From: Neobacillus sp. FSL H8-0543
GTDB taxonomy: Bacteria > Bacillota > Bacilli > Bacillales > Cytobacillaceae
Direction: 5' to 3'
Assembly: GCF_038592905.1 (NCBI RefSeq)
Contig: NZ_CP151943.1
Location: forward strand, 344,001-408,000
DNA: 64,000 nucleotides
Shown here: positions 1 to 64,000 of the stretch, one piece after another
How the letters are laid out: every line of letters begins with the position of its first letter
Numbering within the stretch: the stretch's first letter is position 1
Made by a program: the position numbers and the translations under genes
Notes under the pieces: generated by a model
The model's input: only the letters and a program-made list of their open reading frames with translations
The model's database searches: none
What the model was told of the DNA's origin: nothing

Positions 1-62
1 ATATAGCATCAAAGACTTTGGTTACATTTTCGAAAAATATATCAATAATTAATTTAAATTAC

Positions 63-98
63 ATTAAAAAGGGCTGCACTATTTATCAGTTGCAGCCT
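63..98 (-). terminator. Terminator of the yitT-like gene
   Basis: A 7-bp stem (GGCTGCA/TGCAGCC) is followed, read on the minus strand, by a U-run. It lies just past the stop of the YitT-family gene. Positions 1-62 to its left are AT-rich and hold nothing I can recognise. Confidence 0.8.
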
Positions 99-109
99 TT
101 GACAATAAA

Positions 110-925
110 TTAATGTGGGTTTGGACGATGAAACAGCCCCATCACTTCGATCGTTTCAGTAATATTCACAAATGCACCTGTATCAACCTCAGTAATTAGG
201 TTTTTCACTTCATTTAGCTCATAACGAGAAATAACTGTCATCAGAATATTGCGTTTGTCCTTTGAATAGCCGCCGACGCCGTCCATAATTGTTAAGCCAC
301 GATAGAGGTTGGTTAGCAAATGCTCGCGCATTTCGTCGCCCTTATCCGTAATGATCATAATTGTTAATTTTGCATGATCTGTATAAATCGCATCTACCAC
401 TTTACCGGTCACAAAAATTGAGATTAAGGTTAGCAATGCAGAATCCCAATTAAACAAAAACCCGCTAATGACGATGACAATTGCATTCATACCTGAAAGT
501 AAAGTCCCGATAGGAAAATCCCTTTTTCTAGATACAATCATTCCTATAATATCAAACCCGCCAGTTGATGCTGAGCATCGAAAGACAATCCCAACTCCAA
601 GTCCTGTTAAGGCCCCGCCAAAGATTGATGAAAGAATTGTATCCTCTGCTATTACGTGCACAGGCACAACATAAAGACCAAGAGAAATGATTACAACAGA
701 AAAAATTGTATTAAGTATAAACTTTTTTCCGAGCATTTTATAGCCAATGATTAATAAAGGTAAATTTAAAAGAAAGTTAGCCAGCCCTGTATTGATTGGG
801 GTAACAATTCCAACTATCATAGAAAGTCCACTTAGTCCACTACTTAACACCTCGTGCGGGATTAGGAATAGGTTGAACGCAACTACTATGATAAGGGATC
901 CTAAAATCATTCCTAAAGCCTGCAT
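110..925 (-). CDS. YitT family membrane protein (DUF161/DUF2179)
   Basis: A 271-residue polytopic membrane protein. About five hydrophobic segments fill residues 1-175. The soluble C-terminal tail (about 185-265, containing a GVGGYSKDKRN-like loop) matches the DUF2179 domain typical of YitT/YqfU/YpjC proteins. A consensus AGGAGG site precedes the ATG. It is monocistronic, with its own terminator. The family is abundant in Bacillus and its transport or other function is unproven. The family call is secure from the N-terminal GLSGLSMI segment and the tail; the function is unknown. Confidence 0.88.
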   Translation of the reverse strand: MQALGMILGSLIIVVAFNLFLIPHEVLSSGLSGLSMIVGIVTPINTGLANFLLNLPLLIIGYKMLGKKFILNTIFSVVIISLGLYVVPVHVIAEDTILSSIFGGALTGLGVGIVFRCSASTGGFDIIGMIVSRKRDFPIGTLLSGMNAIVIVISGFLFNWDSALLTLISIFVTGKVVDAIYTDHAKLTIMIITDKGDEMREHLLTNLYRGLTIMDGVGGYSKDKRNILMTVISRYELNEVKNLITEVDTGAFVNITETIEVMGLFHRPNPH

Positions 926-1055
926 AAAGGGTATCCTCCTAAAACATAAAAAATATATCTTAGTGAATAATATCGATTCTTTCTTATAAAGTAAACTAAA
1001 TAGTTTTTTACAATAATAATTAATTATCAGTAAAATTAACCATTTTTAATGAAAA

Positions 1056-1087
1056 GCAAAAAAACAGACCCAAATGGGTCTGTTTTG
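1056..1087 (-). terminator. Terminator of the cold-shock gene
   Basis: Stem AACAGACCC/GGGTCTGTT with a 4-nt loop, followed by a U-run on the minus strand, directly after the csp stop codon. Confidence 0.85.
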
Positions 1088-1102
1088 AATTAGTAGTTAT
1101 TA

Positions 1103-1303
1103 TTATGCTTTAACTACGTTAGCCGCTTGAGGGCCACGAGCGCCTTGCTCAACTTCAAAAGTAACAGCTTGACCTTCATCAAGTGATTTAAAGCCTTCGC
1201 CTTGAATTGCTGAGAAATGTACGAATACATCTTCTCCACCTTCACGTTCGATGAAACCAAAACCTTTTTCTGCATTAAACCATTTTACTTTACCATTTTC
1301 CAT
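1103..1303 (-). CDS. Cold-shock protein (CspA/CspB family)
   Basis: A 66-residue single cold-shock domain (OB fold) that binds single-stranded RNA/DNA and acts as an RNA chaperone. Both RNA-binding motifs are visible: RNP1 (KGFGFI) and RNP2 (VFVHF). I take the start at [10 protein letters not shown], because an AAGGAGG site lies a few bases before it. The longer in-frame extension upstream lacks its own ribosome site. The transcript carries a leader of more than 100 nt, usual for cold-shock genes whose leaders control stability and translation. Confidence 0.95.
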
Positions 1304-1428
1304 GTTTGTTGCCTCCTTGTGTGTGATCCACACATTGTATTACTATTCTTGCTCTTAGTGATATCAAGGCGAAAAAGCAATAATCGTTCTTCCCTTTATT
1401 TCCTACCGAACAAAAATAATTCTCATAT

Positions 1429-1457
1429 AGCATATCAAAGTTGGGTACAATAATCAA
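1429..1457 (-). promoter_or_regulatory. Probable sigma-A promoter of csp, with long leader
   Basis: On the minus strand, TTGATT (1457-1452), a 17-bp spacer, then TATGCT (1434-1429). This predicts a leader of about 115-120 nt before the csp ATG at 1303, consistent with cold-shock mRNAs. The boxes were read by eye only. Confidence 0.5.
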
Positions 1458-1539
1458 GCGATCAAGTCCCCTCCCTATGGAAGGATTCTTGTTGTTAAGC
1501 CTATTATATTATTTCAGAAAACAAAAAGAAACGTATGAA

Positions 1540-1755
1540 CTATTCTTCAGAAGTCCATACGTATAAATCTTCAATTTGGCAATTCAGTTCCTTGGAAATT
1601 GTCATAGCAGTACTTAAATTCATAACCTTCTTTGACATATAACTGTCCAGTTGACTTCTTGGAATATTTGTATTCTTTTCCAGGCTATCTAGATCCATAT
1701 TGTTTTTTGATAATAATTCTTCTAGGTTGCTCTTACTTGCTTTGAAATTAGTCAA
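1540..1755 (-). CDS. Small XRE-like helix-turn-helix protein
   Basis: About 71 residues. The helical pattern 'LDSLEKNTNIPRSQLDSYMSKKVMNLSTAMTISKELN' resembles a Cro/C1-type helix-turn-helix, so a DNA-binding role is likely. The start is probably TTG at 1755: GAGGTG lies 6 nt upstream, while the GTG further upstream overlaps that ribosome site. It lies between csp and an opposite-strand small gene, with no operon partner. The target is unknown. Confidence 0.6.
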   Translation of the reverse strand: MTNFKASKSNLEELLSKNNMDLDSLEKNTNIPRSQLDSYMSKKVMNLSTAMTISKELNCQIEDLYVWTSEE

Positions 1756-1895
1756 AAATGACACCTCGCTTTTATGTAATCATAACATAGATATCTAATT
1801 ATTGAAAGATATGGTCATTTTTCCAATTATTTGAAATTATTCTTTTTGAAAAATAAAGTGCGATTTTCGCCAATTAGTATTATTAAATTTTATGG

Positions 1896-1901
1896 TATAA
1901 T
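1896..1901 (+). promoter_or_regulatory. -10 box of the small gene at 1932
   Basis: A consensus TATAAT lies about 30 bp before the small plus-strand gene, in a very AT-rich stretch. The -35 box is poorly defined. Confidence 0.4.
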
Positions 1902-1931
1902 TAAATTGGAAATAAAAAAGGGGTGTCTTTG

Positions 1932-2108
1932 TTGAGAAGTCTAAATAATCGTTACAAAGCCGGTCAAACTGTCAGCATTAAAGAAACTGGTGAGGCAGTT
2001 ACCATACTGAAATCACAATATGTGAAAAATATGAAAAGATATTCTTATATTGTTAAGGAGCATCCGGGTACATTCTTTTTCGAAGAAGAATTACAAAACC
2101 AAGAATAA
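1932..2108 (+). CDS. Small hypothetical protein
   Basis: A basic, soluble protein of about 58 residues ending in TFFFEEELQNQE. I do not recognise the family. AGGGGTG at 1918-1925 gives a good ribosome site for a TTG start at 1932 (6-nt spacing); a GTG at 1923 overlaps that site and is less likely. The aromatic/acidic C-terminus after HPGTF suggests a small beta-rich fold, but that is a guess. It shares a bidirectional terminator with asnS. Confidence 0.6.
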   Translation: MRSLNNRYKAGQTVSIKETGEAVTILKSQYVKNMKRYSYIVKEHPGTFFFEEELQNQE

Positions 2109-2121
2109 AATTAATAAAAAA

Positions 2122-2156
2122 AAGAAGACTCAATCAATGATTGGTCTTCTTTTTTA
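2122..2156. terminator. Bidirectional terminator between small gene and asnS
   Basis: AGAAGAC/GTCTTCT, extended by CAATCA/TGATTG with a one-base bulge, is flanked by an A-run on one side and a T-run on the other. It can therefore end convergent transcription from both sides. Confidence 0.85.
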
Positions 2157-2158
2157 GC

Positions 2159-3550
2159 TTAAAAATCAGCATTTCCAGGTGTTCTTGGGAATGGGATAAC
2201 ATCTCTAATGTTAGTCATACCAGTTAAATACATAATTAAACGTTCAAAACCTATACCATAGCCAGAATGCTTAGTCGCACCATATTTCCTTAGTTCAAGA
2301 TACCACCAGTAATCTTCTTCATTCATTCCAAGCTCATTAATTTTACTTGCAAGAATTTCTTCACGTTCTTCACGTTGGCTTCCGCCAATTAGTTCACCAA
2401 TTCCAGGTACAAGTAAATCCGTTGCTGCCACTGTTTTGTTATCTTCATTTAATCTCATATAGAAAGCTTTGATTTCTTTAGGATAATCGGTAACAAAGAC
2501 AGGTTTTTTGTAAATTTTCTCACATAAGTACCGTTCATGCTCCGTTTGCAAGTCAAGTCCCCATTCTACAGGATAGGCAAATTTCTCACCTGATTCTTTC
2601 AATAAATTTATAGCATCTGTATAGGTCACACGAATAAACTCCGCAGAATACGCGTCATTTAATCGATCTAGTAATCCCTTTTCAATAAAGCTATTAAAGA
2701 AATTCATTTCTTCAGGCGCATGCTCTAGGACATAACCAATCACATATTTAACCATTTCTTCTGCTAAATCCATAATATCATGCAGTTCCGCAAACGCTAC
2801 TTCCGGTTCAAGCATCCAGAATTCTGCTGCATGTCTTGCTGTGTTAGAATTTTCAGCTCTAAATGTCGGTCCAAAAGTATATACATTCCGGAACGCCAAA
2901 GCAAAGGCTTCAGCGGATAATTGTCCGCTTACTGTTAAATTGGTTTCTTTATTAAAGAAATCCTTTGACAAATCTGTTTTGCCCTCTTTCGTTTTTGGAG
3001 GGTTGTCCGCATCAAGTGCCGTAACTCTAAACATCTCCCCAGCACCCTCGGTATCGCTGCCAGTAATAATTGGGGAATGGACATACACAAACCCTTTATC
3101 CTGGAAAAATTTATGAAGAGCATAAGATGCTAATGACCTTACCCTAAAAACGGCTGAAAAGGTGTTTGCTCTTGGTCTTAAATGTGCAATCGTTCTTAAA
3201 TATTCAAATGAATGCTTTTTCTTCTGCAATGGGTAATCACTATTTGAAATACCCTCTATCACAATATTTGTTGCTTTAATTTCAAAGGGCTGTTTAGCTT
3301 GTGGAGTATAAATAAAATCTCCCTCGATTTTAATTGACGAACTGATTGGAAGTTTCGTAATTTCTTTAAAATTACCTAATTGTTCATCAAATACAATCTG
3401 AACACCTTTAAAAAAACTGCCATCATTTAATTCGATAAAACCAAAAGTCTTCGAGTCACGAATCGTTCGTATCCAGCCGGACAATTGAACCTGTTGATCA
3501 ACAAAGCTGTCAGTATTTCTGTATAATTCCTTTATCAAGGCTTGTTTCAT
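2159..3550 (-). CDS. asnS: Asparagine--tRNA ligase
   Basis: A 463-residue class IIb aminoacyl-tRNA synthetase that charges tRNA-Asn. It has an N-terminal OB-fold anticodon-binding domain (about 1-110) and a catalytic core. Motif 2 is at about 230-240 ([11 protein letters not shown]) and motif 3 at about 432-445 ([13 protein letters not shown]). Length and the YPLQKK junction resemble the E. coli/B. cereus-type AsnS rather than the roughly 430-residue B. subtilis type. A second AsnS may therefore exist elsewhere. The start has an upstream GGAGG site. The mRNA leader carries a terminator overlapping a short leader peptide. Confidence 0.96.
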
Positions 3551-3570
3551 TTCCTAATTACCTCCAAATC

Positions 3571-3630
3571 TTATGTAAAAAACCTTTCCTCCCAATCGGG
3601 ACGAAAGGTAAAATACCAAAAAATCCTCAT
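3571..3630 (-). CDS. Putative leader peptide upstream of asnS
   Basis: A 19-codon frame (MRIFWYFTFRPDWEERFFT) begins about 20 nt after the predicted asnS transcription start and stops 20 nt before the asnS start codon. AGGG 9 nt upstream is a modest ribosome site. Eight of the 19 residues are Phe, Trp or Tyr and there is no Asn codon. The frame runs straight through the terminator hairpin, so ribosome movement along it would disrupt the terminator. The coding role is inference from the arrangement. Confidence 0.4.
   Translation of the reverse strand: MRIFWYFTFRPDWEERFFT
3575..3609 (-). terminator. Leader terminator (attenuator) upstream of asnS
   Basis: On the minus strand a 12-position stem (ACCTTTCGTCCC with GGGAGGAAAGGT, one mismatch) and a 4-nt loop are followed by six U. 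It lies between the predicted promoter and the asnS ribosome site, so it should act as an attenuator. No T-box consensus (AGGGTGGNACCGCG) is present and the leader of about 100 nt is too short for a standard T-box. Confidence 0.7.
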
Positions 3631-3648
3631 ATTCTTTATCCCTACAAT

Positions 3649-3677
3649 ATTATATAAAAATCACTCCAAATAAGCAA
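3649..3677 (-). promoter_or_regulatory. Sigma-A promoter of asnS
   Basis: On the minus strand TTGCTT (3677-3672), a 17-bp spacer and a perfect TATAAT (3654-3649). It places transcription start near 3642, giving a leader of about 90-100 nt. Confidence 0.7.
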
Positions 3678-3825
3678 TATTCAACAAATTAACTCTTATG
3701 AAGATCTATGCATGGGCCAATAAATCATGAAGTTGTTAAGATTTTTCAGAATATTAGCAGGAAAATGAATGATTGAAGTCGAATAATAAAAAAATGTTCG
3801 ATTCTTGATATGAGGAGTGTTAATT

Positions 3826-4056
3826 ATGGATAAAGTTACGTGTTTTGCTTTCTTCCTGTATCAAACTTCAAAGAGTCAAGACATCAAAGATATAGCAGTT
3901 CAATTACTAAATGGCGATGTGTCCATACGTGATTTAAAAAGAAATGTAAACTTCCAAGCTGATTTATTGCTCGCAGAATCATCGTTCCGAAAAAATAAAA
4001 TAAACAAAAACCAAGTGCAGAAATTCGCCGAAGAATTTATGTTACTTGAAGTGTAA
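3826..4056 (+). CDS. Small hypothetical protein
   Basis: 76 residues, charged and largely helical, with no membrane segment. GAGGAG at 3812-3817 sets the start at ATG 3826. I do not recognise the family. The composition (LLNGDVSIRDLKRNVNFQADLLLAESSFRKNK) suggests a small helical protein. It is monocistronic and ended by its own hairpin. Confidence 0.65.
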   Translation: MDKVTCFAFFLYQTSKSQDIKDIAVQLLNGDVSIRDLKRNVNFQADLLLAESSFRKNKINKNQVQKFAEEFMLLEV

Positions 4057-4079
4057 AGCTTCCTTCGGGAAGTTTTTTT
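4055..4079 (+). terminator. Terminator of the small gene at 3826
   Basis: AAGCTTCC/GGAAGTTT stem (one G-U pair) with a stable TTCG tetraloop, then seven T. It ends at the stop codon of the convergent acetyltransferase gene. Confidence 0.85.
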
Positions 4080-4542
4080 ATATAAATACCTTCTCATAAT
4101 AAAAAATTTCCTTGCCATTTTCCCAGGTTGCTGTTTTAATATAAAGAAACCCCAAGCTCAACCAAAAACCATGTGCCTTTGTATTTTTACTAATAACACC
4201 AACACGAACACGCTCCACACCTCGATTTTGCATTTCATTTTCATAAAGAGCATACGCCTGTGAACCGAAACCATATCCTTGGTAATCTCTATGGATCAGT
4301 AATAAGCCTAACCACGGACAATTGTCTTTCGGATTCTCCATTAAAAAATCGATAACACCTATGTATGTATCGTCTAACTTAATAAATACACTAGTAGTCT
4401 TAGGATTTAACAATTCACACTCAATCTCTGAAGGTGTTCTATTTGCACTTCCTTTATCACAAACATTATACTCTGGATTTGAATTGACGATTTCTTGAGC
4501 GATATATAGTGTTTCTTTAGTGATTTCTTCAAAATACATCAT
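4078..4542 (-). CDS. GNAT family N-acetyltransferase
   Basis: About 154 residues with the Gcn5-related acetyltransferase fold. The acetyl-CoA binding loop is visible as DYQGYGFGSQAY (motif A, Q-x-x-G-x-G), followed by a motif B-like NTKAHGFWLSLGF. The substrate cannot be told from sequence. The first ATG (4551) sits on the ribosome site; the ATG at 4542, 9 nt after AGGG, is the better start. It is monocistronic. Confidence 0.88.
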   Translation of the reverse strand: MMYFEEITKETLYIAQEIVNSNPEYNVCDKGSANRTPSEIECELLNPKTTSVFIKLDDTYIGVIDFLMENPKDNCPWLGLLLIHRDYQGYGFGSQAYALYENEMQNRGVERVRVGVISKNTKAHGFWLSLGFLYIKTATWENGKEIFYYEKVFI

Positions 4543-4629
4543 TGTTCTCATCCCTCACCCCATAGATAAGAAGTATATCAAACATGTTATTTTTATTAAA
4601 CAAAATTAAAGAATAGAAAGGTGATTATA

Positions 4630-4767
4630 ATGGTACAAATTAATGTAAAGGTAACGTTTGAAGGAAAAAGTTATTTAACAAATGTCATAGCAAATCGGAA
4701 TACATCTGAGGAAGAAATATATGAGTTGGCATTCTTACAGGTTCAAAAACAATGGAAAAATATCTAA
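4630..4767 (+). CDS. BA3454 family stress response protein
   Basis: A 45-residue small protein, read as MVQINVKVTF, then EGKSYLTNVI, ending LQVQKQWKNI. It follows the BA3454 family pattern (beta-strand start, G-K-S-Y, then a helix ending VQKQW). AAAGGTGA precedes the ATG. The family is known from Bacillus as a small stress-associated protein with no defined biochemistry. A terminator follows within 10 nt. Confidence 0.8.
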   Translation: MVQINVKVTFEGKSYLTNVIANRNTSEEEIYELAFLQVQKQWKNI

Positions 4768-4774
4768 ACGCATT

Positions 4775-4803
4775 AAGGCAGCACACAAAATGCTGCCTTT
4801 TTA
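4775..4803 (+). terminator. Terminator after the BA3454-family gene
   Basis: GGCAGCA/TGCTGCC stem followed by a T-run on the plus strand. It sits between convergent genes; the U-tract for the minus-strand helD gene is poor. Confidence 0.8.
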
Positions 4804-4828
4804 TTTTAATTAAGTACGTTTTTTTAAC

Positions 4829-7159
4829 CTATAATATTTCTATTTCATACAAATTATTAGGAATATCCTTCATTAACGGACTAATTCCAGCTGTTTCAAA
4901 CATATGCAGTTCATGCATCGCACGCGTACATACAGTGTAAAATAACTTTCGCTCATTTTCACTCTTATACTTAGAACTATCATGAATAATGACTGCATCA
5001 AATTCAATTCCCTTTGCCAAGTAAGAGGGAATCACTAGAATCCCCTTTTCATATGAAACTGTGCCTTTTTCAATTAACAGTGCAGGTACATCCTTTTTAA
5101 GCGCATTAAATACGACTTTACTTTCCTCTGCCGTTTTACAAATCACCGCTATCGTCCGGTGTCCTTCTTTTTGGAAATCAAGAATTTTACTCCTTATAAG
5201 TCCATCAATTTCTGTTATCTCACCTTTAATAATACTCGGTTTCTTACCTGAACGATTAAATGGTTCAATTTTATCGCCACCTTCAATCAAGCTTCTGGTG
5301 AATTCAACAATTTCCTTTGTCGACCGATACGTTTTGGTAAGATTAAATGTTTCAACCTCTTCCCCGTCCCTAACAAAATCAGTTAAAGCTGTTGCTGAAC
5401 CTGTTACCCCTGAGAAAATCGCTTGATTGAAGTCACCAAGAAGGGTCATTTTACTATACGGGAAAAGTCTTTGAATAAATGCAAATTGAAAGGGTGAATA
5501 ATCCTGGGCTTCATCAATAAAAATATGGCGGATCAATGTATTAGATCTGCGCCCCTCGATTAAATCTTGCAGATAAACAATTGGAGTAGCATCTTCATAT
5601 GAAATTTCTCTATTCGATATTTTTTCAACAGTCCGCGAACAAATTTGATTCCAATGTTCTGTTAATGACAATTGATCTTTGCTAAACCTTTCAAATAACT
5701 GCCGATACTGCCCAAGTAAATCGATAAACTGCAGCTTTTTAACCTGTGCAAATAACCGCTTAAACTTCTCTTTTACTACCATCTTAGCAAGGAGCTTTTG
5801 TTCCAATTCAAAATCATCAAAGGAATTTTCTGTATAGTTGTTTTTCTCCTCCATTTGCTGAAAAACTTCTAAATAGTCTTCCTTTTCGAGAAATTGTATT
5901 TCTTCCTCTACCCAGCTTTTAGTGCGTTCCCTTTTCACTATCCGCTTTAATTCCCTCAACAACCATTCCTTCACAAGTTCCATTCTGTTTGGGATAGAAT
6001 AACTCCCATCTAAGGTATAAAAATACTCATAAATCGCTTCCTTAGAGATAATTACTTCACCCCTAAAAACTAGGTTTCTGAAAAGGATTCCCTTTTTAGC
6101 TAACTCAACAGCATAATGGTCAATCACCTGTTTGAACTCGAGACTTGCCTTATAGCGAATTCCTTCTACCCGTATCAAATAGTCCTGTTCCCCTATTTTA
6201 TTAAGCAAAAATTCCATTTGTTCAAAAGGATCTTCCACCACCACGCTCTTGCTAAGACGCATGTTTATGTATTCCATAAAAGTAGCTTGCTGCATGTTTT
6301 CTTCCCCTAACTCAGGAAGTACAGTAGCAACATAACTATTAAATAGCGGGTTCGGAGAAAATAACATAATGTTTTCAGACTTCAAGGTTTCACGATAACG
6401 GTAGAGCAAATAAGCTACACGCTGTAAGGCAGCAGATGTCTTACCGCTCCCAGCAACACCTTGGACGATTAGAAGGTTGCTCCGCTCATTACGTATGATT
6501 TGATTTTGCTCGGACTGAATGGTAGCGACGATACTTTTCATTTGCGAGCTAGCATTATTACCCAGCACCTCTTGAAGCATTTCGTCCCCAATCGTTACAC
6601 CCGTTTCAAACATTCCATTTATTTTAGACGATCGTATGATAAATTGTCGTTTTAATTCCATATTCCCTTCAATTGTCCCATCTAAGGTCTTATAACGGGC
6701 CGGGCCTGGAGAATAGTCGTAATATATGCTTGATATGGGAGCACGCCAGTCATAAATTAAGAAGTTCTCGTCTTGTTCATCCATAAAGGAAGCAATCCCA
6801 AGATAAATTTGGTCTGCCCATTTCTCACCATTTTCTAAAAAATCAATCCTCCCGAAGTAAGGAGAATTCCGTAAGCGATCAAGAGTTTTCAACTCCTTTT
6901 CGGTATGTTTATAGGTTCTTTCCCGCTCTGAAAGCAACTCTGCCTGTTGCTTAATACTTGCTGCCGTTTCAATTTTATCATCTGGGTCGTCTACATTAAC
7001 CGTTACATCCTCCCAAAATTCCTTTCGCAGCTCTAATACATCTGAGCCAATCTTACCTGCATTTTTCTGGAGTTTTTTTGTTTTAATATCAATTTGATTT
7101 ACTATAAAATCTACACGGTCCTGCTCCCTTTGCAAGTCCCTTTTTTGAAAATCGCTCAT
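4829..7159 (-). CDS. helD: RNA polymerase recycling motor HelD
   Basis: A 776-residue UvrD/SF1-like NTPase matching B. subtilis HelD (about 774 residues), which removes stalled RNA polymerase from DNA. It has an N-terminal coiled-coil arm (about 1-95). The Walker A is GVAGSGKT at about 234-241, the Walker B IDEAQD, and there are UvrD-like motifs (TYRSTKEI). It is the first gene reading left from a divergent region that also holds a candidate small RNA. Confidence 0.93.
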   Translation of the reverse strand: MSDFQKRDLQREQDRVDFIVNQIDIKTKKLQKNAGKIGSDVLELRKEFWEDVTVNVDDPDDKIETAASIKQQAELLSERERTYKHTEKELKTLDRLRNSPYFGRIDFLENGEKWADQIYLGIASFMDEQDENFLIYDWRAPISSIYYDYSPGPARYKTLDGTIEGNMELKRQFIIRSSKINGMFETGVTIGDEMLQEVLGNNASSQMKSIVATIQSEQNQIIRNERSNLLIVQGVAGSGKTSAALQRVAYLLYRYRETLKSENIMLFSPNPLFNSYVATVLPELGEENMQQATFMEYINMRLSKSVVVEDPFEQMEFLLNKIGEQDYLIRVEGIRYKASLEFKQVIDHYAVELAKKGILFRNLVFRGEVIISKEAIYEYFYTLDGSYSIPNRMELVKEWLLRELKRIVKRERTKSWVEEEIQFLEKEDYLEVFQQMEEKNNYTENSFDDFELEQKLLAKMVVKEKFKRLFAQVKKLQFIDLLGQYRQLFERFSKDQLSLTEHWNQICSRTVEKISNREISYEDATPIVYLQDLIEGRRSNTLIRHIFIDEAQDYSPFQFAFIQRLFPYSKMTLLGDFNQAIFSGVTGSATALTDFVRDGEEVETFNLTKTYRSTKEIVEFTRSLIEGGDKIEPFNRSGKKPSIIKGEITEIDGLIRSKILDFQKEGHRTIAVICKTAEESKVVFNALKKDVPALLIEKGTVSYEKGILVIPSYLAKGIEFDAVIIHDSSKYKSENERKLFYTVCTRAMHELHMFETAGISPLMKDIPNNLYEIEIL

Positions 7160-7198
7160 TTAACTGCCACTCCCCAGAAAAAAGTTTTGTCGTTTTAT

Positions 7199-7227
7199 TT
7201 GACAACACTTTTGTAATTTGATATGAT
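7199..7227 (+). promoter_or_regulatory. Strong sigma-A promoter pointing away from helD
   Basis: Perfect -35 TTGACA (7199-7204), 17-bp spacer, then TATGAT (7222-7227) on the plus strand. No protein gene follows on this strand, only a terminator about 110 bp downstream. Confidence 0.7.
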
Positions 7228-7233
7228 ATTATT

Positions 7234-7340
7234 GAAGTAAATTTATAAACATAAATAATATCCAATTAGAATCAAAAATTATTTTATCATGAATACGAAT
7301 AATAAGCAATAAGAATCCCACGCCTCGCGGGCGTTTTTTT
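7234..7340 (+). ncRNA. Candidate small RNA (about 105 nt) upstream of helD
   Basis: Bounded by a near-consensus sigma-A promoter (7199-7227) and a GC-rich hairpin with a seven-T tail (7318-7340). The only reading frame inside is seven codons without a ribosome site. The body is AT-rich and unlike any RNA family I recognise. Inferred from promoter and terminator alone. Confidence 0.45.
7318..7340 (+). terminator. Terminator of the candidate small RNA
   Basis: ACGCC/GGCGT stem followed by TTTTTTT on the plus strand. No plus-strand protein gene lies upstream, and on the minus strand there is no U-tract, so it does not serve the neighbouring membrane-protein gene. Confidence 0.7.
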
Positions 7341-7366
7341 GTGCCCTCTTTTTACAAATTTCCAAA

Positions 7367-8227
7367 TTACTGTTCTTCAAGTTGTTCTTCTTCTCCTTTT
7401 TTTAGACCATCTAAGGCCCACACACTATATTTTCCATATAAGTAAACAATTAAGAAATGGATGTTTATTAATTCGAACAGACCTAAGCCGCTTTTTACCA
7501 ATCCAGTTTTCTCAAAAAGCTTATTTAAACCTATTGTAAATAACTGTACTCTTAACCTTACAGTCCAACTATTCTTTTTCATAAATGACCAGGTTGCAAA
7601 TAATGAAAGGGAAATTGCATAGAGCGGGACTAGAATAAAATGTTCTGTCCAAGAATGATATCTTCCCAATCCAAACCGAAGTTTACGTTTTACTGCAAAA
7701 ATAAATAATAAATTTGCTTCAGTTACCATTATCATAAGAAATAAAGATAAATATCGGATTATCGGAATTTTCTTGCGTAGCATAAGCTCCCAATAATCAC
7801 TAATAAAGAAATAAAATGGAGTAAAAATTAACGTATATACCGTTTTCCACCAATTTCGTTTAAAAATACCTAGTTTCAAAAACAAAATTTCTACTAGGAA
7901 AAAATAGACACCTGAAAGTAACTTTCCAATCCAACCTACTTTTCTTGCTGTTAAAAATACAGCAGTAAATGGAACAAAAATCGCTTGGGATAAAATTGCT
8001 CCAAAAATATTATCTAGGTGTGCATTTTTTAAAATTCCAGGCTTATAAGTATATGCAGTAAAGAGATTTAAAACAAAGAATTCAAATAAATATGCAAGGC
8101 CGATATTTGACATTAATAAAGTAAATAACTGCTTTTTATTTTCCTTTTTATAAAAGGCATAGCCTAATAAACCCGTATGGATAAAAAATAAGATTAGAAA
8201 AGGAATAAAATTTCTGCGTTTCCTCAT
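7367..8227 (-). CDS. Polytopic membrane protein of unknown function
   Basis: 286 residues with roughly seven to eight hydrophobic segments and an acidic C-terminus (KKGEEEQLEEQ). I recognise no catalytic or transport motif. The ribosome site before the ATG is weak (TGAGACC). It is monocistronic, in the same orientation as its neighbours. The family appears Bacillus-like, but I cannot name it. Confidence 0.7.
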   Translation of the reverse strand: MRKRRNFIPFLILFFIHTGLLGYAFYKKENKKQLFTLLMSNIGLAYLFEFFVLNLFTAYTYKPGILKNAHLDNIFGAILSQAIFVPFTAVFLTARKVGWIGKLLSGVYFFLVEILFLKLGIFKRNWWKTVYTLIFTPFYFFISDYWELMLRKKIPIIRYLSLFLMIMVTEANLLFIFAVKRKLRFGLGRYHSWTEHFILVPLYAISLSLFATWSFMKKNSWTVRLRVQLFTIGLNKLFEKTGLVKSGLGLFELINIHFLIVYLYGKYSVWALDGLKKGEEEQLEEQ

Positions 8228-8353
8228 TATCAGGTCTCATTTCACTAATTGGTTTTACTTGTAGTATTTAAATGAGCTGAGCCTTTCATACACTTAATTA
8301 ATATTATTCCTGTTACATAATTTTCATTCAATAAACCGAGCTAAAGTATATAG

Positions 8354-8382
8354 AAAAAAGCTCTCCATCTGAGAGCTTTTTC
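8354..8382 (-). terminator. Terminator of the ATP-grasp gene
   Basis: AAAAAGCTCTC/GAGAGCTTTTT stem with 5-nt loop at the end of the minus-strand ATP-grasp gene. Confidence 0.85.
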
Positions 8383-9317
8383 TATAGTTTTATTAATTCA
8401 GACTGCAAAAATTTCGCTAATTCAAGCATGCCGAATTTCCCTGCTTTCGCCTCCGCATCTGCATTATAATTTGTATTTGTATTAATATCATAGGTAAATA
8501 GTTCACCAGACGCATTGCGGATAAATTCGATACCAGCGACTTCAATTTGGTTTTCTGTGAGTACCTTTTCGTATTTCCTTAAAATCAGGTCTGAAAACTG
8601 ATCAATGATTTCAAATTTAGGCTTTTCCTCCACCACTTCCCCTACTGGGCAAAATAAATCACCAATTTGGCAGGCATCTGCCGGGCATAACTGAAAACCT
8701 TCAGAAGTATCAACTTTTACTGCGTAAATAAACCTCCCTCCAATAAATTCACAGCGTGTAATATAATTTTCTGGAGATTGTATGTATTCTTGTATTAGTG
8801 TGATTCCATCAACAGGCTCTTCAAAGGCCGGGCTTTCTACATAACCTCTTAATGCGGGGAGTGATTGAAACAACTGAACACCCAGACCTTTACCCGCACG
8901 ATTATGTTTTGTAATAAATGCTGTACCTTCAAACTCATTAGCCGCCTCAATAATTTGCTCTTTTCCAACCGCCGCAATCGTTCGCGGTGTTTGGACGCCA
9001 AACTTAGTTAATTCTAAGTATTGCTGGACCTTACTGACCTCAAGTTGAATAGCTCGTGTTCCATTTACCACTTTTCTATTATGTGTCTCTAGCCATGCCA
9101 AAACCTGCAAGGTGAATTCTGGAGCATACCGGTGGCCCCTTGTATGTGAGGAAGCACTCATGCGATTATAAAAAACACCTTCGGGCGGTTCCTTTGATAA
9201 ATCAAGACGGCCGCTGTCTAAATGCCATTCTTCATATAAAACCCCCAGTTCATCCAGGCGTTTTGTTAAATGAACCGTCCATTCACTATTTTCATGGATG
9301 ATATATACCTTTTTCAA
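8382..9317 (-). CDS. ATP-grasp, RimK/glutamate-ligase-like protein
   Basis: 311 residues. Residues about 90-300 show ATP-grasp features: a lysine followed by glycine-rich HNRAGKGLGV, the IQEYIQSP hinge, and the metal-binding VAGIEFIRN...YDINTNTNYN. RimK and YheCD-like enzymes of this fold join a carboxylate to an amine using ATP. The N-terminal part (VYIIHENSEW) is a Rossmann-like pre-ATP-grasp domain. The start is TTG after GAGGGGAG. The substrate is unknown; a peptide or spore/cell-wall modifying ligase is possible. Confidence 0.82.
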   Translation of the reverse strand: MKKVYIIHENSEWTVHLTKRLDELGVLYEEWHLDSGRLDLSKEPPEGVFYNRMSASSHTRGHRYAPEFTLQVLAWLETHNRKVVNGTRAIQLEVSKVQQYLELTKFGVQTPRTIAAVGKEQIIEAANEFEGTAFITKHNRAGKGLGVQLFQSLPALRGYVESPAFEEPVDGITLIQEYIQSPENYITRCEFIGGRFIYAVKVDTSEGFQLCPADACQIGDLFCPVGEVVEEKPKFEIIDQFSDLILRKYEKVLTENQIEVAGIEFIRNASGELFTYDINTNTNYNADAEAKAGKFGMLELAKFLQSELIKL

Positions 9318-9407
9318 AAAGAAAATCTCCCCTCAAATTGTAATTATCTTTGTTGTTAATCTTTATTTACTGTGCTAACTTTCATAATAAATGAATCAGT
9401 TTTTCAT

Positions 9408-10139
9408 CTATTTTGGCATTCCTGTTTTCTCACTTATTTGCTCATACCAGTTACGGGTTTGTTCAGGCTCTTTGTCATTAAAAAATATCTTCTTTTCCTT
9501 CAATTCGATATAAATGTATGGAGAAGATCCTTTTTGAATAAAGAGAAGGCTGCTTCCATAATCCTTCACCTTGAAATGTCCTTTTGAAAGTGTTGGCAGG
9601 CCGACACCATTTGTCCTAATTGTAACCTCTGGCATTTCTTCCATTAATTCAATGCTGATTATATCCTCATACACCCACTCATCACCATACATTCCTGTGA
9701 TTTCAAAACGGTCATCTTTGGTAATTAGCTCATATCCCTGATAGCTAAATAAAGAGATGGCGACTAACCCACCAATCACCACCGTAGCAATCATCGTGCT
9801 AATCATATAACTTCGTTTTCGTTTCATTACTACTTCATACCTTGAGAGATACACAAACCCGCCAAGTAAAAAAATCATCATAAATCCAAATTGCACTTCT
9901 GTTGCATAGATAAAGCTTGTAAATGATAAGGGCAGCAATACGATCATTCCGATTGCAGTTGCCATCAACAAACTAGCTGCCTTTTGCGGATAACCATTCT
10001 TAACTAATTGCTCCTGTTCTTCCTTTGGTCGAGTGGCGAAACCAGAAATTAACGAATACATTTTCTTTTTTCTAATTACCCAACCGAGCAGTAAAAATAC
10101 AATAGCTACAATGAGTTGTGTTGCAATTAGACCAAACAT
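9408..10139 (-). CDS. Membrane protein with DUF3784-like N-terminus
   Basis: 243 residues. Four hydrophobic segments lie within about the first 135 residues, then a soluble C-terminal domain (about 140-243) with a beta-rich, PH-like pattern. The N-terminus (LLGWVIRKKKMYSLISGF, then a Y-P-Q-K motif) fits DUF3784, a family of unknown role common in Firmicutes. GGAGG precedes the ATG. No operon partner is evident. Confidence 0.7.
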   Translation of the reverse strand: MFGLIATQLIVAIVFLLLGWVIRKKKMYSLISGFATRPKEEQEQLVKNGYPQKAASLLMATAIGMIVLLPLSFTSFIYATEVQFGFMMIFLLGGFVYLSRYEVVMKRKRSYMISTMIATVVIGGLVAISLFSYQGYELITKDDRFEITGMYGDEWVYEDIISIELMEEMPEVTIRTNGVGLPTLSKGHFKVKDYGSSLLFIQKGSSPYIYIELKEKKIFFNDKEPEQTRNWYEQISEKTGMPK

Positions 10140-10305
10140 AAAATTATGATACCTCCAAAAAAGACTTTATGTAGTCATTATAAACTATTTACCTATAAGT
10201 TGGAGGCATCCTTTTCAAACATTAAAATCTCTATGCAGACAGTCATTCACGTATGAAAGACATTTCCCCAGTTCCTTTGACGGTTTTGTCTTTCATCGCT
10301 CTTAT

Positions 10306-10341
10306 CAAAAAAAATCAAGCCGATTCGGTATGGAATCGGCC
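10306..10341 (-). terminator. Terminator of ykuD
   Basis: GCCGATTC/GAATCGGC stem followed by a long U-rich tract on the minus strand. Confidence 0.85.
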
Positions 10342-10361
10342 AATTAAACTAACTTACTAAT

Positions 10362-10856
10362 TCATTGCTTTATGATCACCCTCGTGCCATTTGGAACCAT
10401 TTCTGCTAGCTGTAATACATCACGGTTGTGCATCCTTACGCAGCCGTGCGATACAGCCTTACCTATCGAACTAGGATCATTCGTACCATGAATCCCATAA
10501 CCTTGCTTAGATAGTGACAGCCACATGACGCCAAACGGCCCTCCTGGGTTCATTTGCCGGTTTACAATGACGTATTCTCCTGTCGGGGTACCTGTTAACA
10601 TCTTTCCAACCGCAATCGGAAAAATCTTTACAAGCCTGCCATTATTATATAATGTTAATTTTCTTTTACTAACTGATATATTAATGGTGTAAGGAATTGT
10701 ACTTGGGTCTGGCAACCCCGGGATTTGAATACTTTGCCCCACGTAAAGTTGTAAGTGATTAACACCTGGATTTGCTGCATAAAGTTGGTTAAGACTTACC
10801 CGATAATCCACTGAAATCATGTACAGTGTATCTCCAGGCTTCACAATGTGAATCAT
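10362..10856 (-). CDS. ykuD: LysM-containing L,D-transpeptidase YkuD
   Basis: 164 residues, the same length as B. subtilis YkuD. Residues 1-46 are a LysM peptidoglycan-binding motif ([28 protein letters not shown]). Residues about 50-164 are the L,D-transpeptidase domain with [20 protein letters not shown], including the catalytic Cys at about 139. It forms 3-3 crosslinks and in Bacillus is linked to spores and stationary phase. The start is at MIHIVKPG, because AAAGGTGGG lies 5 nt upstream; an upstream in-frame ATG is less likely. Confidence 0.95.
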
Positions 10857-10998
10857 AAGAACCCACCTTTTTTCTTCTAGCATATGTTGGGACAATGGAG
10901 CCGTTGCCGAATTGAAAATTTTAAAAAGCCACCTTCAGAATACTTAAAGTGACCTAATGTTCGACCTCTCTATTTGAGCGAAAAAATACCTCTTTTTT

Positions 10999-12501
10999 TC
11001 ATTCCAATCTAAAAAGCGAACTCATATCTTTTCTGCCATGGTTAATATAAAAGTAATCATTCGTCATCGAATCATAGACATAATCCTTCTTCCACCGATC
11101 AATATTCGCGATGATTTCTTTTAAAGCACATATAAACATGCTAATTTCATCATTTGTCATAATCGGATGCAAAGAAACGCGAACCCATCCAGGTTTATTA
11201 GACATGTCACCATGGTCAATATTATCAGCGATTTGCTTCGAGGTATGAAGATCGATATGAAGCAAATAGTGACCATATGTGCCTGCACATGAGCAACCAC
11301 CACGGACTTGAAAACCAAACCGATCATTTAACAGCCGGACAATTAGATTGTAGTGAATATGATCAACACAAAACGAAACAATCCCCAAACGATCCGTTTT
11401 ATGATGCTCTAATATGTGAACACTTGGTATACTTTCCAGTTCGGTCATAAGGAGTTTTATCTGTTCTTTTTCCCTTTGTAAAATTTTCTTGATGCCCATT
11501 TGTTCTTTTAAATGTATACATAGTCCAATCCGGATCGCTTGAAGAATTCCAGGTGTCCCACCATCTTCCCTGAGTTCAATATCATCATGGTATTTGTGTT
11601 CACCCCAAGGATTTGTCCAAGTAACTGTCCCTCCTCCGGGATGATCTGGTACCTTATTTGCATATAACCTTTTATCAAACACTAACACCCCACTTGAACC
11701 CGGGCCACCTAAAAACTTATGTGGTGAAAATAGGATGGCATCAAGTTTTTCTAAGGGGTCTTCTGGATGCATATCAATTGCCACATAGGGAGCAGAAGCA
11801 GCAAAGTCTACAAAACAGAGACCGCCATTTTGATGCATTAATTTTGCCATTTGATGATAGGGAGTTCGAATCCCTGTTACATTAGAGCAGGCTGTAAATG
11901 ATCCAATTTTAACTTTTCGGTCCTGATATTGACCTAACAGCTGTTCAAGATGATGTACATCGACATTTCCTTCATAATCCGGATTAATAATTTCAACATC
12001 TACTAACGTTTCCAGCCATGAGGTTTGATTCGAGTGATGCTCCATATGGGTTAGAAATACGATGGGTTTCTCTTGGTCCAGCAGTTGGATTTGATTTTTC
12101 CATTGCTCTGGAACTCTGATACCCAAAATCCTCTGTAATTTATTCATTACGGAGGTCATTCCAAATCCATCTAACAGCACAACATCGTGTTCATTGGCAT
12201 TCACATGGTCCTTAATGATCTGTTTTGAATGTTTATAAATACCAGTCATCATTAAACTCGTAATATTTGATTCTGTATGGGTATTAGCCATAAATGGGCC
12301 AAATACCTCAGAAATTTTTTGCTCAATTGGTCGGTACAAACGCCCACTAGCCGTCCAATCCGCATAAATAATTGTTTTTTTTCCAAACGGTGTTTCAAAC
12401 TCTTGATTGATGCCAATTACCTGTGACCGAAACCTCTGAAAATATTCCTCGAGATTTTCGGGGATTCGATACTGTTTACTCCCGATCATTGCTGTGATCA
12501 T
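10999..12501 (-). CDS. Aminotransferase class V-fold PLP enzyme (cysteine-desulfurase-like)
   Basis: 500 residues. The fold-type I PLP site is visible: HMEHHSNQTSW, CSNVTGI, FVDFAASAPY, and the Schiff-base lysine in SPHKFLGGPGSSGVLV. A cysteine-bearing loop (RGGCSCAGTYGHY) sits where cysteine desulfurases carry the catalytic Cys. Length exceeds typical NifS/SufS (about 400) because of an extended C-terminus. No sulfur-carrier or Fe-S gene is adjacent, so the physiological reaction is uncertain. GAGGTG precedes the ATG. Confidence 0.85.
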   Translation of the reverse strand: MITAMIGSKQYRIPENLEEYFQRFRSQVIGINQEFETPFGKKTIIYADWTASGRLYRPIEQKISEVFGPFMANTHTESNITSLMMTGIYKHSKQIIKDHVNANEHDVVLLDGFGMTSVMNKLQRILGIRVPEQWKNQIQLLDQEKPIVFLTHMEHHSNQTSWLETLVDVEIINPDYEGNVDVHHLEQLLGQYQDRKVKIGSFTACSNVTGIRTPYHQMAKLMHQNGGLCFVDFAASAPYVAIDMHPEDPLEKLDAILFSPHKFLGGPGSSGVLVFDKRLYANKVPDHPGGGTVTWTNPWGEHKYHDDIELREDGGTPGILQAIRIGLCIHLKEQMGIKKILQREKEQIKLLMTELESIPSVHILEHHKTDRLGIVSFCVDHIHYNLIVRLLNDRFGFQVRGGCSCAGTYGHYLLHIDLHTSKQIADNIDHGDMSNKPGWVRVSLHPIMTNDEISMFICALKEIIANIDRWKKDYVYDSMTNDYFYINHGRKDMSSLFRLE

Positions 12502-12585
12502 TATTCACACCTCACAATTATATTGTGTTAACTAATATATGCACCACACCTTGTCGAGTTTTTTCATCACGATAAAATATTCCGA

Positions 12586-12625
12586 ATAAAAAAAGCAGCC
12601 TGAACCTATTAAGGATCAAGCTGCG
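12586..12625 (-). terminator. Terminator of the coiled-coil gene
   Basis: GCAGC-containing imperfect stem (GCAGCTTGA-CC / GG-TCAGGCTGC) followed by seven U on the minus strand. Confidence 0.75.
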
Positions 12626-12626
12626 G

Positions 12627-12977
12627 TTATGAAATACTTATTTTTGTTGCTTCTTTTCGATTCACCTCTTCAATCTTTTGAATAAACATTTGAAAAACAC
12701 GCCGTTTTTCTTCTAAGTCTCGTATGTATTCCTTAAGCTGATTATAATTTTCTTCAAATGGTTTATGATACAATTGCCGGATATTTTCAATAATTTCCTC
12801 ATTCACAGTTGATTGAATTACTTGCTTGGTGATGCCATATTTATAAGAATATACTTTCAATTCTTGCGCAACTTCGTCATATTCTTTTCCAATTTCATCA
12901 AGAACTTGTGAAATATCATCCTTCCACTCATCCAGTGATTTTTGCAAATAGGATTTTACCAATGTTTCTTCCATCAT
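12627..12977 (-). CDS. Coiled-coil hypothetical protein
   Basis: 116 residues, almost entirely helical and charged, with heptad-like stretches across about 30-110. No signal peptide, membrane segment or cysteine motif. I do not recognise a family. The ATG pair follows GGGCGGGTG. It is transcribed alone. Confidence 0.65.
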   Translation of the reverse strand: MMEETLVKSYLQKSLDEWKDDISQVLDEIGKEYDEVAQELKVYSYKYGITKQVIQSTVNEEIIENIRQLYHKPFEENYNQLKEYIRDLEEKRRVFQMFIQKIEEVNRKEATKISIS

Positions 12978-13101
12978 TACACCCGCCCTAACATTTGTCT
13001 CTTACATTATAGCGGAGTTTGTTTGCATAATAGTTTCGGACAGTTTACAGTGGTATTTCATTTTATAGTCCATTTATCACATTAAGTGAGTGGGAATTTC
13101 C

Positions 13102-13142
13102 AAAAAAATAAAAACAAGGACCGAAATGTATCGAGTCCTTGT
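13102..13142 (-). terminator. Terminator of the Spo0M-like gene
   Basis: ACAAGGAC/GTCCTTGT stem extended by CGA/TCG across a one-base bulge, followed on the minus strand by a U-rich tract. Confidence 0.75.
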
Positions 13143-13182
13143 ATCATCTTATCTTTTATAAGTACTAGATTAGTAGGACTCT

Positions 13183-13578
13183 TTATGATGCTCTTTCTAT
13201 CATAATTGGAAGACTCTGTGTAATACTATTAGAGTTTCCTAAATCCATATTAATGGTTAAAGAATACTGAAAAGAATTGCTTAATTCCCGCACATTTTCA
13301 GGAACATTAATAATAAATGTAATTATACCCGTTTGGTTTGGACTACATTCAAGAGAACAGAAAACAGAATGTGTATTTATTGTTTCTTCAATCAGGGTAT
13401 TTGTATCAATACTGATTAAATCGATATCATATCTTTTAATTTTATTTTTCATAAAACCGCCATGTATCTCTATTGTTCCGTTAATGACACTGCCAACTTC
13501 GTACACGTTCTTATCAAGATGGACGATTGTCTTAGGCAAACCAATTTTCATTTTCATCAAATAATCTTTTAATATCAT
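13183..13578 (-). CDS. Short Spo0M-like (arrestin-fold) sporulation protein
   Basis: 131 residues. The pattern 'KTIVHLDKNVYEVGSVINGTIEIHGG...IKRYDIDLISI' matches the N-terminal half of Spo0M, a sporulation-control protein of about 258 residues. Only one of the two arrestin-like halves is present, so it is a short family member or a truncated copy. The ATG at 13578 has AAAGGTG 7 nt upstream; the upstream GTG overlaps that site. Confidence 0.6.
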   Translation of the reverse strand: MILKDYLMKMKIGLPKTIVHLDKNVYEVGSVINGTIEIHGGFMKNKIKRYDIDLISIDTNTLIEETINTHSVFCSLECSPNQTGIITFIINVPENVRELSNSFQYSLTINMDLGNSNSITQSLPIMIERAS

Positions 13579-13824
13579 TTTCTTCACCTTTTTTTAATTA
13601 TTTTCATGAAAAAAAACAGTTTACCTTAACCGTGGTATTTATTTGTAATTTCATATGACGCTATTGTAGACCCATCCTGATTCGTTGTAAAGTGTTATAT
13701 TTTTTCAATTTAGTTTTCTATTGCTCAATTTTCTCTCTAAATAGCATCTTTTCTATGGATTGCTCATGATATGATTAAAATCCTTGATATTTTAGCTCCA
13801 AATCTTAAAGATGACTTTGCTATT

Positions 13825-14547
13825 TTATTTATCAACTGCCTCAGAAAAATCTTCAAGTGTGGTTGAATATTTTATGTAAATCCTTGGTAAGTAATACAAC
13901 TCATTTTTGATGTTTTTCTTCGAAAATACCCCTGGTGTTGTTGTCAACCCGAAGGTATAATGCATTTTTGTTTCTTCTACAACCCGATCATTAAAAGCAC
14001 CGTATGGGTAGGCAAGGGCAATAACTGGTTTTCCGGTTATTTTTTCGATTTTTTCCTTTGATTCTTTTAATTCATACTCAAGATTATCCGTTTTAGTCAA
14101 TTCCGGGTGTGTGGCTGTATGTGACTGGACTGAAATTATTCCCGAATTTGCCATCCTTTTCAATTCCGATGCAGTTAACCGATTTTTATTACCGATAAAA
14201 TCAGAAATAACAAAAAAAGTCCCAGTAGGTCCAAATTGTTCATTTTTTAATTTCTGAAAAATGTTGTATGCGTTTATGTTATTTTTATATCCATCATCAA
14301 AGGTAATGAAAATAGGTTTCTTTACCTTTGATATATCTTGCCACCGTTCAAAGGTTAATAAAGTAAAACCATGGTCTCGTAAATAGCTCATTTGTTTTTC
14401 GAAATTTATAGGGGTTACATATAATTCCTTTGAACCTACTCCATTAAACTCATCAATTGAATGATAAATTAATATTGGTACTCTTTGCTCTCCAAAGACA
14501 TGTGCTGGCTGTACGAACAAAAGAAGGCACAGTATTATTGCTCTCAT
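13825..14547 (-). CDS. Secreted polysaccharide deacetylase (NodB fold)
   Basis: 240 residues with an N-terminal signal sequence (about 1-19, likely cleaved after VFG). The carbohydrate esterase 4 motifs are present: ITFDDGY (metal Asp and catalytic Asp), SHTATHP (metal His pair) and YPYG. It would remove N-acetyl groups from peptidoglycan or another extracellular glycan. AGGATGGG precedes the ATG. It stands alone next to a divergent DNA-binding pair. Confidence 0.9.
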   Translation of the reverse strand: MRAIILCLLLFVQPAHVFGEQRVPILIYHSIDEFNGVGSKELYVTPINFEKQMSYLRDHGFTLLTFERWQDISKVKKPIFITFDDGYKNNINAYNIFQKLKNEQFGPTGTFFVISDFIGNKNRLTASELKRMANSGIISVQSHTATHPELTKTDNLEYELKESKEKIEKITGKPVIALAYPYGAFNDRVVEETKMHYTFGLTTTPGVFSKKNIKNELYYLPRIYIKYSTTLEDFSEAVDK

Positions 14548-14759
14548 TTAATATCCCATCCTATTTCTAGATTTAGTTTCACTTATTATTCCTTAATAAG
14601 GTGGTTTAATCATCCAAGTAAGAAATCAAAAAAATTTGTAGTTATTTCTGTCTTTCCGTCTTGTTTTGATAGCTTTTGTCAACATGCAGGAAAATGGGGT
14701 ATTCAGTGGTGAATTACTATGCTAAGAGGGTTTAACATAGAACGAGGGGACTGAATATT

Positions 14760-15632
14760 ATGAGAACTTTGACGTTAAAAGAAGTTTCCAAAAAAATAAA
14801 TGCCACACCTGGAATGCTTAGAAAGTGGGAAAAGGAATATGCAGGGCTACTCATAATCCCGCGCACAAAACAAGGGGCTAGAATTTATACCGACTCAGAA
14901 ATTAATCTGTTAGCTGAAATAAAACAAATGTACAATCAAAAATTCACTTCAGAAATGGTACGTAAAGTATTAGCGAATAAAAACGAACCTGTGCCCGTTG
15001 AAATCTCAGAAACGCCTGCAAATACTATTGCATTCGTTTCCGATGAAAATTTAACATTATCAGCTGAAGAATCTGCCATGATGAAAGCAGATTTATTTTT
15101 CGAAGCAATGGATAATTATAAACAGACCTTTTTAAATGAAGTAAAAGATGAAATTCGAAGTGTACTAAGAAAGGAAGTAGTAGAGGAGGTCAAAAAGGAA
15201 ATTAAGAATGGGACCCTTACTACTGTAAAATCAATTTCCGATTCTATTTATAAATCTAACGCGAATACGAAAGCAAATTTTGATGTAATATCTGAAAACC
15301 TTGAAAAGGTTTCTGAACAAACTTCAGAATCATTACAGTATTTATCTAAAAGTATTACTAATGTCTCGATTGAGACTTCTGAAGAAATTTATTCTCTTTC
15401 AAAACAGTTGACAGATTCCACGGAAGAATTATCCCGTTTTGTAAGTATTACAAATAATGAGATGGTTAATCTTAACGAATCTATTGAAAAGGAACGTGAA
15501 GAATTTATCCAGGACCGTGAACAATACCGCCACGAAATACGGCAAAGAGAAGCTGACTTCCAAGATATGTTAGTTAGTTTTAGAGATGTCGCTGCGTCAA
15601 AGGAAAGGAAATGGTGGAAGTTTTGGAAATAA
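14760..15632 (+). CDS. MerR-like HTH coiled-coil protein (DUF3967 type)
   Basis: 290 residues. Residues 1-70 are a MerR-type winged helix (LKEVSKKINATPGMLRKWEKEY...RIYTDSEINLL). Residues about 100-270 form long coiled coils. The C-terminus is a short basic-aromatic tail, KERKWWKFWK, like that of DUF3967 proteins. The architecture parallels the next gene, RacA: DNA-binding head, coiled coil, amphipathic tail. A DNA-tethering or segregation role is plausible but inferred. GAGGGG lies about 11 nt before ATG. Confidence 0.72.
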   Translation: MRTLTLKEVSKKINATPGMLRKWEKEYAGLLIIPRTKQGARIYTDSEINLLAEIKQMYNQKFTSEMVRKVLANKNEPVPVEISETPANTIAFVSDENLTLSAEESAMMKADLFFEAMDNYKQTFLNEVKDEIRSVLRKEVVEEVKKEIKNGTLTTVKSISDSIYKSNANTKANFDVISENLEKVSEQTSESLQYLSKSITNVSIETSEEIYSLSKQLTDSTEELSRFVSITNNEMVNLNESIEKEREEFIQDREQYRHEIRQREADFQDMLVSFRDVAASKERKWWKFWK

Positions 15633-15684
15633 AGTCTGACAAACCAATATTCTTTGTTCAACTTTTACATGTGGAGGGATTAAA

Positions 15685-16203
15685 ATGAACACAAGTGAAG
15701 TAGCAAAATTATTAGGGGTTTCACAAAGTACGATCCAACGTTGGGTCAAACAGTTAAGATTACAAATGGAACGGAACGAACGTGGTCATTATCATTTTAA
15801 TAATGAAGATATTACCCTTTTAAAACATATTCAAGAACAAATTCAATCTGGAACTCTACTTCAAGATATAGCACCTGCACAAGAGAAAAAGGTACGTAAA
15901 GGAGCTGTTAAAACAGTAGAAAATAATGCAGAGGTTGAACGATTATTTTCAATCGTTGGTGAATTAGAAACAAAGGTGAATTCAAAAGCAGATTCTGTTA
16001 CCTCGTATCAACTCCTGCAGCATCGGAGAGAAATCGAGGAATTACAGGAACAAATAATCGGACTGTCAGACCAACTAGAGTTAATTCAATCCCAGTTTAA
16101 CGAGTTGAAAACATCTTCTTTACCAGACAAACCTCTTGTATTTGATCATGGCAAGGTAAAAAGAAAGAAAAAAAATATTGTAAGCTCACTATTTGGATTT
16201 TAA
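15685..16203 (+). CDS. racA: Chromosome-anchoring protein RacA
   Basis: 172 residues, close to B. subtilis RacA (184). The N-terminal MerR-like helix-turn-helix (MNTSEVAKLLGVSQSTIQRWVKQL) is followed by the family-typical KADSVTSYQLLQHRREIEELQ coiled coil and a basic C-terminus ending SLFGF. In B. subtilis RacA binds origin-proximal DNA and DivIVA to fix the chromosome at the pole during sporulation. It is 52 bp downstream of the related HTH coiled-coil gene and probably co-transcribed. TGGAGGG precedes the ATG. Confidence 0.88.
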   Translation: MNTSEVAKLLGVSQSTIQRWVKQLRLQMERNERGHYHFNNEDITLLKHIQEQIQSGTLLQDIAPAQEKKVRKGAVKTVENNAEVERLFSIVGELETKVNSKADSVTSYQLLQHRREIEELQEQIIGLSDQLELIQSQFNELKTSSLPDKPLVFDHGKVKRKKKNIVSSLFGF

Positions 16204-16221
16204 TACCTAATAATAAACCAA

Positions 16222-16259
16222 AGACTGGTCTTTAGAAATAAAGGTCAGTCATTTTTTTA
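16222..16259 (+). terminator. Terminator after racA
   Basis: GACTGGTCTTT/AAAGGTCAGTC stem (two wobble pairs) followed by a T-run. Confidence 0.8.
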
Positions 16260-16431
16260 TAGCTCTATAAAATGAGCTGTTGCTTTCCAGGCGTGAGTCC
16301 CTAAAGTAATAAAGATCAAATAATATTACCAACCATTAGTACCTGATGATAAAAATCACATACACCCCACTAAATTAATGGTACGATTCAAGAAGTTCCA
16401 TTAACTTAAATAATTGAAACGGGGTTTTAAT

Positions 16432-17391
16432 TTGAACTTTCCACAACTAAAAATAGCACATATGATGCCTAAGGTCCCAGTTTTCCAAGGGGGCATGGGT
16501 GTTGGGATATCGTTAAGCAGCCTTTCTTCAGCTGTAGCAAATGCTGGTGGTGTAGGTATTATCTCAGGTACTGGTATATCAGTTGACGAGATGCGGACAC
16601 ACATTAGAAAAGCAAAAGAAATGGTAACAGGTGCAGGGTATATTGGCGTCAATGTCTTGTTTGCGATGAATGATTTTGCAGAAAAAATGAAAGCTGCACT
16701 TGAAGAAAAGGTTGATTTCATTATATCAGGGGCTGGAATTTCCAGAGACATGTATTCATGGGGAAGACAAGCTGGTATTCCGGTTCTGTCTATCGTATCT
16801 TCTGCAAAGCTAGCAAGAATTTCAGAACGTTTGGGTGCAGCTGCCGTTGTTGTCGAGGGTTTTGAAGCCGGTGGACATTTAGGTACTGATCGTCCTTTAT
16901 TTGATATCCTACCTGAGGTGGTTGAAGCTGTTTCCATACCGGTTCTTGCTGCAGGCGGAATTATGACAGGAGAAGATATTGCCAAGGCTCTTAGTTTAGG
17001 CGCTTCTGGGGTGCAAATTGGAACCAGGTTTGTGGCAAGTGAAGAGTGTGATGCCCCGCTTGCTTTCAAACAAAAATATGTTGAGGCCCGCAAAGAAGAT
17101 ACGATGTTAATAAAAACAACCGTCGGCTTACAGGGCAGAGCAATCATGAACAACTTCACTGAACTGCTGACCACTTCCGATAAGTTAAAAATTAAGAAAT
17201 GCCACGATTGCTTGAAAAATTGTTCCTATCGTTTTTGTACCTTAGATTCATTGATTAAGACTGTTGAAGGTGATGTCGAAAATGGCCTCGTATTTGCCGG
17301 AGCAAGAGTAGATGAAATTAAGGAAATTCTTTCTGTTCAACAGATTATTGACAATCTTACAGCAGAATATCAAGAGGCAATCAAGCAATAG
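16432..17391 (+). CDS. Nitronate monooxygenase family protein
   Basis: About 319 residues, FMN-binding TIM barrel of the nitronate monooxygenase/FabK-like family. Visible motifs: VFQGGMGVGIS at the N-terminus and AAGGIMTGEDIAKALSLGASGVQIGTRF at the phosphate-binding end. A cysteine-rich stretch (CHDCLKNCSYRFC) lies near residue 265. The enzyme would oxidise nitronates to carbonyl plus nitrite. The start is probably TTG at 16432 (GGGG 8 nt upstream). It is monocistronic. Confidence 0.85.
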   Translation: MNFPQLKIAHMMPKVPVFQGGMGVGISLSSLSSAVANAGGVGIISGTGISVDEMRTHIRKAKEMVTGAGYIGVNVLFAMNDFAEKMKAALEEKVDFIISGAGISRDMYSWGRQAGIPVLSIVSSAKLARISERLGAAAVVVEGFEAGGHLGTDRPLFDILPEVVEAVSIPVLAAGGIMTGEDIAKALSLGASGVQIGTRFVASEECDAPLAFKQKYVEARKEDTMLIKTTVGLQGRAIMNNFTELLTTSDKLKIKKCHDCLKNCSYRFCTLDSLIKTVEGDVENGLVFAGARVDEIKEILSVQQIIDNLTAEYQEAIKQ

Positions 17392-17403
17392 CATTTCCCT
17401 ACA

Positions 17404-17436
17404 GAAAAATAGCCAACCGTTCTACGGTTGGCTATT
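17404..17436 (-). terminator. Terminator between convergent NMO and nitroreductase genes
   Basis: Perfect 11-bp stem TAGCCAACCGT/ACGGTTGGCTA with a 3-nt loop. The U-tract is better on the minus strand, but it may serve both genes. Confidence 0.75.
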
Positions 17437-17443
17437 CGTTATT

Positions 17444-17929
17444 CTATGGGAGATTTTTTATTTTGTTTATAATGGGTGTCCGCGGTTTTGGTGGTGGAAC
17501 TTCTTCAGGATAACCAATACCTAACACTCCAATAAGATCATAGTTGTCTGGAACACCTAGTAGTTGGCGGTTTTTTCCTGTAATACCTATGGAGGACCAA
17601 AATGTGCCCATGCCTTCTGCCCATGCGGCAAGATTAAAGTTTTGGATAAAGCAGGCAGTGGCCATTGCATTTTCCTCTGTCTCAACAGTTGTAGCACCGT
17701 GCTTAGACAACACAGCTATTAAAACAGGAGCCTTTCCAAAGTCAGTCTTATGGTTTAACTTTGCTCTTGTCTCCTGACCAATAAAATAAACTTCCCAAGG
17801 TTCAGTCATTCGATGATTAGGTGCCATTGCAGCCGCCTCAAGCCATGATTGAATTTCATCAAGGTTAACCGTGTTTGGCTTGAATTTTTTTATATTCCTT
17901 CGATTCTTTATTACTTCAATGATATTCAC
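17444..17929 (-). CDS. Nitroreductase family protein
   Basis: About 161 residues, FMN-dependent nitroreductase fold. It begins with the family's IIEVIKNRRNIKKFK signature and contains APNHRMTEPWEVYF and GVLGIGYPEE, both typical flavin-site segments. The natural substrate is unknown. I place the start at GTG 17929, because a run of G lies 6 nt upstream; this overlaps the upstream M50-like gene by 14 nt, so the two are probably translationally coupled. Confidence 0.85.
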   Translation of the reverse strand: MNIIEVIKNRRNIKKFKPNTVNLDEIQSWLEAAAMAPNHRMTEPWEVYFIGQETRAKLNHKTDFGKAPVLIAVLSKHGATTVETEENAMATACFIQNFNLAAWAEGMGTFWSSIGITGKNRQLLGVPDNYDLIGVLGIGYPEEVPPPKPRTPIINKIKNLP

Positions 17930-18650
17930 CTTTATCCCCCCCCACATCCTCTACGAAATGCCTATCTTGTCTCTCGACAGCGAATAAACCTTGCTTATAG
18001 CCCAGAAAACAAAACCATAATGATTGAGCGAAGAAGAAAATACCCCAAGCCTGTGCTGGCAAAATAACGGTCAGTTCGGACAAGTTTGTTGCGTCACCGG
18101 CTGACTGCGGGTGCATCATACTTATTATTAAAATATCATATGCGCTTCCTATCGATTCTACCAATAAAACCGATGCAATTAACAATAAAAGATTGTTTAT
18201 TAATGTTTTACTTCCTTTTATTAGCAAGGTAAGAAAGATGAAGCCAAATGAGACTAGCCAAAAAACTCCATATGGATTTCGCACCCAAAATATGAGATTT
18301 AACAAGATATATCCTAATAAAATATCAATTAAGAAGGTGTATTGTTTCTTCTGAATTAACCAAAAAGATAAAAAGGCCATTAGGGAAGAAACAACGTAGC
18401 CCGCTATACTTGTAAAAAAATCAATAATCCAAATTGACTCTCTGCCATAGGTAACACCATCAGAATTCATAAATAGTGAAATGGATTCTACTTGGCCGCC
18501 AAAAAGAGCGACAAAGGCATGCCCTGATTCGTGAATAACCGTATTAATTATACTAATATAATTCCCTATAATTGGGATATTCACCAATAAGAAGGCCACC
18601 CCAATGAAGAGGAAAAACTTTATACTAAATTTTTCTTTTAAAAATCCCAT
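17916..18650 (-). CDS. M50-like membrane metallopeptidase
   Basis: 244 residues with about six membrane segments. HESGH within the first third (residues about 40-44) matches the HExxH zinc site of site-2-type proteases, and YGVFWLVSFG follows. The second metal-ligand motif is not clear to me, so catalysis is inferred. The last bases overlap the nitroreductase start. Upstream lie an inverted repeat near 18677-18703 and a hairpin with U-run. Confidence 0.72.
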   Translation of the reverse strand: MGFLKEKFSIKFFLFIGVAFLLVNIPIIGNYISIINTVIHESGHAFVALFGGQVESISLFMNSDGVTYGRESIWIIDFFTSIAGYVVSSLMAFLSFWLIQKKQYTFLIDILLGYILLNLIFWVRNPYGVFWLVSFGFIFLTLLIKGSKTLINNLLLLIASVLLVESIGSAYDILIISMMHPQSAGDATNLSELTVILPAQAWGIFFFAQSLWFCFLGYKQGLFAVERQDRHFVEDVGGDKGEYH

Positions 18651-18676
18651 TTCACATTCCCCTTTTTAAAACTCAT

Positions 18677-18703
18677 AGTGTACATGTACTTCCATTGTAC
18701 ACT
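18677..18703. promoter_or_regulatory. Inverted repeat upstream of the M50-like gene
   Basis: AGTGTAC (18677-18683) and GTACACT (18697-18703) are perfect inverted arms. A nested palindrome GTACATGTAC lies at 18680-18689. It sits 27-53 bp before the M50-like start codon, so it could be an operator. No regulator gene is adjacent. Confidence 0.4.
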
Positions 18704-18741
18704 TTTCTATATTTTCAGAAAAATAATTCGCCTCTCATAAC

Positions 18742-18770
18742 TAAAAAAAGGAACTAAATAAAAGTTCCTT
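18742..18770 (-). terminator. Hairpin terminator upstream of the M50-like gene
   Basis: AAGGAACT/AGTTCCTT stem with seven U on the minus strand. It probably ends transcription from the 23.2-18.9 kb operon, and may also insulate the M50-like gene. Confidence 0.65.
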
Positions 18771-18875
18771 CCTGCTCTCTCACCTGGATTCAAGTGGACA
18801 ATTACAACTTTTAATTGATGCTCGCCTATCATTTTTTCCGAAAATTGAAAATTGCAAAGTATATATACAAATATG

Positions 18876-18911
18876 ACCAGGTCTGCTTCTATTTTAGATG
18901 GCAGACCTGGT
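18876..18911 (-). terminator. Strong hairpin at the end of the two-component/ABC operon
   Basis: Perfect 11-bp stem ACCAGGTCTGC/GCAGACCTGGT just after the oxidase-like gene. The following U-tract is weak, so it may protect the mRNA 3' end, with termination finishing at 18742-18770. Confidence 0.6.
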
Positions 18912-18925
18912 TTATTCTATACGAT

Positions 18926-19324
18926 TTACTTCGTTTCCTCTTCATTATTTTGTGTAAACGTAAGAAGGCCAAAAAACACAAAGCTTAATAATAAAATGAC
19001 TCCCCCGCCAATATAAAAAGCAGTATTGACTGCGCTTGGCAGAAAATCAGGTTTAAAGATATAGATTGCCATCCCCCCCGTTAAACCAATCGAACCCGCT
19101 ATGGCTGAATATACATGCAGTTTCACCAAAACTCCGTCCTTTTTATGAAAAACTCGATAATAAACAGCCCACGAAAATAATGTTAACCAGCCTACTACTA
19201 AACTATGTGCATGAATGGGTCGGTAGGCATAACCGCCTGAACCGGCCATATGAGCTCCAAGGACTGCGCCAATTAAGCCAAAAACAGCTGAGACTTTTAA
19301 TAATAGGTTACTATACTTAATCAT
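18926..19324 (-). CDS. Small membrane protein resembling part of heme-copper oxidase subunit I
   Basis: 132 residues, four membrane segments. PIHAHSLVVGWLTLF and KLHVYSAIAGSIGL resemble histidine-bearing helices of heme-copper oxidase subunit I, but only a third of the usual length is present. It follows the ABC ATPase gene by 4 bp and so belongs to that operon. It could be a heme/copper-sensing or assembly-type membrane protein; this is inference. Confidence 0.6.
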   Translation of the reverse strand: MIKYSNLLLKVSAVFGLIGAVLGAHMAGSGGYAYRPIHAHSLVVGWLTLFSWAVYYRVFHKKDGVLVKLHVYSAIAGSIGLTGGMAIYIFKPDFLPSAVNTAFYIGGGVILLLSFVFFGLLTFTQNNEEETK

Positions 19325-19328
19325 TTAT

Positions 19329-20015
19329 TCACTCTCCCCCATGTTCAGTTAATTGTCCATCCTTCATTACAAAAATCCTGTCACAAACCGGTAGAATTTG
19401 CTCATCATGAGTAACTATAATGGCCGATTTATTTTGTTCCTTAACGATCCTTGAGATTAATCCGATAATTGCTAAACTTCGATTTGAGTCCAAACTAGCG
19501 GTTGGTTCATCCGCCAATATGATTTCAGGGTCATTGATAAAAGCTCTGGCAATCGCCACTCGTTGTTTTTCTCCACCCGATAATTGATGTGGATAAGACT
19601 TACTTCGTTGCTCCATTCCAACCACAATTAACAATTCTTTAATTTTCCGTTTACCTTCCTTTGTCCATTGATTCGCCATTTTCAAAACGAGGCTTAGCTG
19701 TTCCTCAACCTTTAAATAAGGCACTAAATTAGAAGTTTGAAAGATATATCCAAGATGATTCAGCCTGATGTTTGCTTTTTCAATATCACTGAATCCGCTG
19801 ATATTGGTCCCATTTACAAAGACTTTTCCATTATCAGGGGATTGAAGTGCTCCAGCAATCGATAGAAATGTCGACTTTCCAGAACCGGAGGGACCAACTA
19901 CAGCCACGACCTCGCCCATTTTCAAACTGAAAGATAAATCTTTTACAATATGATTATTCTTATCCCCATCCCTAAAGGACTTTTCCACATTTTCTAAAAC
20001 CAAAGTGTTACCCAT
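19329..20015 (-). CDS. ABC transporter ATP-binding protein (MacB/LolD type)
   Basis: 228 residues. Walker A is GPSGSGKST, the signature LSGGEKQRVAIARAF, the Walker B IILADEPT followed by SLD, and the H-loop VTHD. It pairs with the FtsX-like permease immediately upstream (start and stop nearly touch), as in MacB/LolCDE-type exporters. It lies in the operon response regulator, kinase, permease, ATPase, oxidase-like protein. Confidence 0.92.
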   Translation of the reverse strand: MGNTLVLENVEKSFRDGDKNNHIVKDLSFSLKMGEVVAVVGPSGSGKSTFLSIAGALQSPDNGKVFVNGTNISGFSDIEKANIRLNHLGYIFQTSNLVPYLKVEEQLSLVLKMANQWTKEGKRKIKELLIVVGMEQRSKSYPHQLSGGEKQRVAIARAFINDPEIILADEPTASLDSNRSLAIIGLISRIVKEQNKSAIIVTHDEQILPVCDRIFVMKDGQLTEHGGE

Positions 20016-20017
20016 CC

Positions 20018-21106
20018 TTATTCTAACCTCCCCATTGCTTGTATTGGATCTGCTTTCACAATATTAAATACGGATAATAACGAGCCGAATATCGACACTA
20101 AGAATAGAATGCCTGAAAACTTAGCTATCTGGACGATATCAAAAATAAATGGAATATCATCGGGAAGCACTACCATAAACCCTCTAGTAAAACCAACCGC
20201 TAAAGCAATATTGACAATTGTTAATAAGATAACCTGAAAAATCGTCGATTTTACCAAAACACTTGATTTTGCGCCAATGGCTTTCAAGATTCCAAATTGT
20301 GCCGTTTTTTGTATCGTCATGATATAAAAGAAGGCAGCTAAAACAAAAACGGCAATGACAATTAAAAAGGAAAGCATCATATAGAGAGAATTCTGTTCTG
20401 CTGTAAAACCTGGAATTCCTTTAACCACTTTGTCCTTTTCAACCCATTCACCATTATTAATTAAACTAGAAACTCCCTGTTTCAATTCTGGGTTATCTTT
20501 CTTGATGACAATGGCATTTAATTCACTACTTTCTGAACCACCTGACATAGCCTCCCAGGTTTCAATGGATATTAGGGCTACAGGTGTATGACTATATGTT
20601 TGATCATCGATAAAACCAGCAACCTTTAGCATCGCACCGCTTCGTGCATCTTTGACTCTTGTTCCAATTTTTATCGTTTCGGACTTTAGGGAACGATCGA
20701 GTAATACTGAATTTTCAGCGCTTGTCTCGAGTCCCTTTCCTTCAATAGCATCAGGCTCCAAAAAACCTCCGGCACTCACTGCCATGAATGTCACATCGAG
20801 TTTATCATCAGAATTTAACGGCGATAATGCACCCATCTGTATCCCGATAGGTTGTGCTTCACCTTTTACAGGAAAATTCCCTAAGTCAATTTCTAAATGG
20901 GAGCGATCAAGCCGTTCATCTGAGTTTTTTTGCAGGTAAAACGCATCCACTGGCATATTAATAATCGAAGAAGCATTATTCATCGACAGGCCATTTGCCA
21001 GTCCGCTAATTACAAACACAAGAATAGCAACGAAAAAGAGTATAAAGCTTATTAGTAAATATCTGATTTTAAAAAATATCATTTCCTTAATGGGTAAGAA
21101 GTACAT
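20018..21106 (-). CDS. ABC transporter permease, FtsX family
   Basis: About 362 residues. One N-terminal membrane segment, a large extracytoplasmic (MacB-PCD-like) domain, then three C-terminal segments (YMMLSFLIVIAVFVLAAFF onwards) with ILKAIGAKS, the FtsX signature loop. This topology fits mechanotransmission-type exporters for peptides or lipids. AGGAGG lies directly against the first ATG, so the fifth codon (21106) is a possible start; either is open. Confidence 0.87.
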   Translation of the reverse strand: MYFLPIKEMIFFKIRYLLISFILFFVAILVFVISGLANGLSMNNASSIINMPVDAFYLQKNSDERLDRSHLEIDLGNFPVKGEAQPIGIQMGALSPLNSDDKLDVTFMAVSAGGFLEPDAIEGKGLETSAENSVLLDRSLKSETIKIGTRVKDARSGAMLKVAGFIDDQTYSHTPVALISIETWEAMSGGSESSELNAIVIKKDNPELKQGVSSLINNGEWVEKDKVVKGIPGFTAEQNSLYMMLSFLIVIAVFVLAAFFYIMTIQKTAQFGILKAIGAKSSVLVKSTIFQVILLTIVNIALAVGFTRGFMVVLPDDIPFIFDIVQIAKFSGILFLVSIFGSLLSVFNIVKADPIQAMGRLE

Positions 21107-21181
21107 AAAAAAATTCATCCTCCTAATTTCATTTCATAAAATAAGATACCTCATGAATATGAACGGAAGATGAATATCACT

Positions 21182-22561
21182 TTACAATGTTGGTAACCTA
21201 ACTTTAATTAGGGTTCCCTCCCCTTTTCCACTATGAACTTCAATGCTCCCAGAATGCAAATCGACAATAGATTTAACAATGGCTAGTCCTAATCCAGTTC
21301 CCTCGATTGAACGTGTCCTTGAAGTATCTGCCCGGTAAAAACGATCAAAAATCCGCTCCTGCTGTTTTTGATCTAACCCGATACCTGAATCCTTGAAAAT
21401 TACTTCAATACATGAATTCGTCTCCGTTAATTCAATGTCAATTAATCCATTATCGCGATTATATTTTATTGCATTTGTCAGGAGATTTTCCCAAACAGAA
21501 TATAATAGTGCAGCATCACCTTTGATCAATAAATCCGGCAGTGAATAACTCACCATAATTCCCTTCTCCATGATGCTCCATTGATATTGTTGGATAAGCT
21601 TCATTAACTGCTCCCCCACATTAAACCTGCTGATTTCCAATAAATCCAGTTTGCTTTCAATAGCGGCTAGAATTAAAAGTTGTTTCGTCATATAGGATAA
21701 TCGATTTACTTCTGAATGAACCACTTGAATATATTGGTCCTTTTCACCATCATTTAATTGGTGATTTTCTAATAAATTCATATATCCTTTAATATTCGTT
21801 AGCGGCGTTTGAATATCATGAGAAATATTTGATATTAATTCTTTTCTTAATGTATCAATCGTAGCAAGTTTCTTAGACATAGTATTGAAGCTACTAGCAA
21901 GATTGCCCAATTCGTCTTTGCGGTCAATATCAAGTTTTATCGAAAAATTCCCTTCCGAAATTTCTGTTGTTGCATTATTTAGCTGTTTAATCGGTTGAAC
22001 TAAGTATTTTGTGCTGATTAAAACCAGCATAATACTCATTAGGATGGAACTAATAAGCAGCCAGCCAAATAGGATACGCATCTCATTAAACATAAGTTTT
22101 ATATCCGGTCTTACAAATAAAGCATATTTTTTGTTTTGAGTTTTAAAAGATACTCCCACTGAATTATTTAATTCATTCGCAAAAAAACCTGTTACAAAGG
22201 TTTTATGTGGAAAGTCTCTAATTCCGTGGTATACATCTCCATTGATAACTTGGTCGGTTATTTCAGCGGATAATTGCTTCACCCTAAATGGTGAACCAAA
22301 ATAATTACGATTTCCATTTTGATCCACCAAAAGAACCTGATAGCCAATTCCCCCGATATGCTCAAAATAATCCTCGAGGCTGATTGATGTTTGCCTGCTA
22401 GCGAAATCTGCCATGTTTGAAGCGATTTTCAAGATTTTTTCATCATTCTGCTTTTTCAATATCACTTGGTAGTGAGTATTGGATAGGAGAAAGGAAAGAA
22501 GTCCACTACATACCATGATTAGTATGGTTGTGAATGCAAACTTACTATATAGTGATTTCAT
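21182..22561 (-). CDS. Sensor histidine kinase
   Basis: 459 residues. Two membrane segments flank an extracytoplasmic sensor (about 30-160), then a HAMP domain, a HisKA box SHDIQTPLTNIKGY and an HATPase domain (DSGIGL, GTGLGLAI). It starts immediately after the response regulator stop (TGAATG). The partner regulator and the downstream ABC exporter suggest sensing of envelope stress or a toxic substrate. Confidence 0.93.
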   Translation of the reverse strand: MKSLYSKFAFTTILIMVCSGLLSFLLSNTHYQVILKKQNDEKILKIASNMADFASRQTSISLEDYFEHIGGIGYQVLLVDQNGNRNYFGSPFRVKQLSAEITDQVINGDVYHGIRDFPHKTFVTGFFANELNNSVGVSFKTQNKKYALFVRPDIKLMFNEMRILFGWLLISSILMSIMLVLISTKYLVQPIKQLNNATTEISEGNFSIKLDIDRKDELGNLASSFNTMSKKLATIDTLRKELISNISHDIQTPLTNIKGYMNLLENHQLNDGEKDQYIQVVHSEVNRLSYMTKQLLILAAIESKLDLLEISRFNVGEQLMKLIQQYQWSIMEKGIMVSYSLPDLLIKGDAALLYSVWENLLTNAIKYNRDNGLIDIELTETNSCIEVIFKDSGIGLDQKQQERIFDRFYRADTSRTRSIEGTGLGLAIVKSIVDLHSGSIEVHSGKGEGTLIKVRLPTL

Positions 22562-23233
22562 TCACAGTACCTCAAGTGAATAGCCAATTCCTCTGATTGT
22601 TTTAATGGAAAAATCATCTGATATACCAGAAAACCGCTCCCTTAACCGCTTAATATGGACATCCACCGTTCTTTCATCCCCTTCAAAATCAAGGCCCCAT
22701 AATTTCTCAATCAACTGGCTTCTGCTAAAAACTTGATTTGGATGTGTGGCTAGAAAGGCTAAAAGATCAAATTCTTTTAGCGGCAGGATGTAGCTCTTTT
22801 CTTTTACTTTCACCTCGTATGCTTTCTTGTTTATGTATAGAGATCCAAAAATAATATTTGCTTCATTTGCTATTCCAAACCTTCTTAATAAGGCGTTAAC
22901 TCTAAAGATGAGCTCCCGGGGCTCGAAGGGTTTTATTAAATAATCATCTGTACCGGAATCAAAGCCTTTTTCTTTATCTTCAATCTGGCTTTTCGCCGTT
23001 AATAATATGATCGGAATATCATAGGACTTGCGAATTTCTTTGGTTAATTCATACCCGTCCATGATTGGCATCATGATATCTACAATGGCTAATTCACATA
23101 ATTCCTTTTTTAATATTTTTAAAGCTGTTATGCCATTTTCTGCTCCAAGTACTTTAAAGCCTTCTTTCATTAATAAACCTTTTACTAGATAGCGAATATG
23201 CTCATCATCATCAACAACTAGTATCGTTTGCAT
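22562..23233 (-). CDS. Response regulator, OmpR/PhoB family
   Basis: 223 residues. Receiver domain (about 1-115) with DDDEH acidic pocket, the phospho-acceptor Asp in AIVDIMMP, and the conserved K in YLIKPFEP. The C-terminal winged helix ends ERTVDVHIKRLRERF...IRGIGYSL. First gene of the operon controlling the kinase and ABC exporter. AAGGTGG precedes ATG. Confidence 0.95.
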   Translation of the reverse strand: MQTILVVDDDEHIRYLVKGLLMKEGFKVLGAENGITALKILKKELCELAIVDIMMPIMDGYELTKEIRKSYDIPIILLTAKSQIEDKEKGFDSGTDDYLIKPFEPRELIFRVNALLRRFGIANEANIIFGSLYINKKAYEVKVKEKSYILPLKEFDLLAFLATHPNQVFSRSQLIEKLWGLDFEGDERTVDVHIKRLRERFSGISDDFSIKTIRGIGYSLEVL

Positions 23234-23330
23234 ACTATTCCACCTTCACAAATGCTTAGATATTTTCTCCTCCATTGTAATCAATGAACTACTAGATGGA
23301 AAGTGATGAGGCATCAAATCGGATTAAAAT

Positions 23331-23360
23331 TCGACAAACCAACAACTTATCTGTTATAAT
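23331..23360 (+). promoter_or_regulatory. Promoter of the osmolyte ABC transporter
   Basis: TCGACA (23331-23336), an 18-bp spacer and perfect TATAAT (23355-23360). The -10 lies between the two arms of the adjacent palindrome. Confidence 0.65.
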
Positions 23361-23370
23361 TAAGTTGTTG
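23340..23370. promoter_or_regulatory. Perfect 10-bp palindrome over the -10 box (probable operator)
   Basis: CAACAACTTA (23340-23349) and TAAGTTGTTG (23361-23370) are perfect inverted arms with an 11-bp centre that contains the TATAAT box. A bound repressor would block RNA polymerase. The obvious candidate is the BusR-like regulator encoded at 26160-26777. Confidence 0.65.
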
Positions 23371-23409
23371 CATTAGTAAATGTATTTTTTGTATTCAGGA
23401 GGAATGAAT

Positions 23410-24534
23410 TTGATAGAGTTTAAAGATATTGAAAAAAAGTATAAAAATAAAACAGTAATCAAGCCTTTTACTTTAAATATTGAGGCTGGTCAGTTAGTTG
23501 TATTTATCGGACCAAGCGGTTGCGGGAAAACTACACTGCTTAAAATGATAAATAAACTGATTCAACCAACTTCGGGAAGAATTTTTGTAAATGGAAAGGA
23601 TATTTCCACAATTAACCCCATTGAACTGCGGAGAAATATTGGATACGTTATCCAAAATACCGGGCTGTTTCCACATATGTCCATTAAAGAAAATTTAGAA
23701 TTAATTCCAAAACTTAAAGGTGAAGACCCCGATTCTATTGGCAAAAAAACTAAGGAATTGCTTGAATTAGTCGGTTTAGATCCAGAAGATTTTCTGGAAC
23801 GCTTTCCAAAGGAATTAAGCGGCGGACAGCAGCAAAGAATTGGTGTGGCACGTGCCTTCTCTACAAACTCCGATATTATTTTAATGGACGAGCCGTTCAG
23901 TGCATTAGACCCCGTTACAAGAAGTTCGCTTCAGGATGAACTATTCCAAATGCAAAAGGAACTAAATAAGACGATTATCTTTGTTACCCATGATATGGAC
24001 GAAGCTATTAAAATAGCAGATAAGATTTGTATTTTAAAAGATGGAGATATTCTCCAATTTGATACACCAGAAAACATTCTCAAAAACCCTGCAAACGATT
24101 TTGTGGAAGATTTTATTGGAAAAAGAAGGGTGTGGAATAATCCTGAATTAATAATGGCGAAGGATATAATGATTCCCAATCCAGTTAAGATAACTGGGAA
24201 ACGTAACGTATTACAAGCAATTGAGATTATGAAAGGTAATAAGGTTGATAGTCTTATGGTAACGAACAGAAATAATGATTTAGTTGGGTTGGTAACCTTG
24301 AAGGGAATTCAATTGCTCAATCGGAATAGTTCGATTGAAGAGGTGATGGAGAAGCAGGTTCTATCTATTTCAGAAGATGCTAACTTGATTTCCATTTTGA
24401 CAACGATGAATGAACATCAGATAGGTTATGTACCTGTAGTGAATAGTTTCAACCAATTAACAGGTCTAATTACAAGAAGCAGTATTTTAGCTGCATTAAG
24501 TAGCCAGCTAATTGATTTGGAGGTGGCCTTTTAA
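23410..24534 (+). CDS. Osmolyte/quaternary-amine ABC transporter ATPase (OpuCA-like)
   Basis: About 374 residues. ABC domain with Walker A GPSGCGKTT, signature LSGGQQQRIGVARAF, Walker B IILMDEPFSALDP, then two CBS domains (about 245-370). This is the layout of OpuCA/ProV-like importers, whose CBS pair binds c-di-AMP in Listeria and relatives. TTG at 23410 lies 7 nt after AGGAGG; an ATG at 23404 is too close. It overlaps the next gene by one base (TAATG). Confidence 0.9.
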   Translation: MIEFKDIEKKYKNKTVIKPFTLNIEAGQLVVFIGPSGCGKTTLLKMINKLIQPTSGRIFVNGKDISTINPIELRRNIGYVIQNTGLFPHMSIKENLELIPKLKGEDPDSIGKKTKELLELVGLDPEDFLERFPKELSGGQQQRIGVARAFSTNSDIILMDEPFSALDPVTRSSLQDELFQMQKELNKTIIFVTHDMDEAIKIADKICILKDGDILQFDTPENILKNPANDFVEDFIGKRRVWNNPELIMAKDIMIPNPVKITGKRNVLQAIEIMKGNKVDSLMVTNRNNDLVGLVTLKGIQLLNRNSSIEEVMEKQVLSISEDANLISILTTMNEHQIGYVPVVNSFNQLTGLITRSSILAALSSQLIDLEVAF

Positions 24535-26087
24535 TGGGTGATTTTTTCAAGTATTTAAGTACAAACTATGAACAAATTTTCAGTTTACTAGGTCAGCATA
24601 TATATTTAAGTGTAATTTCTGTTTTAATAGCTATTATTATCGCAATACCGCTTGGCATTTTAATTTCTAGTAATCAAAAGCTTGCAAAGCCAATCATCGG
24701 AACCACTAACGTCATCCAGGCTGTACCAAGCTTGGCCTTACTCGGGTTCTTAATCCCATTCATCGGCATTGGTAGTACTCCGGCCATCGTTATGGTCGTT
24801 CTATACTCGCTCCTTCCAATCGTCAAAAATACGTATACAGGATTGACTAATATAGATGCTGATATCCTTGAAGCCGCCAAAGGTATCGGTTTAACAAAGA
24901 GCCAGACGATGAGAAAGGTTCAGTTGCCGTTAGCGTTCCCGATGATTATGGCAGGTATCAGGATCTCTGCGGTAACAGCTGTTGGATTGATGACTATCGC
25001 AGCCTTTATTGGCGCAGGCGGACTTGGTTATCTTGTTTTCTCAGGTGTACAAACCGTTGACAATTACATGATACTTGCTGGGGCTATTCCTGCCTGTATT
25101 CTAGCCCTTTTCATTGACTTTGTTGTTGGAAAACTTGAAGTGTCGTATTCTTACTCAAGCAAACAGAAATCCAAATCGAAGACTAGTAAAAAAGTAAAAA
25201 AACTAATGATCGGGCTCGCAAGTTTCGTTTTAGTTGTAGCCGGTGCGTTCACGATTTATTCAAAAGCAACCGCAGTGGACAAACTTGTCATTGGTTCAAA
25301 AAATTTCAGTGAACAATTGATTATAGGAAACATGTTAGCTGATTTAATCGAAAACAAAACTGATATAGAAGTAGAGAGAAAATTGAATCTCGGTGGCACC
25401 CAAGTAGCTTTTAGTGCATTAGATAATGATGATATTGATGTATATGTAGAATATACCGGTACTGGACTGGTAAGTATCCTAAATAAGAGTCCTTTAAACG
25501 ACGCTGATCAAGTCTATGATGTTGTTCAAAAGGAGTTCAAAGCCAATTATGGGATTCAACTGCTCGAACCACTTGGTTTTAATAACACTTATACAATCGC
25601 TGTACGTCAAGACACTGCCCAACAATATGGTTTGAACACAATTTCTGATCTAGCCAAGGTGAGCGATGGCTTAATTATGGGACCTACCATCGAATTTGCA
25701 AACCGTGAAGATGGATTACCAGGTCTATCTCAAACCTATAATATGAATTTTACAGATGTAAAAGCCATTGACGGCGGGTTGCGTTATTCTGCCCTAGACA
25801 ATCATAAGAGTGATGTGATCGATGCTTTTTTAACAGATGGTTTAATTGAAGCGTTTAGTTTGAAGGTGTTAGAGGATGATAAAGGCTTTTTCCCACCTTA
25901 CTATGCTGTTCCAATCATCAAAGAGAAAACATTAAAAAAGCATCCCGAGCTTAAAAAAGTATTGAATTCCCTTTCTGGTAAACTTACCGATGATATAATG
26001 CGTAAACTTAATTACAAAGTTGATAGCCTAAAAGAATCACCAGAAAAGGTAGCAAAGGAATTTTTACAAAAAGAAGGTTTATTGTAA
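24534..26087 (+). CDS. Fused permease/substrate-binding protein of osmolyte ABC transporter (OpuC/BilE-like)
   Basis: 517 residues. Residues 1-215 form the BPD-type permease (EAAKGIGLTKSQTMRKVQLPLAFP). A membrane anchor at about 225-245 leads to a periplasmic-binding-like OpuAC domain (about 250-517). Such fusions import glycine betaine, carnitine, choline or bile-related quaternary amines. The substrate cannot be fixed here. The start overlaps the ATPase stop. With the ATPase it makes a complete two-gene transporter. Confidence 0.9.
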   Translation: MGDFFKYLSTNYEQIFSLLGQHIYLSVISVLIAIIIAIPLGILISSNQKLAKPIIGTTNVIQAVPSLALLGFLIPFIGIGSTPAIVMVVLYSLLPIVKNTYTGLTNIDADILEAAKGIGLTKSQTMRKVQLPLAFPMIMAGIRISAVTAVGLMTIAAFIGAGGLGYLVFSGVQTVDNYMILAGAIPACILALFIDFVVGKLEVSYSYSSKQKSKSKTSKKVKKLMIGLASFVLVVAGAFTIYSKATAVDKLVIGSKNFSEQLIIGNMLADLIENKTDIEVERKLNLGGTQVAFSALDNDDIDVYVEYTGTGLVSILNKSPLNDADQVYDVVQKEFKANYGIQLLEPLGFNNTYTIAVRQDTAQQYGLNTISDLAKVSDGLIMGPTIEFANREDGLPGLSQTYNMNFTDVKAIDGGLRYSALDNHKSDVIDAFLTDGLIEAFSLKVLEDDKGFFPPYYAVPIIKEKTLKKHPELKKVLNSLSGKLTDDIMRKLNYKVDSLKESPEKVAKEFLQKEGLL

Positions 26088-26101
26088 ATAGCTAATTAAA
26101 T

Positions 26102-26130
26102 GGCCGGTTCATTATGAACCGGCCTCTTTG
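26102..26130 (+). terminator. Terminator of the osmolyte transporter operon
   Basis: GGCCGGTTC/GAACCGGCC stem, followed by a short, imperfect U-tract. Confidence 0.65.
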
Positions 26131-26159
26131 CTAACTTTATTTTCTTCCAAGCGCAATGA

Positions 26160-26777
26160 TTAACCCTCCATAAAATGTACGACTCTTTCATATGTTCCAT
26201 CATCACCAATAATAAGGAGAACATCCTCCTCAAGTATTAGTGCATACGGTCCAGGTGAGATAATCAACTCTCCCTTTCTCTTCATCCCAATTACGGTTCC
26301 GCCTGTATTTTGCCAAAATTTCACCTCTGAGATTGTCTTGCCAATATGTGCGCTGCCTGGGAAAACTTCTACTTCAATGGGTGCCAGCGGATTCGTATGC
26401 CGCAGCTTTCCTGAATAATCTATGATTTTTCTAAGTGTGTCATCTAACTGCTGATCAAGCTTGCTTCTCTCGTTAATGAGGGAATGGATTTGTTTCTCAA
26501 GATCTTTTATACTTGCCAAATTCGAAAATCGATGAATATATTTATAGGCATTTTCACGTGAGGAAATGAGAATTCCGCTGCCTTTCGTAGATTGAACAAT
26601 CTCCACATCCTCCAAAATCTTAATTGCCCGCCTAACGGTCTCTGGCGATACATTATATTCACTTGCCAAGGTAGATCTACCGTGAATTCTTTCACCCACT
26701 TTAAATTTCCCATCGTATATTCTATTAGCCAAATCGATTGCAATCCGTTCGTAAGTTGGTATTTGTGCCCTCTGCAT
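26160..26777 (-). CDS. GntR-RCK_C regulator, BusR-like
   Basis: 205 residues. An N-terminal GntR winged helix (about 5-75; STLASEYNVSPETVRRAIKILED) and a helical linker (about 85-115) precede a TrkA-C/RCK_C domain (about 120-205; GSAHIGKTISEVKFW and LLIIGDDGTYERVV). This layout is that of BusR, the c-di-AMP-dependent repressor of busAB betaine uptake in lactic streptococci. It is encoded convergently to an osmolyte transporter, which supports the same role. c-di-AMP binding is inferred. GGAGG precedes ATG. Confidence 0.8.
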   Translation of the reverse strand: MQRAQIPTYERIAIDLANRIYDGKFKVGERIHGRSTLASEYNVSPETVRRAIKILEDVEIVQSTKGSGILISSRENAYKYIHRFSNLASIKDLEKQIHSLINERSKLDQQLDDTLRKIIDYSGKLRHTNPLAPIEVEVFPGSAHIGKTISEVKFWQNTGGTVIGMKRKGELIISPGPYALILEEDVLLIIGDDGTYERVVHFMEG

Positions 26778-26887
26778 AGTGTCCTCCAGAACTTTAAACC
26801 ATTTTAATCATTGCTACTTCCACTATACCTCTTTGTTATGGAAGAAGCGAGAGACTCGGTTACATAAGATTATTAAAATGTTGTAAA

Positions 26888-26927
26888 ATAAAAAAGCAGT
26901 CTAAATTTGATTTAGATCTGCTTTTTT
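26888..26927 (-). terminator. Terminator of the aspartokinase gene
   Basis: A-flanked stem AAAAAGCAG..TCTAAA / TTTAGA..CTGCTTTTT with one mismatched position, ending the minus-strand aspartokinase gene. It could also work on the plus strand. Confidence 0.8.
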
Positions 26928-26930
26928 ATT

Positions 26931-28292
26931 TTACGCAGTCACTGCAGCAAAAAACTCTTCATATAATGCGTTTACGGCTTTTTTTTCATCCACTTCTTTG
27001 ACACCAAACATCATACTTACTTCGGAGGAGCCTTGGTTGATCATTTCGATATTGACCTTAGCCTTTGCCAGCGCTTTAGAGGCTCGTGCCATTGTGCCTA
27101 CATTCCTGCGCATCCCTTCACCTACAACCATGATTAGTGCAAGGCTATGCTCAACTTTTACTTCATCAGCATGTAATTCTGATTCTATCCGCCATTTGAT
27201 TTCATTTTCCATTTCTAAATCAAGCTGGTTCTCTCTTAAAATAACAGATACATCGTCAATTCCTGAAGGAGTATGTTCATAAGAAAGTCCATAATCTTCT
27301 AAAATACTAAGAAGTTTTCTTCCAAAGCCAATCTCTCTATTCATAAGGTATTTACTTACATAAATACTGCAAAATCCTTGATCGCTGGCAATTCCAATCA
27401 CAGGACCATTGGTGTTATCTCGTTCATAAACAATTTTGGTTCCTGGTGCCGTTGGATTGTTCGTATTCTTAATTTGTACAGGTATCCCTGCACGGAATGC
27501 TGGAACAAGCGCTTCATCATGCAGGACGGTAAATCCTGCATAAGATAATTCCCGCATTTCTCTATAAGTTAATTCCTTAATTTCTTTCGGTCTTTCAACA
27601 ATAAATGGGTTGACTGAATAGACGGCATCCACATCGGTAAAGTTCTCATAAAGGTCAGCTTTCAATCCATTAGCAAGAATGGAACCAGTTATATCAGAGC
27701 CGCTACGGGAAAAAGTAAACACTTCACCTTCCTCACTATAGCCAAAGAAACCTGGGAAAATTAATATTCCTTCCCGTTTTCTCAGTGCAAACAACCGATC
27801 ATAGGATTCTGGCAGTACTTGAGCATTTCCTGGCTCATCGCTTACAAGCAGCCCAGCTTCACCTGGATTAACATAATTGGCATCTACCCCCTGGCTCTGA
27901 AAATAAGCAGCCACCAATTTAGCGTGATTATCCTCACCGCTTGCTTTCACACAATCCATGAACCGCTCAGGCTTGGTTCGGTCACTATTCAATCTTCGAG
28001 ATAAATCCTCGGTAATTTCGCTTATTATCTCGTCAGCAAGGGATAGTTCCTCTGCAATAGCAGAATATCTTGCTATAATGGCGTCAACCTTCGCTTTTGG
28101 GTTATTATTTTGCAGACACAGTTCGGCACACTCAATTAATAAATCAGTTACCTTTTGATCATCTGGAAACCTCTTCCCTGGTGCAGAGACGACGACCACC
28201 TTTCGCTCAGGATCTGACATAACAATCCGGAAAACTTTCTCGATTTGTTTTCCAGAAGCCAAAGATGACCCCCCAAATTTAATGACCTTCAT
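26931..28292 (-). CDS. yclM: Aspartate kinase (ThrD/YclM type)
   Basis: 453 residues. Kinase domain starts VIKFGGSSLASGKQ, with SGSDITGSILANGL and the FTDVDAVYS loop. Two ACT regulatory domains lie at about 310-453. Length and sequence pattern match B. subtilis YclM (aspartokinase III, about 454 residues). It phosphorylates aspartate in the first step of the lysine, threonine and methionine pathway. AGGAG precedes ATG. I see no lysine riboswitch in the short leader. Confidence 0.9.
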   Translation of the reverse strand: MKVIKFGGSSLASGKQIEKVFRIVMSDPERKVVVVSAPGKRFPDDQKVTDLLIECAELCLQNNNPKAKVDAIIARYSAIAEELSLADEIISEITEDLSRRLNSDRTKPERFMDCVKASGEDNHAKLVAAYFQSQGVDANYVNPGEAGLLVSDEPGNAQVLPESYDRLFALRKREGILIFPGFFGYSEEGEVFTFSRSGSDITGSILANGLKADLYENFTDVDAVYSVNPFIVERPKEIKELTYREMRELSYAGFTVLHDEALVPAFRAGIPVQIKNTNNPTAPGTKIVYERDNTNGPVIGIASDQGFCSIYVSKYLMNREIGFGRKLLSILEDYGLSYEHTPSGIDDVSVILRENQLDLEMENEIKWRIESELHADEVKVEHSLALIMVVGEGMRRNVGTMARASKALAKAKVNIEMINQGSSEVSMMFGVKEVDEKKAVNALYEEFFAAVTA

Positions 28293-28405
28293 CTAAACAA
28301 CTCCTAATCAAGAAAAATATAATCTTAATTTTATCCCTATTCAGAAAATAATCAAGTATTTTCTCCTTGGAAAGTACATTTGTTTTTCTGCAGTGGACAC
28401 TAGAG

Positions 28406-28444
28406 TTAAAAAAACAGCAAGATTCATCACAAACCTCACTGTTT
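28406..28444 (-). terminator. Terminator of the NUDIX gene
   Basis: Thirteen-position stem with wobble pairs (AAACAGTGAGGTT against AATCTTGCTGTTT) followed by seven U on the minus strand. Confidence 0.75.
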
Positions 28445-28454
28445 CTACATTCTG

Positions 28455-29069
28455 TTATCGAAGAATTTCAATAAAATGGGCCAGTATTCTAGCTGTCAGC
28501 CCCCAAATAGCTTTCTCCTCATAATTATAAAAGTATTCATCGATTGCCCTTGTCCGCCAATTGTAGTTCTCGCCGCCGACAACTAAATTAAACGGAAAAT
28601 TCTCTTCCGGCTCCACCTTAAAGTTTACATGATAAATTTTTGGTTCATTATTTATAAAGTAGGTTAACGGGACAGTAAAAATTTCACCCACTTCTGTTGG
28701 ATTAGGCTGGATATTTTCAGGATTATCGATTAGTCCCACAAAGGGGTAGATCATCATTCCAAAAGGAGAAATCATAAAATCGAGTGGATAAACTTCAGAG
28801 ATATTCGCTTTATCAATTCCTAATTCCTCTACGGTTTCTCGAATGGCTGCACTTTTTTCATCTGTATCATCTACATCTATTCTACCGCCAGGAAAGCAAA
28901 TCTCACCTGGCTGCCTTCTCAATTCAAGCGAGCGAACTTCAAATAATACATGAATCCCATCCTCTTTTTTTAGGAGCGGCACCATGACAGCATACTTTGA
29001 AAATTTCTCACTGCCGAGGATGGTAGGTGTATGGTTTTTTATTTTTTCTAATATGGATTCCATTTCCAT
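28455..29069 (-). CDS. NUDIX hydrolase, CoA pyrophosphatase (NudL) type
   Basis: 204 residues. The NUDIX box reads FPGGRID..DTDEKSAAIRETVEELGI, the CoA-pyrophosphatase form, with the family's upstream LRRQPGEICFPGG element. It would split CoA or related nucleotide derivatives. GGAGGTGAGATC before ATG sets the start. It is separate from the homogentisate operon by a terminator. Confidence 0.88.
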   Translation of the reverse strand: MEMESILEKIKNHTPTILGSEKFSKYAVMVPLLKKEDGIHVLFEVRSLELRRQPGEICFPGGRIDVDDTDEKSAAIRETVEELGIDKANISEVYPLDFMISPFGMMIYPFVGLIDNPENIQPNPTEVGEIFTVPLTYFINNEPKIYHVNFKVEPEENFPFNLVVGGENYNWRTRAIDEYFYNYEEKAIWGLTARILAHFIEILR

Positions 29070-29149
29070 GATCTCACCTCCAATGAAAAAAAATCTATAG
29101 TAATAATAGTATCATTTTTGCTATGTAATTTGCTTCTTTTACAGCCTAT

Positions 29150-29183
29150 AAAAAAACAATCCAATTCAGTAGACTGGATTGTT
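29150..29183 (-). terminator. Terminator of the homogentisate operon
   Basis: AACAATCCA/TGGATTGTT stem and a U-run on the minus strand, following the homogentisate dioxygenase gene. Confidence 0.85.
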
Positions 29184-29192
29184 TCCATACCA

Positions 29193-30356
29193 TTATTCCT
29201 TTTTCTCCGCCCATGAATACATATATGCTGAATCTTCAAGCGTACTGGCATCTTTTACAACCTTAAGCGGATGAAAGGTATCGATCATAACGGCGAGTTC
29301 AAATGTTTCTTTTTTCCCAATACTGCTTTCCGTTTTTCCTGGATGTGGACCATGCGGAATACCGCTGGGATGCAGGGTGATTGATTCTAGTTGAACCCCT
29401 TTCCGACTCATAAAATTACCTTCTACATAATAGAGAAGCTCATCACTATTCACATTGCTGTGGTAATATGGAGCAGGTATTGCCTGTGGATGATAGTCAA
29501 ATAATCTCGGGACAAATGAACAAACAACAAAATTATTCCCTTCAAATGTTTGATGAACGGGAGGCGGCTGGTGCACCCTTCCTGTAATAGGTTCAAAATC
29601 TTCAATATTAAATGCCCAGGGATATAAGTATCCATCCCAGCCAACAACATCAAAAGGGTGATGACCTAGGATGTGAGAATGGATCGCGCCTCGTGATTTT
29701 GTAAAAACCTCAAACTCTCCCTTCAAGTCATGGGCATCTAGGTTTTCTGGTCCGCGGAAATCGCGTTCACAAAACGGACTATGCTCTAAATGCTGTCCAT
29801 ACTCGTTCCGGTAACGTTTTGGAGTTGTGATTTGGCTAAATGACTCGATGAACAAAATTTTTGTTACTTCCGTTTCATTGGGGATGACTTTATAAATCGT
29901 TCCAATCGGAATTACCAGATAATCACCGGGCTGATAGGTAATCGTTCCAAACATTGTCTCTAGCTTACCTGAACCGTAGTGAATAAAAAGCATTTCATCT
30001 CCATCACCGTTTCGGTAAAAGCTGTTCATTGGCTCAGTGACCTTTGCTGTTCCAATCAATAAATCCTGATTACCTAAAATATATTGTCTTGCGGTGAGGG
30101 CATCACCACTTTTCAACACATTGCTGGTTAGGAAATGTCGGTGAATTAACGATTGCTGGTCTTCATATTCAGGCAAATAACTGCTGGAAACCCCTGATTT
30201 TACCACTTCTGTTGGCATGTAGTAATGATATAAAATCGATTGCGTTCCTGAAAAACCGCGTGTCCCCATTACCTGCTCACGGTAAAGTGTCCCATCCGTT
30301 TTTTTAAACATCGTATGCCGCTTGTGAGGAATCTTGCCCATTTGACGGTAATACAT
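29193..30356 (-). CDS. hmgA: Homogentisate 1,2-dioxygenase
   Basis: 387 residues, cupin-fold iron dioxygenase. The family's metal-site regions (HPFDVVGWDGYLYPW; PPPVHQTFEGNNFVVCSFVPR; HPSGIPHGPHPGK) are present. It opens the ring of homogentisate to maleylacetoacetate. It is the last gene of the operon hppD, flavin reductase, fahA, hmgA. GAGGTG precedes ATG. Confidence 0.92.
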   Translation of the reverse strand: MYYRQMGKIPHKRHTMFKKTDGTLYREQVMGTRGFSGTQSILYHYYMPTEVVKSGVSSSYLPEYEDQQSLIHRHFLTSNVLKSGDALTARQYILGNQDLLIGTAKVTEPMNSFYRNGDGDEMLFIHYGSGKLETMFGTITYQPGDYLVIPIGTIYKVIPNETEVTKILFIESFSQITTPKRYRNEYGQHLEHSPFCERDFRGPENLDAHDLKGEFEVFTKSRGAIHSHILGHHPFDVVGWDGYLYPWAFNIEDFEPITGRVHQPPPVHQTFEGNNFVVCSFVPRLFDYHPQAIPAPYYHSNVNSDELLYYVEGNFMSRKGVQLESITLHPSGIPHGPHPGKTESSIGKKETFELAVMIDTFHPLKVVKDASTLEDSAYMYSWAEKKE

Positions 30357-30366
30357 CTATTCACCT

Positions 30367-31290
30367 CTATTCATTTACTATTGAATTCTTTAAGACTCCG
30401 AGTTTATCAATCTCCAATTCAACCACATCACCTGGTTTAAGCCACCTGTGCACTTCTGTACCAAGTTCTAAGATACATCCTGACCCAACCGTACCAGAAC
30501 CAATAATCTCTCCAGGATAAAGCGTAACTCCCGCTGATGCCCTTTCTATCATTTCAGCGAATGAATAGAATATATCTTTCATATTCCCTGCTGAGAGAAG
30601 TCTGCCATTTACCCGTGCTTTCATAGTGAGGTCAAAGCCTTTATTAGCTTTAAAGGGTTCTAATTCATCTTTTGTAAGTATCCACGGACCAATGGAGGTT
30701 GCAAAATCCTTTCCCTTTGCAGGTCCAAGTCCAATCTTCATCTCCTGTCTTTGCAGGTCTCTGGCACTCCAATCATTTAATATACAATAACCAAAAATAT
30801 AGTCTTCTGCCTCTTTCGCAGAAATATTTCTCCCTTGCTTTCCAATGACACAAGCCATCTCAAGTTCATAATCTAAACAATTGCATTCTACTGGTTTACT
30901 AATCTTAGAACCAGGCCCCTTAATCGCTAAATGATTCGAAAAGTAAAAAACAGGTATCTCATACCATTCTGGGATCATTTCTAAACCCCTATTTTCCCTA
31001 GCTGTTTTCACATGCTCTTCAAAGGCATAAAAATCACGGAAACTTCTAGGCTCCGGTAATGGTGGTTTGAGCCGAATCTCATTTAACTGATATACACCCT
31101 TATCACCTATTGAGCAGGATAACAATTTAACCGCCCTTTCGACATTCGCTTCACTGTTCCCAAGGAAATCAATCAGTTTTTCGGGCAACCCTCCCTCGGT
31201 AGCTTCAAATAAATCTAGTACGAGGTCATTTTCTAACAATATGCCTGCTCGGATATTTCCATCAACTTTTTCAAAGGTTACAAATTTCAT
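30367..31290 (-). CDS. Fumarylacetoacetate hydrolase family protein
   Basis: 307 residues. The C-terminal FAH fold shows DYELEMACVIGKQGRNISAKEAEDYIFGYCILNDWSARDLQ, GKDFATSIGPWI and GEIIGSGTVGSG. In this operon it most likely splits the product of homogentisate ring cleavage to fumarate and acetoacetate. FAH-family proteins vary in reaction, so the exact step rests on context. It sits 8 bp after the flavin reductase gene. Confidence 0.88.
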   Translation of the reverse strand: MKFVTFEKVDGNIRAGILLENDLVLDLFEATEGGLPEKLIDFLGNSEANVERAVKLLSCSIGDKGVYQLNEIRLKPPLPEPRSFRDFYAFEEHVKTARENRGLEMIPEWYEIPVFYFSNHLAIKGPGSKISKPVECNCLDYELEMACVIGKQGRNISAKEAEDYIFGYCILNDWSARDLQRQEMKIGLGPAKGKDFATSIGPWILTKDELEPFKANKGFDLTMKARVNGRLLSAGNMKDIFYSFAEMIERASAGVTLYPGEIIGSGTVGSGCILELGTEVHRWLKPGDVVELEIDKLGVLKNSIVNE

Positions 31291-31298
31291 TTATCCAC

Positions 31299-31916
31299 CT
31301 AATTTCTGTTCTTTCTTAACATTTCGAACGTTTTCCCTAATGGATTGGTATAACTGTTTCCTGCCATTCTTCCAATAGGCTGGAGCATCGCTGTATCAAT
31401 TCGTCCCTTATCGTACAATTTATCATCTATTTGGATATTTAAGACCTTTCCAATAACTAAGCTGCCCGCCCCAGCATGCTCACCGAAATGTAATACCTGA
31501 TGGAGTTCACATTCTAAATGGAGAAGTGACTCCTTTATTCGTGGTACCTTTACCATTACACCTGGCACTTTAGTTAAACCAACCTCAATAATTTCATCAA
31601 TCTCAGGAGCATATTCCGTGGCACAGTCGTTCATTTGTTTTGCGAAGGTTTCACTAACAATATTTACTACAAACTGTTTTGTCATTTCTATGTTAACGAG
31701 AGTGTCTTTTTTTGCCCCATCACTCCCCCTTCTCATAGGAGAAAAACATATAAGCATGGGTTCTGCACTTATGACGGTGAAAAAACTGAATGGCGCCGCA
31801 TTGGCAATTCCGTTATCATCAATCGTTGTCACAAATGCAATTGGACGCGGGAGTATCGAGCCAATCAGAAGTTTATAGGCGTCTCTCCATTCAAGTGTAT
31901 CTGGGACAATCTCCAT
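31299..31916 (-). CDS. Flavin reductase family protein
   Basis: 205 residues, FMN-binding split-barrel. Pattern LIGSILPRPIAFVTTIDDNGIANAAPFSFF is the family signature. Such proteins reduce flavin for a monooxygenase or act as flavoproteins. Its role in the homogentisate operon is unknown; it may be an accessory for aromatic oxidation. TGAGGA precedes ATG, and it lies 92 bp after hppD. Confidence 0.85.
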   Translation of the reverse strand: MEIVPDTLEWRDAYKLLIGSILPRPIAFVTTIDDNGIANAAPFSFFTVISAEPMLICFSPMRRGSDGAKKDTLVNIEMTKQFVVNIVSETFAKQMNDCATEYAPEIDEIIEVGLTKVPGVMVKVPRIKESLLHLECELHQVLHFGEHAGAGSLVIGKVLNIQIDDKLYDKGRIDTAMLQPIGRMAGNSYTNPLGKTFEMLRKNRN

Positions 31917-32008
31917 AAATCCTCACCACTCTTTCAACTAGACTCGATGGGTCTAAAAAAGGGAGAAAATCCCCCCTCTTTTACTAATTTAATTATATAT
32001 ATTTAGAT

Positions 32009-33124
32009 TTATAGGTTCCCACGGCGCTCCTGTTCCCGTTCAATTGACTCAAATAATGCCTTGAAGTTCCCTTCTCCGAAACCACGTGCCCCTTTGCGTT
32101 GAATGATTTCAATGAACAAGGTTGGCCGATCAACAATTGGCTTCGTGAAAATCTGCAATAAATAACCCTCATCGTCACGGTCTACTAGGATATTTAGTTC
32201 GCGCAGCTTTTCGATTTCCTCATCAATTTTTCCTATGCGCTGGCTTAAATCCTCATAATACGCTATAGGTGTTTTTAGGAACTCGACTCCATTCTTTTTC
32301 AAGATAGCAACGGTAGACACAATATCCTCGGTCAAAATTGCTAAATGCTGAACACCGGGACCGTTATAAAACTCCAAATATTCTTGGATTTGTGATTTAC
32401 GTTTTCCTTCAGCTGGTTCATTAATTGGAAACTTTATCCTCCCACCATTATGCATAACCTTAGACATGAGCGCAGAATATTCCGTTGTAATGTCCTTATC
32501 AGAGAAATGCTTCATTTCAATAAAGCCCATGACCTTCGAATAATACTCTACCCATTCCTCCATGAACTCAACATTTCCTACCACATGGTCAATACCGATT
32601 AAACCAGCATCTTCAATAGGTAAGGACACAGAATAGGGTTCAAATCCTGGCATGAATACCCCTTGGTAATTTTTGCGTTCTATTAACGTATGGATTGTAT
32701 CCCCATATGTACCTAGAACCGCCTTTTTAATAATCCCCTTTTCATCTTTTAACTCTATAGGCGCCATAAGTGCAATCGCACCTCGCTCGACAGCTGAACT
32801 AAATGCCTTATCGACATCATCGACCAATAAAGCAACATCCTTTACCCCATCACCGTGATTTTTCACGAATTGGGCAACAGGGGTATCTTTTTTATACGAG
32901 CCTGTAAGAACGATACGAATATTCCGCTGCTGCAAACAATAGGAAACGCTTTCACGATTACCCGTTTCAAGACCAGAATAAGCTACTGCTTTAAATCCAA
33001 AGGCACTGCAAAAAAAGTGGCAGGCCTGCTTTGCGTTGCCTGTATAAATTTCAATATAATCTACATCCCTTACAGGGAAAAAGTCATTTATTAATTGATC
33101 TGCTTTTATTCTTTTATCCTTCAT
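32009..33124 (-). CDS. hppD: 4-Hydroxyphenylpyruvate dioxygenase
   Basis: 371 residues of two vicinal-oxygen-chelate domains. The C-terminal motifs are present: IDHVVGNV, GPGVQHLAI with the metal His, and the EIIQRKGARGFGEGNFKALFESIE end, with the Glu as third ligand. It converts 4-hydroxyphenylpyruvate to homogentisate in tyrosine catabolism. First gene of its operon. GGGGGAG precedes ATG. Confidence 0.95.
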   Translation of the reverse strand: MKDKRIKADQLINDFFPVRDVDYIEIYTGNAKQACHFFCSAFGFKAVAYSGLETGNRESVSYCLQQRNIRIVLTGSYKKDTPVAQFVKNHGDGVKDVALLVDDVDKAFSSAVERGAIALMAPIELKDEKGIIKKAVLGTYGDTIHTLIERKNYQGVFMPGFEPYSVSLPIEDAGLIGIDHVVGNVEFMEEWVEYYSKVMGFIEMKHFSDKDITTEYSALMSKVMHNGGRIKFPINEPAEGKRKSQIQEYLEFYNGPGVQHLAILTEDIVSTVAILKKNGVEFLKTPIAYYEDLSQRIGKIDEEIEKLRELNILVDRDDEGYLLQIFTKPIVDRPTLFIEIIQRKGARGFGEGNFKALFESIEREQERRGNL

Positions 33125-33259
33125 TTATACTCCCCCTATTATCATTTAATTAATAATATTCAGAATATATTCTAACTGATACATACCTGTATTCTCAAGA
33201 GTAGCTGTTAAAGCAATGCCGCTGTTGAGTGGTAAAGAAAAAAAACGATATTAGGCATA

Positions 33260-33324
33260 GGCTCTGTTTAACTTGGCTGCTAATTGCAGCGAAGGGCGCT
33301 TCGCTTTCCTGAGCGTGCCTCAGC
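33260..33324. repeat. Possible fragment of a dispersed Bacillus repeat
   Basis: The stretch resembles, in words such as GGGCGCTTCGCTTTCC, the GC-rich dispersed repeats found between Bacillus genes. Only a short degraded piece is present. The rest of the 33125-33327 gap holds nothing I recognise. Confidence 0.25.
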
Positions 33325-33327
33325 AAA

Positions 33328-33363
33328 ATAAAAAAGGGAACGATTCTCTAAGCATCGTTCCCC
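33328..33363 (-). terminator. Terminator of the TrpXYZ-like transporter operon
   Basis: GGGAACGAT/ATCGTTCCC stem with nine-nt loop and a U-run on the minus strand. Confidence 0.85.
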
Positions 33364-33375
33364 TCTACATACCTC

Positions 33376-34170
33376 TTATGAAAGAACCGCCCGGTCGCTA
33401 GCCATCTGAACGCCGCGAATTCGTTTAAATTCCTCTAATAATCCTTCAATCGTAAGTTGTTTTTTATTTTCCGCGTCAACTTCTAAGATAATTTGACCTT
33501 TATCCATCATAATTAACCGATTCCCGAGATCAATGGCCTGTTGCATATTATGGGTTACCATTACAGTGGTTAGCTGATATCTTTCAACTATCTCTCTTGT
33601 TAGATTGGTTATTAACTCGGCTCTCGATGGATCAAGCGCCGCCGTGTGCTCATCGAGTAGTAAAATCGAAGGATTCGTGAAGGTTGCCATTAACAGAGAA
33701 AGGGCTTGCCTTTCACCTCCAGATAGTAATCCTACCTTCGCACTTAAACGGTTTTCTAAGCCAAGATGCAATGACTCAAGTACTTCCCGAAAATCATCTC
33801 GTCTTTTCTTTGTTACGCCTCTACGGAACGATCTCGTTTTATTCCGAGAATAAGCCATGGCCAGATTTTCTTCGATTGTCATACTTGGTGCTGTTCCCGC
33901 CATTGGGTCCTGAAAGACACGGCCAATCATTTTTGAGCGCTTGTATTCCGACATCGTTGTTACATTTTTTCCATCAATATGGATTTCGCCAATATCAGGA
34001 ACTAAAACACCAGAAATAATGTTCATTAATGTTGATTTACCTGCACCATTACTGCCGATTACCGTTACGAAATCACCGGGGTTTAAATTTAAATTAATTG
34101 TATCTATAGCAATTTTTTCATCAAGAGTACCCTCATTAAATATCTTATGAATCTGATTTAATTGCAGCAT
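33376..34170 (-). CDS. ABC transporter ATP-binding protein (TrpZ-like)
   Basis: About 264 residues. Walker A GSNGAGKST, signature LSGGERQALSLLMA, Walker B ILLLDEHTAALDP (with an unusual His after Glu), and H-loop VTHN. It pairs with the upstream permease, which it overlaps by 26 nt. AAAGGGTG sets the start at 34170. Confidence 0.88.
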   Translation of the reverse strand: MLQLNQIHKIFNEGTLDEKIAIDTINLNLNPGDFVTVIGSNGAGKSTLMNIISGVLVPDIGEIHIDGKNVTTMSEYKRSKMIGRVFQDPMAGTAPSMTIEENLAMAYSRNKTRSFRRGVTKKRRDDFREVLESLHLGLENRLSAKVGLLSGGERQALSLLMATFTNPSILLLDEHTAALDPSRAELITNLTREIVERYQLTTVMVTHNMQQAIDLGNRLIMMDKGQIILEVDAENKKQLTIEGLLEEFKRIRGVQMASDRAVLS

Positions 34171-35176
34171 GGTTCTCACCCTTTCGCACGGCAGTTGCTT
34201 GGATCATTTTCAATGTTTCCATTCTTCTGCGGGCTTTTCGCTTCTTCTCTTTGAAGTAATCAATTATTTTTGGTGTTGTTAAAGCAATAATTACAATCGC
34301 TGCGGTTATAACCTTCATATCCCCTGGATCCATGAAATCGACTCTTAGAGCTAAAGTCACAACAATCCGATAGATAATGGCTCCTCCAACAACAGCTAAA
34401 GTAGCCCTCGCTATCGATTTTGTCCCAAATAATGCTTCACCAATGATAACAGATGCCAAACCAATGACGATCATTCCAATACCCATACCTACATCCGCAA
34501 AACCGCCCTGCTGTGCAATTAGTGCACCAGAAAAAGCAACTAAAGCATTGGATAGTCCCAGACCAAGGACGACAAGCAGATTCGTATTTGCTGATAGACT
34601 CCGTATCATCCTCTTATTATCCCCTGTTGCTCTAACGGCAAGGCCAATTTCAGTTTGTAAAAACAAATCAGTTAACCATTTAATCACAAAAGTTACGATG
34701 ATCATAAAAAGGAGAATTCCCCATGTTTCAGGTAGGCTATCACCAAGACCTATCATAACTAAAAGGTTATTAAAAAATGAATCAATACCAGTGTTTTCAA
34801 AAAATGCACTTATTGACGTAAATGCTGTATCATCATTTAATAATGGAACAGTGGACTTCCCCATAATTCTTAGATTAATAGAATATAGGGCAATCATCAT
34901 TAATATTCCTGATAATAAATTATTAATCTTTCCGAAGGTATGAAGTAATCCTGTCATACACCCAGCCAAAAAACCGGCAACTAGTGCCATGATTGTTGCC
35001 AAAAACGGATTGGCACCATTTGAAATCATTATTGCTGAAATTGCCGCCCCCGTTACAAAGCTTCCATCAACCGTTAAATCAGGAAAATCTAATATACGAA
35101 AGGAGAGATAGACGCCCAGTGCCATAATTGCGTAGATGATACCTGCTTCAAATGATCCAAATATGGCTGTAAACAT
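34145..35176 (-). CDS. ABC transporter permease (TrpY-like, BPD_transp_2)
   Basis: About 343 residues, eight to ten membrane segments. SFRILDFPDLTVDGSFVTGAA and GLSNALVAFSGALIAQQGGFADVGMGIGMIVIGLASVIIGEALFG are hallmarks of the permease type that works with PF04392 binding proteins. The start at MFTAIFG follows AAAGGA by 8 nt. Substrate unknown; aromatic amino acids are a candidate. Confidence 0.88.
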   Translation of the reverse strand: MFTAIFGSFEAGIIYAIMALGVYLSFRILDFPDLTVDGSFVTGAAISAIMISNGANPFLATIMALVAGFLAGCMTGLLHTFGKINNLLSGILMMIALYSINLRIMGKSTVPLLNDDTAFTSISAFFENTGIDSFFNNLLVMIGLGDSLPETWGILLFMIIVTFVIKWLTDLFLQTEIGLAVRATGDNKRMIRSLSANTNLLVVLGLGLSNALVAFSGALIAQQGGFADVGMGIGMIVIGLASVIIGEALFGTKSIARATLAVVGGAIIYRIVVTLALRVDFMDPGDMKVITAAIVIIALTTPKIIDYFKEKKRKARRRMETLKMIQATAVRKGENHAAIKSDS

Positions 35177-35243
35177 AGAGATCATCCTTTCTTTTAGTCT
35201 TTTATTATACAAACACATGTTAATAAGTCATTTTAATGTATTC

Positions 35244-35273
35244 AAGGAGTCAACCAAAAGATTGACTCCAAGT
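35244..35273 (-). terminator. Intercistronic hairpin after the binding-protein gene
   Basis: GGAGTCAA/TTGACTCC stem with an 8-nt loop and no U-tract, between the binding-protein and permease genes. It probably acts as a 3'-stabiliser or partial attenuator that lets the binding protein be made in excess. Confidence 0.5.
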
Positions 35274-35287
35274 ATGTTTATTGTTTA

Positions 35288-36286
35288 TTATTCACCTTCA
35301 TAAAACTCGCCGAGCTCTTTCCATTCTTCTTTTACCTCTACTCCCTGTGCTTCTGCAGCCTTCTTATTTATCATAAGCGTTAAGCTTTTTGGTAATTCCA
35401 CAGGCATTTCAGAGGCCTTCTTATTACCTTTTAAGATTTCAACTGCCATTAAACCTGATTGGTAGCCAATGTCAAAATATTCGAAGCCGCTGGCTGCAAT
35501 AGCACCTTTTTTCATCGAATCAAGTTCACCAACGAAAAGCGGAATCTTTTTGCTGTTTGCTACGGAAATTACGGATTCTAGAGCCGATACAACCGTATTA
35601 TCGGTTGGAATATAGATAGAATCTACTCTTCCTACTAATGATTCAGCAGCCTGCTTAACCTCCGCTGATGTAGAAACAGATACTTCCACTAGTTTCGCAC
35701 CCTTGGCTTCTGCTAACTTTTTCACTTCTTCCACTTGGACAATAGAATTTTGTTCACCGGAGTTAAAGATAACGCCAATTTCCTTCGCTCCCACTTCATC
35801 AATCATGAAGTTAATCGTTTTTGCTGTTCCATCAGGATGATTATCAGTTGTACCTGTAATATTTTCTCCTGGTTTGTCCAAAGCCTCAACTAATTCCGCC
35901 ACAACTGGATCAGTAACGGAAGTAAAGATAATTGGAATATTCTTTGTTGCATTTAAAGCGGCAGTAGCACTTGGGGTTGCATTAGCAAAAATCAAGTCAA
36001 CTTTATCCCCAACAAAGTTCTTAGCAATGGTATGAATATTATTCATGTCTCCTTCTGCGTTTTGTTCATCATACTCAACCTTGATACCTTTATCCTTTAA
36101 TGCCTGTTTAAATCCTTTTGTTGCGTTATCTAAAGAATCATGTGTTACAAACTGTGAGATCCCAATTTTGAATACCTTTCCTCCATCTTCCTCTTTCGAC
36201 CCACTAGATTTTTCATTGCTGCCACAGCCTGCCAACATTAACATCCCAGCCAATGCTATCGAAAGCGCTTGAACTTTCTTTTTCAT
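35288..36286 (-). CDS. ABC transporter substrate-binding lipoprotein (TrpX-like, PF04392)
   Basis: 332 residues. Lipoprotein signal with lipobox LMLAGCG (modified Cys at about 21). Two-lobe binding domain with FKIGISQFVTHDSLDNATKGF and ATPSATAAL...IPIIFTSVTDPV, family features of ABC_sub_bind proteins such as tryptophan-binding TrpX. GGGGGA precedes ATG. It is first in the operon with the permease and ATPase. Confidence 0.9.
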   Translation of the reverse strand: MKKKVQALSIALAGMLMLAGCGSNEKSSGSKEEDGGKVFKIGISQFVTHDSLDNATKGFKQALKDKGIKVEYDEQNAEGDMNNIHTIAKNFVGDKVDLIFANATPSATAALNATKNIPIIFTSVTDPVVAELVEALDKPGENITGTTDNHPDGTAKTINFMIDEVGAKEIGVIFNSGEQNSIVQVEEVKKLAEAKGAKLVEVSVSTSAEVKQAAESLVGRVDSIYIPTDNTVVSALESVISVANSKKIPLFVGELDSMKKGAIAASGFEYFDIGYQSGLMAVEILKGNKKASEMPVELPKSLTLMINKKAAEAQGVEVKEEWKELGEFYEGE

Positions 36287-36347
36287 TGTGTTTTTCCCCC
36301 TTTTTCCTTTTTTAAATTTTCTAAAAATTTACTATATTATAAAAGTT

Positions 36348-36377
36348 ATTCTAGTATTTTTTGATACTAAAAGTCAA
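36348..36377 (-). promoter_or_regulatory. Promoter with internal palindrome upstream of the TrpX-like gene
   Basis: On the minus strand TTGACT (36377-36372), an 18-bp spacer and TAGAAT (36353-36348). The spacer contains a 6-bp inverted repeat TAGTAT/ATACTA (36352-36369), a possible operator. Confidence 0.55.
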
Positions 36378-36472
36378 TAGAAATCACTTAAATTATTTTT
36401 TCGCTTTAAAGCGACAGATTTTTTACAGATAATTTTTGCCTATCCATATGAAGTTTTCTACCTGTAACCAAA

Positions 36473-36505
36473 GAAAAGAGCCTTCTAATAAATTAGAAGG
36501 CTCTG
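36473..36505 (-). terminator. Terminator of the 41-residue small gene
   Basis: AGAGCCTTCTAAT/ATTAGAAGGCTCT stem with a TTTTC tail on the minus strand. Confidence 0.75.
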
Positions 36506-36531
36506 AAAAACGGTACTATGTATATTTAGTT

Positions 36532-36657
36532 TTACCAATCAGAAGTACCGTCAAGAATTTGGTCAATTTCAATTAGCTTCAAATGATAGTTATTTTCCTC
36601 AGATGTTAGATTTGCAGTCTTTTCTAGCAGTTTATCGATATCAATTAGTTTATTCAT
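36532..36657 (-). CDS. Small hypothetical protein, 41 residues
   Basis: An ATG-to-TAA frame (MNKLIDIDKLLEK...LIEIDQILDGTSDW) with GGAGG 6 nt before the ATG and a terminator after it. These signals argue for a real gene even though it is short. It is acidic and helical; the family is unknown. Confidence 0.65.
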   Translation of the reverse strand: MNKLIDIDKLLEKTANLTSEENNYHLKLIEIDQILDGTSDW

Positions 36658-36759
36658 ATCCAACCTCCTACGCATCTTTGTTACTAAATGATTCGGAATT
36701 CACAAAGCAAATATGGGGGTCGAAATATAATCTTATTACAATGAAAATAGTAAAAATCA

Positions 36760-36955
36760 ATAAATTTCTCATTAGATATATTTATTTCACATATTTCATA
36801 CCAAAACCACCGCGCACTTGCTGAAGAACATGGTAAGGTTGTCGATGTGACAGGGCTTCAATATGCTTGGCAATTAAGTGATGAAAACTTACAGAATTTC
36901 GAAAAGACCCAGACCATTGTGAAATGGCTGGGTCTTTTCAAATTTCTCGTATAAT
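36760..36955 (+). pseudogene. Possible gene remnant
   Basis: A frame without a start codon reads like protein (…ALAEEHGKVVDVTGLQYAWQ, then LSDENLQNFEK) before it runs into the terminator hairpin at 36900-36940. It may be the tail of a decayed gene. The evidence is only its protein-like composition. The rest of 36658-36955 is AT-rich. Confidence 0.25.
36900..36940 (-). terminator. Terminator of the coiled-coil gene at 36955
   Basis: GAAAAGACCCAG/CTGGGTCTTTTC, a 12-bp stem with U-rich tail on the minus strand. Confidence 0.8.
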
Positions 36956-37317
36956 CATGTATTTGAACTGCTGTAAATTAGGATGGCTTCTTCATTCTTC
37001 GAAATCTTGTTTAACTGAAAATCAAGTCTTTTATGAACAAGATTTAGTTCATCACGGAATTGTGTATTTTTCATATATGCTTTCATTTGGTGGGAAAGCT
37101 CCATTATTTCCTCGCGTTGAAATTTAGCTACAGTCTCAACTATTTCCTTAATATCAGTTAAATCAATTTGATTCACGGTAACTCGATGTTCAATGCTATC
37201 CATCTTTTCTAACTGAGCTAGCCTCTTTTCACAATGTTGAAGCGCATCATTCATATTATTTATTTTGTCATGTAAACCATTAACACTATTTAATAACTCT
37301 TTAAGAACCTCTTCCAT
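36955..37317 (-). CDS. Coiled-coil hypothetical protein
   Basis: 120 residues, all helical, with heptad-like leucine/isoleucine spacing across the first 60 (LHDKINNMNDALQHCEKRLAQLEKM). No membrane or enzyme motif. AGGAG precedes ATG. Family not recognised. Confidence 0.65.
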   Translation of the reverse strand: MEEVLKELLNSVNGLHDKINNMNDALQHCEKRLAQLEKMDSIEHRVTVNQIDLTDIKEIVETVAKFQREEIMELSHQMKAYMKNTQFRDELNLVHKRLDFQLNKISKNEEAILIYSSSNT

Positions 37318-37513
37318 CGTTGTTCACTCCTATTTTTGATTTTCCACTATCTTATCACTACTAACCATGCAAAAATGTGATTTTTTTTATTGTTTTTCAT
37401 TAATTTTATGAACTTTTTGTGGATATCATTTGGAAATGTCATCGTAAAAATGGTGCTAGTTTCGGTGAAAGGGCCTTCTTAGCAAAATTTTAAAAATTAT
37501 GTGTTTTGTCCAA

Positions 37514-37540
37514 ACCCTTGGACTTGCCCTAACATACATT
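37514..37540 (+). promoter_or_regulatory. Possible sigma-K promoter of the YjcZ-family gene
   Basis: AC, 17 bp, then CATACATT resembles the mother-cell sigma-K pattern (AC, 16-17 bp, CATANNNT). This fits a sporulation gene, but the match is short and was judged by eye. Confidence 0.35.
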
Positions 37541-37569
37541 GAAATAGTAAAGGAGGGAGGTGACCGTTA

Positions 37570-37674
37570 ATGAGCGACCACGGTGGTAGAAACAACAACG
37601 GCTTTGCGTTAATTGTTGTCTTGTTCATTCTTTTAGTTATTGTAGGCACTGCATTTATGGGTGGAGGCTATTAA
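37570..37674 (+). CDS. YjcZ family sporulation protein
   Basis: 34 residues: a Gly/Asn-rich start, one hydrophobic segment and a GGGY end, as in YjcZ/YczM/SscA-like small spore proteins. GGAGGGAGGTGA 6 nt before ATG is very strong. A terminator follows. Confidence 0.85.
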   Translation: MSDHGGRNNNGFALIVVLFILLVIVGTAFMGGGY

Positions 37675-37704
37675 TCACTTCAACTTGTGGCAATAACTCT
37701 TTGT

Positions 37705-37732
37705 TAAAGCGTCAGCAATGACGCTTTTTTTT
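37705..37732 (+). terminator. Terminator of the YjcZ-family gene
   Basis: AAAGCGTCA/TGACGCTTT stem with a long T-run. Confidence 0.85.
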
Positions 37733-37852
37733 GCTTTTTTCGACAAAAACCTGTATCTTTAGGAATATTATCGGTATGATAAAGTGAAACTTCATTGTGT
37801 GGTTTTTTTATCCCTCACCATTGAACTCATATTTATTTAGATGGAGGAAAAA

Positions 37853-38329
37853 ATGCTTACTTTTAACGAAAAATTAGCTATTATAGAAGCTTTTCCAGAA
37901 TTAGAAAGAAAGAATGTTTCTCTAGGTCGTGTCAATTTCCAAATTTCAGAAAGTATCTCGGACAAAAAGAATATCGTTTATCATTTACATCCTAATGGGA
38001 ACGGTTTTGTTTATGCAGGGCATTTGGAAGGGCATAATGCAGATGATAAAGGCATGGTTAATATTCGTGATTTTTCTGAAGAAGAGCTAAAACAACTAAT
38101 TAAGGATTCGATTCGCAGCTTAACACCAGTTGACCCTTCAGTTGCCGAAGCAGCAATCATCGGTGATCAAGTGGAGGAACGTTGGGTAGATAACGAAAAT
38201 AACCAGCTAATTGTAATAAGTGAAAACGATGCCTGGAATATTTACTTTGGCTTAAATTTAGATGAAAGCTTCGATACATATGGCGAAGCCGAATCCTTTT
38301 TAAAAGAAGAAGGTTTCCGCAAGCTATAA
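37853..38329 (+). CDS. Conserved hypothetical protein
   Basis: 158 soluble residues, acidic. Two parts are suggested: an N-terminal domain with YHLHPNGNGFVYAGHLEG and a C-terminal domain WNIYFGLNLDESFDTYGEAESFLKEEGF. I recognise no catalytic motif. GGAGG at about 37844 sets the start at 37853, since the first in-frame ATG overlaps the ribosome site. Confidence 0.7.
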   Translation: MLTFNEKLAIIEAFPELERKNVSLGRVNFQISESISDKKNIVYHLHPNGNGFVYAGHLEGHNADDKGMVNIRDFSEEELKQLIKDSIRSLTPVDPSVAEAAIIGDQVEERWVDNENNQLIVISENDAWNIYFGLNLDESFDTYGEAESFLKEEGFRKL

Positions 38330-38335
38330 ATTCGC

Positions 38336-38370
38336 AAAAAAAGCTGTGCACAATTGTGCACAGCTTTTTT
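38336..38370. terminator. Bidirectional terminator between hypothetical gene and HD gene
   Basis: AAGCTGTGCACAA/TTGTGCACAGCTT palindrome with A-run and T-run on either side. Confidence 0.85.
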
Positions 38371-38372
38371 GC

Positions 38373-38897
38373 TTACTCATTGGCATTTGATAATTCCGCA
38401 TCAACCAACTCATCCAAACGAATAATACTTTGTTTAGCTCGATCATAGTCTATTGTTCGGTAATGGTGCATCCCTCCTGCTTCCTCGTCTTTCTCATCTG
38501 CCCATTTAACAATTTGCTGTAGAGATGTCCGGACAATATCATTTGAAGGTAAAAATGAATCCGTATGAAAAAGTATGGCTAAAGCGATTGTTTTCGCTTT
38601 AATTGGATTTTCCCCTAGACGAATTAATAATTTGTGCGCCCTTTCCGCACCTTTAATTGGGTGAATATCATTTTGTTTATATAAATCATAATCCCATTTT
38701 CCATTTTTATACCAGGTATAATGACCCATATCATGTAAAAGACCAGCCTTAGCAGCAATATCAATATCCTGGTTATGTTCTTTCCCTAAATGAAATGCAT
38801 GGTAGGCAACAGCGATTGCATGTGCAAGACCAGATCTGTTCAAATACTTTTGTGCAATGTGATGCTCAAATATATTTATTAGTTTCACGTCCCTCAC
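38373..38897 (-). CDS. HD domain phosphohydrolase
   Basis: 174 residues with the HD metal-binding pattern: first His in RSGLAHAIAVAYHAF, the HDMGHY pair, and a C-terminal Asp in YDRAK. HD enzymes cleave phosphate esters or nucleotides; the substrate is unknown. Start is GTG with GGGGGG upstream. No operon partner. Confidence 0.82.
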   Translation of the reverse strand: MRDVKLINIFEHHIAQKYLNRSGLAHAIAVAYHAFHLGKEHNQDIDIAAKAGLLHDMGHYTWYKNGKWDYDLYKQNDIHPIKGAERAHKLLIRLGENPIKAKTIALAILFHTDSFLPSNDIVRTSLQQIVKWADEKDEEAGGMHHYRTIDYDRAKQSIIRLDELVDAELSNANE

Positions 38898-38994
38898 TAG
38901 ATGTCCCCCCTATTCCCCACACATGTATGATGAAATTTTTTTCATTAATTATATAATATACAGCAATTCAAAGCCACTATTTGGGCCCTTTACC

Positions 38995-39033
38995 CTAAAA
39001 AAGAAAGGAGAGAAGATTTTACTCTTCTCTCCC
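38995..39033 (-). terminator. Terminator of ltaS
   Basis: GGAGAGAAGA/TCTTCTCTCC stem with U-rich tail on the minus strand. Confidence 0.85.
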
Positions 39034-39036
39034 TCG

Positions 39037-41022
39037 CTAATCTTCGATCGTTTCCTCTGTTTCATCCGGAATTAAATTTTCGTCCGTTTCAATAATCTTT
39101 TTAGGAGCTAAATATTCATAGTCATTTGGATTAATCGGTGTATATCCTTGCGGTTGGTAAAAACGCAACAAGTCTTTATAGACGATTTCATCCGACATTT
39201 GAAGTTCAAGATTTACTTTATTGCCAATATCTTGACAAGCAGTAGTCTCTTCCATTAATTCACCAGTTTCAGATGAATAACATTTACCTTTTATTTGGAC
39301 GACATCTGGTGAAACGAAATCACCATTTCTAAATAAAGCCCAATTCCGGTGGTCTTTAGATAATAAATCTGATCCTAGTTCCATGTAATCCTTCGTGTCA
39401 ATACCTAAGAGGTGAAGGACGGTGGAACGAACGTCAACCTGCCCGCCGTATTGATGCTTAATGCCGCCTTTAACTCCTGGCACGTGGATAAACAATGGAA
39501 CACGTTGGAGGTCTGTGTTAAGTACTGGTGTGATTTCCTCAACTCCAAGCACCTGAGCCATTGCCTCATTGTGGTTTTCAGAAATACCGTAGTGGTCTCC
39601 ATACATCACAATTACTGTATTTTCATATAAACCTGAAGCCTTTAAATCATTAAAAAATTGTTCAATTGCTTCGTCCATGTAGTGTGCAGCTTGAAAATAT
39701 TGATTTACTACCTTATCATCTGTTTCCCCCGCAGGGAATTCAGTGTCTTCTGGATCCATTTCAAAAGGGAAATGGTTTGAGAGTGTAAGAAACTTAGTAT
39801 AAAAAGGCTGCTCCAAGCCTTTTAGCATTGGAATAGATTCTGTGAAGAATGGTTTATCCTTTAACCCATAGTTTTTTGTATTTTCATCTGTCATGTTGTA
39901 GTAGTCTGCATCAAAAAATTGATCATACCCTAACGCTTTATACATAACGTTTCGATTCCAGAACGTTTTATAGTTACCATGAAAAGATGCAGAATTATAG
40001 CCATAACCCTTTAATATTGCTGGCATTGCCTGATACGTATTTTGTGCTTTGTTCACAAAAACCGCACCCGTAGCCATTGGATATAAACCATTTTCCATTA
40101 AAAATTCAGCATCTGATGTTTTCCCTTGACGAGTTTGATGGTAGAAATTATCAAAATAGAATGCCTCATTATTATGGACAAGTGAGTTTAAAAATGGCGT
40201 TACTTCCTGTCCGTCTGGCATTTTATAGTCAATTGCAAAGCTTTGGAGCGATTCTAATGCAATATAGAGAACGTTCATCCCCTTAGCTTTACCAAAGTAC
40301 TCAGGGTTCGGGGCTGCAAAGTTCGCTTTCCGGTAGTTCTCAACATCAGTAATATCACTACTGTTAGCGAGAGCACGTTGACCAGATGATTTAATATTTT
40401 GAATGGCATCATAAATCGTAAAATTATACGCCCCTAAATATTTCACTAAGTAGTTTCTGTCAAAGGACCGGCTCAACAACTGCGGACGATCTTTTTCTGC
40501 CAATCCAAGATTAAATAAAAATACAGTAATCGAAAACAGCAGAACAACCTTAAACGACTTTCTATTTTCGACAGTCATTTTCTTAAATACGGATAAAGAG
40601 AGTCCAATTAAAATAATAAAATCCGTAAAATAAAAGATATCAAATGGCGACATTAAGGATAAAGCGCTATCTCCAAGTTGACCTGCATTTGTTTTTGTTG
40701 ACATCAATACCGGAACCGTGATGAAATCACTAAAGAATCGGTAATAAGCAATATTTGCGTAAAGCAGAAAAGACAAAAGGAAATTAGTAATGATAATAAC
40801 CAATTTCATGTGTTTTTTAAAAAGCAATGCTAAGCCGAAGAAGAATAGTGCTGAACTTAATGGGTTAATGAATAGAAGAAATTTCTGCAGGTTATTATCT
40901 ATCCCAAGTGTAAATTCAATTTTATAAGCCGCATAGGTTTTAAACCAAAATAAAACAACAGCTATTGTAAAGAAAACAATATGTTCATTATTTTTTATTT
41001 TCGGTAGGCTAATCTTTTTCAT
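39037..41022 (-). CDS. ltaS: Lipoteichoic acid synthase (LtaS family)
   Basis: About 661 residues. Five N-terminal membrane segments (about 1-200) and an extracellular sulfatase-like domain (about 240-610). The catalytic Thr is in GKTSDAEF, with metal ligands in ALESLQS and MYGDHYG. It polymerises glycerol phosphate from phosphatidylglycerol. The start at MKKISLPK follows GGAG by 7 nt. B. subtilis has four paralogues; which one this is cannot be told. Confidence 0.92.
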   Translation of the reverse strand: MKKISLPKIKNNEHIVFFTIAVVLFWFKTYAAYKIEFTLGIDNNLQKFLLFINPLSSALFFFGLALLFKKHMKLVIIITNFLLSFLLYANIAYYRFFSDFITVPVLMSTKTNAGQLGDSALSLMSPFDIFYFTDFIILIGLSLSVFKKMTVENRKSFKVVLLFSITVFLFNLGLAEKDRPQLLSRSFDRNYLVKYLGAYNFTIYDAIQNIKSSGQRALANSSDITDVENYRKANFAAPNPEYFGKAKGMNVLYIALESLQSFAIDYKMPDGQEVTPFLNSLVHNNEAFYFDNFYHQTRQGKTSDAEFLMENGLYPMATGAVFVNKAQNTYQAMPAILKGYGYNSASFHGNYKTFWNRNVMYKALGYDQFFDADYYNMTDENTKNYGLKDKPFFTESIPMLKGLEQPFYTKFLTLSNHFPFEMDPEDTEFPAGETDDKVVNQYFQAAHYMDEAIEQFFNDLKASGLYENTVIVMYGDHYGISENHNEAMAQVLGVEEITPVLNTDLQRVPLFIHVPGVKGGIKHQYGGQVDVRSTVLHLLGIDTKDYMELGSDLLSKDHRNWALFRNGDFVSPDVVQIKGKCYSSETGELMEETTACQDIGNKVNLELQMSDEIVYKDLLRFYQPQGYTPINPNDYEYLAPKKIIETDENLIPDETEETIED

Positions 41023-41046
41023 TTTAATTCTCCTCTCACTTACCAA

Positions 41047-41490
41047 TGGTAATGGTAAACGAACCCCAATTACTATATCATATTTCTTTTAGAATTAAAA
41101 ACTTAAGTATACCCTATTCACCTCAAATTATTTTGTCATTCTTTTGCTTAATAATTAGTAATCTAACAGGCTATTTAACTGCTTGGTCAATTTCTCAGGA
41201 ACACGTCAAATAATACAGTCTTTTCCCAAGGTTGCCGTTATTTTGTAATTCCCTTATATATGACGATAGAAACCTAATTAAGTTTCATAATTATTTTTAT
41301 TTTTTATTAGTTACACTTTAAATGGATATATAAGGTTAGATTCCTTTTACTAATTTTCCCACTCTTACTTACTCGCAATCATAAACCTGTTAATTGTGTG
41401 ATGCAATATGATTTTAGTCTCATCTTTTTAAGTTGTTAATAAACTATTTAATCAGAATCATATTATAGTAGAAAGTTGTCGTAAATTGAC
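41047..41490. other. AT-rich intergenic stretch
   Basis: About 440 bp with no coding frame, RNA family or repeat that I recognise. It should hold the ltaS promoter on the minus strand; a TTGACC/TTAGAT pair with 18-bp spacing near 41180 is a weak candidate. Confidence 0.4.
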
Positions 41491-41523
41491 TAAAACCCAG
41501 CTGTGAATTCAGCTGGGTTTTTA
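41491..41523. terminator. Terminator of the acyl-CoA dehydrogenase gene
   Basis: AAACCCAGCT/AGCTGGGTTT stem with an 8-nt loop, flanked by A and T runs. Confidence 0.85.
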
Positions 41524-41527
41524 ATAA

Positions 41528-42685
41528 CTATAATGGTTGATAGGGCTGGATGGCATATGATGATAAGATTTGTACTGTCATATCATCCATTGGCGGATTG
41601 TGTATACCTGCTCTTACATCACGGTAGTACCTCTGTAAGGGACTTTTCAAGGAAAGGCTTCTCGCTCCAACAATTCTCATTGCCAAATCAACTGCCTCGA
41701 TTGCAGCATTTGTAACCGTTAATTTAACTGCTCCTAATACAGGTCCCATCTTTTCCCTATCTTGCTCGTCAGAAACATCCCATTGTTTGGCAACCGCATG
41801 TAAAAAGTATTCTGCCTGCATGATCTTTAATTCCATTTCACCAATTTTCTGCTTAACATTTGGCAATTCGACAATCGGTCTATCAATACTGTTTGGAGAG
41901 TATGTTAAGGCAAATTCAATCGCATGTTTTTTTGCTGCTTTTGCAATCCCAAGATAGCAAGCAGGAATGTGGAGGAGCCATCCATTTGCTCTTTTGGCCT
42001 CACGCCCTAGCTGTTCCACATAGGATTCATTGTCAACCACCACATTTACAAGATGTAAATCATGACTGCCTGTTCCTTTCATAGCTATACTATCCCATGT
42101 TTCTTCTATTATTACACCTTCAAGGTTTCTAGGGATAAGAAAGTTCCCCACTTGAGTTGTTTCGCTAATGGTTGCACTAACAATAAAGAAATCGAGCATT
42201 GGTGACATTGTCGTAAATGTCTTTCTCCCATTAATAATCCAACAATCACCTTTTTTAATAGCTATGGTTTCCGGTTTTCCCCCACGAGTTGGACTCCCTG
42301 TAGTCGGCTCGGTCGCGGCAGCATTAACCAATGCACCCTTGCTCACCGCTTCGCACAATTTTTCGAATACAGACTCCTTCCATAATTCTTTTTCTGCAAG
42401 ATTTTTGACTATTCCCATATGCCAGCCAATAGAAAGCGCTGTAGCCCCGTCTCCCTCTGCTATTTTCTCTTGGAGCTGTACCATTTCTAAAAGCGTAATT
42501 TCCTGACCTCCATATTTCTTTGGTACAGTTAACGCAGTATAACCCGTGTCTATTAAATCTTGAATGTTTTCAAATGGAAAACTTCCTTCAATGTCCACCT
42601 TATGTGCTCGTGTTGAGAAACGTTTAGAAAGTTCATCCATCAATAAAAGTCTTTCTTCTAATGTCGCTTTACTTTGAAAATCCAT
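41528..42685 (-). CDS. Acyl-CoA dehydrogenase family protein
   Basis: 385 residues. N-terminal helical domain, central beta domain (AATEPTTGSPTRGG, KTFTTMSPMLDFFIV, WDSIAMKGTGSHDLHL) and C-terminal helical domain ending with a Dibenzothiophene/HpaB-like AMRIVGARSLSLKSPLQRYYRDVRAG. FAD-dependent oxidation of an acyl-CoA, or a flavin-dependent monooxygenase of the same fold; the end of the protein leans to the latter group. Monocistronic; AGGAGAG precedes ATG. Confidence 0.85.
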   Translation of the reverse strand: MDFQSKATLEERLLLMDELSKRFSTRAHKVDIEGSFPFENIQDLIDTGYTALTVPKKYGGQEITLLEMVQLQEKIAEGDGATALSIGWHMGIVKNLAEKELWKESVFEKLCEAVSKGALVNAAATEPTTGSPTRGGKPETIAIKKGDCWIINGRKTFTTMSPMLDFFIVSATISETTQVGNFLIPRNLEGVIIEETWDSIAMKGTGSHDLHLVNVVVDNESYVEQLGREAKRANGWLLHIPACYLGIAKAAKKHAIEFALTYSPNSIDRPIVELPNVKQKIGEMELKIMQAEYFLHAVAKQWDVSDEQDREKMGPVLGAVKLTVTNAAIEAVDLAMRIVGARSLSLKSPLQRYYRDVRAGIHNPPMDDMTVQILSSYAIQPYQPL

Positions 42686-42731
42686 TTAGCACTCTCCTAT
42701 CTTCGTCTCTACCACTCTATCAATCTTGAGG

Positions 42732-44069
42732 CTATCCTATCATAATTTTACCTTTTGGATACTTAAATACATCTGGGTTCTTACGGACCGTTATCGCATA
42801 AGCAATGGTCAATGGACCTACCCTTCCTGCAAACATGGTCAAAATAATTATTGTTTTACCAATTGGAGTTAATTCCGGTGTTAATCCCATCGAAAGTCCA
42901 ACCGTTGCAAAAGCTGATGTTGCCTCGAATAAGATCGCTAAAAAATCCTTCCCTTGCTCCGTAATAGTTAACAGCATCGTTGTTAGCACAACAAGAAATA
43001 ACCCGCTAAATGTCACAGTAATTGCTTTGTAAATTGTTTCGTACCCCACTCGCTGGTGAAAAAATACAACATCCTGTTTACCTCGAATTTGTGACCAAAC
43101 TGCCCCAATCAATGTGGTAAAGGTTGTAGTTTTTATCCCGCCCCCAGTAGAACCCGGTGATGCCCCGATAAACATTAAAAACACGATTAAGAACAAGGAG
43201 GTTTGGTTCATCTCTGAAATAATAAGTGAATTTGCTCCAGCTGTCCTAGAAGAAACAGATTGAAAAAAAGAGCTAAGTATTTTACCTGTTAAGGATAATG
43301 GCTTTAATGTATTATCATTTGAAAGTTCAAATAAAAAGATTCCAATCGTGCCGATCATTAACAGAATCGCACTTGTCATCAGGACCACTTTCGTATGCAT
43401 AGATAATCTTTTCTTTTGGCGATAGGCAAATAGTTCATTCATTACAATGAAACCTAATCCGCCTAGTATGATTAATGAAGAAATCGTAAGGGATACTGTT
43501 GGGTCTGCCACGTAATTTGTTAAGCTTTTATATTCGCCCATTAAATCAAATCCAGCATTATTAAAATTGGAGATTGAGTGGAAAATTCCATAATAAATTG
43601 CTTTTACAAGTGGCATATCAAGTGAGAATCTAATTGAGAGTATCAAAGCCCCCATCGTTTCGATGACAACAGTAAAGACTAAAATTTGTTTCACTAATTT
43701 AACGATTCCTTCTAACGATAGAATATTTAATGATTCCTGCAAGAGAATACGTTCCTTAAGTGTTATCCGTTTCCCAAGGATTAAGGCAAATAAAGTAGCA
43801 AAGGTCATAAAACCTAGACCGCCCACCTGAATCATGGATAGGATAACCAGTTGTCCAAAGATTGTAAAAGTGGTGCCAGTATCAACAACAACTAGACCCG
43901 TTACACAGGTTGCAGAAGTAGCAGTAAAAAGGGCATTCACTATAGGTAAACCTTGATTATCTGCAGTAGCAATAGGCAGTGTTAATAATACTGTTCCAAT
44001 TAATATAATTAAACTAAATCCTAGTACAAGGATTCTTGGTGGATCAAGATAATATTTTTTTCGCTTCAT
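42732..44069 (-). CDS. TrkH/Ktr potassium uptake subunit (KtrB/KtrD-like)
   Basis: 445 residues, the length of B. subtilis KtrB. Four repeated membrane-pore-membrane units with filter-type loops (ATSATCVTGLVV; SNFNNAGFDL; SSRTAGANSL; SAFATVGLSMG). It makes the potassium-conducting dimer that works with a cytosolic RCK protein (KtrA/KtrC), not encoded here. AGGTGA sets the start at MKRKKYYLDPP. Ktr systems are c-di-AMP targets in Bacillus. Confidence 0.9.
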   Translation of the reverse strand: MKRKKYYLDPPRILVLGFSLIILIGTVLLTLPIATADNQGLPIVNALFTATSATCVTGLVVVDTGTTFTIFGQLVILSMIQVGGLGFMTFATLFALILGKRITLKERILLQESLNILSLEGIVKLVKQILVFTVVIETMGALILSIRFSLDMPLVKAIYYGIFHSISNFNNAGFDLMGEYKSLTNYVADPTVSLTISSLIILGGLGFIVMNELFAYRQKKRLSMHTKVVLMTSAILLMIGTIGIFLFELSNDNTLKPLSLTGKILSSFFQSVSSRTAGANSLIISEMNQTSLFLIVFLMFIGASPGSTGGGIKTTTFTTLIGAVWSQIRGKQDVVFFHQRVGYETIYKAITVTFSGLFLVVLTTMLLTITEQGKDFLAILFEATSAFATVGLSMGLTPELTPIGKTIIILTMFAGRVGPLTIAYAITVRKNPDVFKYPKGKIMIG

Positions 44070-44195
44070 TAGACTCTCACCTGGCCTATTTGGGATTCTA
44101 AAAATAATTATCTTCCTTTGGTAATTCATTGTCTACAAGTTTAAATTATAAAATTATTAAAATTTGCCCTATTCTAACTCCTGTATCATTACTCA

Positions 44196-44224
44196 TTGTT
44201 ATTTGTCATAAATTGTACTATAAT
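44196..44224 (+). promoter_or_regulatory. Sigma-A promoter of the NarK-PAS gene
   Basis: TTGTTA (44196-44201), a 17-bp spacer and TATAAT (44219-44224), with a leader of about 100 nt. No Fnr box is visible. Confidence 0.55.
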
Positions 44225-44332
44225 ACACAAGGGAAAATGGCTCCATACATAGGCTTTTACAACTAAAAAACTGTTATCTTATAGCTATTTTGGGGAAATA
44301 TTACAACAAAAGGATGTTTAAGGGGGATAAAG

Positions 44333-45838
44333 ATGAATCAAGGTGCAAGACAATTATATATTCAAACCGCTAGCCTTATTGTAGGATTTATGGTTTGGGT
44401 GCTTATTTCTTCACTTATGCCTTTTATTAAAGAAGATATTGAGCTATCATCTACGCAAATTGCCTGGGCTACAGCTATACCAGTAATCCTTGGTTCTCTG
44501 CTCCGAGTTCCGATTGGATATTGGACCAATCGTTATGGGGCAAGATTATTATTTGTAATTAGTTTTATCGTTCTACTTGTGCCAATTGCAATTCTTAGTT
44601 TTGCTAACACATTATTCATGTTGGTTTTGGGTGGATTTATGCTCGGTATTGGTGGGGCAGTGTTTTCAATTGGGGTAACTTCTCTACCAAAATACTACCC
44701 AAAAGAAAAACATGGATTTATTAATGGTATTTACGGAGTAGGAAATATGGGAACAGCAATCACTTCTTTTGCTACCCCTGTCCTTGCGAATTCGTTTGGC
44801 TGGAGAACAACGATACAAATATTCCTAATTGTTGTTTTAATATTTGCGATTATTAACTTTCTGTTTGGAGACCGTCAAGAACAAAAGGTTAACAAACCAT
44901 TAAATGAGCAAATCAAAGCTGTTTATAAAAATCCTAAACTTTGGTTTTTAAGTTTGTTTTACTTCATTACCTTTGGTTGTTTCGTAGCATTTACTATTTA
45001 TTTGCCATCTTTTTTAGTAAACCATTTTGATTTAGATAAAGTAGATGCAGGTTTACGTACGGCAGGATTCATTGCTATAGCTACAATCTTTCGACCAATA
45101 GGAGGCTGGCTTGGGGATAAAATCAATCCATTTTTAATTTTAGCGGTTGTTTTTACTGGCTTAACATTCTCCGGTTTTCTATTGTCCTTTACACCTTCCC
45201 TGCCGATTTACTCTTTTGGATGTCTATTAGTTGCCTTTTGTGCGGGGATTGGTAATGGTGCTATTTTTAAATTAGTCCCATTCTACTTTTCAAAACAGGC
45301 GGGGATCGTTAACGGGATTGTTTCAGCAATGGGTGGTCTTGGCGGCTTTTTCCCACCGATTATCCTAACCATTCTCTTTAACTGGACTGGTCACTACGCG
45401 ATAGGCTTTATGTCCTTATCTGAGTTTTCGCTTGCAAGTTTGATTTTAGTGATTTGGCTCTATTATCAGGAAAAGCTAGAAATTTCCGCAAAAATCGTCG
45501 CTCACGCTACAGATGGAATCACTGTTACAGATGCGTTTGGAGTTATCCAAAGTGTTAATCCTGAATTCACAAAAATTACTGGCTATACTTCTGAAGAAGT
45601 AATTGGAAAAACACCAAGTGTTCTCCAATCTGGTGAGCACGATAATGAATTTTACAAAAAAATGTGGGAAAGTCTAAAGACTAAAGGAATATGGAAAGGC
45701 TATATTTGGAATAAACGAAAAAACAATGAAATTTATAAAGAATGGCTTACCATTACAGCAATTAAAGATGATACTGGGGAAACAAAAAATTATGTCGGTA
45801 TGTTTAATGAAGTTGATGATGATAGCAAAAAATCATAA
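44333..45838 (+). CDS. NarK-type MFS nitrate/nitrite transporter fused to a C-terminal PAS domain
   Basis: 501 residues. Residues about 1-385 are a twelve-helix major facilitator protein of the nitrate/nitrite porter family, with GVGNMGTAI and GAIFKLVPFYFSKQAGIVNGIVSAMGGLGGFFPP loops. Residues about 390-501 are a PAS/PAC domain: ITVTDAFGVIQSVNPEFTKITGYTSEEVIGKT, then WKGYIWNKRKNNEIYKEW. The PAS sequence closely resembles those in the histidine kinase at 50373. AAGGGGG precedes ATG. The PAS may sense redox, a ligand or light and adjust transport; this is inference. Confidence 0.88.
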   Translation: MNQGARQLYIQTASLIVGFMVWVLISSLMPFIKEDIELSSTQIAWATAIPVILGSLLRVPIGYWTNRYGARLLFVISFIVLLVPIAILSFANTLFMLVLGGFMLGIGGAVFSIGVTSLPKYYPKEKHGFINGIYGVGNMGTAITSFATPVLANSFGWRTTIQIFLIVVLIFAIINFLFGDRQEQKVNKPLNEQIKAVYKNPKLWFLSLFYFITFGCFVAFTIYLPSFLVNHFDLDKVDAGLRTAGFIAIATIFRPIGGWLGDKINPFLILAVVFTGLTFSGFLLSFTPSLPIYSFGCLLVAFCAGIGNGAIFKLVPFYFSKQAGIVNGIVSAMGGLGGFFPPIILTILFNWTGHYAIGFMSLSEFSLASLILVIWLYYQEKLEISAKIVAHATDGITVTDAFGVIQSVNPEFTKITGYTSEEVIGKTPSVLQSGEHDNEFYKKMWESLKTKGIWKGYIWNKRKNNEIYKEWLTITAIKDDTGETKNYVGMFNEVDDDSKKS

Positions 45839-45841
45839 GCC

Positions 45842-45873
45842 CTGGACTTTCTTCGGAAAGTCCTATTTTTTTG
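45842..45873 (+). terminator. Terminator of the NarK-PAS gene
   Basis: GGACTTTC/GAAAGTCC stem with a TTCG loop, then a T-run. Confidence 0.85.
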
Positions 45874-45938
45874 GAACAGGAATGAAATATTACAACTTTT
45901 TGACTTTTTTCCCATGTTCACATTTCCTTCACCTTTTT

Positions 45939-45954
45939 TGTGACATCCGTCACA
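45939..45954. promoter_or_regulatory. Fnr box upstream of narK
   Basis: TGTGA-CATCCG-TCACA is a perfect match to the Bacillus Fnr site TGTGA-N6-TCACA. A -10-like TTATAG at 45976-45981 puts the site about 41.5 bp before the start of transcription, the activating position. This predicts induction without oxygen. Confidence 0.75.
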
Positions 45955-46043
45955 AAAGTGATGTTATCATGTGGTTTATAGTGAAAACACAAAGATAAAC
46001 CACTAGAGTAATAGAAATTATGTGGGTTTAGGGAGAGATGATC

Positions 46044-47345
46044 ATGGCACGAATTAATTATTGGAATCCTGAAGATGAAAAGTTCTGGAATGCTGAAGGA
46101 AAAAAACATGCAAAACGAAATCTTTGGATTTCTGTACCATCATTAATGCTCGCATTCATCGTCTGGCAAATATGGTCAGTCGTTGCTGTCAGATTAAATG
46201 ATATTGGCTTTAATTTTACAAATGAGCAATTGTTTACATTGGCTGCTATACCTGGCTTAGTTGGAGCTACACTGAGGTTTGTTTATACCTTTGCGGTTGG
46301 TTCAATTGGCGGTAAGAATTGGACAGCGATATCTACTGGGGTACTTGCCATTCCTGCGATTGGCATAGGATTTGCTGTCCAAAATCCAGATACTCCATTC
46401 TCCATCATGCTATTACTGGCAGCACTATGTGGTCTTGGCGGAGGGAACTTTTCGTCCTCTTCTGCAAATATTAGCTTTTTCTTCCCTAAAAAAGAAAAAG
46501 GGACAGCACTTGGAATTAATGGCGGTTTAGGAAATATGGGTGTATCTGTTGTACAATTTGTTACACCATTAATTGTAACAACTGGGGCATTCGCATTTGC
46601 TGGTAAAGGGCAAGTTTTGGCAAACGGTGAACAAGTTTACTTACAAAATGCTGCATTTATCTGGGTAATTCCAATTATCATCATGACTGTACTTGCATTC
46701 TTTAAAATGGATAATGTTCCAGGCGCAAAACAATCCGTTGCAGACCAATTTGTTATCGTAAAACGAAAACACACGTGGATTATGACCATTTTATATATTG
46801 CCACTTTCGGTTCATTTATTGGGTACTCAGCGGCATTCCCACTTTTGTTAAAATCACAATTTCCTGAATATATTTCACTTGCCTTCCTAGGTGCACTTCT
46901 AGCAGCAGCTGCAAGACCTGTTGGTGGTTGGCTTGGTGATAAATTTGGTGGTGCAAAGGTAACAGCGTATGTATTTGTTTTTATGGCCATTGGTGCTCTT
47001 GGGGTAATCTATTTCTTAAACGGCAAACAATTTGCAGGTTTCTTACTTTCATTCCTTGTCCTTTTCCTTGCATCAGGAATTGGATCTGGTTCTACTTTCC
47101 AAATGATACCGAATCTATTTATTCCAAAAGAAGCCGCACCTGTGATTGGTTTTTCGGCAGCATTTGCAGCCTATGGATCATTTTTCATCCCAAAACTTTT
47201 TGGGTGGTCTGTTGATACAACGGGTACACCTGTTACAGCATTCTATTTCTTTATCGGATTTTATGTTGTTGCATTTGCTCTTAACTGGTTCTATTATCAA
47301 AGAAAATCTACAGTAGCTGCAACAACAGTAAAACAGGCTGGGTAA
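46044..47345 (+). CDS. narK: Nitrate/nitrite transporter NarK
   Basis: 433 residues, twelve-helix MFS nitrate/nitrite porter. Nitrate-porter signatures are visible: CGLGGGNFSSSSANISFFFPKKEKGTALGINGGLGNMGVS and GSTFQMIPNLFIPKEAAPVIGFSAAFAAYGSF. It takes up nitrate or exports nitrite. The start at the third codon of the long frame (MARINYW) has GGAGAG 6 nt upstream. An Fnr box at 45939 predicts anaerobic control. It is the second NarK-like protein in tandem. Confidence 0.93.
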   Translation: MARINYWNPEDEKFWNAEGKKHAKRNLWISVPSLMLAFIVWQIWSVVAVRLNDIGFNFTNEQLFTLAAIPGLVGATLRFVYTFAVGSIGGKNWTAISTGVLAIPAIGIGFAVQNPDTPFSIMLLLAALCGLGGGNFSSSSANISFFFPKKEKGTALGINGGLGNMGVSVVQFVTPLIVTTGAFAFAGKGQVLANGEQVYLQNAAFIWVIPIIIMTVLAFFKMDNVPGAKQSVADQFVIVKRKHTWIMTILYIATFGSFIGYSAAFPLLLKSQFPEYISLAFLGALLAAAARPVGGWLGDKFGGAKVTAYVFVFMAIGALGVIYFLNGKQFAGFLLSFLVLFLASGIGSGSTFQMIPNLFIPKEAAPVIGFSAAFAAYGSFFIPKLFGWSVDTTGTPVTAFYFFIGFYVVAFALNWFYYQRKSTVAATTVKQAG

Positions 47346-47364
47346 TAACCCAACCTGTTTTTTT
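47331..47364 (+). terminator. Terminator of narK
   Basis: AAACAGGCTGGGT/ACCCAACCTGTTT stem overlapping the narK stop codon, with a T-run. Confidence 0.8.
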
Positions 47365-47381
47365 CTATTATAGATAGTAGT

Positions 47382-47948
47382 TTAGTCGATAATTGTAACC
47401 TTTACTTGTTTTTTGCCCCAGTCTTTTGCTTCTTTTTCAGAAGGAATAAATACATCGATTTCATTTCCGTCTATTGCACCACCAATATCTTCAGCCGTTG
47501 CATAACCATACCCTTCGACATAGACTTCACTACCAAGTGGAATTACCTTAGGGTCAACGGCAATCACTTTCTCCTCTGGATTGTCTTTAATATTAACCCC
47601 TGTCTTGGTAATTCCTGAACAGCCTTCACACGAAGCGGTATAGGCTGTCGCCTTAACAGTAATGACTGGATTGCTTTCATTGTTAGGATCATTTGTTTTT
47701 ACTTGATTCTCTTTATCTGAAGCAATATTTGGAGTTGCTGTTTTTCCCTTTTTTATTTTATTATCAACAACAGGATCTTCACTTTCTGATCGCTTATTAT
47801 CATTTACTTCGTTAATATTAGATTCCTTTGACTGTTCAACTAGAGTAGTATTGTGATTTTCTTCAGTAATTTCAGCCGCCAGTACGCTAGCGCCTAAAGT
47901 CCCTGAGAGCGCTGCAACTACAATGAATGTTTTTAGTTTTTTAATCAT
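47382..47948 (-). CDS. Secreted 3D domain protein
   Basis: 188 residues. Signal peptide (about 1-25), a charged, disordered linker (about 30-90), then a C-terminal 3D (Asp-Asp-Asp) domain: TAYTAS...GVNI...IAVDPKVIPLGSEVYVEGYGYATAEDIGGAIDGNEIDVF. 3D domains are double-psi beta barrels of cell-wall lytic or spore-germination enzymes such as YocH or YuiC. GGGAGG sets the start. Confidence 0.85.
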   Translation of the reverse strand: MIKKLKTFIVVAALSGTLGASVLAAEITEENHNTTLVEQSKESNINEVNDNKRSESEDPVVDNKIKKGKTATPNIASDKENQVKTNDPNNESNPVITVKATAYTASCEGCSGITKTGVNIKDNPEEKVIAVDPKVIPLGSEVYVEGYGYATAEDIGGAIDGNEIDVFIPSEKEAKDWGKKQVKVTIID

Positions 47949-48101
47949 TTTATTACCTCCCATGTTCTTTCGAAGCTACCTGAGATAATTTTAACATGGA
48001 TTCTTTGAATACAAAGAACAGGGAGATGTTAATTGGTTTACGTCTTCATTAATTATATTACGATAACATTTCTTGTTGTCAGACAATTCCTCTTTGTATA
48101 T

Positions 48102-48134
48102 GAAAAAGAGGCGAGGATTATCCTCGCCTTTTTC
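48102..48134 (-). terminator. Terminator of the formate dehydrogenase gene
   Basis: GGCGAGGA/TCCTCGCC stem with a U-rich tail on the minus strand. Confidence 0.8.
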
Positions 48135-48147
48135 CATCACTGCTTTT

Positions 48148-50205
48148 TCAAATACGAGCAATCGCCACCGCACACGCCTTATATTCTGCTGTACCGGAAA
48201 TCGGGTCATATTCATTTAGTGTTAAAACATTCGTCGGTGTTTCACTCCAGTGAAAACTCATAAAGACAAGACCTGGAACCACCTGTTCTGTAACCTTAGC
48301 TTTAACCGTTAATTCTCCCCTACGAGAACGAACCTGAACGACTTCACCATCCACAATTCCTAAATTCAGAGCATCCTCAGGGTGGATATCGACAGTTTCT
48401 TCTGTTTGTTTTATTTTCACTCCAGGTGCATAATGTCGGGTCTGGCTATGGGTATTATAGGACTCATAGCGTCTGCCTGTTGTAAGTGTATAAGGATATT
48501 CATCATCTGGGAGTTCTAATGGCGGTGTGAAATCCACTGGAACAAATGGTGACTTTTGTACGACAGATTCCTGATTATGAAATCTTTCGTGCATAATAAA
48601 TGTCCCTGGATGGTTCTCATCTGGACATGGATAATGAATGCTGTATTCCTTATCAAGCCTTTCATAAGACATCCCGCCGTACAACTCCCATGCAAGCGCC
48701 CTAACCTCTTCCCATATTTCTTCACTATTAGCATAACTAAGCGGATAGCCCATTAAGGTGGATAGCTCACAAAGAATTTCCCAATCTTCTTTGACATTAG
48801 GGTGGGATTCCACAGCCTTACGGACTCTTTGAACTCGGCGGTCTGTATTTGTATAGGTTCCATCTACCTCACCCCATGAACGAGCTGGAAGAACCACATC
48901 GGCCATTTTGGCTGTTTCCGTTAAGAAAATATCTTGTACGATTAACAAATCAAGCTTTTCTAAAAGTTTTTTTGTATGGTTCATATGAACATCTGCCATT
49001 AATGGATTTTCACCAATGACATATAATGCCTTCAATTCACCTGTTTCCAGTCTATCAAAGGTTCTTGTTTGCGTATCACCCGGTTGAGGGTTAAGGACGA
49101 CATCCCACTCTTTTTCAAAACGTGCACGGTATTCGTCATTCGCTAGACTCAACGCTCCTGGCAATTGGTTTGGCAAACAGCCCATATCTCCCGCACCCTG
49201 AACATTGTTTTGCCCTCTTAATGGCATGATTCCTGTACCTTGTTTTCCAATATTCCCTGTTAATAATGCAATATTGGCGATATCAAAGACATTGTTTACT
49301 CCACAGTGGTGTTCAGTAATCCCTAATGTATAAGCAATCATAGAAGCACTTGAACCAGCATATTCCCTTGCGGTTTCTACAATATCTTCTGCCTTTAAAC
49401 CGGTAATTGCTGCTGCGTATTCAGGTGTATAAAGCTCTACCTGCTTTCTAAGTAAGTCAAAATCAATCGTAAATTGCTGAATAAAATCAGGATTGTATAA
49501 GCCTTCTTTAATAATTACCCGGATAAATGCATTAATGAGTGCGATATCCGTTCCGACATTTATTTGTAAGTGCCGATGCGCAAATTTAACCATATCAATT
49601 TTTCTAGGATCAATTACAATTACCTTCAGACCTGATTTGACTGCTTTCTTGATCCGATTTGCAATAATTGGATGAGCTTCTGTTGTATTCGAGCCCATAA
49701 GTAGTAAGACTTCCGCTTTGTCAAAATCTTCAAGTGTATTTGTAGGGAAACCGCTTCCAAACACTGTCGCCAGACCGGCAACGCTAGGTGCGTGTCAAGT
49801 TCGGTTACATCCGTCAATATTATTACTGCCAATCACTGTTCTCATAAACTTTTGGGTGATAAAATTTGATTCGTTTGTTGTTCTTGCACAAGCAAACATT
49901 GTAATGGCCTTAGGACCCCACTGATCTTTAATGGCAGTTAAATTATTTGCAATATATTTATAGGCCTCTTCCCATGTTGTTTCGACCAACTTCCCTGCTT
50001 TTCTAATAAGCGGTGATGTAAGTCTATTTTTAGCATGTACGTATTCATAGGCGAATGCACCCTTAACACAGGTTTGCCCTTTATTAACAGGTGCCTCTTT
50101 GTCGCCGCGAATTTTAATAATCCTATTATCTTTCACTTCTAGCACTAATCCACAGCCAGTACCGCAATAGCCGCAAATAGTTTTTACCAAGTTTGCTTCT
50201 CCCAT
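48148..50205 (-). CDS. fdhF: Selenocysteine-containing formate dehydrogenase (FdhF-like)
   Basis: A continuous 686-codon frame containing one in-frame TGA (codon 137), giving a 685-residue protein, near E. coli FdhF (715). A [4Fe-4S] site uses C11, C14, C18 and C46 (CGYCGTGCGL...GQTCVKG). The UGA falls in CNRT-U-HAPSVAGLATVFG, exactly the Sec/Cys site of molybdopterin formate dehydrogenases. Residues about 137-685 form the bis-MGD catalytic domain and C-terminal dinucleotide-binding domain. It lacks the N-terminal ferredoxin part of the roughly 980-residue Bacillus enzymes (YrhE/YjgC). Reading it as two genes or a frameshift would be wrong. No partner subunit is adjacent. Confidence 0.9.
49766..49794 (-). 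promoter_or_regulatory. SECIS-like hairpin after the UGA codon
   Basis: GUUGCC-GGUCU-GGCGAC (one G-U pair) begins 12 nt after the UGA. The GGUCU loop and its distance from UGA equal those of the E. coli fdhF SECIS element, whose loop is also GGUCU. It would recruit SelB with Sec-tRNA. Confidence 0.82.
49795..49797 (-). other. In-frame UGA, predicted selenocysteine codon
   Basis: TGA on the minus strand at codon 137. Both flanks keep one frame and family-conserved sequence (CNRT before, HAPSVAGL after). This is strong evidence that it is decoded as selenocysteine rather than stop. Confidence 0.9.
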
Positions 50206-50216
50206 TATCTAACCTC

Positions 50217-50247
50217 CCTATATAAACATTATTACCTATATAAACAT
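50217..50247. repeat. Tandem repeat in the fdhF leader
   Basis: CCTATATAAACAT occurs twice (50217 and 50235), period 18 bp, just before the fdhF ribosome site. Each copy contains a TATAT that could act as a -10, or as a regulator half-site. The function is unknown. Confidence 0.5.
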
Positions 50248-50334
50248 ATTAATCTATTCAACTGGAAAGTAGCTTCTTTTTTCAAAAAAAATTTGTCTAT
50301 TTTTTGAAAAATATTGAATTTTTCATTTCCTACC

Positions 50335-50371
50335 CTCAAAAAAAAAAAAAAACGAGATATTGTCTCGTTTC
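50335..50371 (-). terminator. Terminator of the histidine kinase gene
   Basis: AAACGAGA/TCTCGTTT stem followed on the minus strand by a U-run of about 15. Confidence 0.85.
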
Positions 50372-50372
50372 T

Positions 50373-52532
50373 TCATGCTGGCTTGGCTGGTAGTAATATA
50401 TTGAAGGTTGTTCCTTTATTTGGTTCACTTTCCACAAACACTTTTCCATTATGACTTTCAATGATTTTAAAGCTAACCATCAAACCTAAACCATTACCAT
50501 TTTTCTTGGTTGTGTAGAATGGTTCACCAAGCTTTTTGAGCTTTTCTTTGGAAATGCCAACACCCGTGTCCTGTATTGATATTTGCACATTGTTATCATG
50601 AATCATGGTTTTAACATGCAATTCTCCGCCATTAGGCATTGCTTCCATACCATTCTTAATAAAATTTAAGAACACTTGTTTTAATCGATTCTCATCGCAT
50701 TCAATTTGAATGATTTCATGGTTACAATCGAAAGACAATCGGACCTTTTTCTTTCTTGCCTCAAATTCAAGAAGTGATACAACATCCTTAATAACTGGAA
50801 CTACATTTTTCTCTTCTAATTCCACTGCCTTTGGTTTTGCAAGTACCATAAAGTCCTCCACAATCATGTTAACACGTTCAATCTCATCAAGAATGATATT
50901 CATGAACTCCAAACGTTCCGGATCTTTCTCATCAAGAGTGAGGAACTCTGCGTACCCCTTCATAGAAGTAAGCGGATTACGGATTTCATGAGCCACTCCT
51001 GCAGCTAATTGACCTACTGCTGCTAGTTTATCTTGACGATGGAGCACCTCTTCTGTCTTTTTCCTTTCCGTAATATCATTGCGGATAGCTACATATTGGT
51101 AAGGTTTACCTTGTTCATTTAGAAAGGGAACAATGGTTGTATCAACCCAATAAAAAGTGCCATCTTTCGCTTTGTTTCTAATTTCACCTTTCCAAACATT
51201 TCCTTCACCGATGGTTTTCCATAAACTTTTAAAATATTCTTTTCCATGGAAACTGGAATTTAAGATATTATGGTCTTTACCGATGATCTCTTCACGGCTG
51301 TATTTTGAAATCTCACAGAATTTATCATTGACGCTAGTAATCTTCCCTTTTGCATCCGTAAACGCAACAATCGTTGATTGGTCAAGGGCAAAACGAATAT
51401 CGATATTATCTTTGATTGTTTCTCTTAAATGCTCTTCAGCCTGTTTTCGTTTCGTAATATCCGAGCGGATAGCAATATATTGGATTGGTTTTCCCTTTTT
51501 ATTCAAAAACGGAACAATGGTTGTATCAACCCAATAGAACGTGCCATCTTTGGCTTTGTTACGAATCTCACCTCTCCACACCTTACCGGACTGGATGGTT
51601 TGCCATAAGTCTTTAAAAAATTCTTTTGAATGGAACCCTGAATTTAAAATTCGGTGATTCTTACCAATAATTTCTTCTTTAGTATACTTAGAGATTTCTT
51701 CAAATTTATCATTAACAAATACAATGGTTCCAGTTGGATCTGTAATAGCTACAATTGTAGAGGTATCGAGAGCGGCTTTAATATCTTTTAGATTAGTGTC
51801 TGATTCAGCCAATTGTTTACTTATAAGCGTACTAGAAGCAATTAACCCCGCAACAATTAATACCGTAATTAATAATACTAATGAAATAATAAATGTACCT
51901 TCACTAACCTGCCCTTGTATTCCATTCGGATTTGGAATTAATATAGAGGCTCTTTTAAGCAGAAAATGGCCTTCAGCAATTGCACTTGTCATAATAATCG
52001 CACTTATAGGTTTCAACCAAGTTTGGTTGCTCTTTGTAAAACCTTTAGAGGAAAATAGAATCCATAATGAAAAATAAAAGGATCCTAAGATTATTACTCC
52101 CGAAAAAACAAAAAGAGGAACATTTAATTGATAACTTAAATTCATTGCATATAGGCTTATTATATAATTGGAAAAAACCGCTGTTGTTAAAAATAAACTC
52201 CCAAAAAGAAAGTGAATCATTCGTCTTTCGTTTCCTAATAACAGAATAAAAGCCATTCCTGCAAATGCAATACCGATAAAAACCGACAAGATGGTAAAAG
52301 GAATCTGATAGGTTGCAAACCGACTGATATCTGCTGCTATTAAGCCGATAAAATTCATTACCCAGATTGCAATACCCATTGATACAGAACCGCCTAGGTA
52401 CATTAGTCTTTTTTTACTTTTAGAAGATTGAATTAATGTAAACATATCTAAGCCTGTGTATGAGGCCATGATCGTTAATCCAATAGCAATTATGATTAAA
52501 AAAGGATGAAACGCTCCTGATACTGCATCCAT
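50373..52532 (-). CDS. Sensor histidine kinase: MHYT-like membrane domain, two PAS, HisKA
   Basis: About 719 residues. Seven membrane segments (about 1-240) carry degenerate MHYT-like repeats (IMASYTG, MGIAIWVMNF, ISLYAMNL), a fold proposed to bind metal ions and sense diatomic gases. Two nearly identical PAS/PAC domains follow (about 250-370 and 375-495), then HisKA (HEIRNPLTSMKGYAEFL) and an ATPase domain (GNGLGL). No response regulator is adjacent. Its PAS domains resemble the PAS on the NarK fusion. GGGGGG lies 9 nt before the fourth-codon ATG used here. Confidence 0.88.
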   Translation of the reverse strand: MDAVSGAFHPFLIIIAIGLTIMASYTGLDMFTLIQSSKSKKRLMYLGGSVSMGIAIWVMNFIGLIAADISRFATYQIPFTILSVFIGIAFAGMAFILLLGNERRMIHFLFGSLFLTTAVFSNYIISLYAMNLSYQLNVPLFVFSGVIILGSFYFSLWILFSSKGFTKSNQTWLKPISAIIMTSAIAEGHFLLKRASILIPNPNGIQGQVSEGTFIISLVLLITVLIVAGLIASSTLISKQLAESDTNLKDIKAALDTSTIVAITDPTGTIVFVNDKFEEISKYTKEEIIGKNHRILNSGFHSKEFFKDLWQTIQSGKVWRGEIRNKAKDGTFYWVDTTIVPFLNKKGKPIQYIAIRSDITKRKQAEEHLRETIKDNIDIRFALDQSTIVAFTDAKGKITSVNDKFCEISKYSREEIIGKDHNILNSSFHGKEYFKSLWKTIGEGNVWKGEIRNKAKDGTFYWVDTTIVPFLNEQGKPYQYVAIRNDITERKKTEEVLHRQDKLAAVGQLAAGVAHEIRNPLTSMKGYAEFLTLDEKDPERLEFMNIILDEIERVNMIVEDFMVLAKPKAVELEEKNVVPVIKDVVSLLEFEARKKKVRLSFDCNHEIIQIECDENRLKQVFLNFIKNGMEAMPNGGELHVKTMIHDNNVQISIQDTGVGISKEKLKKLGEPFYTTKKNGNGLGLMVSFKIIESHNGKVFVESEPNKGTTFNILLPAKPA

Positions 52533-52833
52533 TAACAGCATCCCCCCAATTTCCCAATCTATTTCTACTATGATTGTAATGTAAAATAGCGAGATAAGGA
52601 AGTAAATTTTGGAATTACCTACTGTTAAACATTATTTTATCCAGCTTTTATTCTTTGTTGTTACATAAACACTTTTAGATTGGAGTAGAATATTACATAG
52701 GATGAATGTCTCATTTTTCAAAAAGAGGAGAATTTTTTTAAAAAAGGGCTACACAAATTACTTTTTTTTGATTATACTGTACTACAACAGGTGATAAATT
52801 AATAAACTGTATTAAACAAGGAGGGGTTTTACA

Positions 52834-52965
52834 ATGATGAATCCAGTTGAATTTTTTCGTACTTTACCAAAAAAAGAATGTCCAGAGTGTGGGCAACACA
52901 TGGATGAACAGGCTGAAAGTTATTTGATGGAATGTGATCGTTGCTTAGCTAAAAGAGCTGAATAA
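52834..52965 (+). CDS. YhfH family small zinc-ribbon protein, copy 1
   Basis: 43 residues with two CxxC pairs (CPECGQ and CDRC) that can bind zinc, in the YhfH pattern (M-N-P-VEFFRTLPKKECPECG). AGGAGG precedes ATG. Copy 2 lies 100 bp downstream and is nearly identical, including the leader. Confidence 0.8.
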   Translation: MMNPVEFFRTLPKKECPECGQHMDEQAESYLMECDRCLAKRAE

Positions 52966-53065
52966 ACACACAAAGTAATAAAGGTAGAATTAATATTTTT
53001 TTGAATAGGTTGTTCTACAACAGACATTCATTTAATCCACTGTATTAAATAAGGAGGAATATTAT

Positions 53066-53200
53066 ATGTTAATGAGTCCAGTTGAATTCTTTCGTACGTT
53101 ACCTAAAAAGGAATGTCCAGAGTGTGGGCAACACATGGATGAACAGGCTGAAAGCTATTTAATGGAATGTGATCGTTGCTTATCAAATAGAGCTGAATAA
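53066..53200 (+). CDS. YhfH family small zinc-ribbon protein, copy 2
   Basis: 44 residues, the same as copy 1 except at the N-terminus and two residues near the C-terminus (LSNRAE for LAKRAE). The shared upstream words ACTGTATTAAA and AAGGAGG show that the duplication included the leader. A terminator follows. Confidence 0.8.
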   Translation: MLMSPVEFFRTLPKKECPECGQHMDEQAESYLMECDRCLSNRAE

Positions 53201-53206
53201 ACACCT

Positions 53207-53238
53207 AAACTCTCCCATTGCAGGAGAGTTTTATTTTT
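53207..53238 (+). terminator. Terminator of the YhfH pair
   Basis: AAACTCTCC/GGAGAGTTT stem with a T-rich tail. Confidence 0.8.
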
Positions 53239-53304
53239 ACATATGAATAGTGCTGGAATAAACCTTTCTGCTTAGGCAAAAGCTTAGAACAGGAGGTGTT
53301 TGTG

Positions 53305-53487
53305 ATGAAAAAAAATGAGGATAACCCAACTATACCTAATTATCCACAAACAAACGGAATTATTGGTGGGATTCTCCCTAATTCCCTTAGAGTAGCTGGC
53401 GATTCTGTTGATAAATTAAGGGCTATCGAGGAAACAAATACTGCAATCTCAGGCAATGAAATAGGTCAGCAGAATGAAAATCTTTAA
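53305..53487 (+). CDS. Small hypothetical protein
   Basis: 60 residues, polar, no recognisable family. GGAGGTG 6 nt before ATG 53305 supports it as a gene; an upstream GTG overlaps that site. The terminator at 53490 follows. Confidence 0.6.
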   Translation: MKKNEDNPTIPNYPQTNGIIGGILPNSLRVAGDSVDKLRAIEETNTAISGNEIGQQNENL

Positions 53488-53489
53488 AT

Positions 53490-53526
53490 AGAAAAGACTG
53501 TCGTTAAAATGCAGACAGTCTTTTAA
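53490..53526. terminator. Terminator between small genes at 53305 and 53534
   Basis: AAAAGACTGTC/GACAGTCTTTT stem flanked by A and T runs. Confidence 0.8.
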
Positions 53527-53533
53527 AACATCT

Positions 53534-53719
53534 TTATATTTTTGGAAGCTCTCTTATTTCCTGAATCATTGAATTACCACACATAGGACAAAGTAAGTCG
53601 TCAGTAACAAAATCCTTTCTCATCCAGCCGATACAGGAATCATCCATACAAGAATATATTTCGGTGTCTAACATGATTGTTTCAATTTCTTCATCTCTAT
53701 TTCTTTTACCATAAAAAAT
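53534..53719 (-). CDS. YdjO family protein with probable AUU start
   Basis: 61 residues. Two CxxC-type motifs (CMDDSC and CPMCG) and the W-M-R-K-D-F segment match the cold-inducible YdjO family. AAGGAGG lies 8 nt before codon ATT at 53719, and the protein then reads FYGKRNRDEE, as family members read after Met. The upstream GTG (53761) lacks a ribosome site and would place the AAGGAGG inside the gene. No in-frame ATG lies between. So AUU is the likely start. Confidence 0.72.
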   Translation of the reverse strand: MFYGKRNRDEEIETIMLDTEIYSCMDDSCIGWMRKDFVTDDLLCPMCGNSMIQEIRELPKI

Positions 53720-53817
53720 GGGAACCGCCTCCTTTTTTATTAGTATGTACAAAAATCGCACTTTTCATTGCACGAACGAATCAATCTTTACTCTAAACAA
53801 ATAAAGGAAGGATCCAA

Positions 53818-53961
53818 ATGATGAATAAATCTGTAAATAATCGAACGATAGCAGGGACTAATATTGAAGAGGTGAAACGTTTAAACAGCCAGTCAGGATT
53901 AAGTTACAATCAGGTAAAGCAATTGCTTGCCGAAAAATATTTGGATAAAAAAGAAGAATAA
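53818..53961 (+). CDS. Small hypothetical, gamma-SASP-like motif
   Basis: 47 residues. AGTNIEEVKRLNSQSG resembles the repeat of gamma-type small acid-soluble spore proteins (AsxN.xEVxxxN), but the C-terminus (QVKQLLAEKYLDKKEE) does not. Function uncertain; spore association is an inference. GGAAGG precedes two ATGs. Confidence 0.55.
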   Translation: MMNKSVNNRTIAGTNIEEVKRLNSQSGLSYNQVKQLLAEKYLDKKEE

Positions 53962-53981
53962 ATTGGAAACGAGGGTGTTCA

Positions 53982-54152
53982 ATGAAAGAAATAGTCTTAA
54001 GTATTGTTGCGGGTATGGCAGTAGGAATCCTTTTTAGATTTTTAAAATTACCAATTCCAGCTCCTCCAGTCCTTTCTGCCGTTTTAGGTGTCTTCGGGGT
54101 ATATTTTGGCGGTGTCGTTGCTGATTGGATTATGACAAATTTCACTAAATGA
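53982..54152 (+). CDS. XapX domain membrane protein (DUF1427)
   Basis: 56 residues with two hydrophobic segments and the family's LPIPAPPVLSAVLGVFGVYFGG signature. The function is unknown. It lies 20 bp after the previous small gene and may be co-transcribed. Confidence 0.82.
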   Translation: MKEIVLSIVAGMAVGILFRFLKLPIPAPPVLSAVLGVFGVYFGGVVADWIMTNFTK

Positions 54153-54183
54153 CAACAAGCCTTCCAATTGGAAGGCTTGTTGT
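54152..54183. terminator. Terminator between XapX and lrgB
   Basis: ACAACAAGCCTTCC/GGAAGGCTTGTTGT palindrome, serving the XapX gene and possibly lrgB. Confidence 0.75.
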
Positions 54184-54212
54184 GTAATTAATACAACGTC
54201 AATTTATTTTCC

Positions 54213-54896
54213 TTAATGTAATACCAAATAGGGAATAACATAAGGTATAACAATAGAAGTCAGGATACCAGCAATTCCCATAGCTGCACCTGCAACTGCA
54301 CCTTGAACTTCCCCTTCCCTAACTGCCTCAGCTGTTCCGATTCCATGTGCAATCGTACCAATTGACAATCCTCTAGCAAAGGGCTGGTCAACTTTTACTA
54401 AATTTAAGATTTGGGGACCAAATAAAGCGCCGGTCATTCCCGTAACAATAACGAAGCCAGCAATAAGAGATTGATTTCCTTCTATTATCCGCCCTATCTC
54501 AGTAGCAACCGGTACGGTTACCGATTTAACGCTAAATGAAAGTAATATTTCTCTAGGAAAACCAAACCAAATTGCCATAAGAATGGCTGATGTTATGGTC
54601 AAAAAGGTACCTGAAATAAGGCCTACTAATGCTGCACTGAAGTATTTAGTTAATGACTTCCCGTTTTTGTAAATTGGAATCGCCAACGCCACGGTTGCTG
54701 GCCCTAGCAAGTAAGTCATAATATTTTTTGCAGGCGTGTAGTCCTGATAAGATACATTTGTCATTAGCAAAATAGCAATAATAGCAACCGTACTTAAGAA
54801 TACGGGATTGGTTAAGGGTGAAGAAAATCTTTTACTAATATTAAGGATAAGATTGTATATCGTGATCGTTATTACAATACTAAATAGCGTGATCAT
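54213..54896 (-). CDS. lrgB: LrgB/CidB family membrane protein
   Basis: 227 residues, polytopic. SVKSVTVPVATEIGRIIEGN and GTIAHGIGTAEAVREGEVQGAVAGAAMG are the family's signature loops. With LrgA it forms a holin/antiholin-like pair, also reported to export pyruvate in B. subtilis (PftAB). It overlaps lrgA by 17 nt. Confidence 0.92.
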   Translation of the reverse strand: MITLFSIVITITIYNLILNISKRFSSPLTNPVFLSTVAIIAILLMTNVSYQDYTPAKNIMTYLLGPATVALAIPIYKNGKSLTKYFSAALVGLISGTFLTITSAILMAIWFGFPREILLSFSVKSVTVPVATEIGRIIEGNQSLIAGFVIVTGMTGALFGPQILNLVKVDQPFARGLSIGTIAHGIGTAEAVREGEVQGAVAGAAMGIAGILTSIVIPYVIPYLVLH

Positions 54897-55272
54897 GTGA
54901 AGTCACTCTCACCTTTTCTTTTCTACTCATAACTGATTGAGTAATTCTTCCAGCGGAAATCATGCCAATTATCGCACTTGAAATAATAATAAACAAAAGT
55001 GATAATCCATTTTTACTAATAACCTGACCTAAGGTCATTAACCCCACTGAAATAGGAATGAAAAAGAAACCTAAATGCTTCAAGAGCCAACCAGCGGCAA
55101 GTTCTATCTGTTCTAACTTGATAACTTTCAACCATAGTAACACTAGGAGCAATAACATTCCTATGACATTACCTGGAATTTTTAACTGAAAGAATTGCGT
55201 AATATAATTTCCTATATGATAGATCAAAACCAATAGGAGCATTTGTGCGCAAGATCTCCACGCCTTTTCCAT
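54880..55272 (-). CDS. lrgA: LrgA/CidA family holin-like protein
   Basis: 130 residues, about four membrane segments, with KIPGNVIGMLLLLVLLW and LGFFFIPISVGLM, the LrgA family motifs. First gene of the lrgAB pair. GGGAGGTGA precedes ATG. The LytSR-type regulator is not present in this window. Confidence 0.9.
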   Translation of the reverse strand: MEKAWRSCAQMLLLVLIYHIGNYITQFFQLKIPGNVIGMLLLLVLLWLKVIKLEQIELAAGWLLKHLGFFFIPISVGLMTLGQVISKNGLSLLFIIISSAIIGMISAGRITQSVMSRKEKVRVTSHDHAI

Positions 55273-55399
55273 CTATCTCACCTCCCTAATCATTTTACTA
55301 GTATAAAGGAAAATGACTATATAAGCAGGTATTTTGTTCACAAAATATCCATATCTTTTTACTAAAAACTTCTTTATCTTTAAACTAGGAGGGATACAA

Positions 55400-56002
55400 A
55401 TGAAAAAAATCTATATTATTTGCAGTCTTGCGGTGTTCCTAGGGATTGCAGGAGGAATCTCTTTCTTTCTAATTCGAGATGCAAGTGCACAAATACCAGA
55501 AGAAATCACTTTAGTTACCCAGAATGGTGATACATACAATTTTGGTGAAGATAAGACAAAATTGAAGTTAGTCGAATTTATTTACACCCACTGTCCTGAT
55601 ATTTGTCCAACCACAACTCAAAAGATGAATTCACTAAAAACTGATTTAGAAAAAAGCGGGGTTTTTGGAAAAGATGTTGAATTTCTTACCATTACCATTG
55701 ACCCGTACCGCGACACTCCTGAACTATTACAAAGATATATAAAGGGATTTGAAATTGAAACCAGCGAGCATTGGATTTACCTGACAGGTGACCCAGAAAA
55801 TATTAAAGCAGATCAGCAAAAAATACAAGAAGTAGCGGACTCCTTGCAATTTCAATACAAAGACCCAGGGAACGGCCAATTTGTTCACACTTCCTTTACT
55901 TATTTAGTCGACGAAAATAATAAATTTGTTGAGAAATTCCCTATGGGAGAGGACTTCGACAAAAAAGAAGTATACGATGAGATTATGAAGGAAATTAAAT
56001 AG
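55400..56002 (+). CDS. SCO1/SenC family copper chaperone
   Basis: 200 residues. An N-terminal membrane anchor (about 1-25) precedes a thioredoxin-like domain. The copper-binding CPDICP (CxxxC) and the later His in FVHTSFTYLVD are intact. SCO proteins deliver copper to the CuA site of cytochrome oxidase. The start at MKKIYII has AGGAGGG 7 nt upstream. Confidence 0.92.
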   Translation: MKKIYIICSLAVFLGIAGGISFFLIRDASAQIPEEITLVTQNGDTYNFGEDKTKLKLVEFIYTHCPDICPTTTQKMNSLKTDLEKSGVFGKDVEFLTITIDPYRDTPELLQRYIKGFEIETSEHWIYLTGDPENIKADQQKIQEVADSLQFQYKDPGNGQFVHTSFTYLVDENNKFVEKFPMGEDFDKKEVYDEIMKEIK

Positions 56003-56007
56003 TCAAA

Positions 56008-56049
56008 TAAAAAAAGCGGTTAGTCCCTTGGATTAATCGCTTTAATTTT
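56008..56049 (+). terminator. Terminator of the SCO gene
   Basis: AAAGCGGTTAGTCC/GGATTAATCGCTTT stem with minor mismatches and a T-rich tail. Confidence 0.75.
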
Positions 56050-56055
56050 ACCTAT

Positions 56056-56190
56056 TTAATTCACTGATGAAGGATATTTCTTTATTTGCTGTAACGATAA
56101 AAGGTAATTGGACTTTGGTTTAGTTAAACTCGCTTTTATTCCAGCCTGCTTTAACTTGTTAACGAGTTCACTAAGTTGTTTCTTCGCCAT
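56056..56190 (-). CDS. Small basic hypothetical protein
   Basis: 44 residues, basic (MAKKQLSELVNKLKQAG, then IKASLTKPKSNYLLS). GAGGGTG precedes ATG. No known family comes to mind. The shape suggests a small helical nucleic-acid- or membrane-associated protein. Confidence 0.6.
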   Translation of the reverse strand: MAKKQLSELVNKLKQAGIKASLTKPKSNYLLSLQQIKKYPSSVN

Positions 56191-56371
56191 ACTTTTCACC
56201 CTCTTTTATTACTTCTTAACCCAATTCTACAACAAAAATATGAATAAAGTGTGAAAATTATAAAAAAAACCCAGAAAATTTTTCTTCAATATTTTTACTT
56301 TCTCCTTCATTTTTTTATATGCTGGTTATCGCAAATTCGCTCTTCCACTGAATTAGTGTTATAATGTATAG

Positions 56372-58018
<1,647 letters not shown>

Positions 58019-58025
58019 GAATGAT

Positions 58026-58060
58026 GAAGCGGGCTCTCCTCGAGAACCCGCTTATTTTTG
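58026..58060 (+). terminator. Terminator of the ABC-F gene
   Basis: AAGCGGG.TCT/AGA.CCCGCTT stem and ATTTTTG tail. Confidence 0.8.
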
Positions 58061-58061
58061 T

Positions 58062-58193
58062 TTAGTGACGTTTTTGTTTTCGACGGGATGATGATTCTTC
58101 CCTGCTGCCTGTTTCTGTGGTCGTTGTCCCTTGCCCTTCTACTTGCGGAGAATTAAGACCAATCGTCGATGGATCTTTTTTTCGCTTACCCAT
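58062..58193 (-). CDS. yuzL: YuzL family small protein
   Basis: 43 residues, very polar: MGKRKKDPSTIG, then SPQVEGQGTTT, then a basic tail. The pattern KDPS...SSQVEGQGTTTPETG is the YuzL signature. GGAGGTG precedes ATG. The function is unknown; the family is seen in spore formers. Confidence 0.85.
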   Translation of the reverse strand: MGKRKKDPSTIGLNSPQVEGQGTTTTETGSREESSSRRKQKRH

Positions 58194-58292
58194 TGCTAAC
58201 ACCTCCACTAATAGTTTTCGGCAGATGATTGAGACTTATACCGAATAATTAAGATGAATTATGGCAAGATAATTTCAGGAGGAGGTGTTTTT

Positions 58293-58535
58293 ATGGCGAA
58301 AATTGGAGTAGAACAATCTCTTACAAATATTCAAATGGCATTACGCGAAAAAGGTTATGATGTAGTTGAATTAAAGCAAGAATCCGATGCTCAAAATTGT
58401 GATTGTTGTGTGGTTACTGGTTTAGATTCGAATATTATGGGGATGCAGGATATCTCAACAAAAGGATCTGTCATTGAAGCAAGTGGCATGAGTGCTGATG
58501 AAGTTTGCGAACAGGTTGCTAGCAGACTTCAATGA
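58293..58535 (+). CDS. ykuS: UPF0180 family protein YkuS
   Basis: 80 residues. [13 protein letters not shown] with [20 protein letters not shown] is the UPF0180 family pattern, including the CDCC stretch. Function unknown. GGAGGAGGTG precedes the ATG; the longer upstream frame lacks a ribosome site. Confidence 0.9.
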
Positions 58536-58609
58536 ATTATTATTCCCTCCCATAGGGATGAAAGCATAACTTGTTACAATTTGAAGCCAATTCTTTGAAA
58601 AATCCTCTT

Positions 58610-58635
58610 AAACTGCCAAAAGGCAGTTTTTTTTA
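58610..58635 (+). terminator. Terminator after ykuS
   Basis: AAACTGCC/GGCAGTTT stem with a long T-run. Confidence 0.85.
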
Positions 58636-58718
58636 TACTATCCGTCTTTTATGATAATTCTCGTTTCGTTATAATAATGTTATACACATTACGAGTAGAT
58701 TTTGAGAGGAAGTTATAA

Positions 58719-59498
58719 ATGAAGAAGTTTTTTTATACCGGATTTGCATTAGCTATAATAATCTTATCTGCTTGTACGAATAAAGGAGAAACACAACAGA
58801 GAGAAATTGAATTAACCATTTCTGCAGCTGCAAGCTTAAATGCTGCACTTTCAGAAATTAAAACCAATTTCGAACAAGAGAATAAACATATATCCCTTTT
58901 CTACAATATAGGCGGTTCTGGTACCTTACATCAGCAAATCCTCCAAGGTGCTCCTGTGGATATTTTTCTCTCAGCATCCAATGTTCAATTTAAAGAATTA
59001 ACTAAAAAAGGATTCATCGATAAACACGATCAAGTTGATTTATTAAGTAACCAACTCGTTCTAATTACAAACAAGGATAATCCTGCTGTATTTAAGCAAT
59101 TTTCCGATTTGCAGGAAGGTGTCATTAAGAAAATTGCTATTGGTACACCAGAAACTGTCCCAGCAGGGATGTATGCAAAACAAACTTTACAAAATCTTGG
59201 TCTATGGGAAATTCTCCTTCCAAAAATAATCCAAACAAAGGATGTTAGCCAAGTTCTCGCCTATGTTGAGACTGGGAATGTGGAAGCAGGCATTGTCTAT
59301 ATGACAGATGCAAAAATATCTGATAAAGTTAAAGTTGTCTCTGTTGCTGAGCAAGATGCACATGATACGATTATCTATCCTGCGGGTATTATAAAAAGCT
59401 CAAAGAATAAGGAAGAAGCTGCTCTGTTTCTCAGCTATTTACAAAGTACATCAGCAAAAACCATTTTTGAAAAATATGGATTTAATGTATTGGATTGA
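58719..59498 (+). CDS. modA: Molybdate ABC transporter binding lipoprotein
   Basis: 259 residues. Lipoprotein signal with LSACT lipobox (Cys about 19). ModA motifs ISAAASLNAAL, IGGSGTLHQQI, GAPVDIFLSASNV and GTPETVPAGMYAKQ are present. It binds molybdate or tungstate. Its stop overlaps the modB ATG (TGATG). GAGAGG precedes ATG. Confidence 0.94.
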   Translation: MKKFFYTGFALAIIILSACTNKGETQQREIELTISAAASLNAALSEIKTNFEQENKHISLFYNIGGSGTLHQQILQGAPVDIFLSASNVQFKELTKKGFIDKHDQVDLLSNQLVLITNKDNPAVFKQFSDLQEGVIKKIAIGTPETVPAGMYAKQTLQNLGLWEILLPKIIQTKDVSQVLAYVETGNVEAGIVYMTDAKISDKVKVVSVAEQDAHDTIIYPAGIIKSSKNKEEAALFLSYLQSTSAKTIFEKYGFNVLD

Positions 59499-60163
59499 TG
59501 AGCATGTTACAGAATGAATTTTGGGCACCTATTAAATTTTCTTTAGAAGTTGCTTCCATTTCAGTTGTGATTGTTAGTTTTTTGGGGATTTTGATTGGGA
59601 GATTGTTATATAATAAGCAGTTTAAAGGGAAAACGGTACTTGAAACCATCCTCCTGCTCCCCATCGTCTTACCGCCCACCGTTATTGGATTTTTATTGAT
59701 TTATTTTTTCGGAAGAAATAGCCTTGTTGGTATTTTAATAGAAGATCTTTTCCAGCATTCCATCATGTTTACGCCAGGCGCTGCCATCATCGCTTCAACA
59801 ATTGTAGCCTTTCCACTGATGTATCAATCAGTAAAATTGGGCTTTCAAGCCGTTGATAAGGATATTGAGGCTGCTGCTAGAGTGGATGGTGCCAATGAAC
59901 GGAAGGTTTTTTTACTAGTATCCTTACCATTATCACTACCGGCCATTGTATCAGGCGTTGTTTTAAGCTTTGCTCGAGCACTAGGTGAATTTGGTGCAAC
60001 CTTTATGTTCGCAGGGAATATCCCAGGAAGAACACAAACGGCTTCTACTGCCATATACATTGCGATGGAATCAGGAAATATGAGTCTAGCTTGGTCATTA
60101 GTAGGCTCAATGATTATCATTTCCTTCCTTTTGTTATTACTTACTACTATTACGCAAAAATAA
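59498..60163 (+). CDS. modB: Molybdate ABC transporter permease
   Basis: 221 residues, about five to six membrane segments, with the permease EAA loop (DIEAAARVDGANERKVFLLVSLPLSLPAIVSG). It overlaps modA by 1 nt. No ATPase (modC) follows; the next gene is on the other strand after a terminator. Molybdate serves the formate dehydrogenase. Confidence 0.93.
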   Translation: MSMLQNEFWAPIKFSLEVASISVVIVSFLGILIGRLLYNKQFKGKTVLETILLLPIVLPPTVIGFLLIYFFGRNSLVGILIEDLFQHSIMFTPGAAIIASTIVAFPLMYQSVKLGFQAVDKDIEAAARVDGANERKVFLLVSLPLSLPAIVSGVVLSFARALGEFGATFMFAGNIPGRTQTASTAIYIAMESGNMSLAWSLVGSMIIISFLLLLLTTITQK

Positions 60164-60203
60164 AAGCCTTGATGAGAGAATTCTCCTCTTGGCCTTTTTA
60201 TTT
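60162..60203. terminator. Terminator between modB and mprF
   Basis: Imperfect stem AAAAGCC...GAGAG/CTC...GGCCTTTT followed by a T-rich tail; may serve both strands. Confidence 0.6.
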
Positions 60204-60210
60204 TGATCAC

Positions 60211-62286
60211 TCATTCTTTTATTGACATAAACCAGGTTATTTGTACCATTATTAATGGCAATGAATAGTTAGATTTCCTCCTGTATCCCAAATATCTTGT
60301 TTCCCAATTATCAGAATTACATCCATCGCCCACTTTATTATTTTGTCCTTGAATAAAAATTTGAGACGCTATTCTTTCACTAATAAATGAAAACTTTGAA
60401 AGACCTCCATTTGGTAAGGGGGACAGCAGAAAACATGTAAACCCATTTCCATGCAGAACAGGAAGCATTTCATCACTTACCTGATAAAAAACCGGTGTGT
60501 ATCCATGTAAATCGGCAAGTGCTTGAAACTCCTCGATCGTATTTGATAATTCACTTCTTTCACCAATTGGGTCACCCAAAATCACTAATTTGTCAGCGTA
60601 AGGCTGAAAGGTTAGTAAGATGTTTCTCTTACGATTCCAAAATATTTTCTTGTCTTTAAGGAATTGTAAATGTGACAAATTATTTTCATGATAACGCTTT
60701 AAATGCTTAATTATTTCTGGTTCATGATAATTCGTCTCTTCAAATTTCCATTTTTCCGGTTTGCTTTTTAGATATCCAAAGAAAAAAATAAAAAATGCTA
60801 CAAAGATTCCAATGATCGCACTATTGAATAAATCTCGAGAATCTAAAATAACATAGGATAAAAGTTGTTCTGGCAGTTCGATTTTTGCATTTGGTAAATT
60901 TAAATAACCAATGACTAAATACATCGAGGTAATAACTACGACTAACAAAATATCAAAAGCCGTCTTCCCCCACGTGAGCACATAGCTTTCCCTGTAAAAA
61001 TATCCTTTAGATAATTTAAGAAGAAGAGCAACAAGGATTAAAAAGATGGCTTCTTCATAATCCAGCCCTTTAAAAATTGAAAAAACTGCAGCAAATATTA
61101 AGACAATAATAGTTAATTCGTATGCCCGTTTCACATTGTACTCAATCCCCCGTGATAACCCTAATAAAAGGAAACCAGCAATAACCGTTAACTGATGTGA
61201 AAGATTAATGATAGGAAAATATACAAGCTCTTGAGCAATTCGAAGTCTTGAAATGATTCCTGGGACACTTGCAGATAAAAGGAGAATGATCCCTGAAAGA
61301 AAGACTAATGCAGTCAAGATAACATGACTAAATCTCTGAATGATTGTATTTGGTAGATTGCTCCACGATTCGTTCCAATTATCCCAATATCTCTTTACAA
61401 ATAGGACAACACTGATGAGAAACGGCACTAAATAATAGCCGATTCGATAAAATAATAGAAGGACGATTACCTTCTCTTCAGGTATTCGCAGTTCTAACAT
61501 TCCCCAAATCAATACGACATCGAACGAGCCTAACCCTCCTGGAATCATACTTATTATTCCTGCACATATCGCGACAACAAACACAGGAAATAGATCCTTG
61601 ATGGAAATAGAGATATTTAATATCTCACAAAGAAACAGTATCGCAAGAAACATGGCCGCCCATTCCATCACAGAAATAAAAAATAGTTTTACTCCAACAT
61701 CAAGTGTAAAGAAGCTTTGCTTGTCGACCTTTGCCTTATAAATATGTATTCCAATAAATACAGGTAGGTATAACGAAATTGCTAGAACGGCAAAATAAAG
61801 CCATTTTGTTTGAACGAAAACAGGAGAACTGTGGAACCCTATAACAACAATAAGTGCAAGCATGGAAATACCTGTCAAATAAAAAAAGGAGACAAAGGCA
61901 ATCCCTTCTAAAAGCCTTCTTTTTACTGGCACATGCTTATTATAAAAATAGGTCCTTAACATCACCCCTATTAGTCCGCCTAGACCAAATAAATTAGAAA
62001 ATGAATTTGCTATAAGAGCTTGCTCTAACAGCTCCCTCTTCACTAGACGCAATCCCAGTATGTTTACTAGCATGACATCATACATCAACATCGGTAGAAC
62101 CGCTGTAAATGTTAAGGCAAGAATAAGAATTAATGTACCAAAATGCAATTGATTTATTTCATGCTGGAATAACTGAATATCTATACCCTTAATAAATTTC
62201 TTCAATTCAATAATCGCAAAAACTAGTAATAAAAGCGGGAAAATATATTTTGCTGTTGTTAGTAATTTTTTGTTTTTCCTAACCAA
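60211..62286 (-). CDS. mprF: MprF-like phosphatidylglycerol flippase with a truncated synthase domain
   Basis: About 691 residues, against about 850-860 for typical MprF. Residues 1 to about 520 hold some fourteen membrane segments of the flippase. The start of the cytosolic synthase domain is normal to HGNGFTCFLL, then jumps to PLPNGGLSKFSFISERIASQI, which lies near the end of normal MprF. About 150 residues of the aminoacyl-transferase core are missing in frame. A second small loss precedes WETRYLGY. The start is TTG near 62286. Confidence 0.85.
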   Translation of the reverse strand: MVRKNKKLLTTAKYIFPLLLLVFAIIELKKFIKGIDIQLFQHEINQLHFGTLILILALTFTAVLPMLMYDVMLVNILGLRLVKRELLEQALIANSFSNLFGLGGLIGVMLRTYFYNKHVPVKRRLLEGIAFVSFFYLTGISMLALIVVIGFHSSPVFVQTKWLYFAVLAISLYLPVFIGIHIYKAKVDKQSFFTLDVGVKLFFISVMEWAAMFLAILFLCEILNISISIKDLFPVFVVAICAGIISMIPGGLGSFDVVLIWGMLELRIPEEKVIVLLLFYRIGYYLVPFLISVVLFVKRYWDNWNESWSNLPNTIIQRFSHVILTALVFLSGIILLLSASVPGIISRLRIAQELVYFPIINLSHQLTVIAGFLLLGLSRGIEYNVKRAYELTIIVLIFAAVFSIFKGLDYEEAIFLILVALLLKLSKGYFYRESYVLTWGKTAFDILLVVVITSMYLVIGYLNLPNAKIELPEQLLSYVILDSRDLFNSAIIGIFVAFFIFFFGYLKSKPEKWKFEETNYHEPEIIKHLKRYHENNLSHLQFLKDKKIFWNRKRNILLTFQPYADKLVILGDPIGERSELSNTIEEFQALADLHGYTPVFYQVSDEMLPVLHGNGFTCFLLSPLPNGGLSKFSFISERIASQIFIQGQNNKVGDGCNSDNWETRYLGYRRKSNYSLPLIMVQITWFMSIKE

Positions 62287-62477
62287 CAAGAAGACCACCT
62301 ATTATTTAAATATTTTTAATATTGTAATAAATATACTCTTATTTCACTATAAAAACAAAGAGATTATTCTTCTTTATCATTTTTGACCCCGTTTAAAAAT
62401 TTTTATAAAAAATAGACAAGTTTTCCTACCTACTAAGCATAAATATGAAATAGGACAAATTATACGGGGGGCCCGAA

Positions 62478-62930
62478 ATGAAATTCTTAGTAATGAAAAA
62501 GGACACGCTTATATTCATATTATTTGTAGGATTTATGCTAATTGCCATTTCAGCTTGGTTTTTACTAAAAGGAAGCGATACAGTCGTATTTAATCAAGCA
62601 TCAAACGAAAACCAGCGTGAAATTCATATGGTCACGGTAGAATTCAAGTCAACTACGAAGGACGGCAAGAAAATAGAAGCTTACCGCTGGGATCCTGGAA
62701 CAATAAATATTGAAAAAGATGAAAAGGTAAAACTATTTATTAGTGGTATTAATGGTGAAGAGCATCCTTTTTATATAGAAGGTACAGATATTAAAGGTTC
62801 AGTAAAAAAAGGTGAAGAGACAATAGTAGATCTCCAATTTACCGAAGAAGGCACCTACCGTTTGATATGTGAAGTACATGGAGACAGAGCACACAACGGT
62901 CCGATGATTGCATATATTAACGTGGATTAA
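62478..62930 (+). CDS. Membrane-anchored cupredoxin-like protein
   Basis: 150 residues. N-terminal membrane anchor (about 8-30), then a cupredoxin fold. The type-1 copper ligands are visible: His in GEEHPF and Cys, His, Met in CEVHGDRAHNGPM. It may carry electrons or bind copper outside the membrane. GGGGGG precedes ATG. No partner oxidase is adjacent. Confidence 0.85.
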   Translation: MKFLVMKKDTLIFILFVGFMLIAISAWFLLKGSDTVVFNQASNENQREIHMVTVEFKSTTKDGKKIEAYRWDPGTINIEKDEKVKLFISGINGEEHPFYIEGTDIKGSVKKGEETIVDLQFTEEGTYRLICEVHGDRAHNGPMIAYINVD

Positions 62931-62938
62931 ATATATTT

Positions 62939-62968
62939 GGCAGGAGATAATTCTCCTGCCCTTTTTTA
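62939..62968 (+). terminator. Terminator of the cupredoxin gene
   Basis: GGCAGGAGA/TCTCCTGCC stem and T-run. The stretch 62969-63262 is AT-rich and holds the pflB control region. Confidence 0.85.
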
Positions 62969-63177
62969 TGGTACTATTGATTGTACCTGATTGTTTGTAC
63001 TATTTACATGTTGTTATTGAAGTTTGTTTTTATATAACAGTTACTACATTTACACTTTTAATTATAGTACAGTTTACAAAAAGTTTTTTATATCGTTAGA
63101 ATTTTCGTTCTAAATTTAACCAAAAACCCCGCATTTTTAAAGACTTCACAATATCTTAACAATTAACCAAAAATTCA

Positions 63178-63193
63178 TGTGCTACATTTCACA
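63178..63193. promoter_or_regulatory. Possible Fnr box upstream of pflB
   Basis: TGTGC-TACATT-TCACA matches TGTGA-N6-TCACA with one mismatch. TATAAC at 63214-63219 would put it near -41.5. Weaker than the narK site. Confidence 0.45.
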
Positions 63194-63262
63194 TAAACCT
63201 GTTATACTCATTTTATAACAACTGTTACATTTCTTCACATAAAAATTATGAGGTGAAAAAGC

Positions 63263-64000
63263 ATGGAACAATGGCAAGGTTTTGTTAAAGGTGCATGGAC
63301 AAACGATGTAAACGTCCGCGACTTCATTCTAAAAAATTATGCTCCATATGAGGGCGACGATAGCTTTTTACAAGCGGCAACAGATGCCACAAATAAACTC
63401 TGGGAACAAGTAATGGAATTAACCAAAAAGGAACGCGAAAATGGTGGCGTCCTAGACATGGATACTGAAACTGTATCTACTATCACTTCACATGGCCCTG
63501 GTTATCTAAATGAAGAGTTGGAAAAGATTGTTGGTGTTCAAACCGATAAACCATTCAATCGCTCGATGCAGCCTTTCGGCGGAATCCGCATGGCAAAAGC
63601 AGCATGTGAAGCGTATGGTTATGAATTAAACCCAGAAATCGAAAGATTCTTTACAGAATTCCGTAAAACTCACAACCAAGGCGTATTTGATGCTTACACG
63701 GATGAAATGATGCTTGCTCGTAAAGCTGCTATTATCACTGGTCTACCTGATGCATATGGCCGTGGTCGTATTATCGGCGATTATCGTCGTGTCGCATTAT
63801 ATGGTGTGGACTTCTTAATAGAAGAAAAGAAAAAGGATAAAAAAAATACAAGTAAGGTAATGACAGAAGACAATATGCGTCTTCGTGAGGAGATTGCTGA
63901 ACAAATTCGTGCATTAAATGAACTAAAAGAAATGGCAAAAACCCACGGATTCGATATTTCCAAACCTGCTAAAACAGCTGTTGAAGCATTCCAATGGGTA
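63263..64000 (+). CDS. pflB: Formate acetyltransferase (pyruvate formate-lyase), partial
   Basis: The N-terminal 246 codons, cut by the window end. MEQWQGFVKGAWTNDVNVRDFI, FNRSMQPFGGIRMAKAAC and ITGLPDAYGRGRIIGDYRRVALYG are conserved PFL segments. It converts pyruvate and CoA to acetyl-CoA and formate anaerobically. The catalytic cysteines and glycyl-radical site lie beyond the window. GAGGTG precedes ATG. The formate could feed the selenoprotein dehydrogenase. Confidence 0.95.
   Translation, partial: MEQWQGFVKGAWTNDVNVRDFILKNYAPYEGDDSFLQAATDATNKLWEQVMELTKKERENGGVLDMDTETVSTITSHGPGYLNEELEKIVGVQTDKPFNRSMQPFGGIRMAKAACEAYGYELNPEIERFFTEFRKTHNQGVFDAYTDEMMLARKAAIITGLPDAYGRGRIIGDYRRVALYGVDFLIEEKKKDKKNTSKVMTEDNMRLREEIAEQIRALNELKEMAKTHGFDISKPAKTAVEAFQWV

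Follow-up and report, generated by a model that had tools for sequence, protein, structure and literature searches.

Formate dehydrogenase is the top selenoprotein family of bacteria, found in 822 organisms according to a 2016 survey (PMC5029168). An earlier survey, from 2006, counts three selenoprotein families and three selenoproteins for the Firmicutes/Bacillales (PMC1794560). The available portion of a 2012 paper on nitrate reduction in Bacillus contains no word starting with 'seleno' (PMC3475470), and no paper on selenocysteine (Sec) in Neobacillus, Mesobacillus or Bacillaceae was found, judged by title, in the open-licence literature. At NCBI, the name 'formate dehydrogenase H subunit alpha, selenocysteine-containing' is already given to proteins of Neobacillus cucumis and Mesobacillus subterraneus, which are 83% and 78% identical to the enzyme described here; these entries, of 517 and 539 aa, cover 75-79% of it.

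Among the closest described enzymes, E. coli FdhF (formate dehydrogenase H, FDH-H; 1aa6) is a protein of 715 aa. The FdhF subunit of hydrogen-dependent CO2 reductase (HDCR; 7qv7), the source of which we take to be Thermoanaerobacter kivui, belongs to a hydrogenase complex and has Cys in the Sec column of its deposited sequence. Bacillus subtilis possesses YjgC, which is longer (985 aa in the PDB) through an additional N-terminal part, and also YrhE.

The gene addressed here lies in a window of 64,000 nucleotides from Neobacillus sp. FSL H8-0543 (contig NZ_CP151943.1, positions 344,001 to 408,000), the whole stretch of DNA that was analysed, and positions without a further label refer to it. 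The fdhF-like gene occupies 48148-50205 on the minus strand and is one frame of 685 codons, with a sole in-frame TGA at codon 137 (49795-49797, minus strand) and a terminal TGA stop. The original prediction, which named no strand, had joined two frames through this single TGA with no frame change, and this holds: the minus-strand open reading frames 49795-50205 (136 codons) and 48148-49764 (538 codons) share one phase, and the join reads CNRT-U-HAPSVAGL. The plus-strand frame of the same interval contains many stops.

The product is likely an FdhF-type formate dehydrogenase, that is, the alpha subunit of a bisMGD-type molybdopterin enzyme with an N-terminal [4Fe-4S] motif, and formate oxidation is its predicted reaction. 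It scores 801.7 bits with the TIGR01591 Fdh-alpha profile, exceeding the equivalog cut-off of 666.25, and carries the Pfam domains PF04879, PF00384 and PF01568 (Fe4S4, molybdopterin and dinucleotide-binding). By sequence it matches four solved formate dehydrogenases over their full length (7qv7, 9t1s, 7bkb and 1aa6). Aligned with 1aa6, it has U137 opposite the X of residue 140 and K48, H138 and R330 opposite K44, H141 and R333, which places the TGA at the catalytic Sec/Cys position, as had been predicted. The Sec/Cys, His, Arg and Lys columns and the four FeS Cys columns are all present; we take K48, H138, R330 and Sec137 to be the catalytic residues, and C11, C14, C18 and C46 to be the ligands of the [4Fe-4S] motif.

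The window's enzyme resembles E. coli FdhF in size, in its Sec column and in its Lys, His and Arg columns, but no formate hydrogenlyase-type genes were recognised near it. The HDCR subunit is its best PDB match (residues 3-685, E 2.5e-203), yet genes of a hydrogenase complex were likewise not recognised near fdhF. YjgC is alike in its catalytic part, but only its residues 261-929 match, so that the difference from this Bacillus enzyme that had been claimed is real. Within the genus, related frames of about 1000 aa are 35-38% identical and have no stop inside.

The TGA itself is strongly conserved. We examined 109 loci, namely 29 from a genus search, 79 from genome contigs (two sets that overlap in species) and the window's own; 107 of them cover the site, which L124 and L138 do not reach. 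TGA stands there in 105 of the 107, and in all of the 84 distinct homologous genes. The two exceptions, L135 and L137, have TGT and are distant, being 32% and 29% identical and coming from an archaeal MAG and a Desulfobulbaceae MAG. Across the family, all 140 matches at E<=1e-200, from 129 genomes, have a TGA, one of them with a TAG in addition. An in-frame UGA thus occurs where homologues have Sec or Cys, as in a bacterial selenoprotein.

This conservation bears on a simple alternative, in which the gene encodes a Cys-type formate dehydrogenase and the TGA reflects faulty sequencing or a disabling mutation. The databases lend it some colour, as they mostly store the C-terminal piece of the protein: the best 120 of 7,931 records measure 446-540 aa. 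However, a sequencing error is ruled out by the 105 of 107 loci and the distance of the two TGT exceptions, and the family-wide matches, the codon-level constraint just 3' of the TGA and the complete Sec machinery, both described below, refute the alternative as a whole, leaving it a vanishingly small probability. Gene annotation often shortens genes of this kind, and because the best 120 of the 7,931 database copies are C-terminal fragments, metabolic reconstructions can miss the formate dehydrogenase.

Just behind the UGA lies a SECIS-type hairpin (49766-49782, minus strand), with a 6-bp stem, GUUGCC/GGCGAC, a GGUCU loop, and 18 nt between UGA and loop. The upper stem of E. coli fdhF has a bulged U, and in its predicted fold one base is unpaired, whereas the stem in the window is continuous over its 6 bp. 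The distance from TGA to GGTCT in E. coli fdhF, read from NC_000913.3, is also 18 nt, so the prediction of a GGUCU hairpin at the E. coli spacing was correct.

The evidence for this hairpin comes from a synonymous-codon test on the 84 distinct genes, in which 159 columns have a conserved A, G, V, T, P or L, amino acids with four- or six-fold codons. A single codon is used throughout at only three of the 159 columns, +6 (GCC), +7 (GGT) and +8 (CTG), which form the hairpin loop and the upper stem. Codon entropy is lowest at eight columns that all lie between +5 and +15, namely +6, +7, +8, +10, +15, +13, +5 and +9. The stem codons +5/+9 are GTT/GCA in 56 genes, GTC/GCG in 25 and GTT/GCG in three, the last including the window's own gene and making a G-U pair; GTC/GCA, which would mismatch, occurs in none. 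Among the 43 conserved Val and Ala columns, the gene tree requires no change at +6, two at +5 and five at +9, while each of the other 40 needs 16-36. The test of independent pairs for stem covariation has no power, with one to two pairs and p = 1, and the covariation evidence at +5 consists of two changes only. We considered whether GGUCU simply follows from the encoded motif VAGLA and rejected this, as +6, +7 and +8 keep one synonym in all 84 genes and codon choice varies at other conserved Ala, Gly, Leu and Val positions.

The folding energy of the hairpin is ordinary. Against dinucleotide shuffles, z is -0.23 for fdhF, -0.32 for fdnG, -1.43 for selD and -0.80 for selW, the last three being further selenoprotein genes of the genome; against mononucleotide shuffles, the window's fdhF gives -0.27, that of E. 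coli -0.28 and a single Mesobacillus homologue -2.95. A search of a 5-kb region with Rfam returned four matches, each below its gathering score and outside the hairpin, which drew no match even at E<=5. Chance origin of the hairpin is therefore excluded by conservation and not by folding energy. A SECIS stem-loop right after the UGA is supported by conservation and pairing, the energy z being not significant and the covariation events few, and the case for this element rests on codon constraint, with covariation as support.

The genome contains the machinery needed to decode such a codon. It measures 5.30 Mb in a single contig, and the search for selA, selB, selC and selD that the original prediction called for returned all of them. 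The selA gene lies at G000:C1:5251410-5252507, with SelA above the selA equivalog cut-off; SelB and SelD, in profile searches of the same genome, exceed theirs. ARAGORN reports two tRNA-SeC genes with anticodon tca, which differ at two of their 97 bases. Five of 14 control genomes also score above the cut-off of the Rfam tRNA-Sec model, so that the Rfam match is weak by itself and is supported by ARAGORN.

Three further UGA-containing selenoprotein genes accompany fdhF in this genome. The selD gene has an in-frame UGA in the motif AG-U-GCK. Between selD and selA lies a SelW-like CxxU gene (L002:10328-10567, plus strand) for 79 residues with C-M-Q-U; its protein is above the CXXU SelT/W/H cut-off, just below that of NF041051 (84.8 against 88), and belongs to Pfam Rdx. 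The third is an FdnG-type Sec formate dehydrogenase (L026:6582-9566, minus strand), 994 aa long, with one TGA at residue 191 and a TIGR01553 score of 1277.7 against a cut-off of 814.2; a Tat-type leader was judged by eye. An FdhD gene above its cut-off lies near fdnG, together with genes for which FDH beta, FDH gamma, FdhE, MobA and MoeA-type families are the best match or among the leading ones, all below the cut-offs. A hairpin is predicted after the TGA in each of the four genes. FdnG is longer than FdhF, but the two have their TGA at a matching motif and share the GGUCU loop at equal spacing. The SelW-like hairpin has the triloop GUU, GUC or GGU (28 distinct sequences from 31 loci), and its stem varies with pairing retained, from CCGCGA/UCGCGG to CUGCGA/UCGCAG through G-U intermediates. 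Two candidate hairpins are predicted for selD, one of them with the triloop GUU, GUG or GUC (29 sequences).

The distribution of the trait was followed in 61 genomes of the genus, searched for FdnG, SelD, SelW-like, SelA and tRNA-Sec, and in 193 genomes of the family, from 25 genera, searched for SelB and FdhF; control genomes were added for families. In the family, the SelB wing is found in 170/193 genomes and 22/25 genera, and FdhF or its paralogue, at E<=1e-200 and with at most six candidates scored per genome, in 129/193 genomes and 17/25 genera. The paralogue, 50-53% identical, is the sole match in six of the 129. Sec formate dehydrogenase is thus common in the family, and the view that it would be unusual for this lineage did not survive the comparison. 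Bacillales selenoproteins had been counted in 2006, and two orthologues already bore a selenocysteine-containing name; what is unexpected is how widespread the trait is, most of the genomes sampled from this Bacillus-like family having it. This corrects the impression, derived from B. subtilis, that Bacillus relatives make no use of selenocysteine, as SelB is present in 170 of the 193 sampled species.

FdhF and SelB occur together. A SelB match is found in 127 of the 129 genomes that carry FdhF; the remaining pair are draft assemblies in 720 and 530 contigs. Conversely, among the 23 SelB-negative genomes, three of which were placed outside the FdhF carriers by elimination, 21 have no FdhF at E<=1e-200. 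The gene is present in G046 and G066, both fragmented drafts; G046 nevertheless has SelA and tRNA-Sec. This pattern weighs on a second alternative, in which the UGA is read by a near-cognate tRNA, for instance that of Trp or Cys, or acts as a regulatory true stop, with selenium uninvolved. A hairpin that is thermodynamically unexceptional would suit such a reading, but the joint absence of gene and SelB, the position of the UGA on the residue-140 column of E. coli FDH-H, and a loop and spacing equal to those of the E. coli fdhF element make it very improbable.

We consider it very probable instead that the gene encodes a Sec-containing, FDH-H-like formate dehydrogenase of the FdhF type, in which UGA 137 is decoded by means of the hairpin, SelB and Sec-tRNA(Sec), and which likely converts formate to CO2. 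The hairpin after the UGA would recruit SelB with Sec-tRNA(Sec), and the ribosome would then read codon 137 as Sec; the Sec-tRNA(Sec) would be made by SelA, using selenophosphate from SelD. The Sec residue is the expected ligand of a Mo/W-bisMGD cofactor and would be surrounded by K48, H138 and R330. The single [4Fe-4S] cluster would carry electrons out of FdhF to a partner presumably encoded elsewhere.

Within the genus, the components of the trait are kept to different extents. A SelA-family match is found in all 61 genomes, in G009 only as remnants, and tRNA-Sec, SelD and the SelW-like gene are each found in 60, with at least one TGA in each SelD match and one TGA in each SelW-like match. 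An FdhF orthologue (83% or more identical) with one TGA is present in 51/61, and two more genomes have just a TGA-containing paralogue of 51-52% identity, which brings FdhF-like genes with TGA to 53/61; FdnG is found in 49/61. The SelW-like gene is therefore kept more widely than either Sec formate dehydrogenase. The paralogue, a second FdhF-like gene with one TGA, occurs in a subset of the genus and family genomes, as at G005:C27:45755-47779, G016:C22:26175-28196 and G048:C1:5770776-5772800. In one genus genome, a second FdnG-like match, 43% identical and also with one TGA, lies at G060:C16:62986-65415.

Two kinds of loss are visible in the genus. In G009, selA is decayed (G009:C1:4008233-4008758, L219), its longer remnant containing three TGA and five TAA, and no tRNA-Sec, SelB, SelD, SelW-like gene or Sec formate dehydrogenase of either type was found at the thresholds used. 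Judged by these searches, G009 is a natural, joint loss of the whole Sec trait. Five other genomes (G010, G015, G025, G032 and G059) retain SelA, SelB, tRNA-Sec and UGA-containing SelD and SelW-like genes, and lack both Sec formate dehydrogenases at the thresholds applied; weaker FdhF-type matches in G010 reach at best E 6.3e-110. FdhF by itself does not explain the Sec trait, because 43 of the 170 SelB-positive family genomes are without it at E<=1e-200. It is conceivable, though we put it at somewhat short of even, that the Sec machinery of the lineage is not kept for formate dehydrogenase and is held by a small redox selenoprotein (SelW-like) and SelD, while formate dehydrogenases are gained and lost in addition. 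With one genome that lacks the trait and five that have the machinery and neither formate dehydrogenase, the maintenance of Sec decoding is testable in cultured close relatives.

In the window, fdhF begins with an ATG at 50205, preceded by a Shine-Dalgarno-like GGGAGG (50213-50218, minus strand), read from the sequence, and by an A/T-rich leader block, GAATAGATTAATATGTTTATATAGGTAA (50232-50259, minus strand), which is partly conserved among fdhF homologues. Of 103 leaders, not de-duplicated and counted over nt 1-108 of every 136-nt piece, 55 contain AATAGATTA and 31 contain GTTTATATA. The window's own block consists of TAGATTAATATG-TTATATAGGTA, and we know of no regulator that fits it. A sigma-70 scan of 47300-50700 gave five promoter-like sites, against 10.5 in shuffles, and none in the fdhF leader. 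Terminator-like stem-loops lie after the gene (48109-48129, minus strand; nine pairs and a T-rich tail) and between it and the sensor kinase gene (50346-50374, minus strand; 12 pairs and a T tail), in a region where five such sites are observed and 2.6 are expected from shuffles. Flanked by these two stem-loops, fdhF would be transcribed alone, as its surrounding sequence suggests.

The neighbourhood was compared over 76 loci, several of them cut by contig ends, in at least the 30 largest clusters, several of which are antisense frames. The sensor histidine kinase gene (50373-52541, minus strand), with MHYT, two PAS, HisKA and HATPase domains, has relatives in 65/76 loci on the same strand. 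A NarK/NarU-like nitrate/nitrite transporter gene (46038-47345, plus strand), just below the TIGR00886 cut-off (308.8 against 311.7), has relatives in 36/76. It is adjoined by a gene for a NarK-like transporter fused to a C-terminal PAS domain (44333-45838, plus strand), which reaches 231.8 bits with TIGR00886, below the same 311.7; relatives of its NarK-like part, the PAS part being outside the count, occur in 34/76. The other neighbours, within 41528-58018, are acyl-CoA dehydrogenase, TrkH, 3D-domain, YdjO, LrgAB, SCO1 and ABC-ATPase genes. Pfam searches of the window's genes of at least 130 aa between 41528 and 58018, plus one of 75 aa, recognised no FeS partner or hydrogenase gene near fdhF, and eight genes from conserved neighbour clusters of other loci likewise gave no FeS subunit or hydrogenase.

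A source of formate may lie about 13 kb from fdhF, where a pyruvate formate-lyase gene and its activase are found. The 5' part of the former (63263-64000, plus strand), which runs off the window, scores 215.1 bits with PF02901, against a cut-off of 24.3; TIGR01255 is its sole match and stays under the whole-protein cut-off because the piece is partial. The activase gene, pflA, lies just outside the window (L030:1547-2296) and is above the cut-off of TIGR02493 PFLA. Formate could thus come from this system, and the simplest reading of the locus would be formate oxidation coupled to nitrate respiration.

The enzyme might also be a selenoprotein of this family that chiefly reduces CO2, or uses a different small molecule as substrate, while bound to hydrogenase or ferredoxin-like partners in the manner of HDCR. 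In favour of this, the HDCR subunit is its closest solved chain by sequence, and the gene is isolated between two terminator-like stem-loops, no FeS partner having been recognised in its surroundings. Against this, the formate dehydrogenase equivalog TIGR01591 is well exceeded, and a gene for the formate-making pyruvate formate-lyase lies about 13 kb away; we regard such a role as unlikely and formate oxidation as the probable direction. Some 31-34 kb from fdhF, at L030:17509-19902 (minus strand), there is also a gene for a DMSO/selenate reductase-type catalytic subunit, above the TIGR02166 cut-off and without internal stop.

Additionally, the tRNA-Sec gene (selC) seems to serve tyrosine-recombinase islands of the genus as a place of integration. 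In the host genome, where the tRNA-Sec loci are L028:7424-7520 and L029:7642-7738, the second copy adjoins an integrase gene, a DUF3987 gene and a CHC2 primase-type gene, and a 42-nt tRNA-Sec fragment (L225:14844-14885) lies about 22 kb away. In three genomes of the genus, two tRNA-Sec copies (G060:C12 632066/648418, G025:C1 2622369/2631467 and G040:C38 3740/17186) flank islands of 9-16 kb, with a phage integrase beside one copy.
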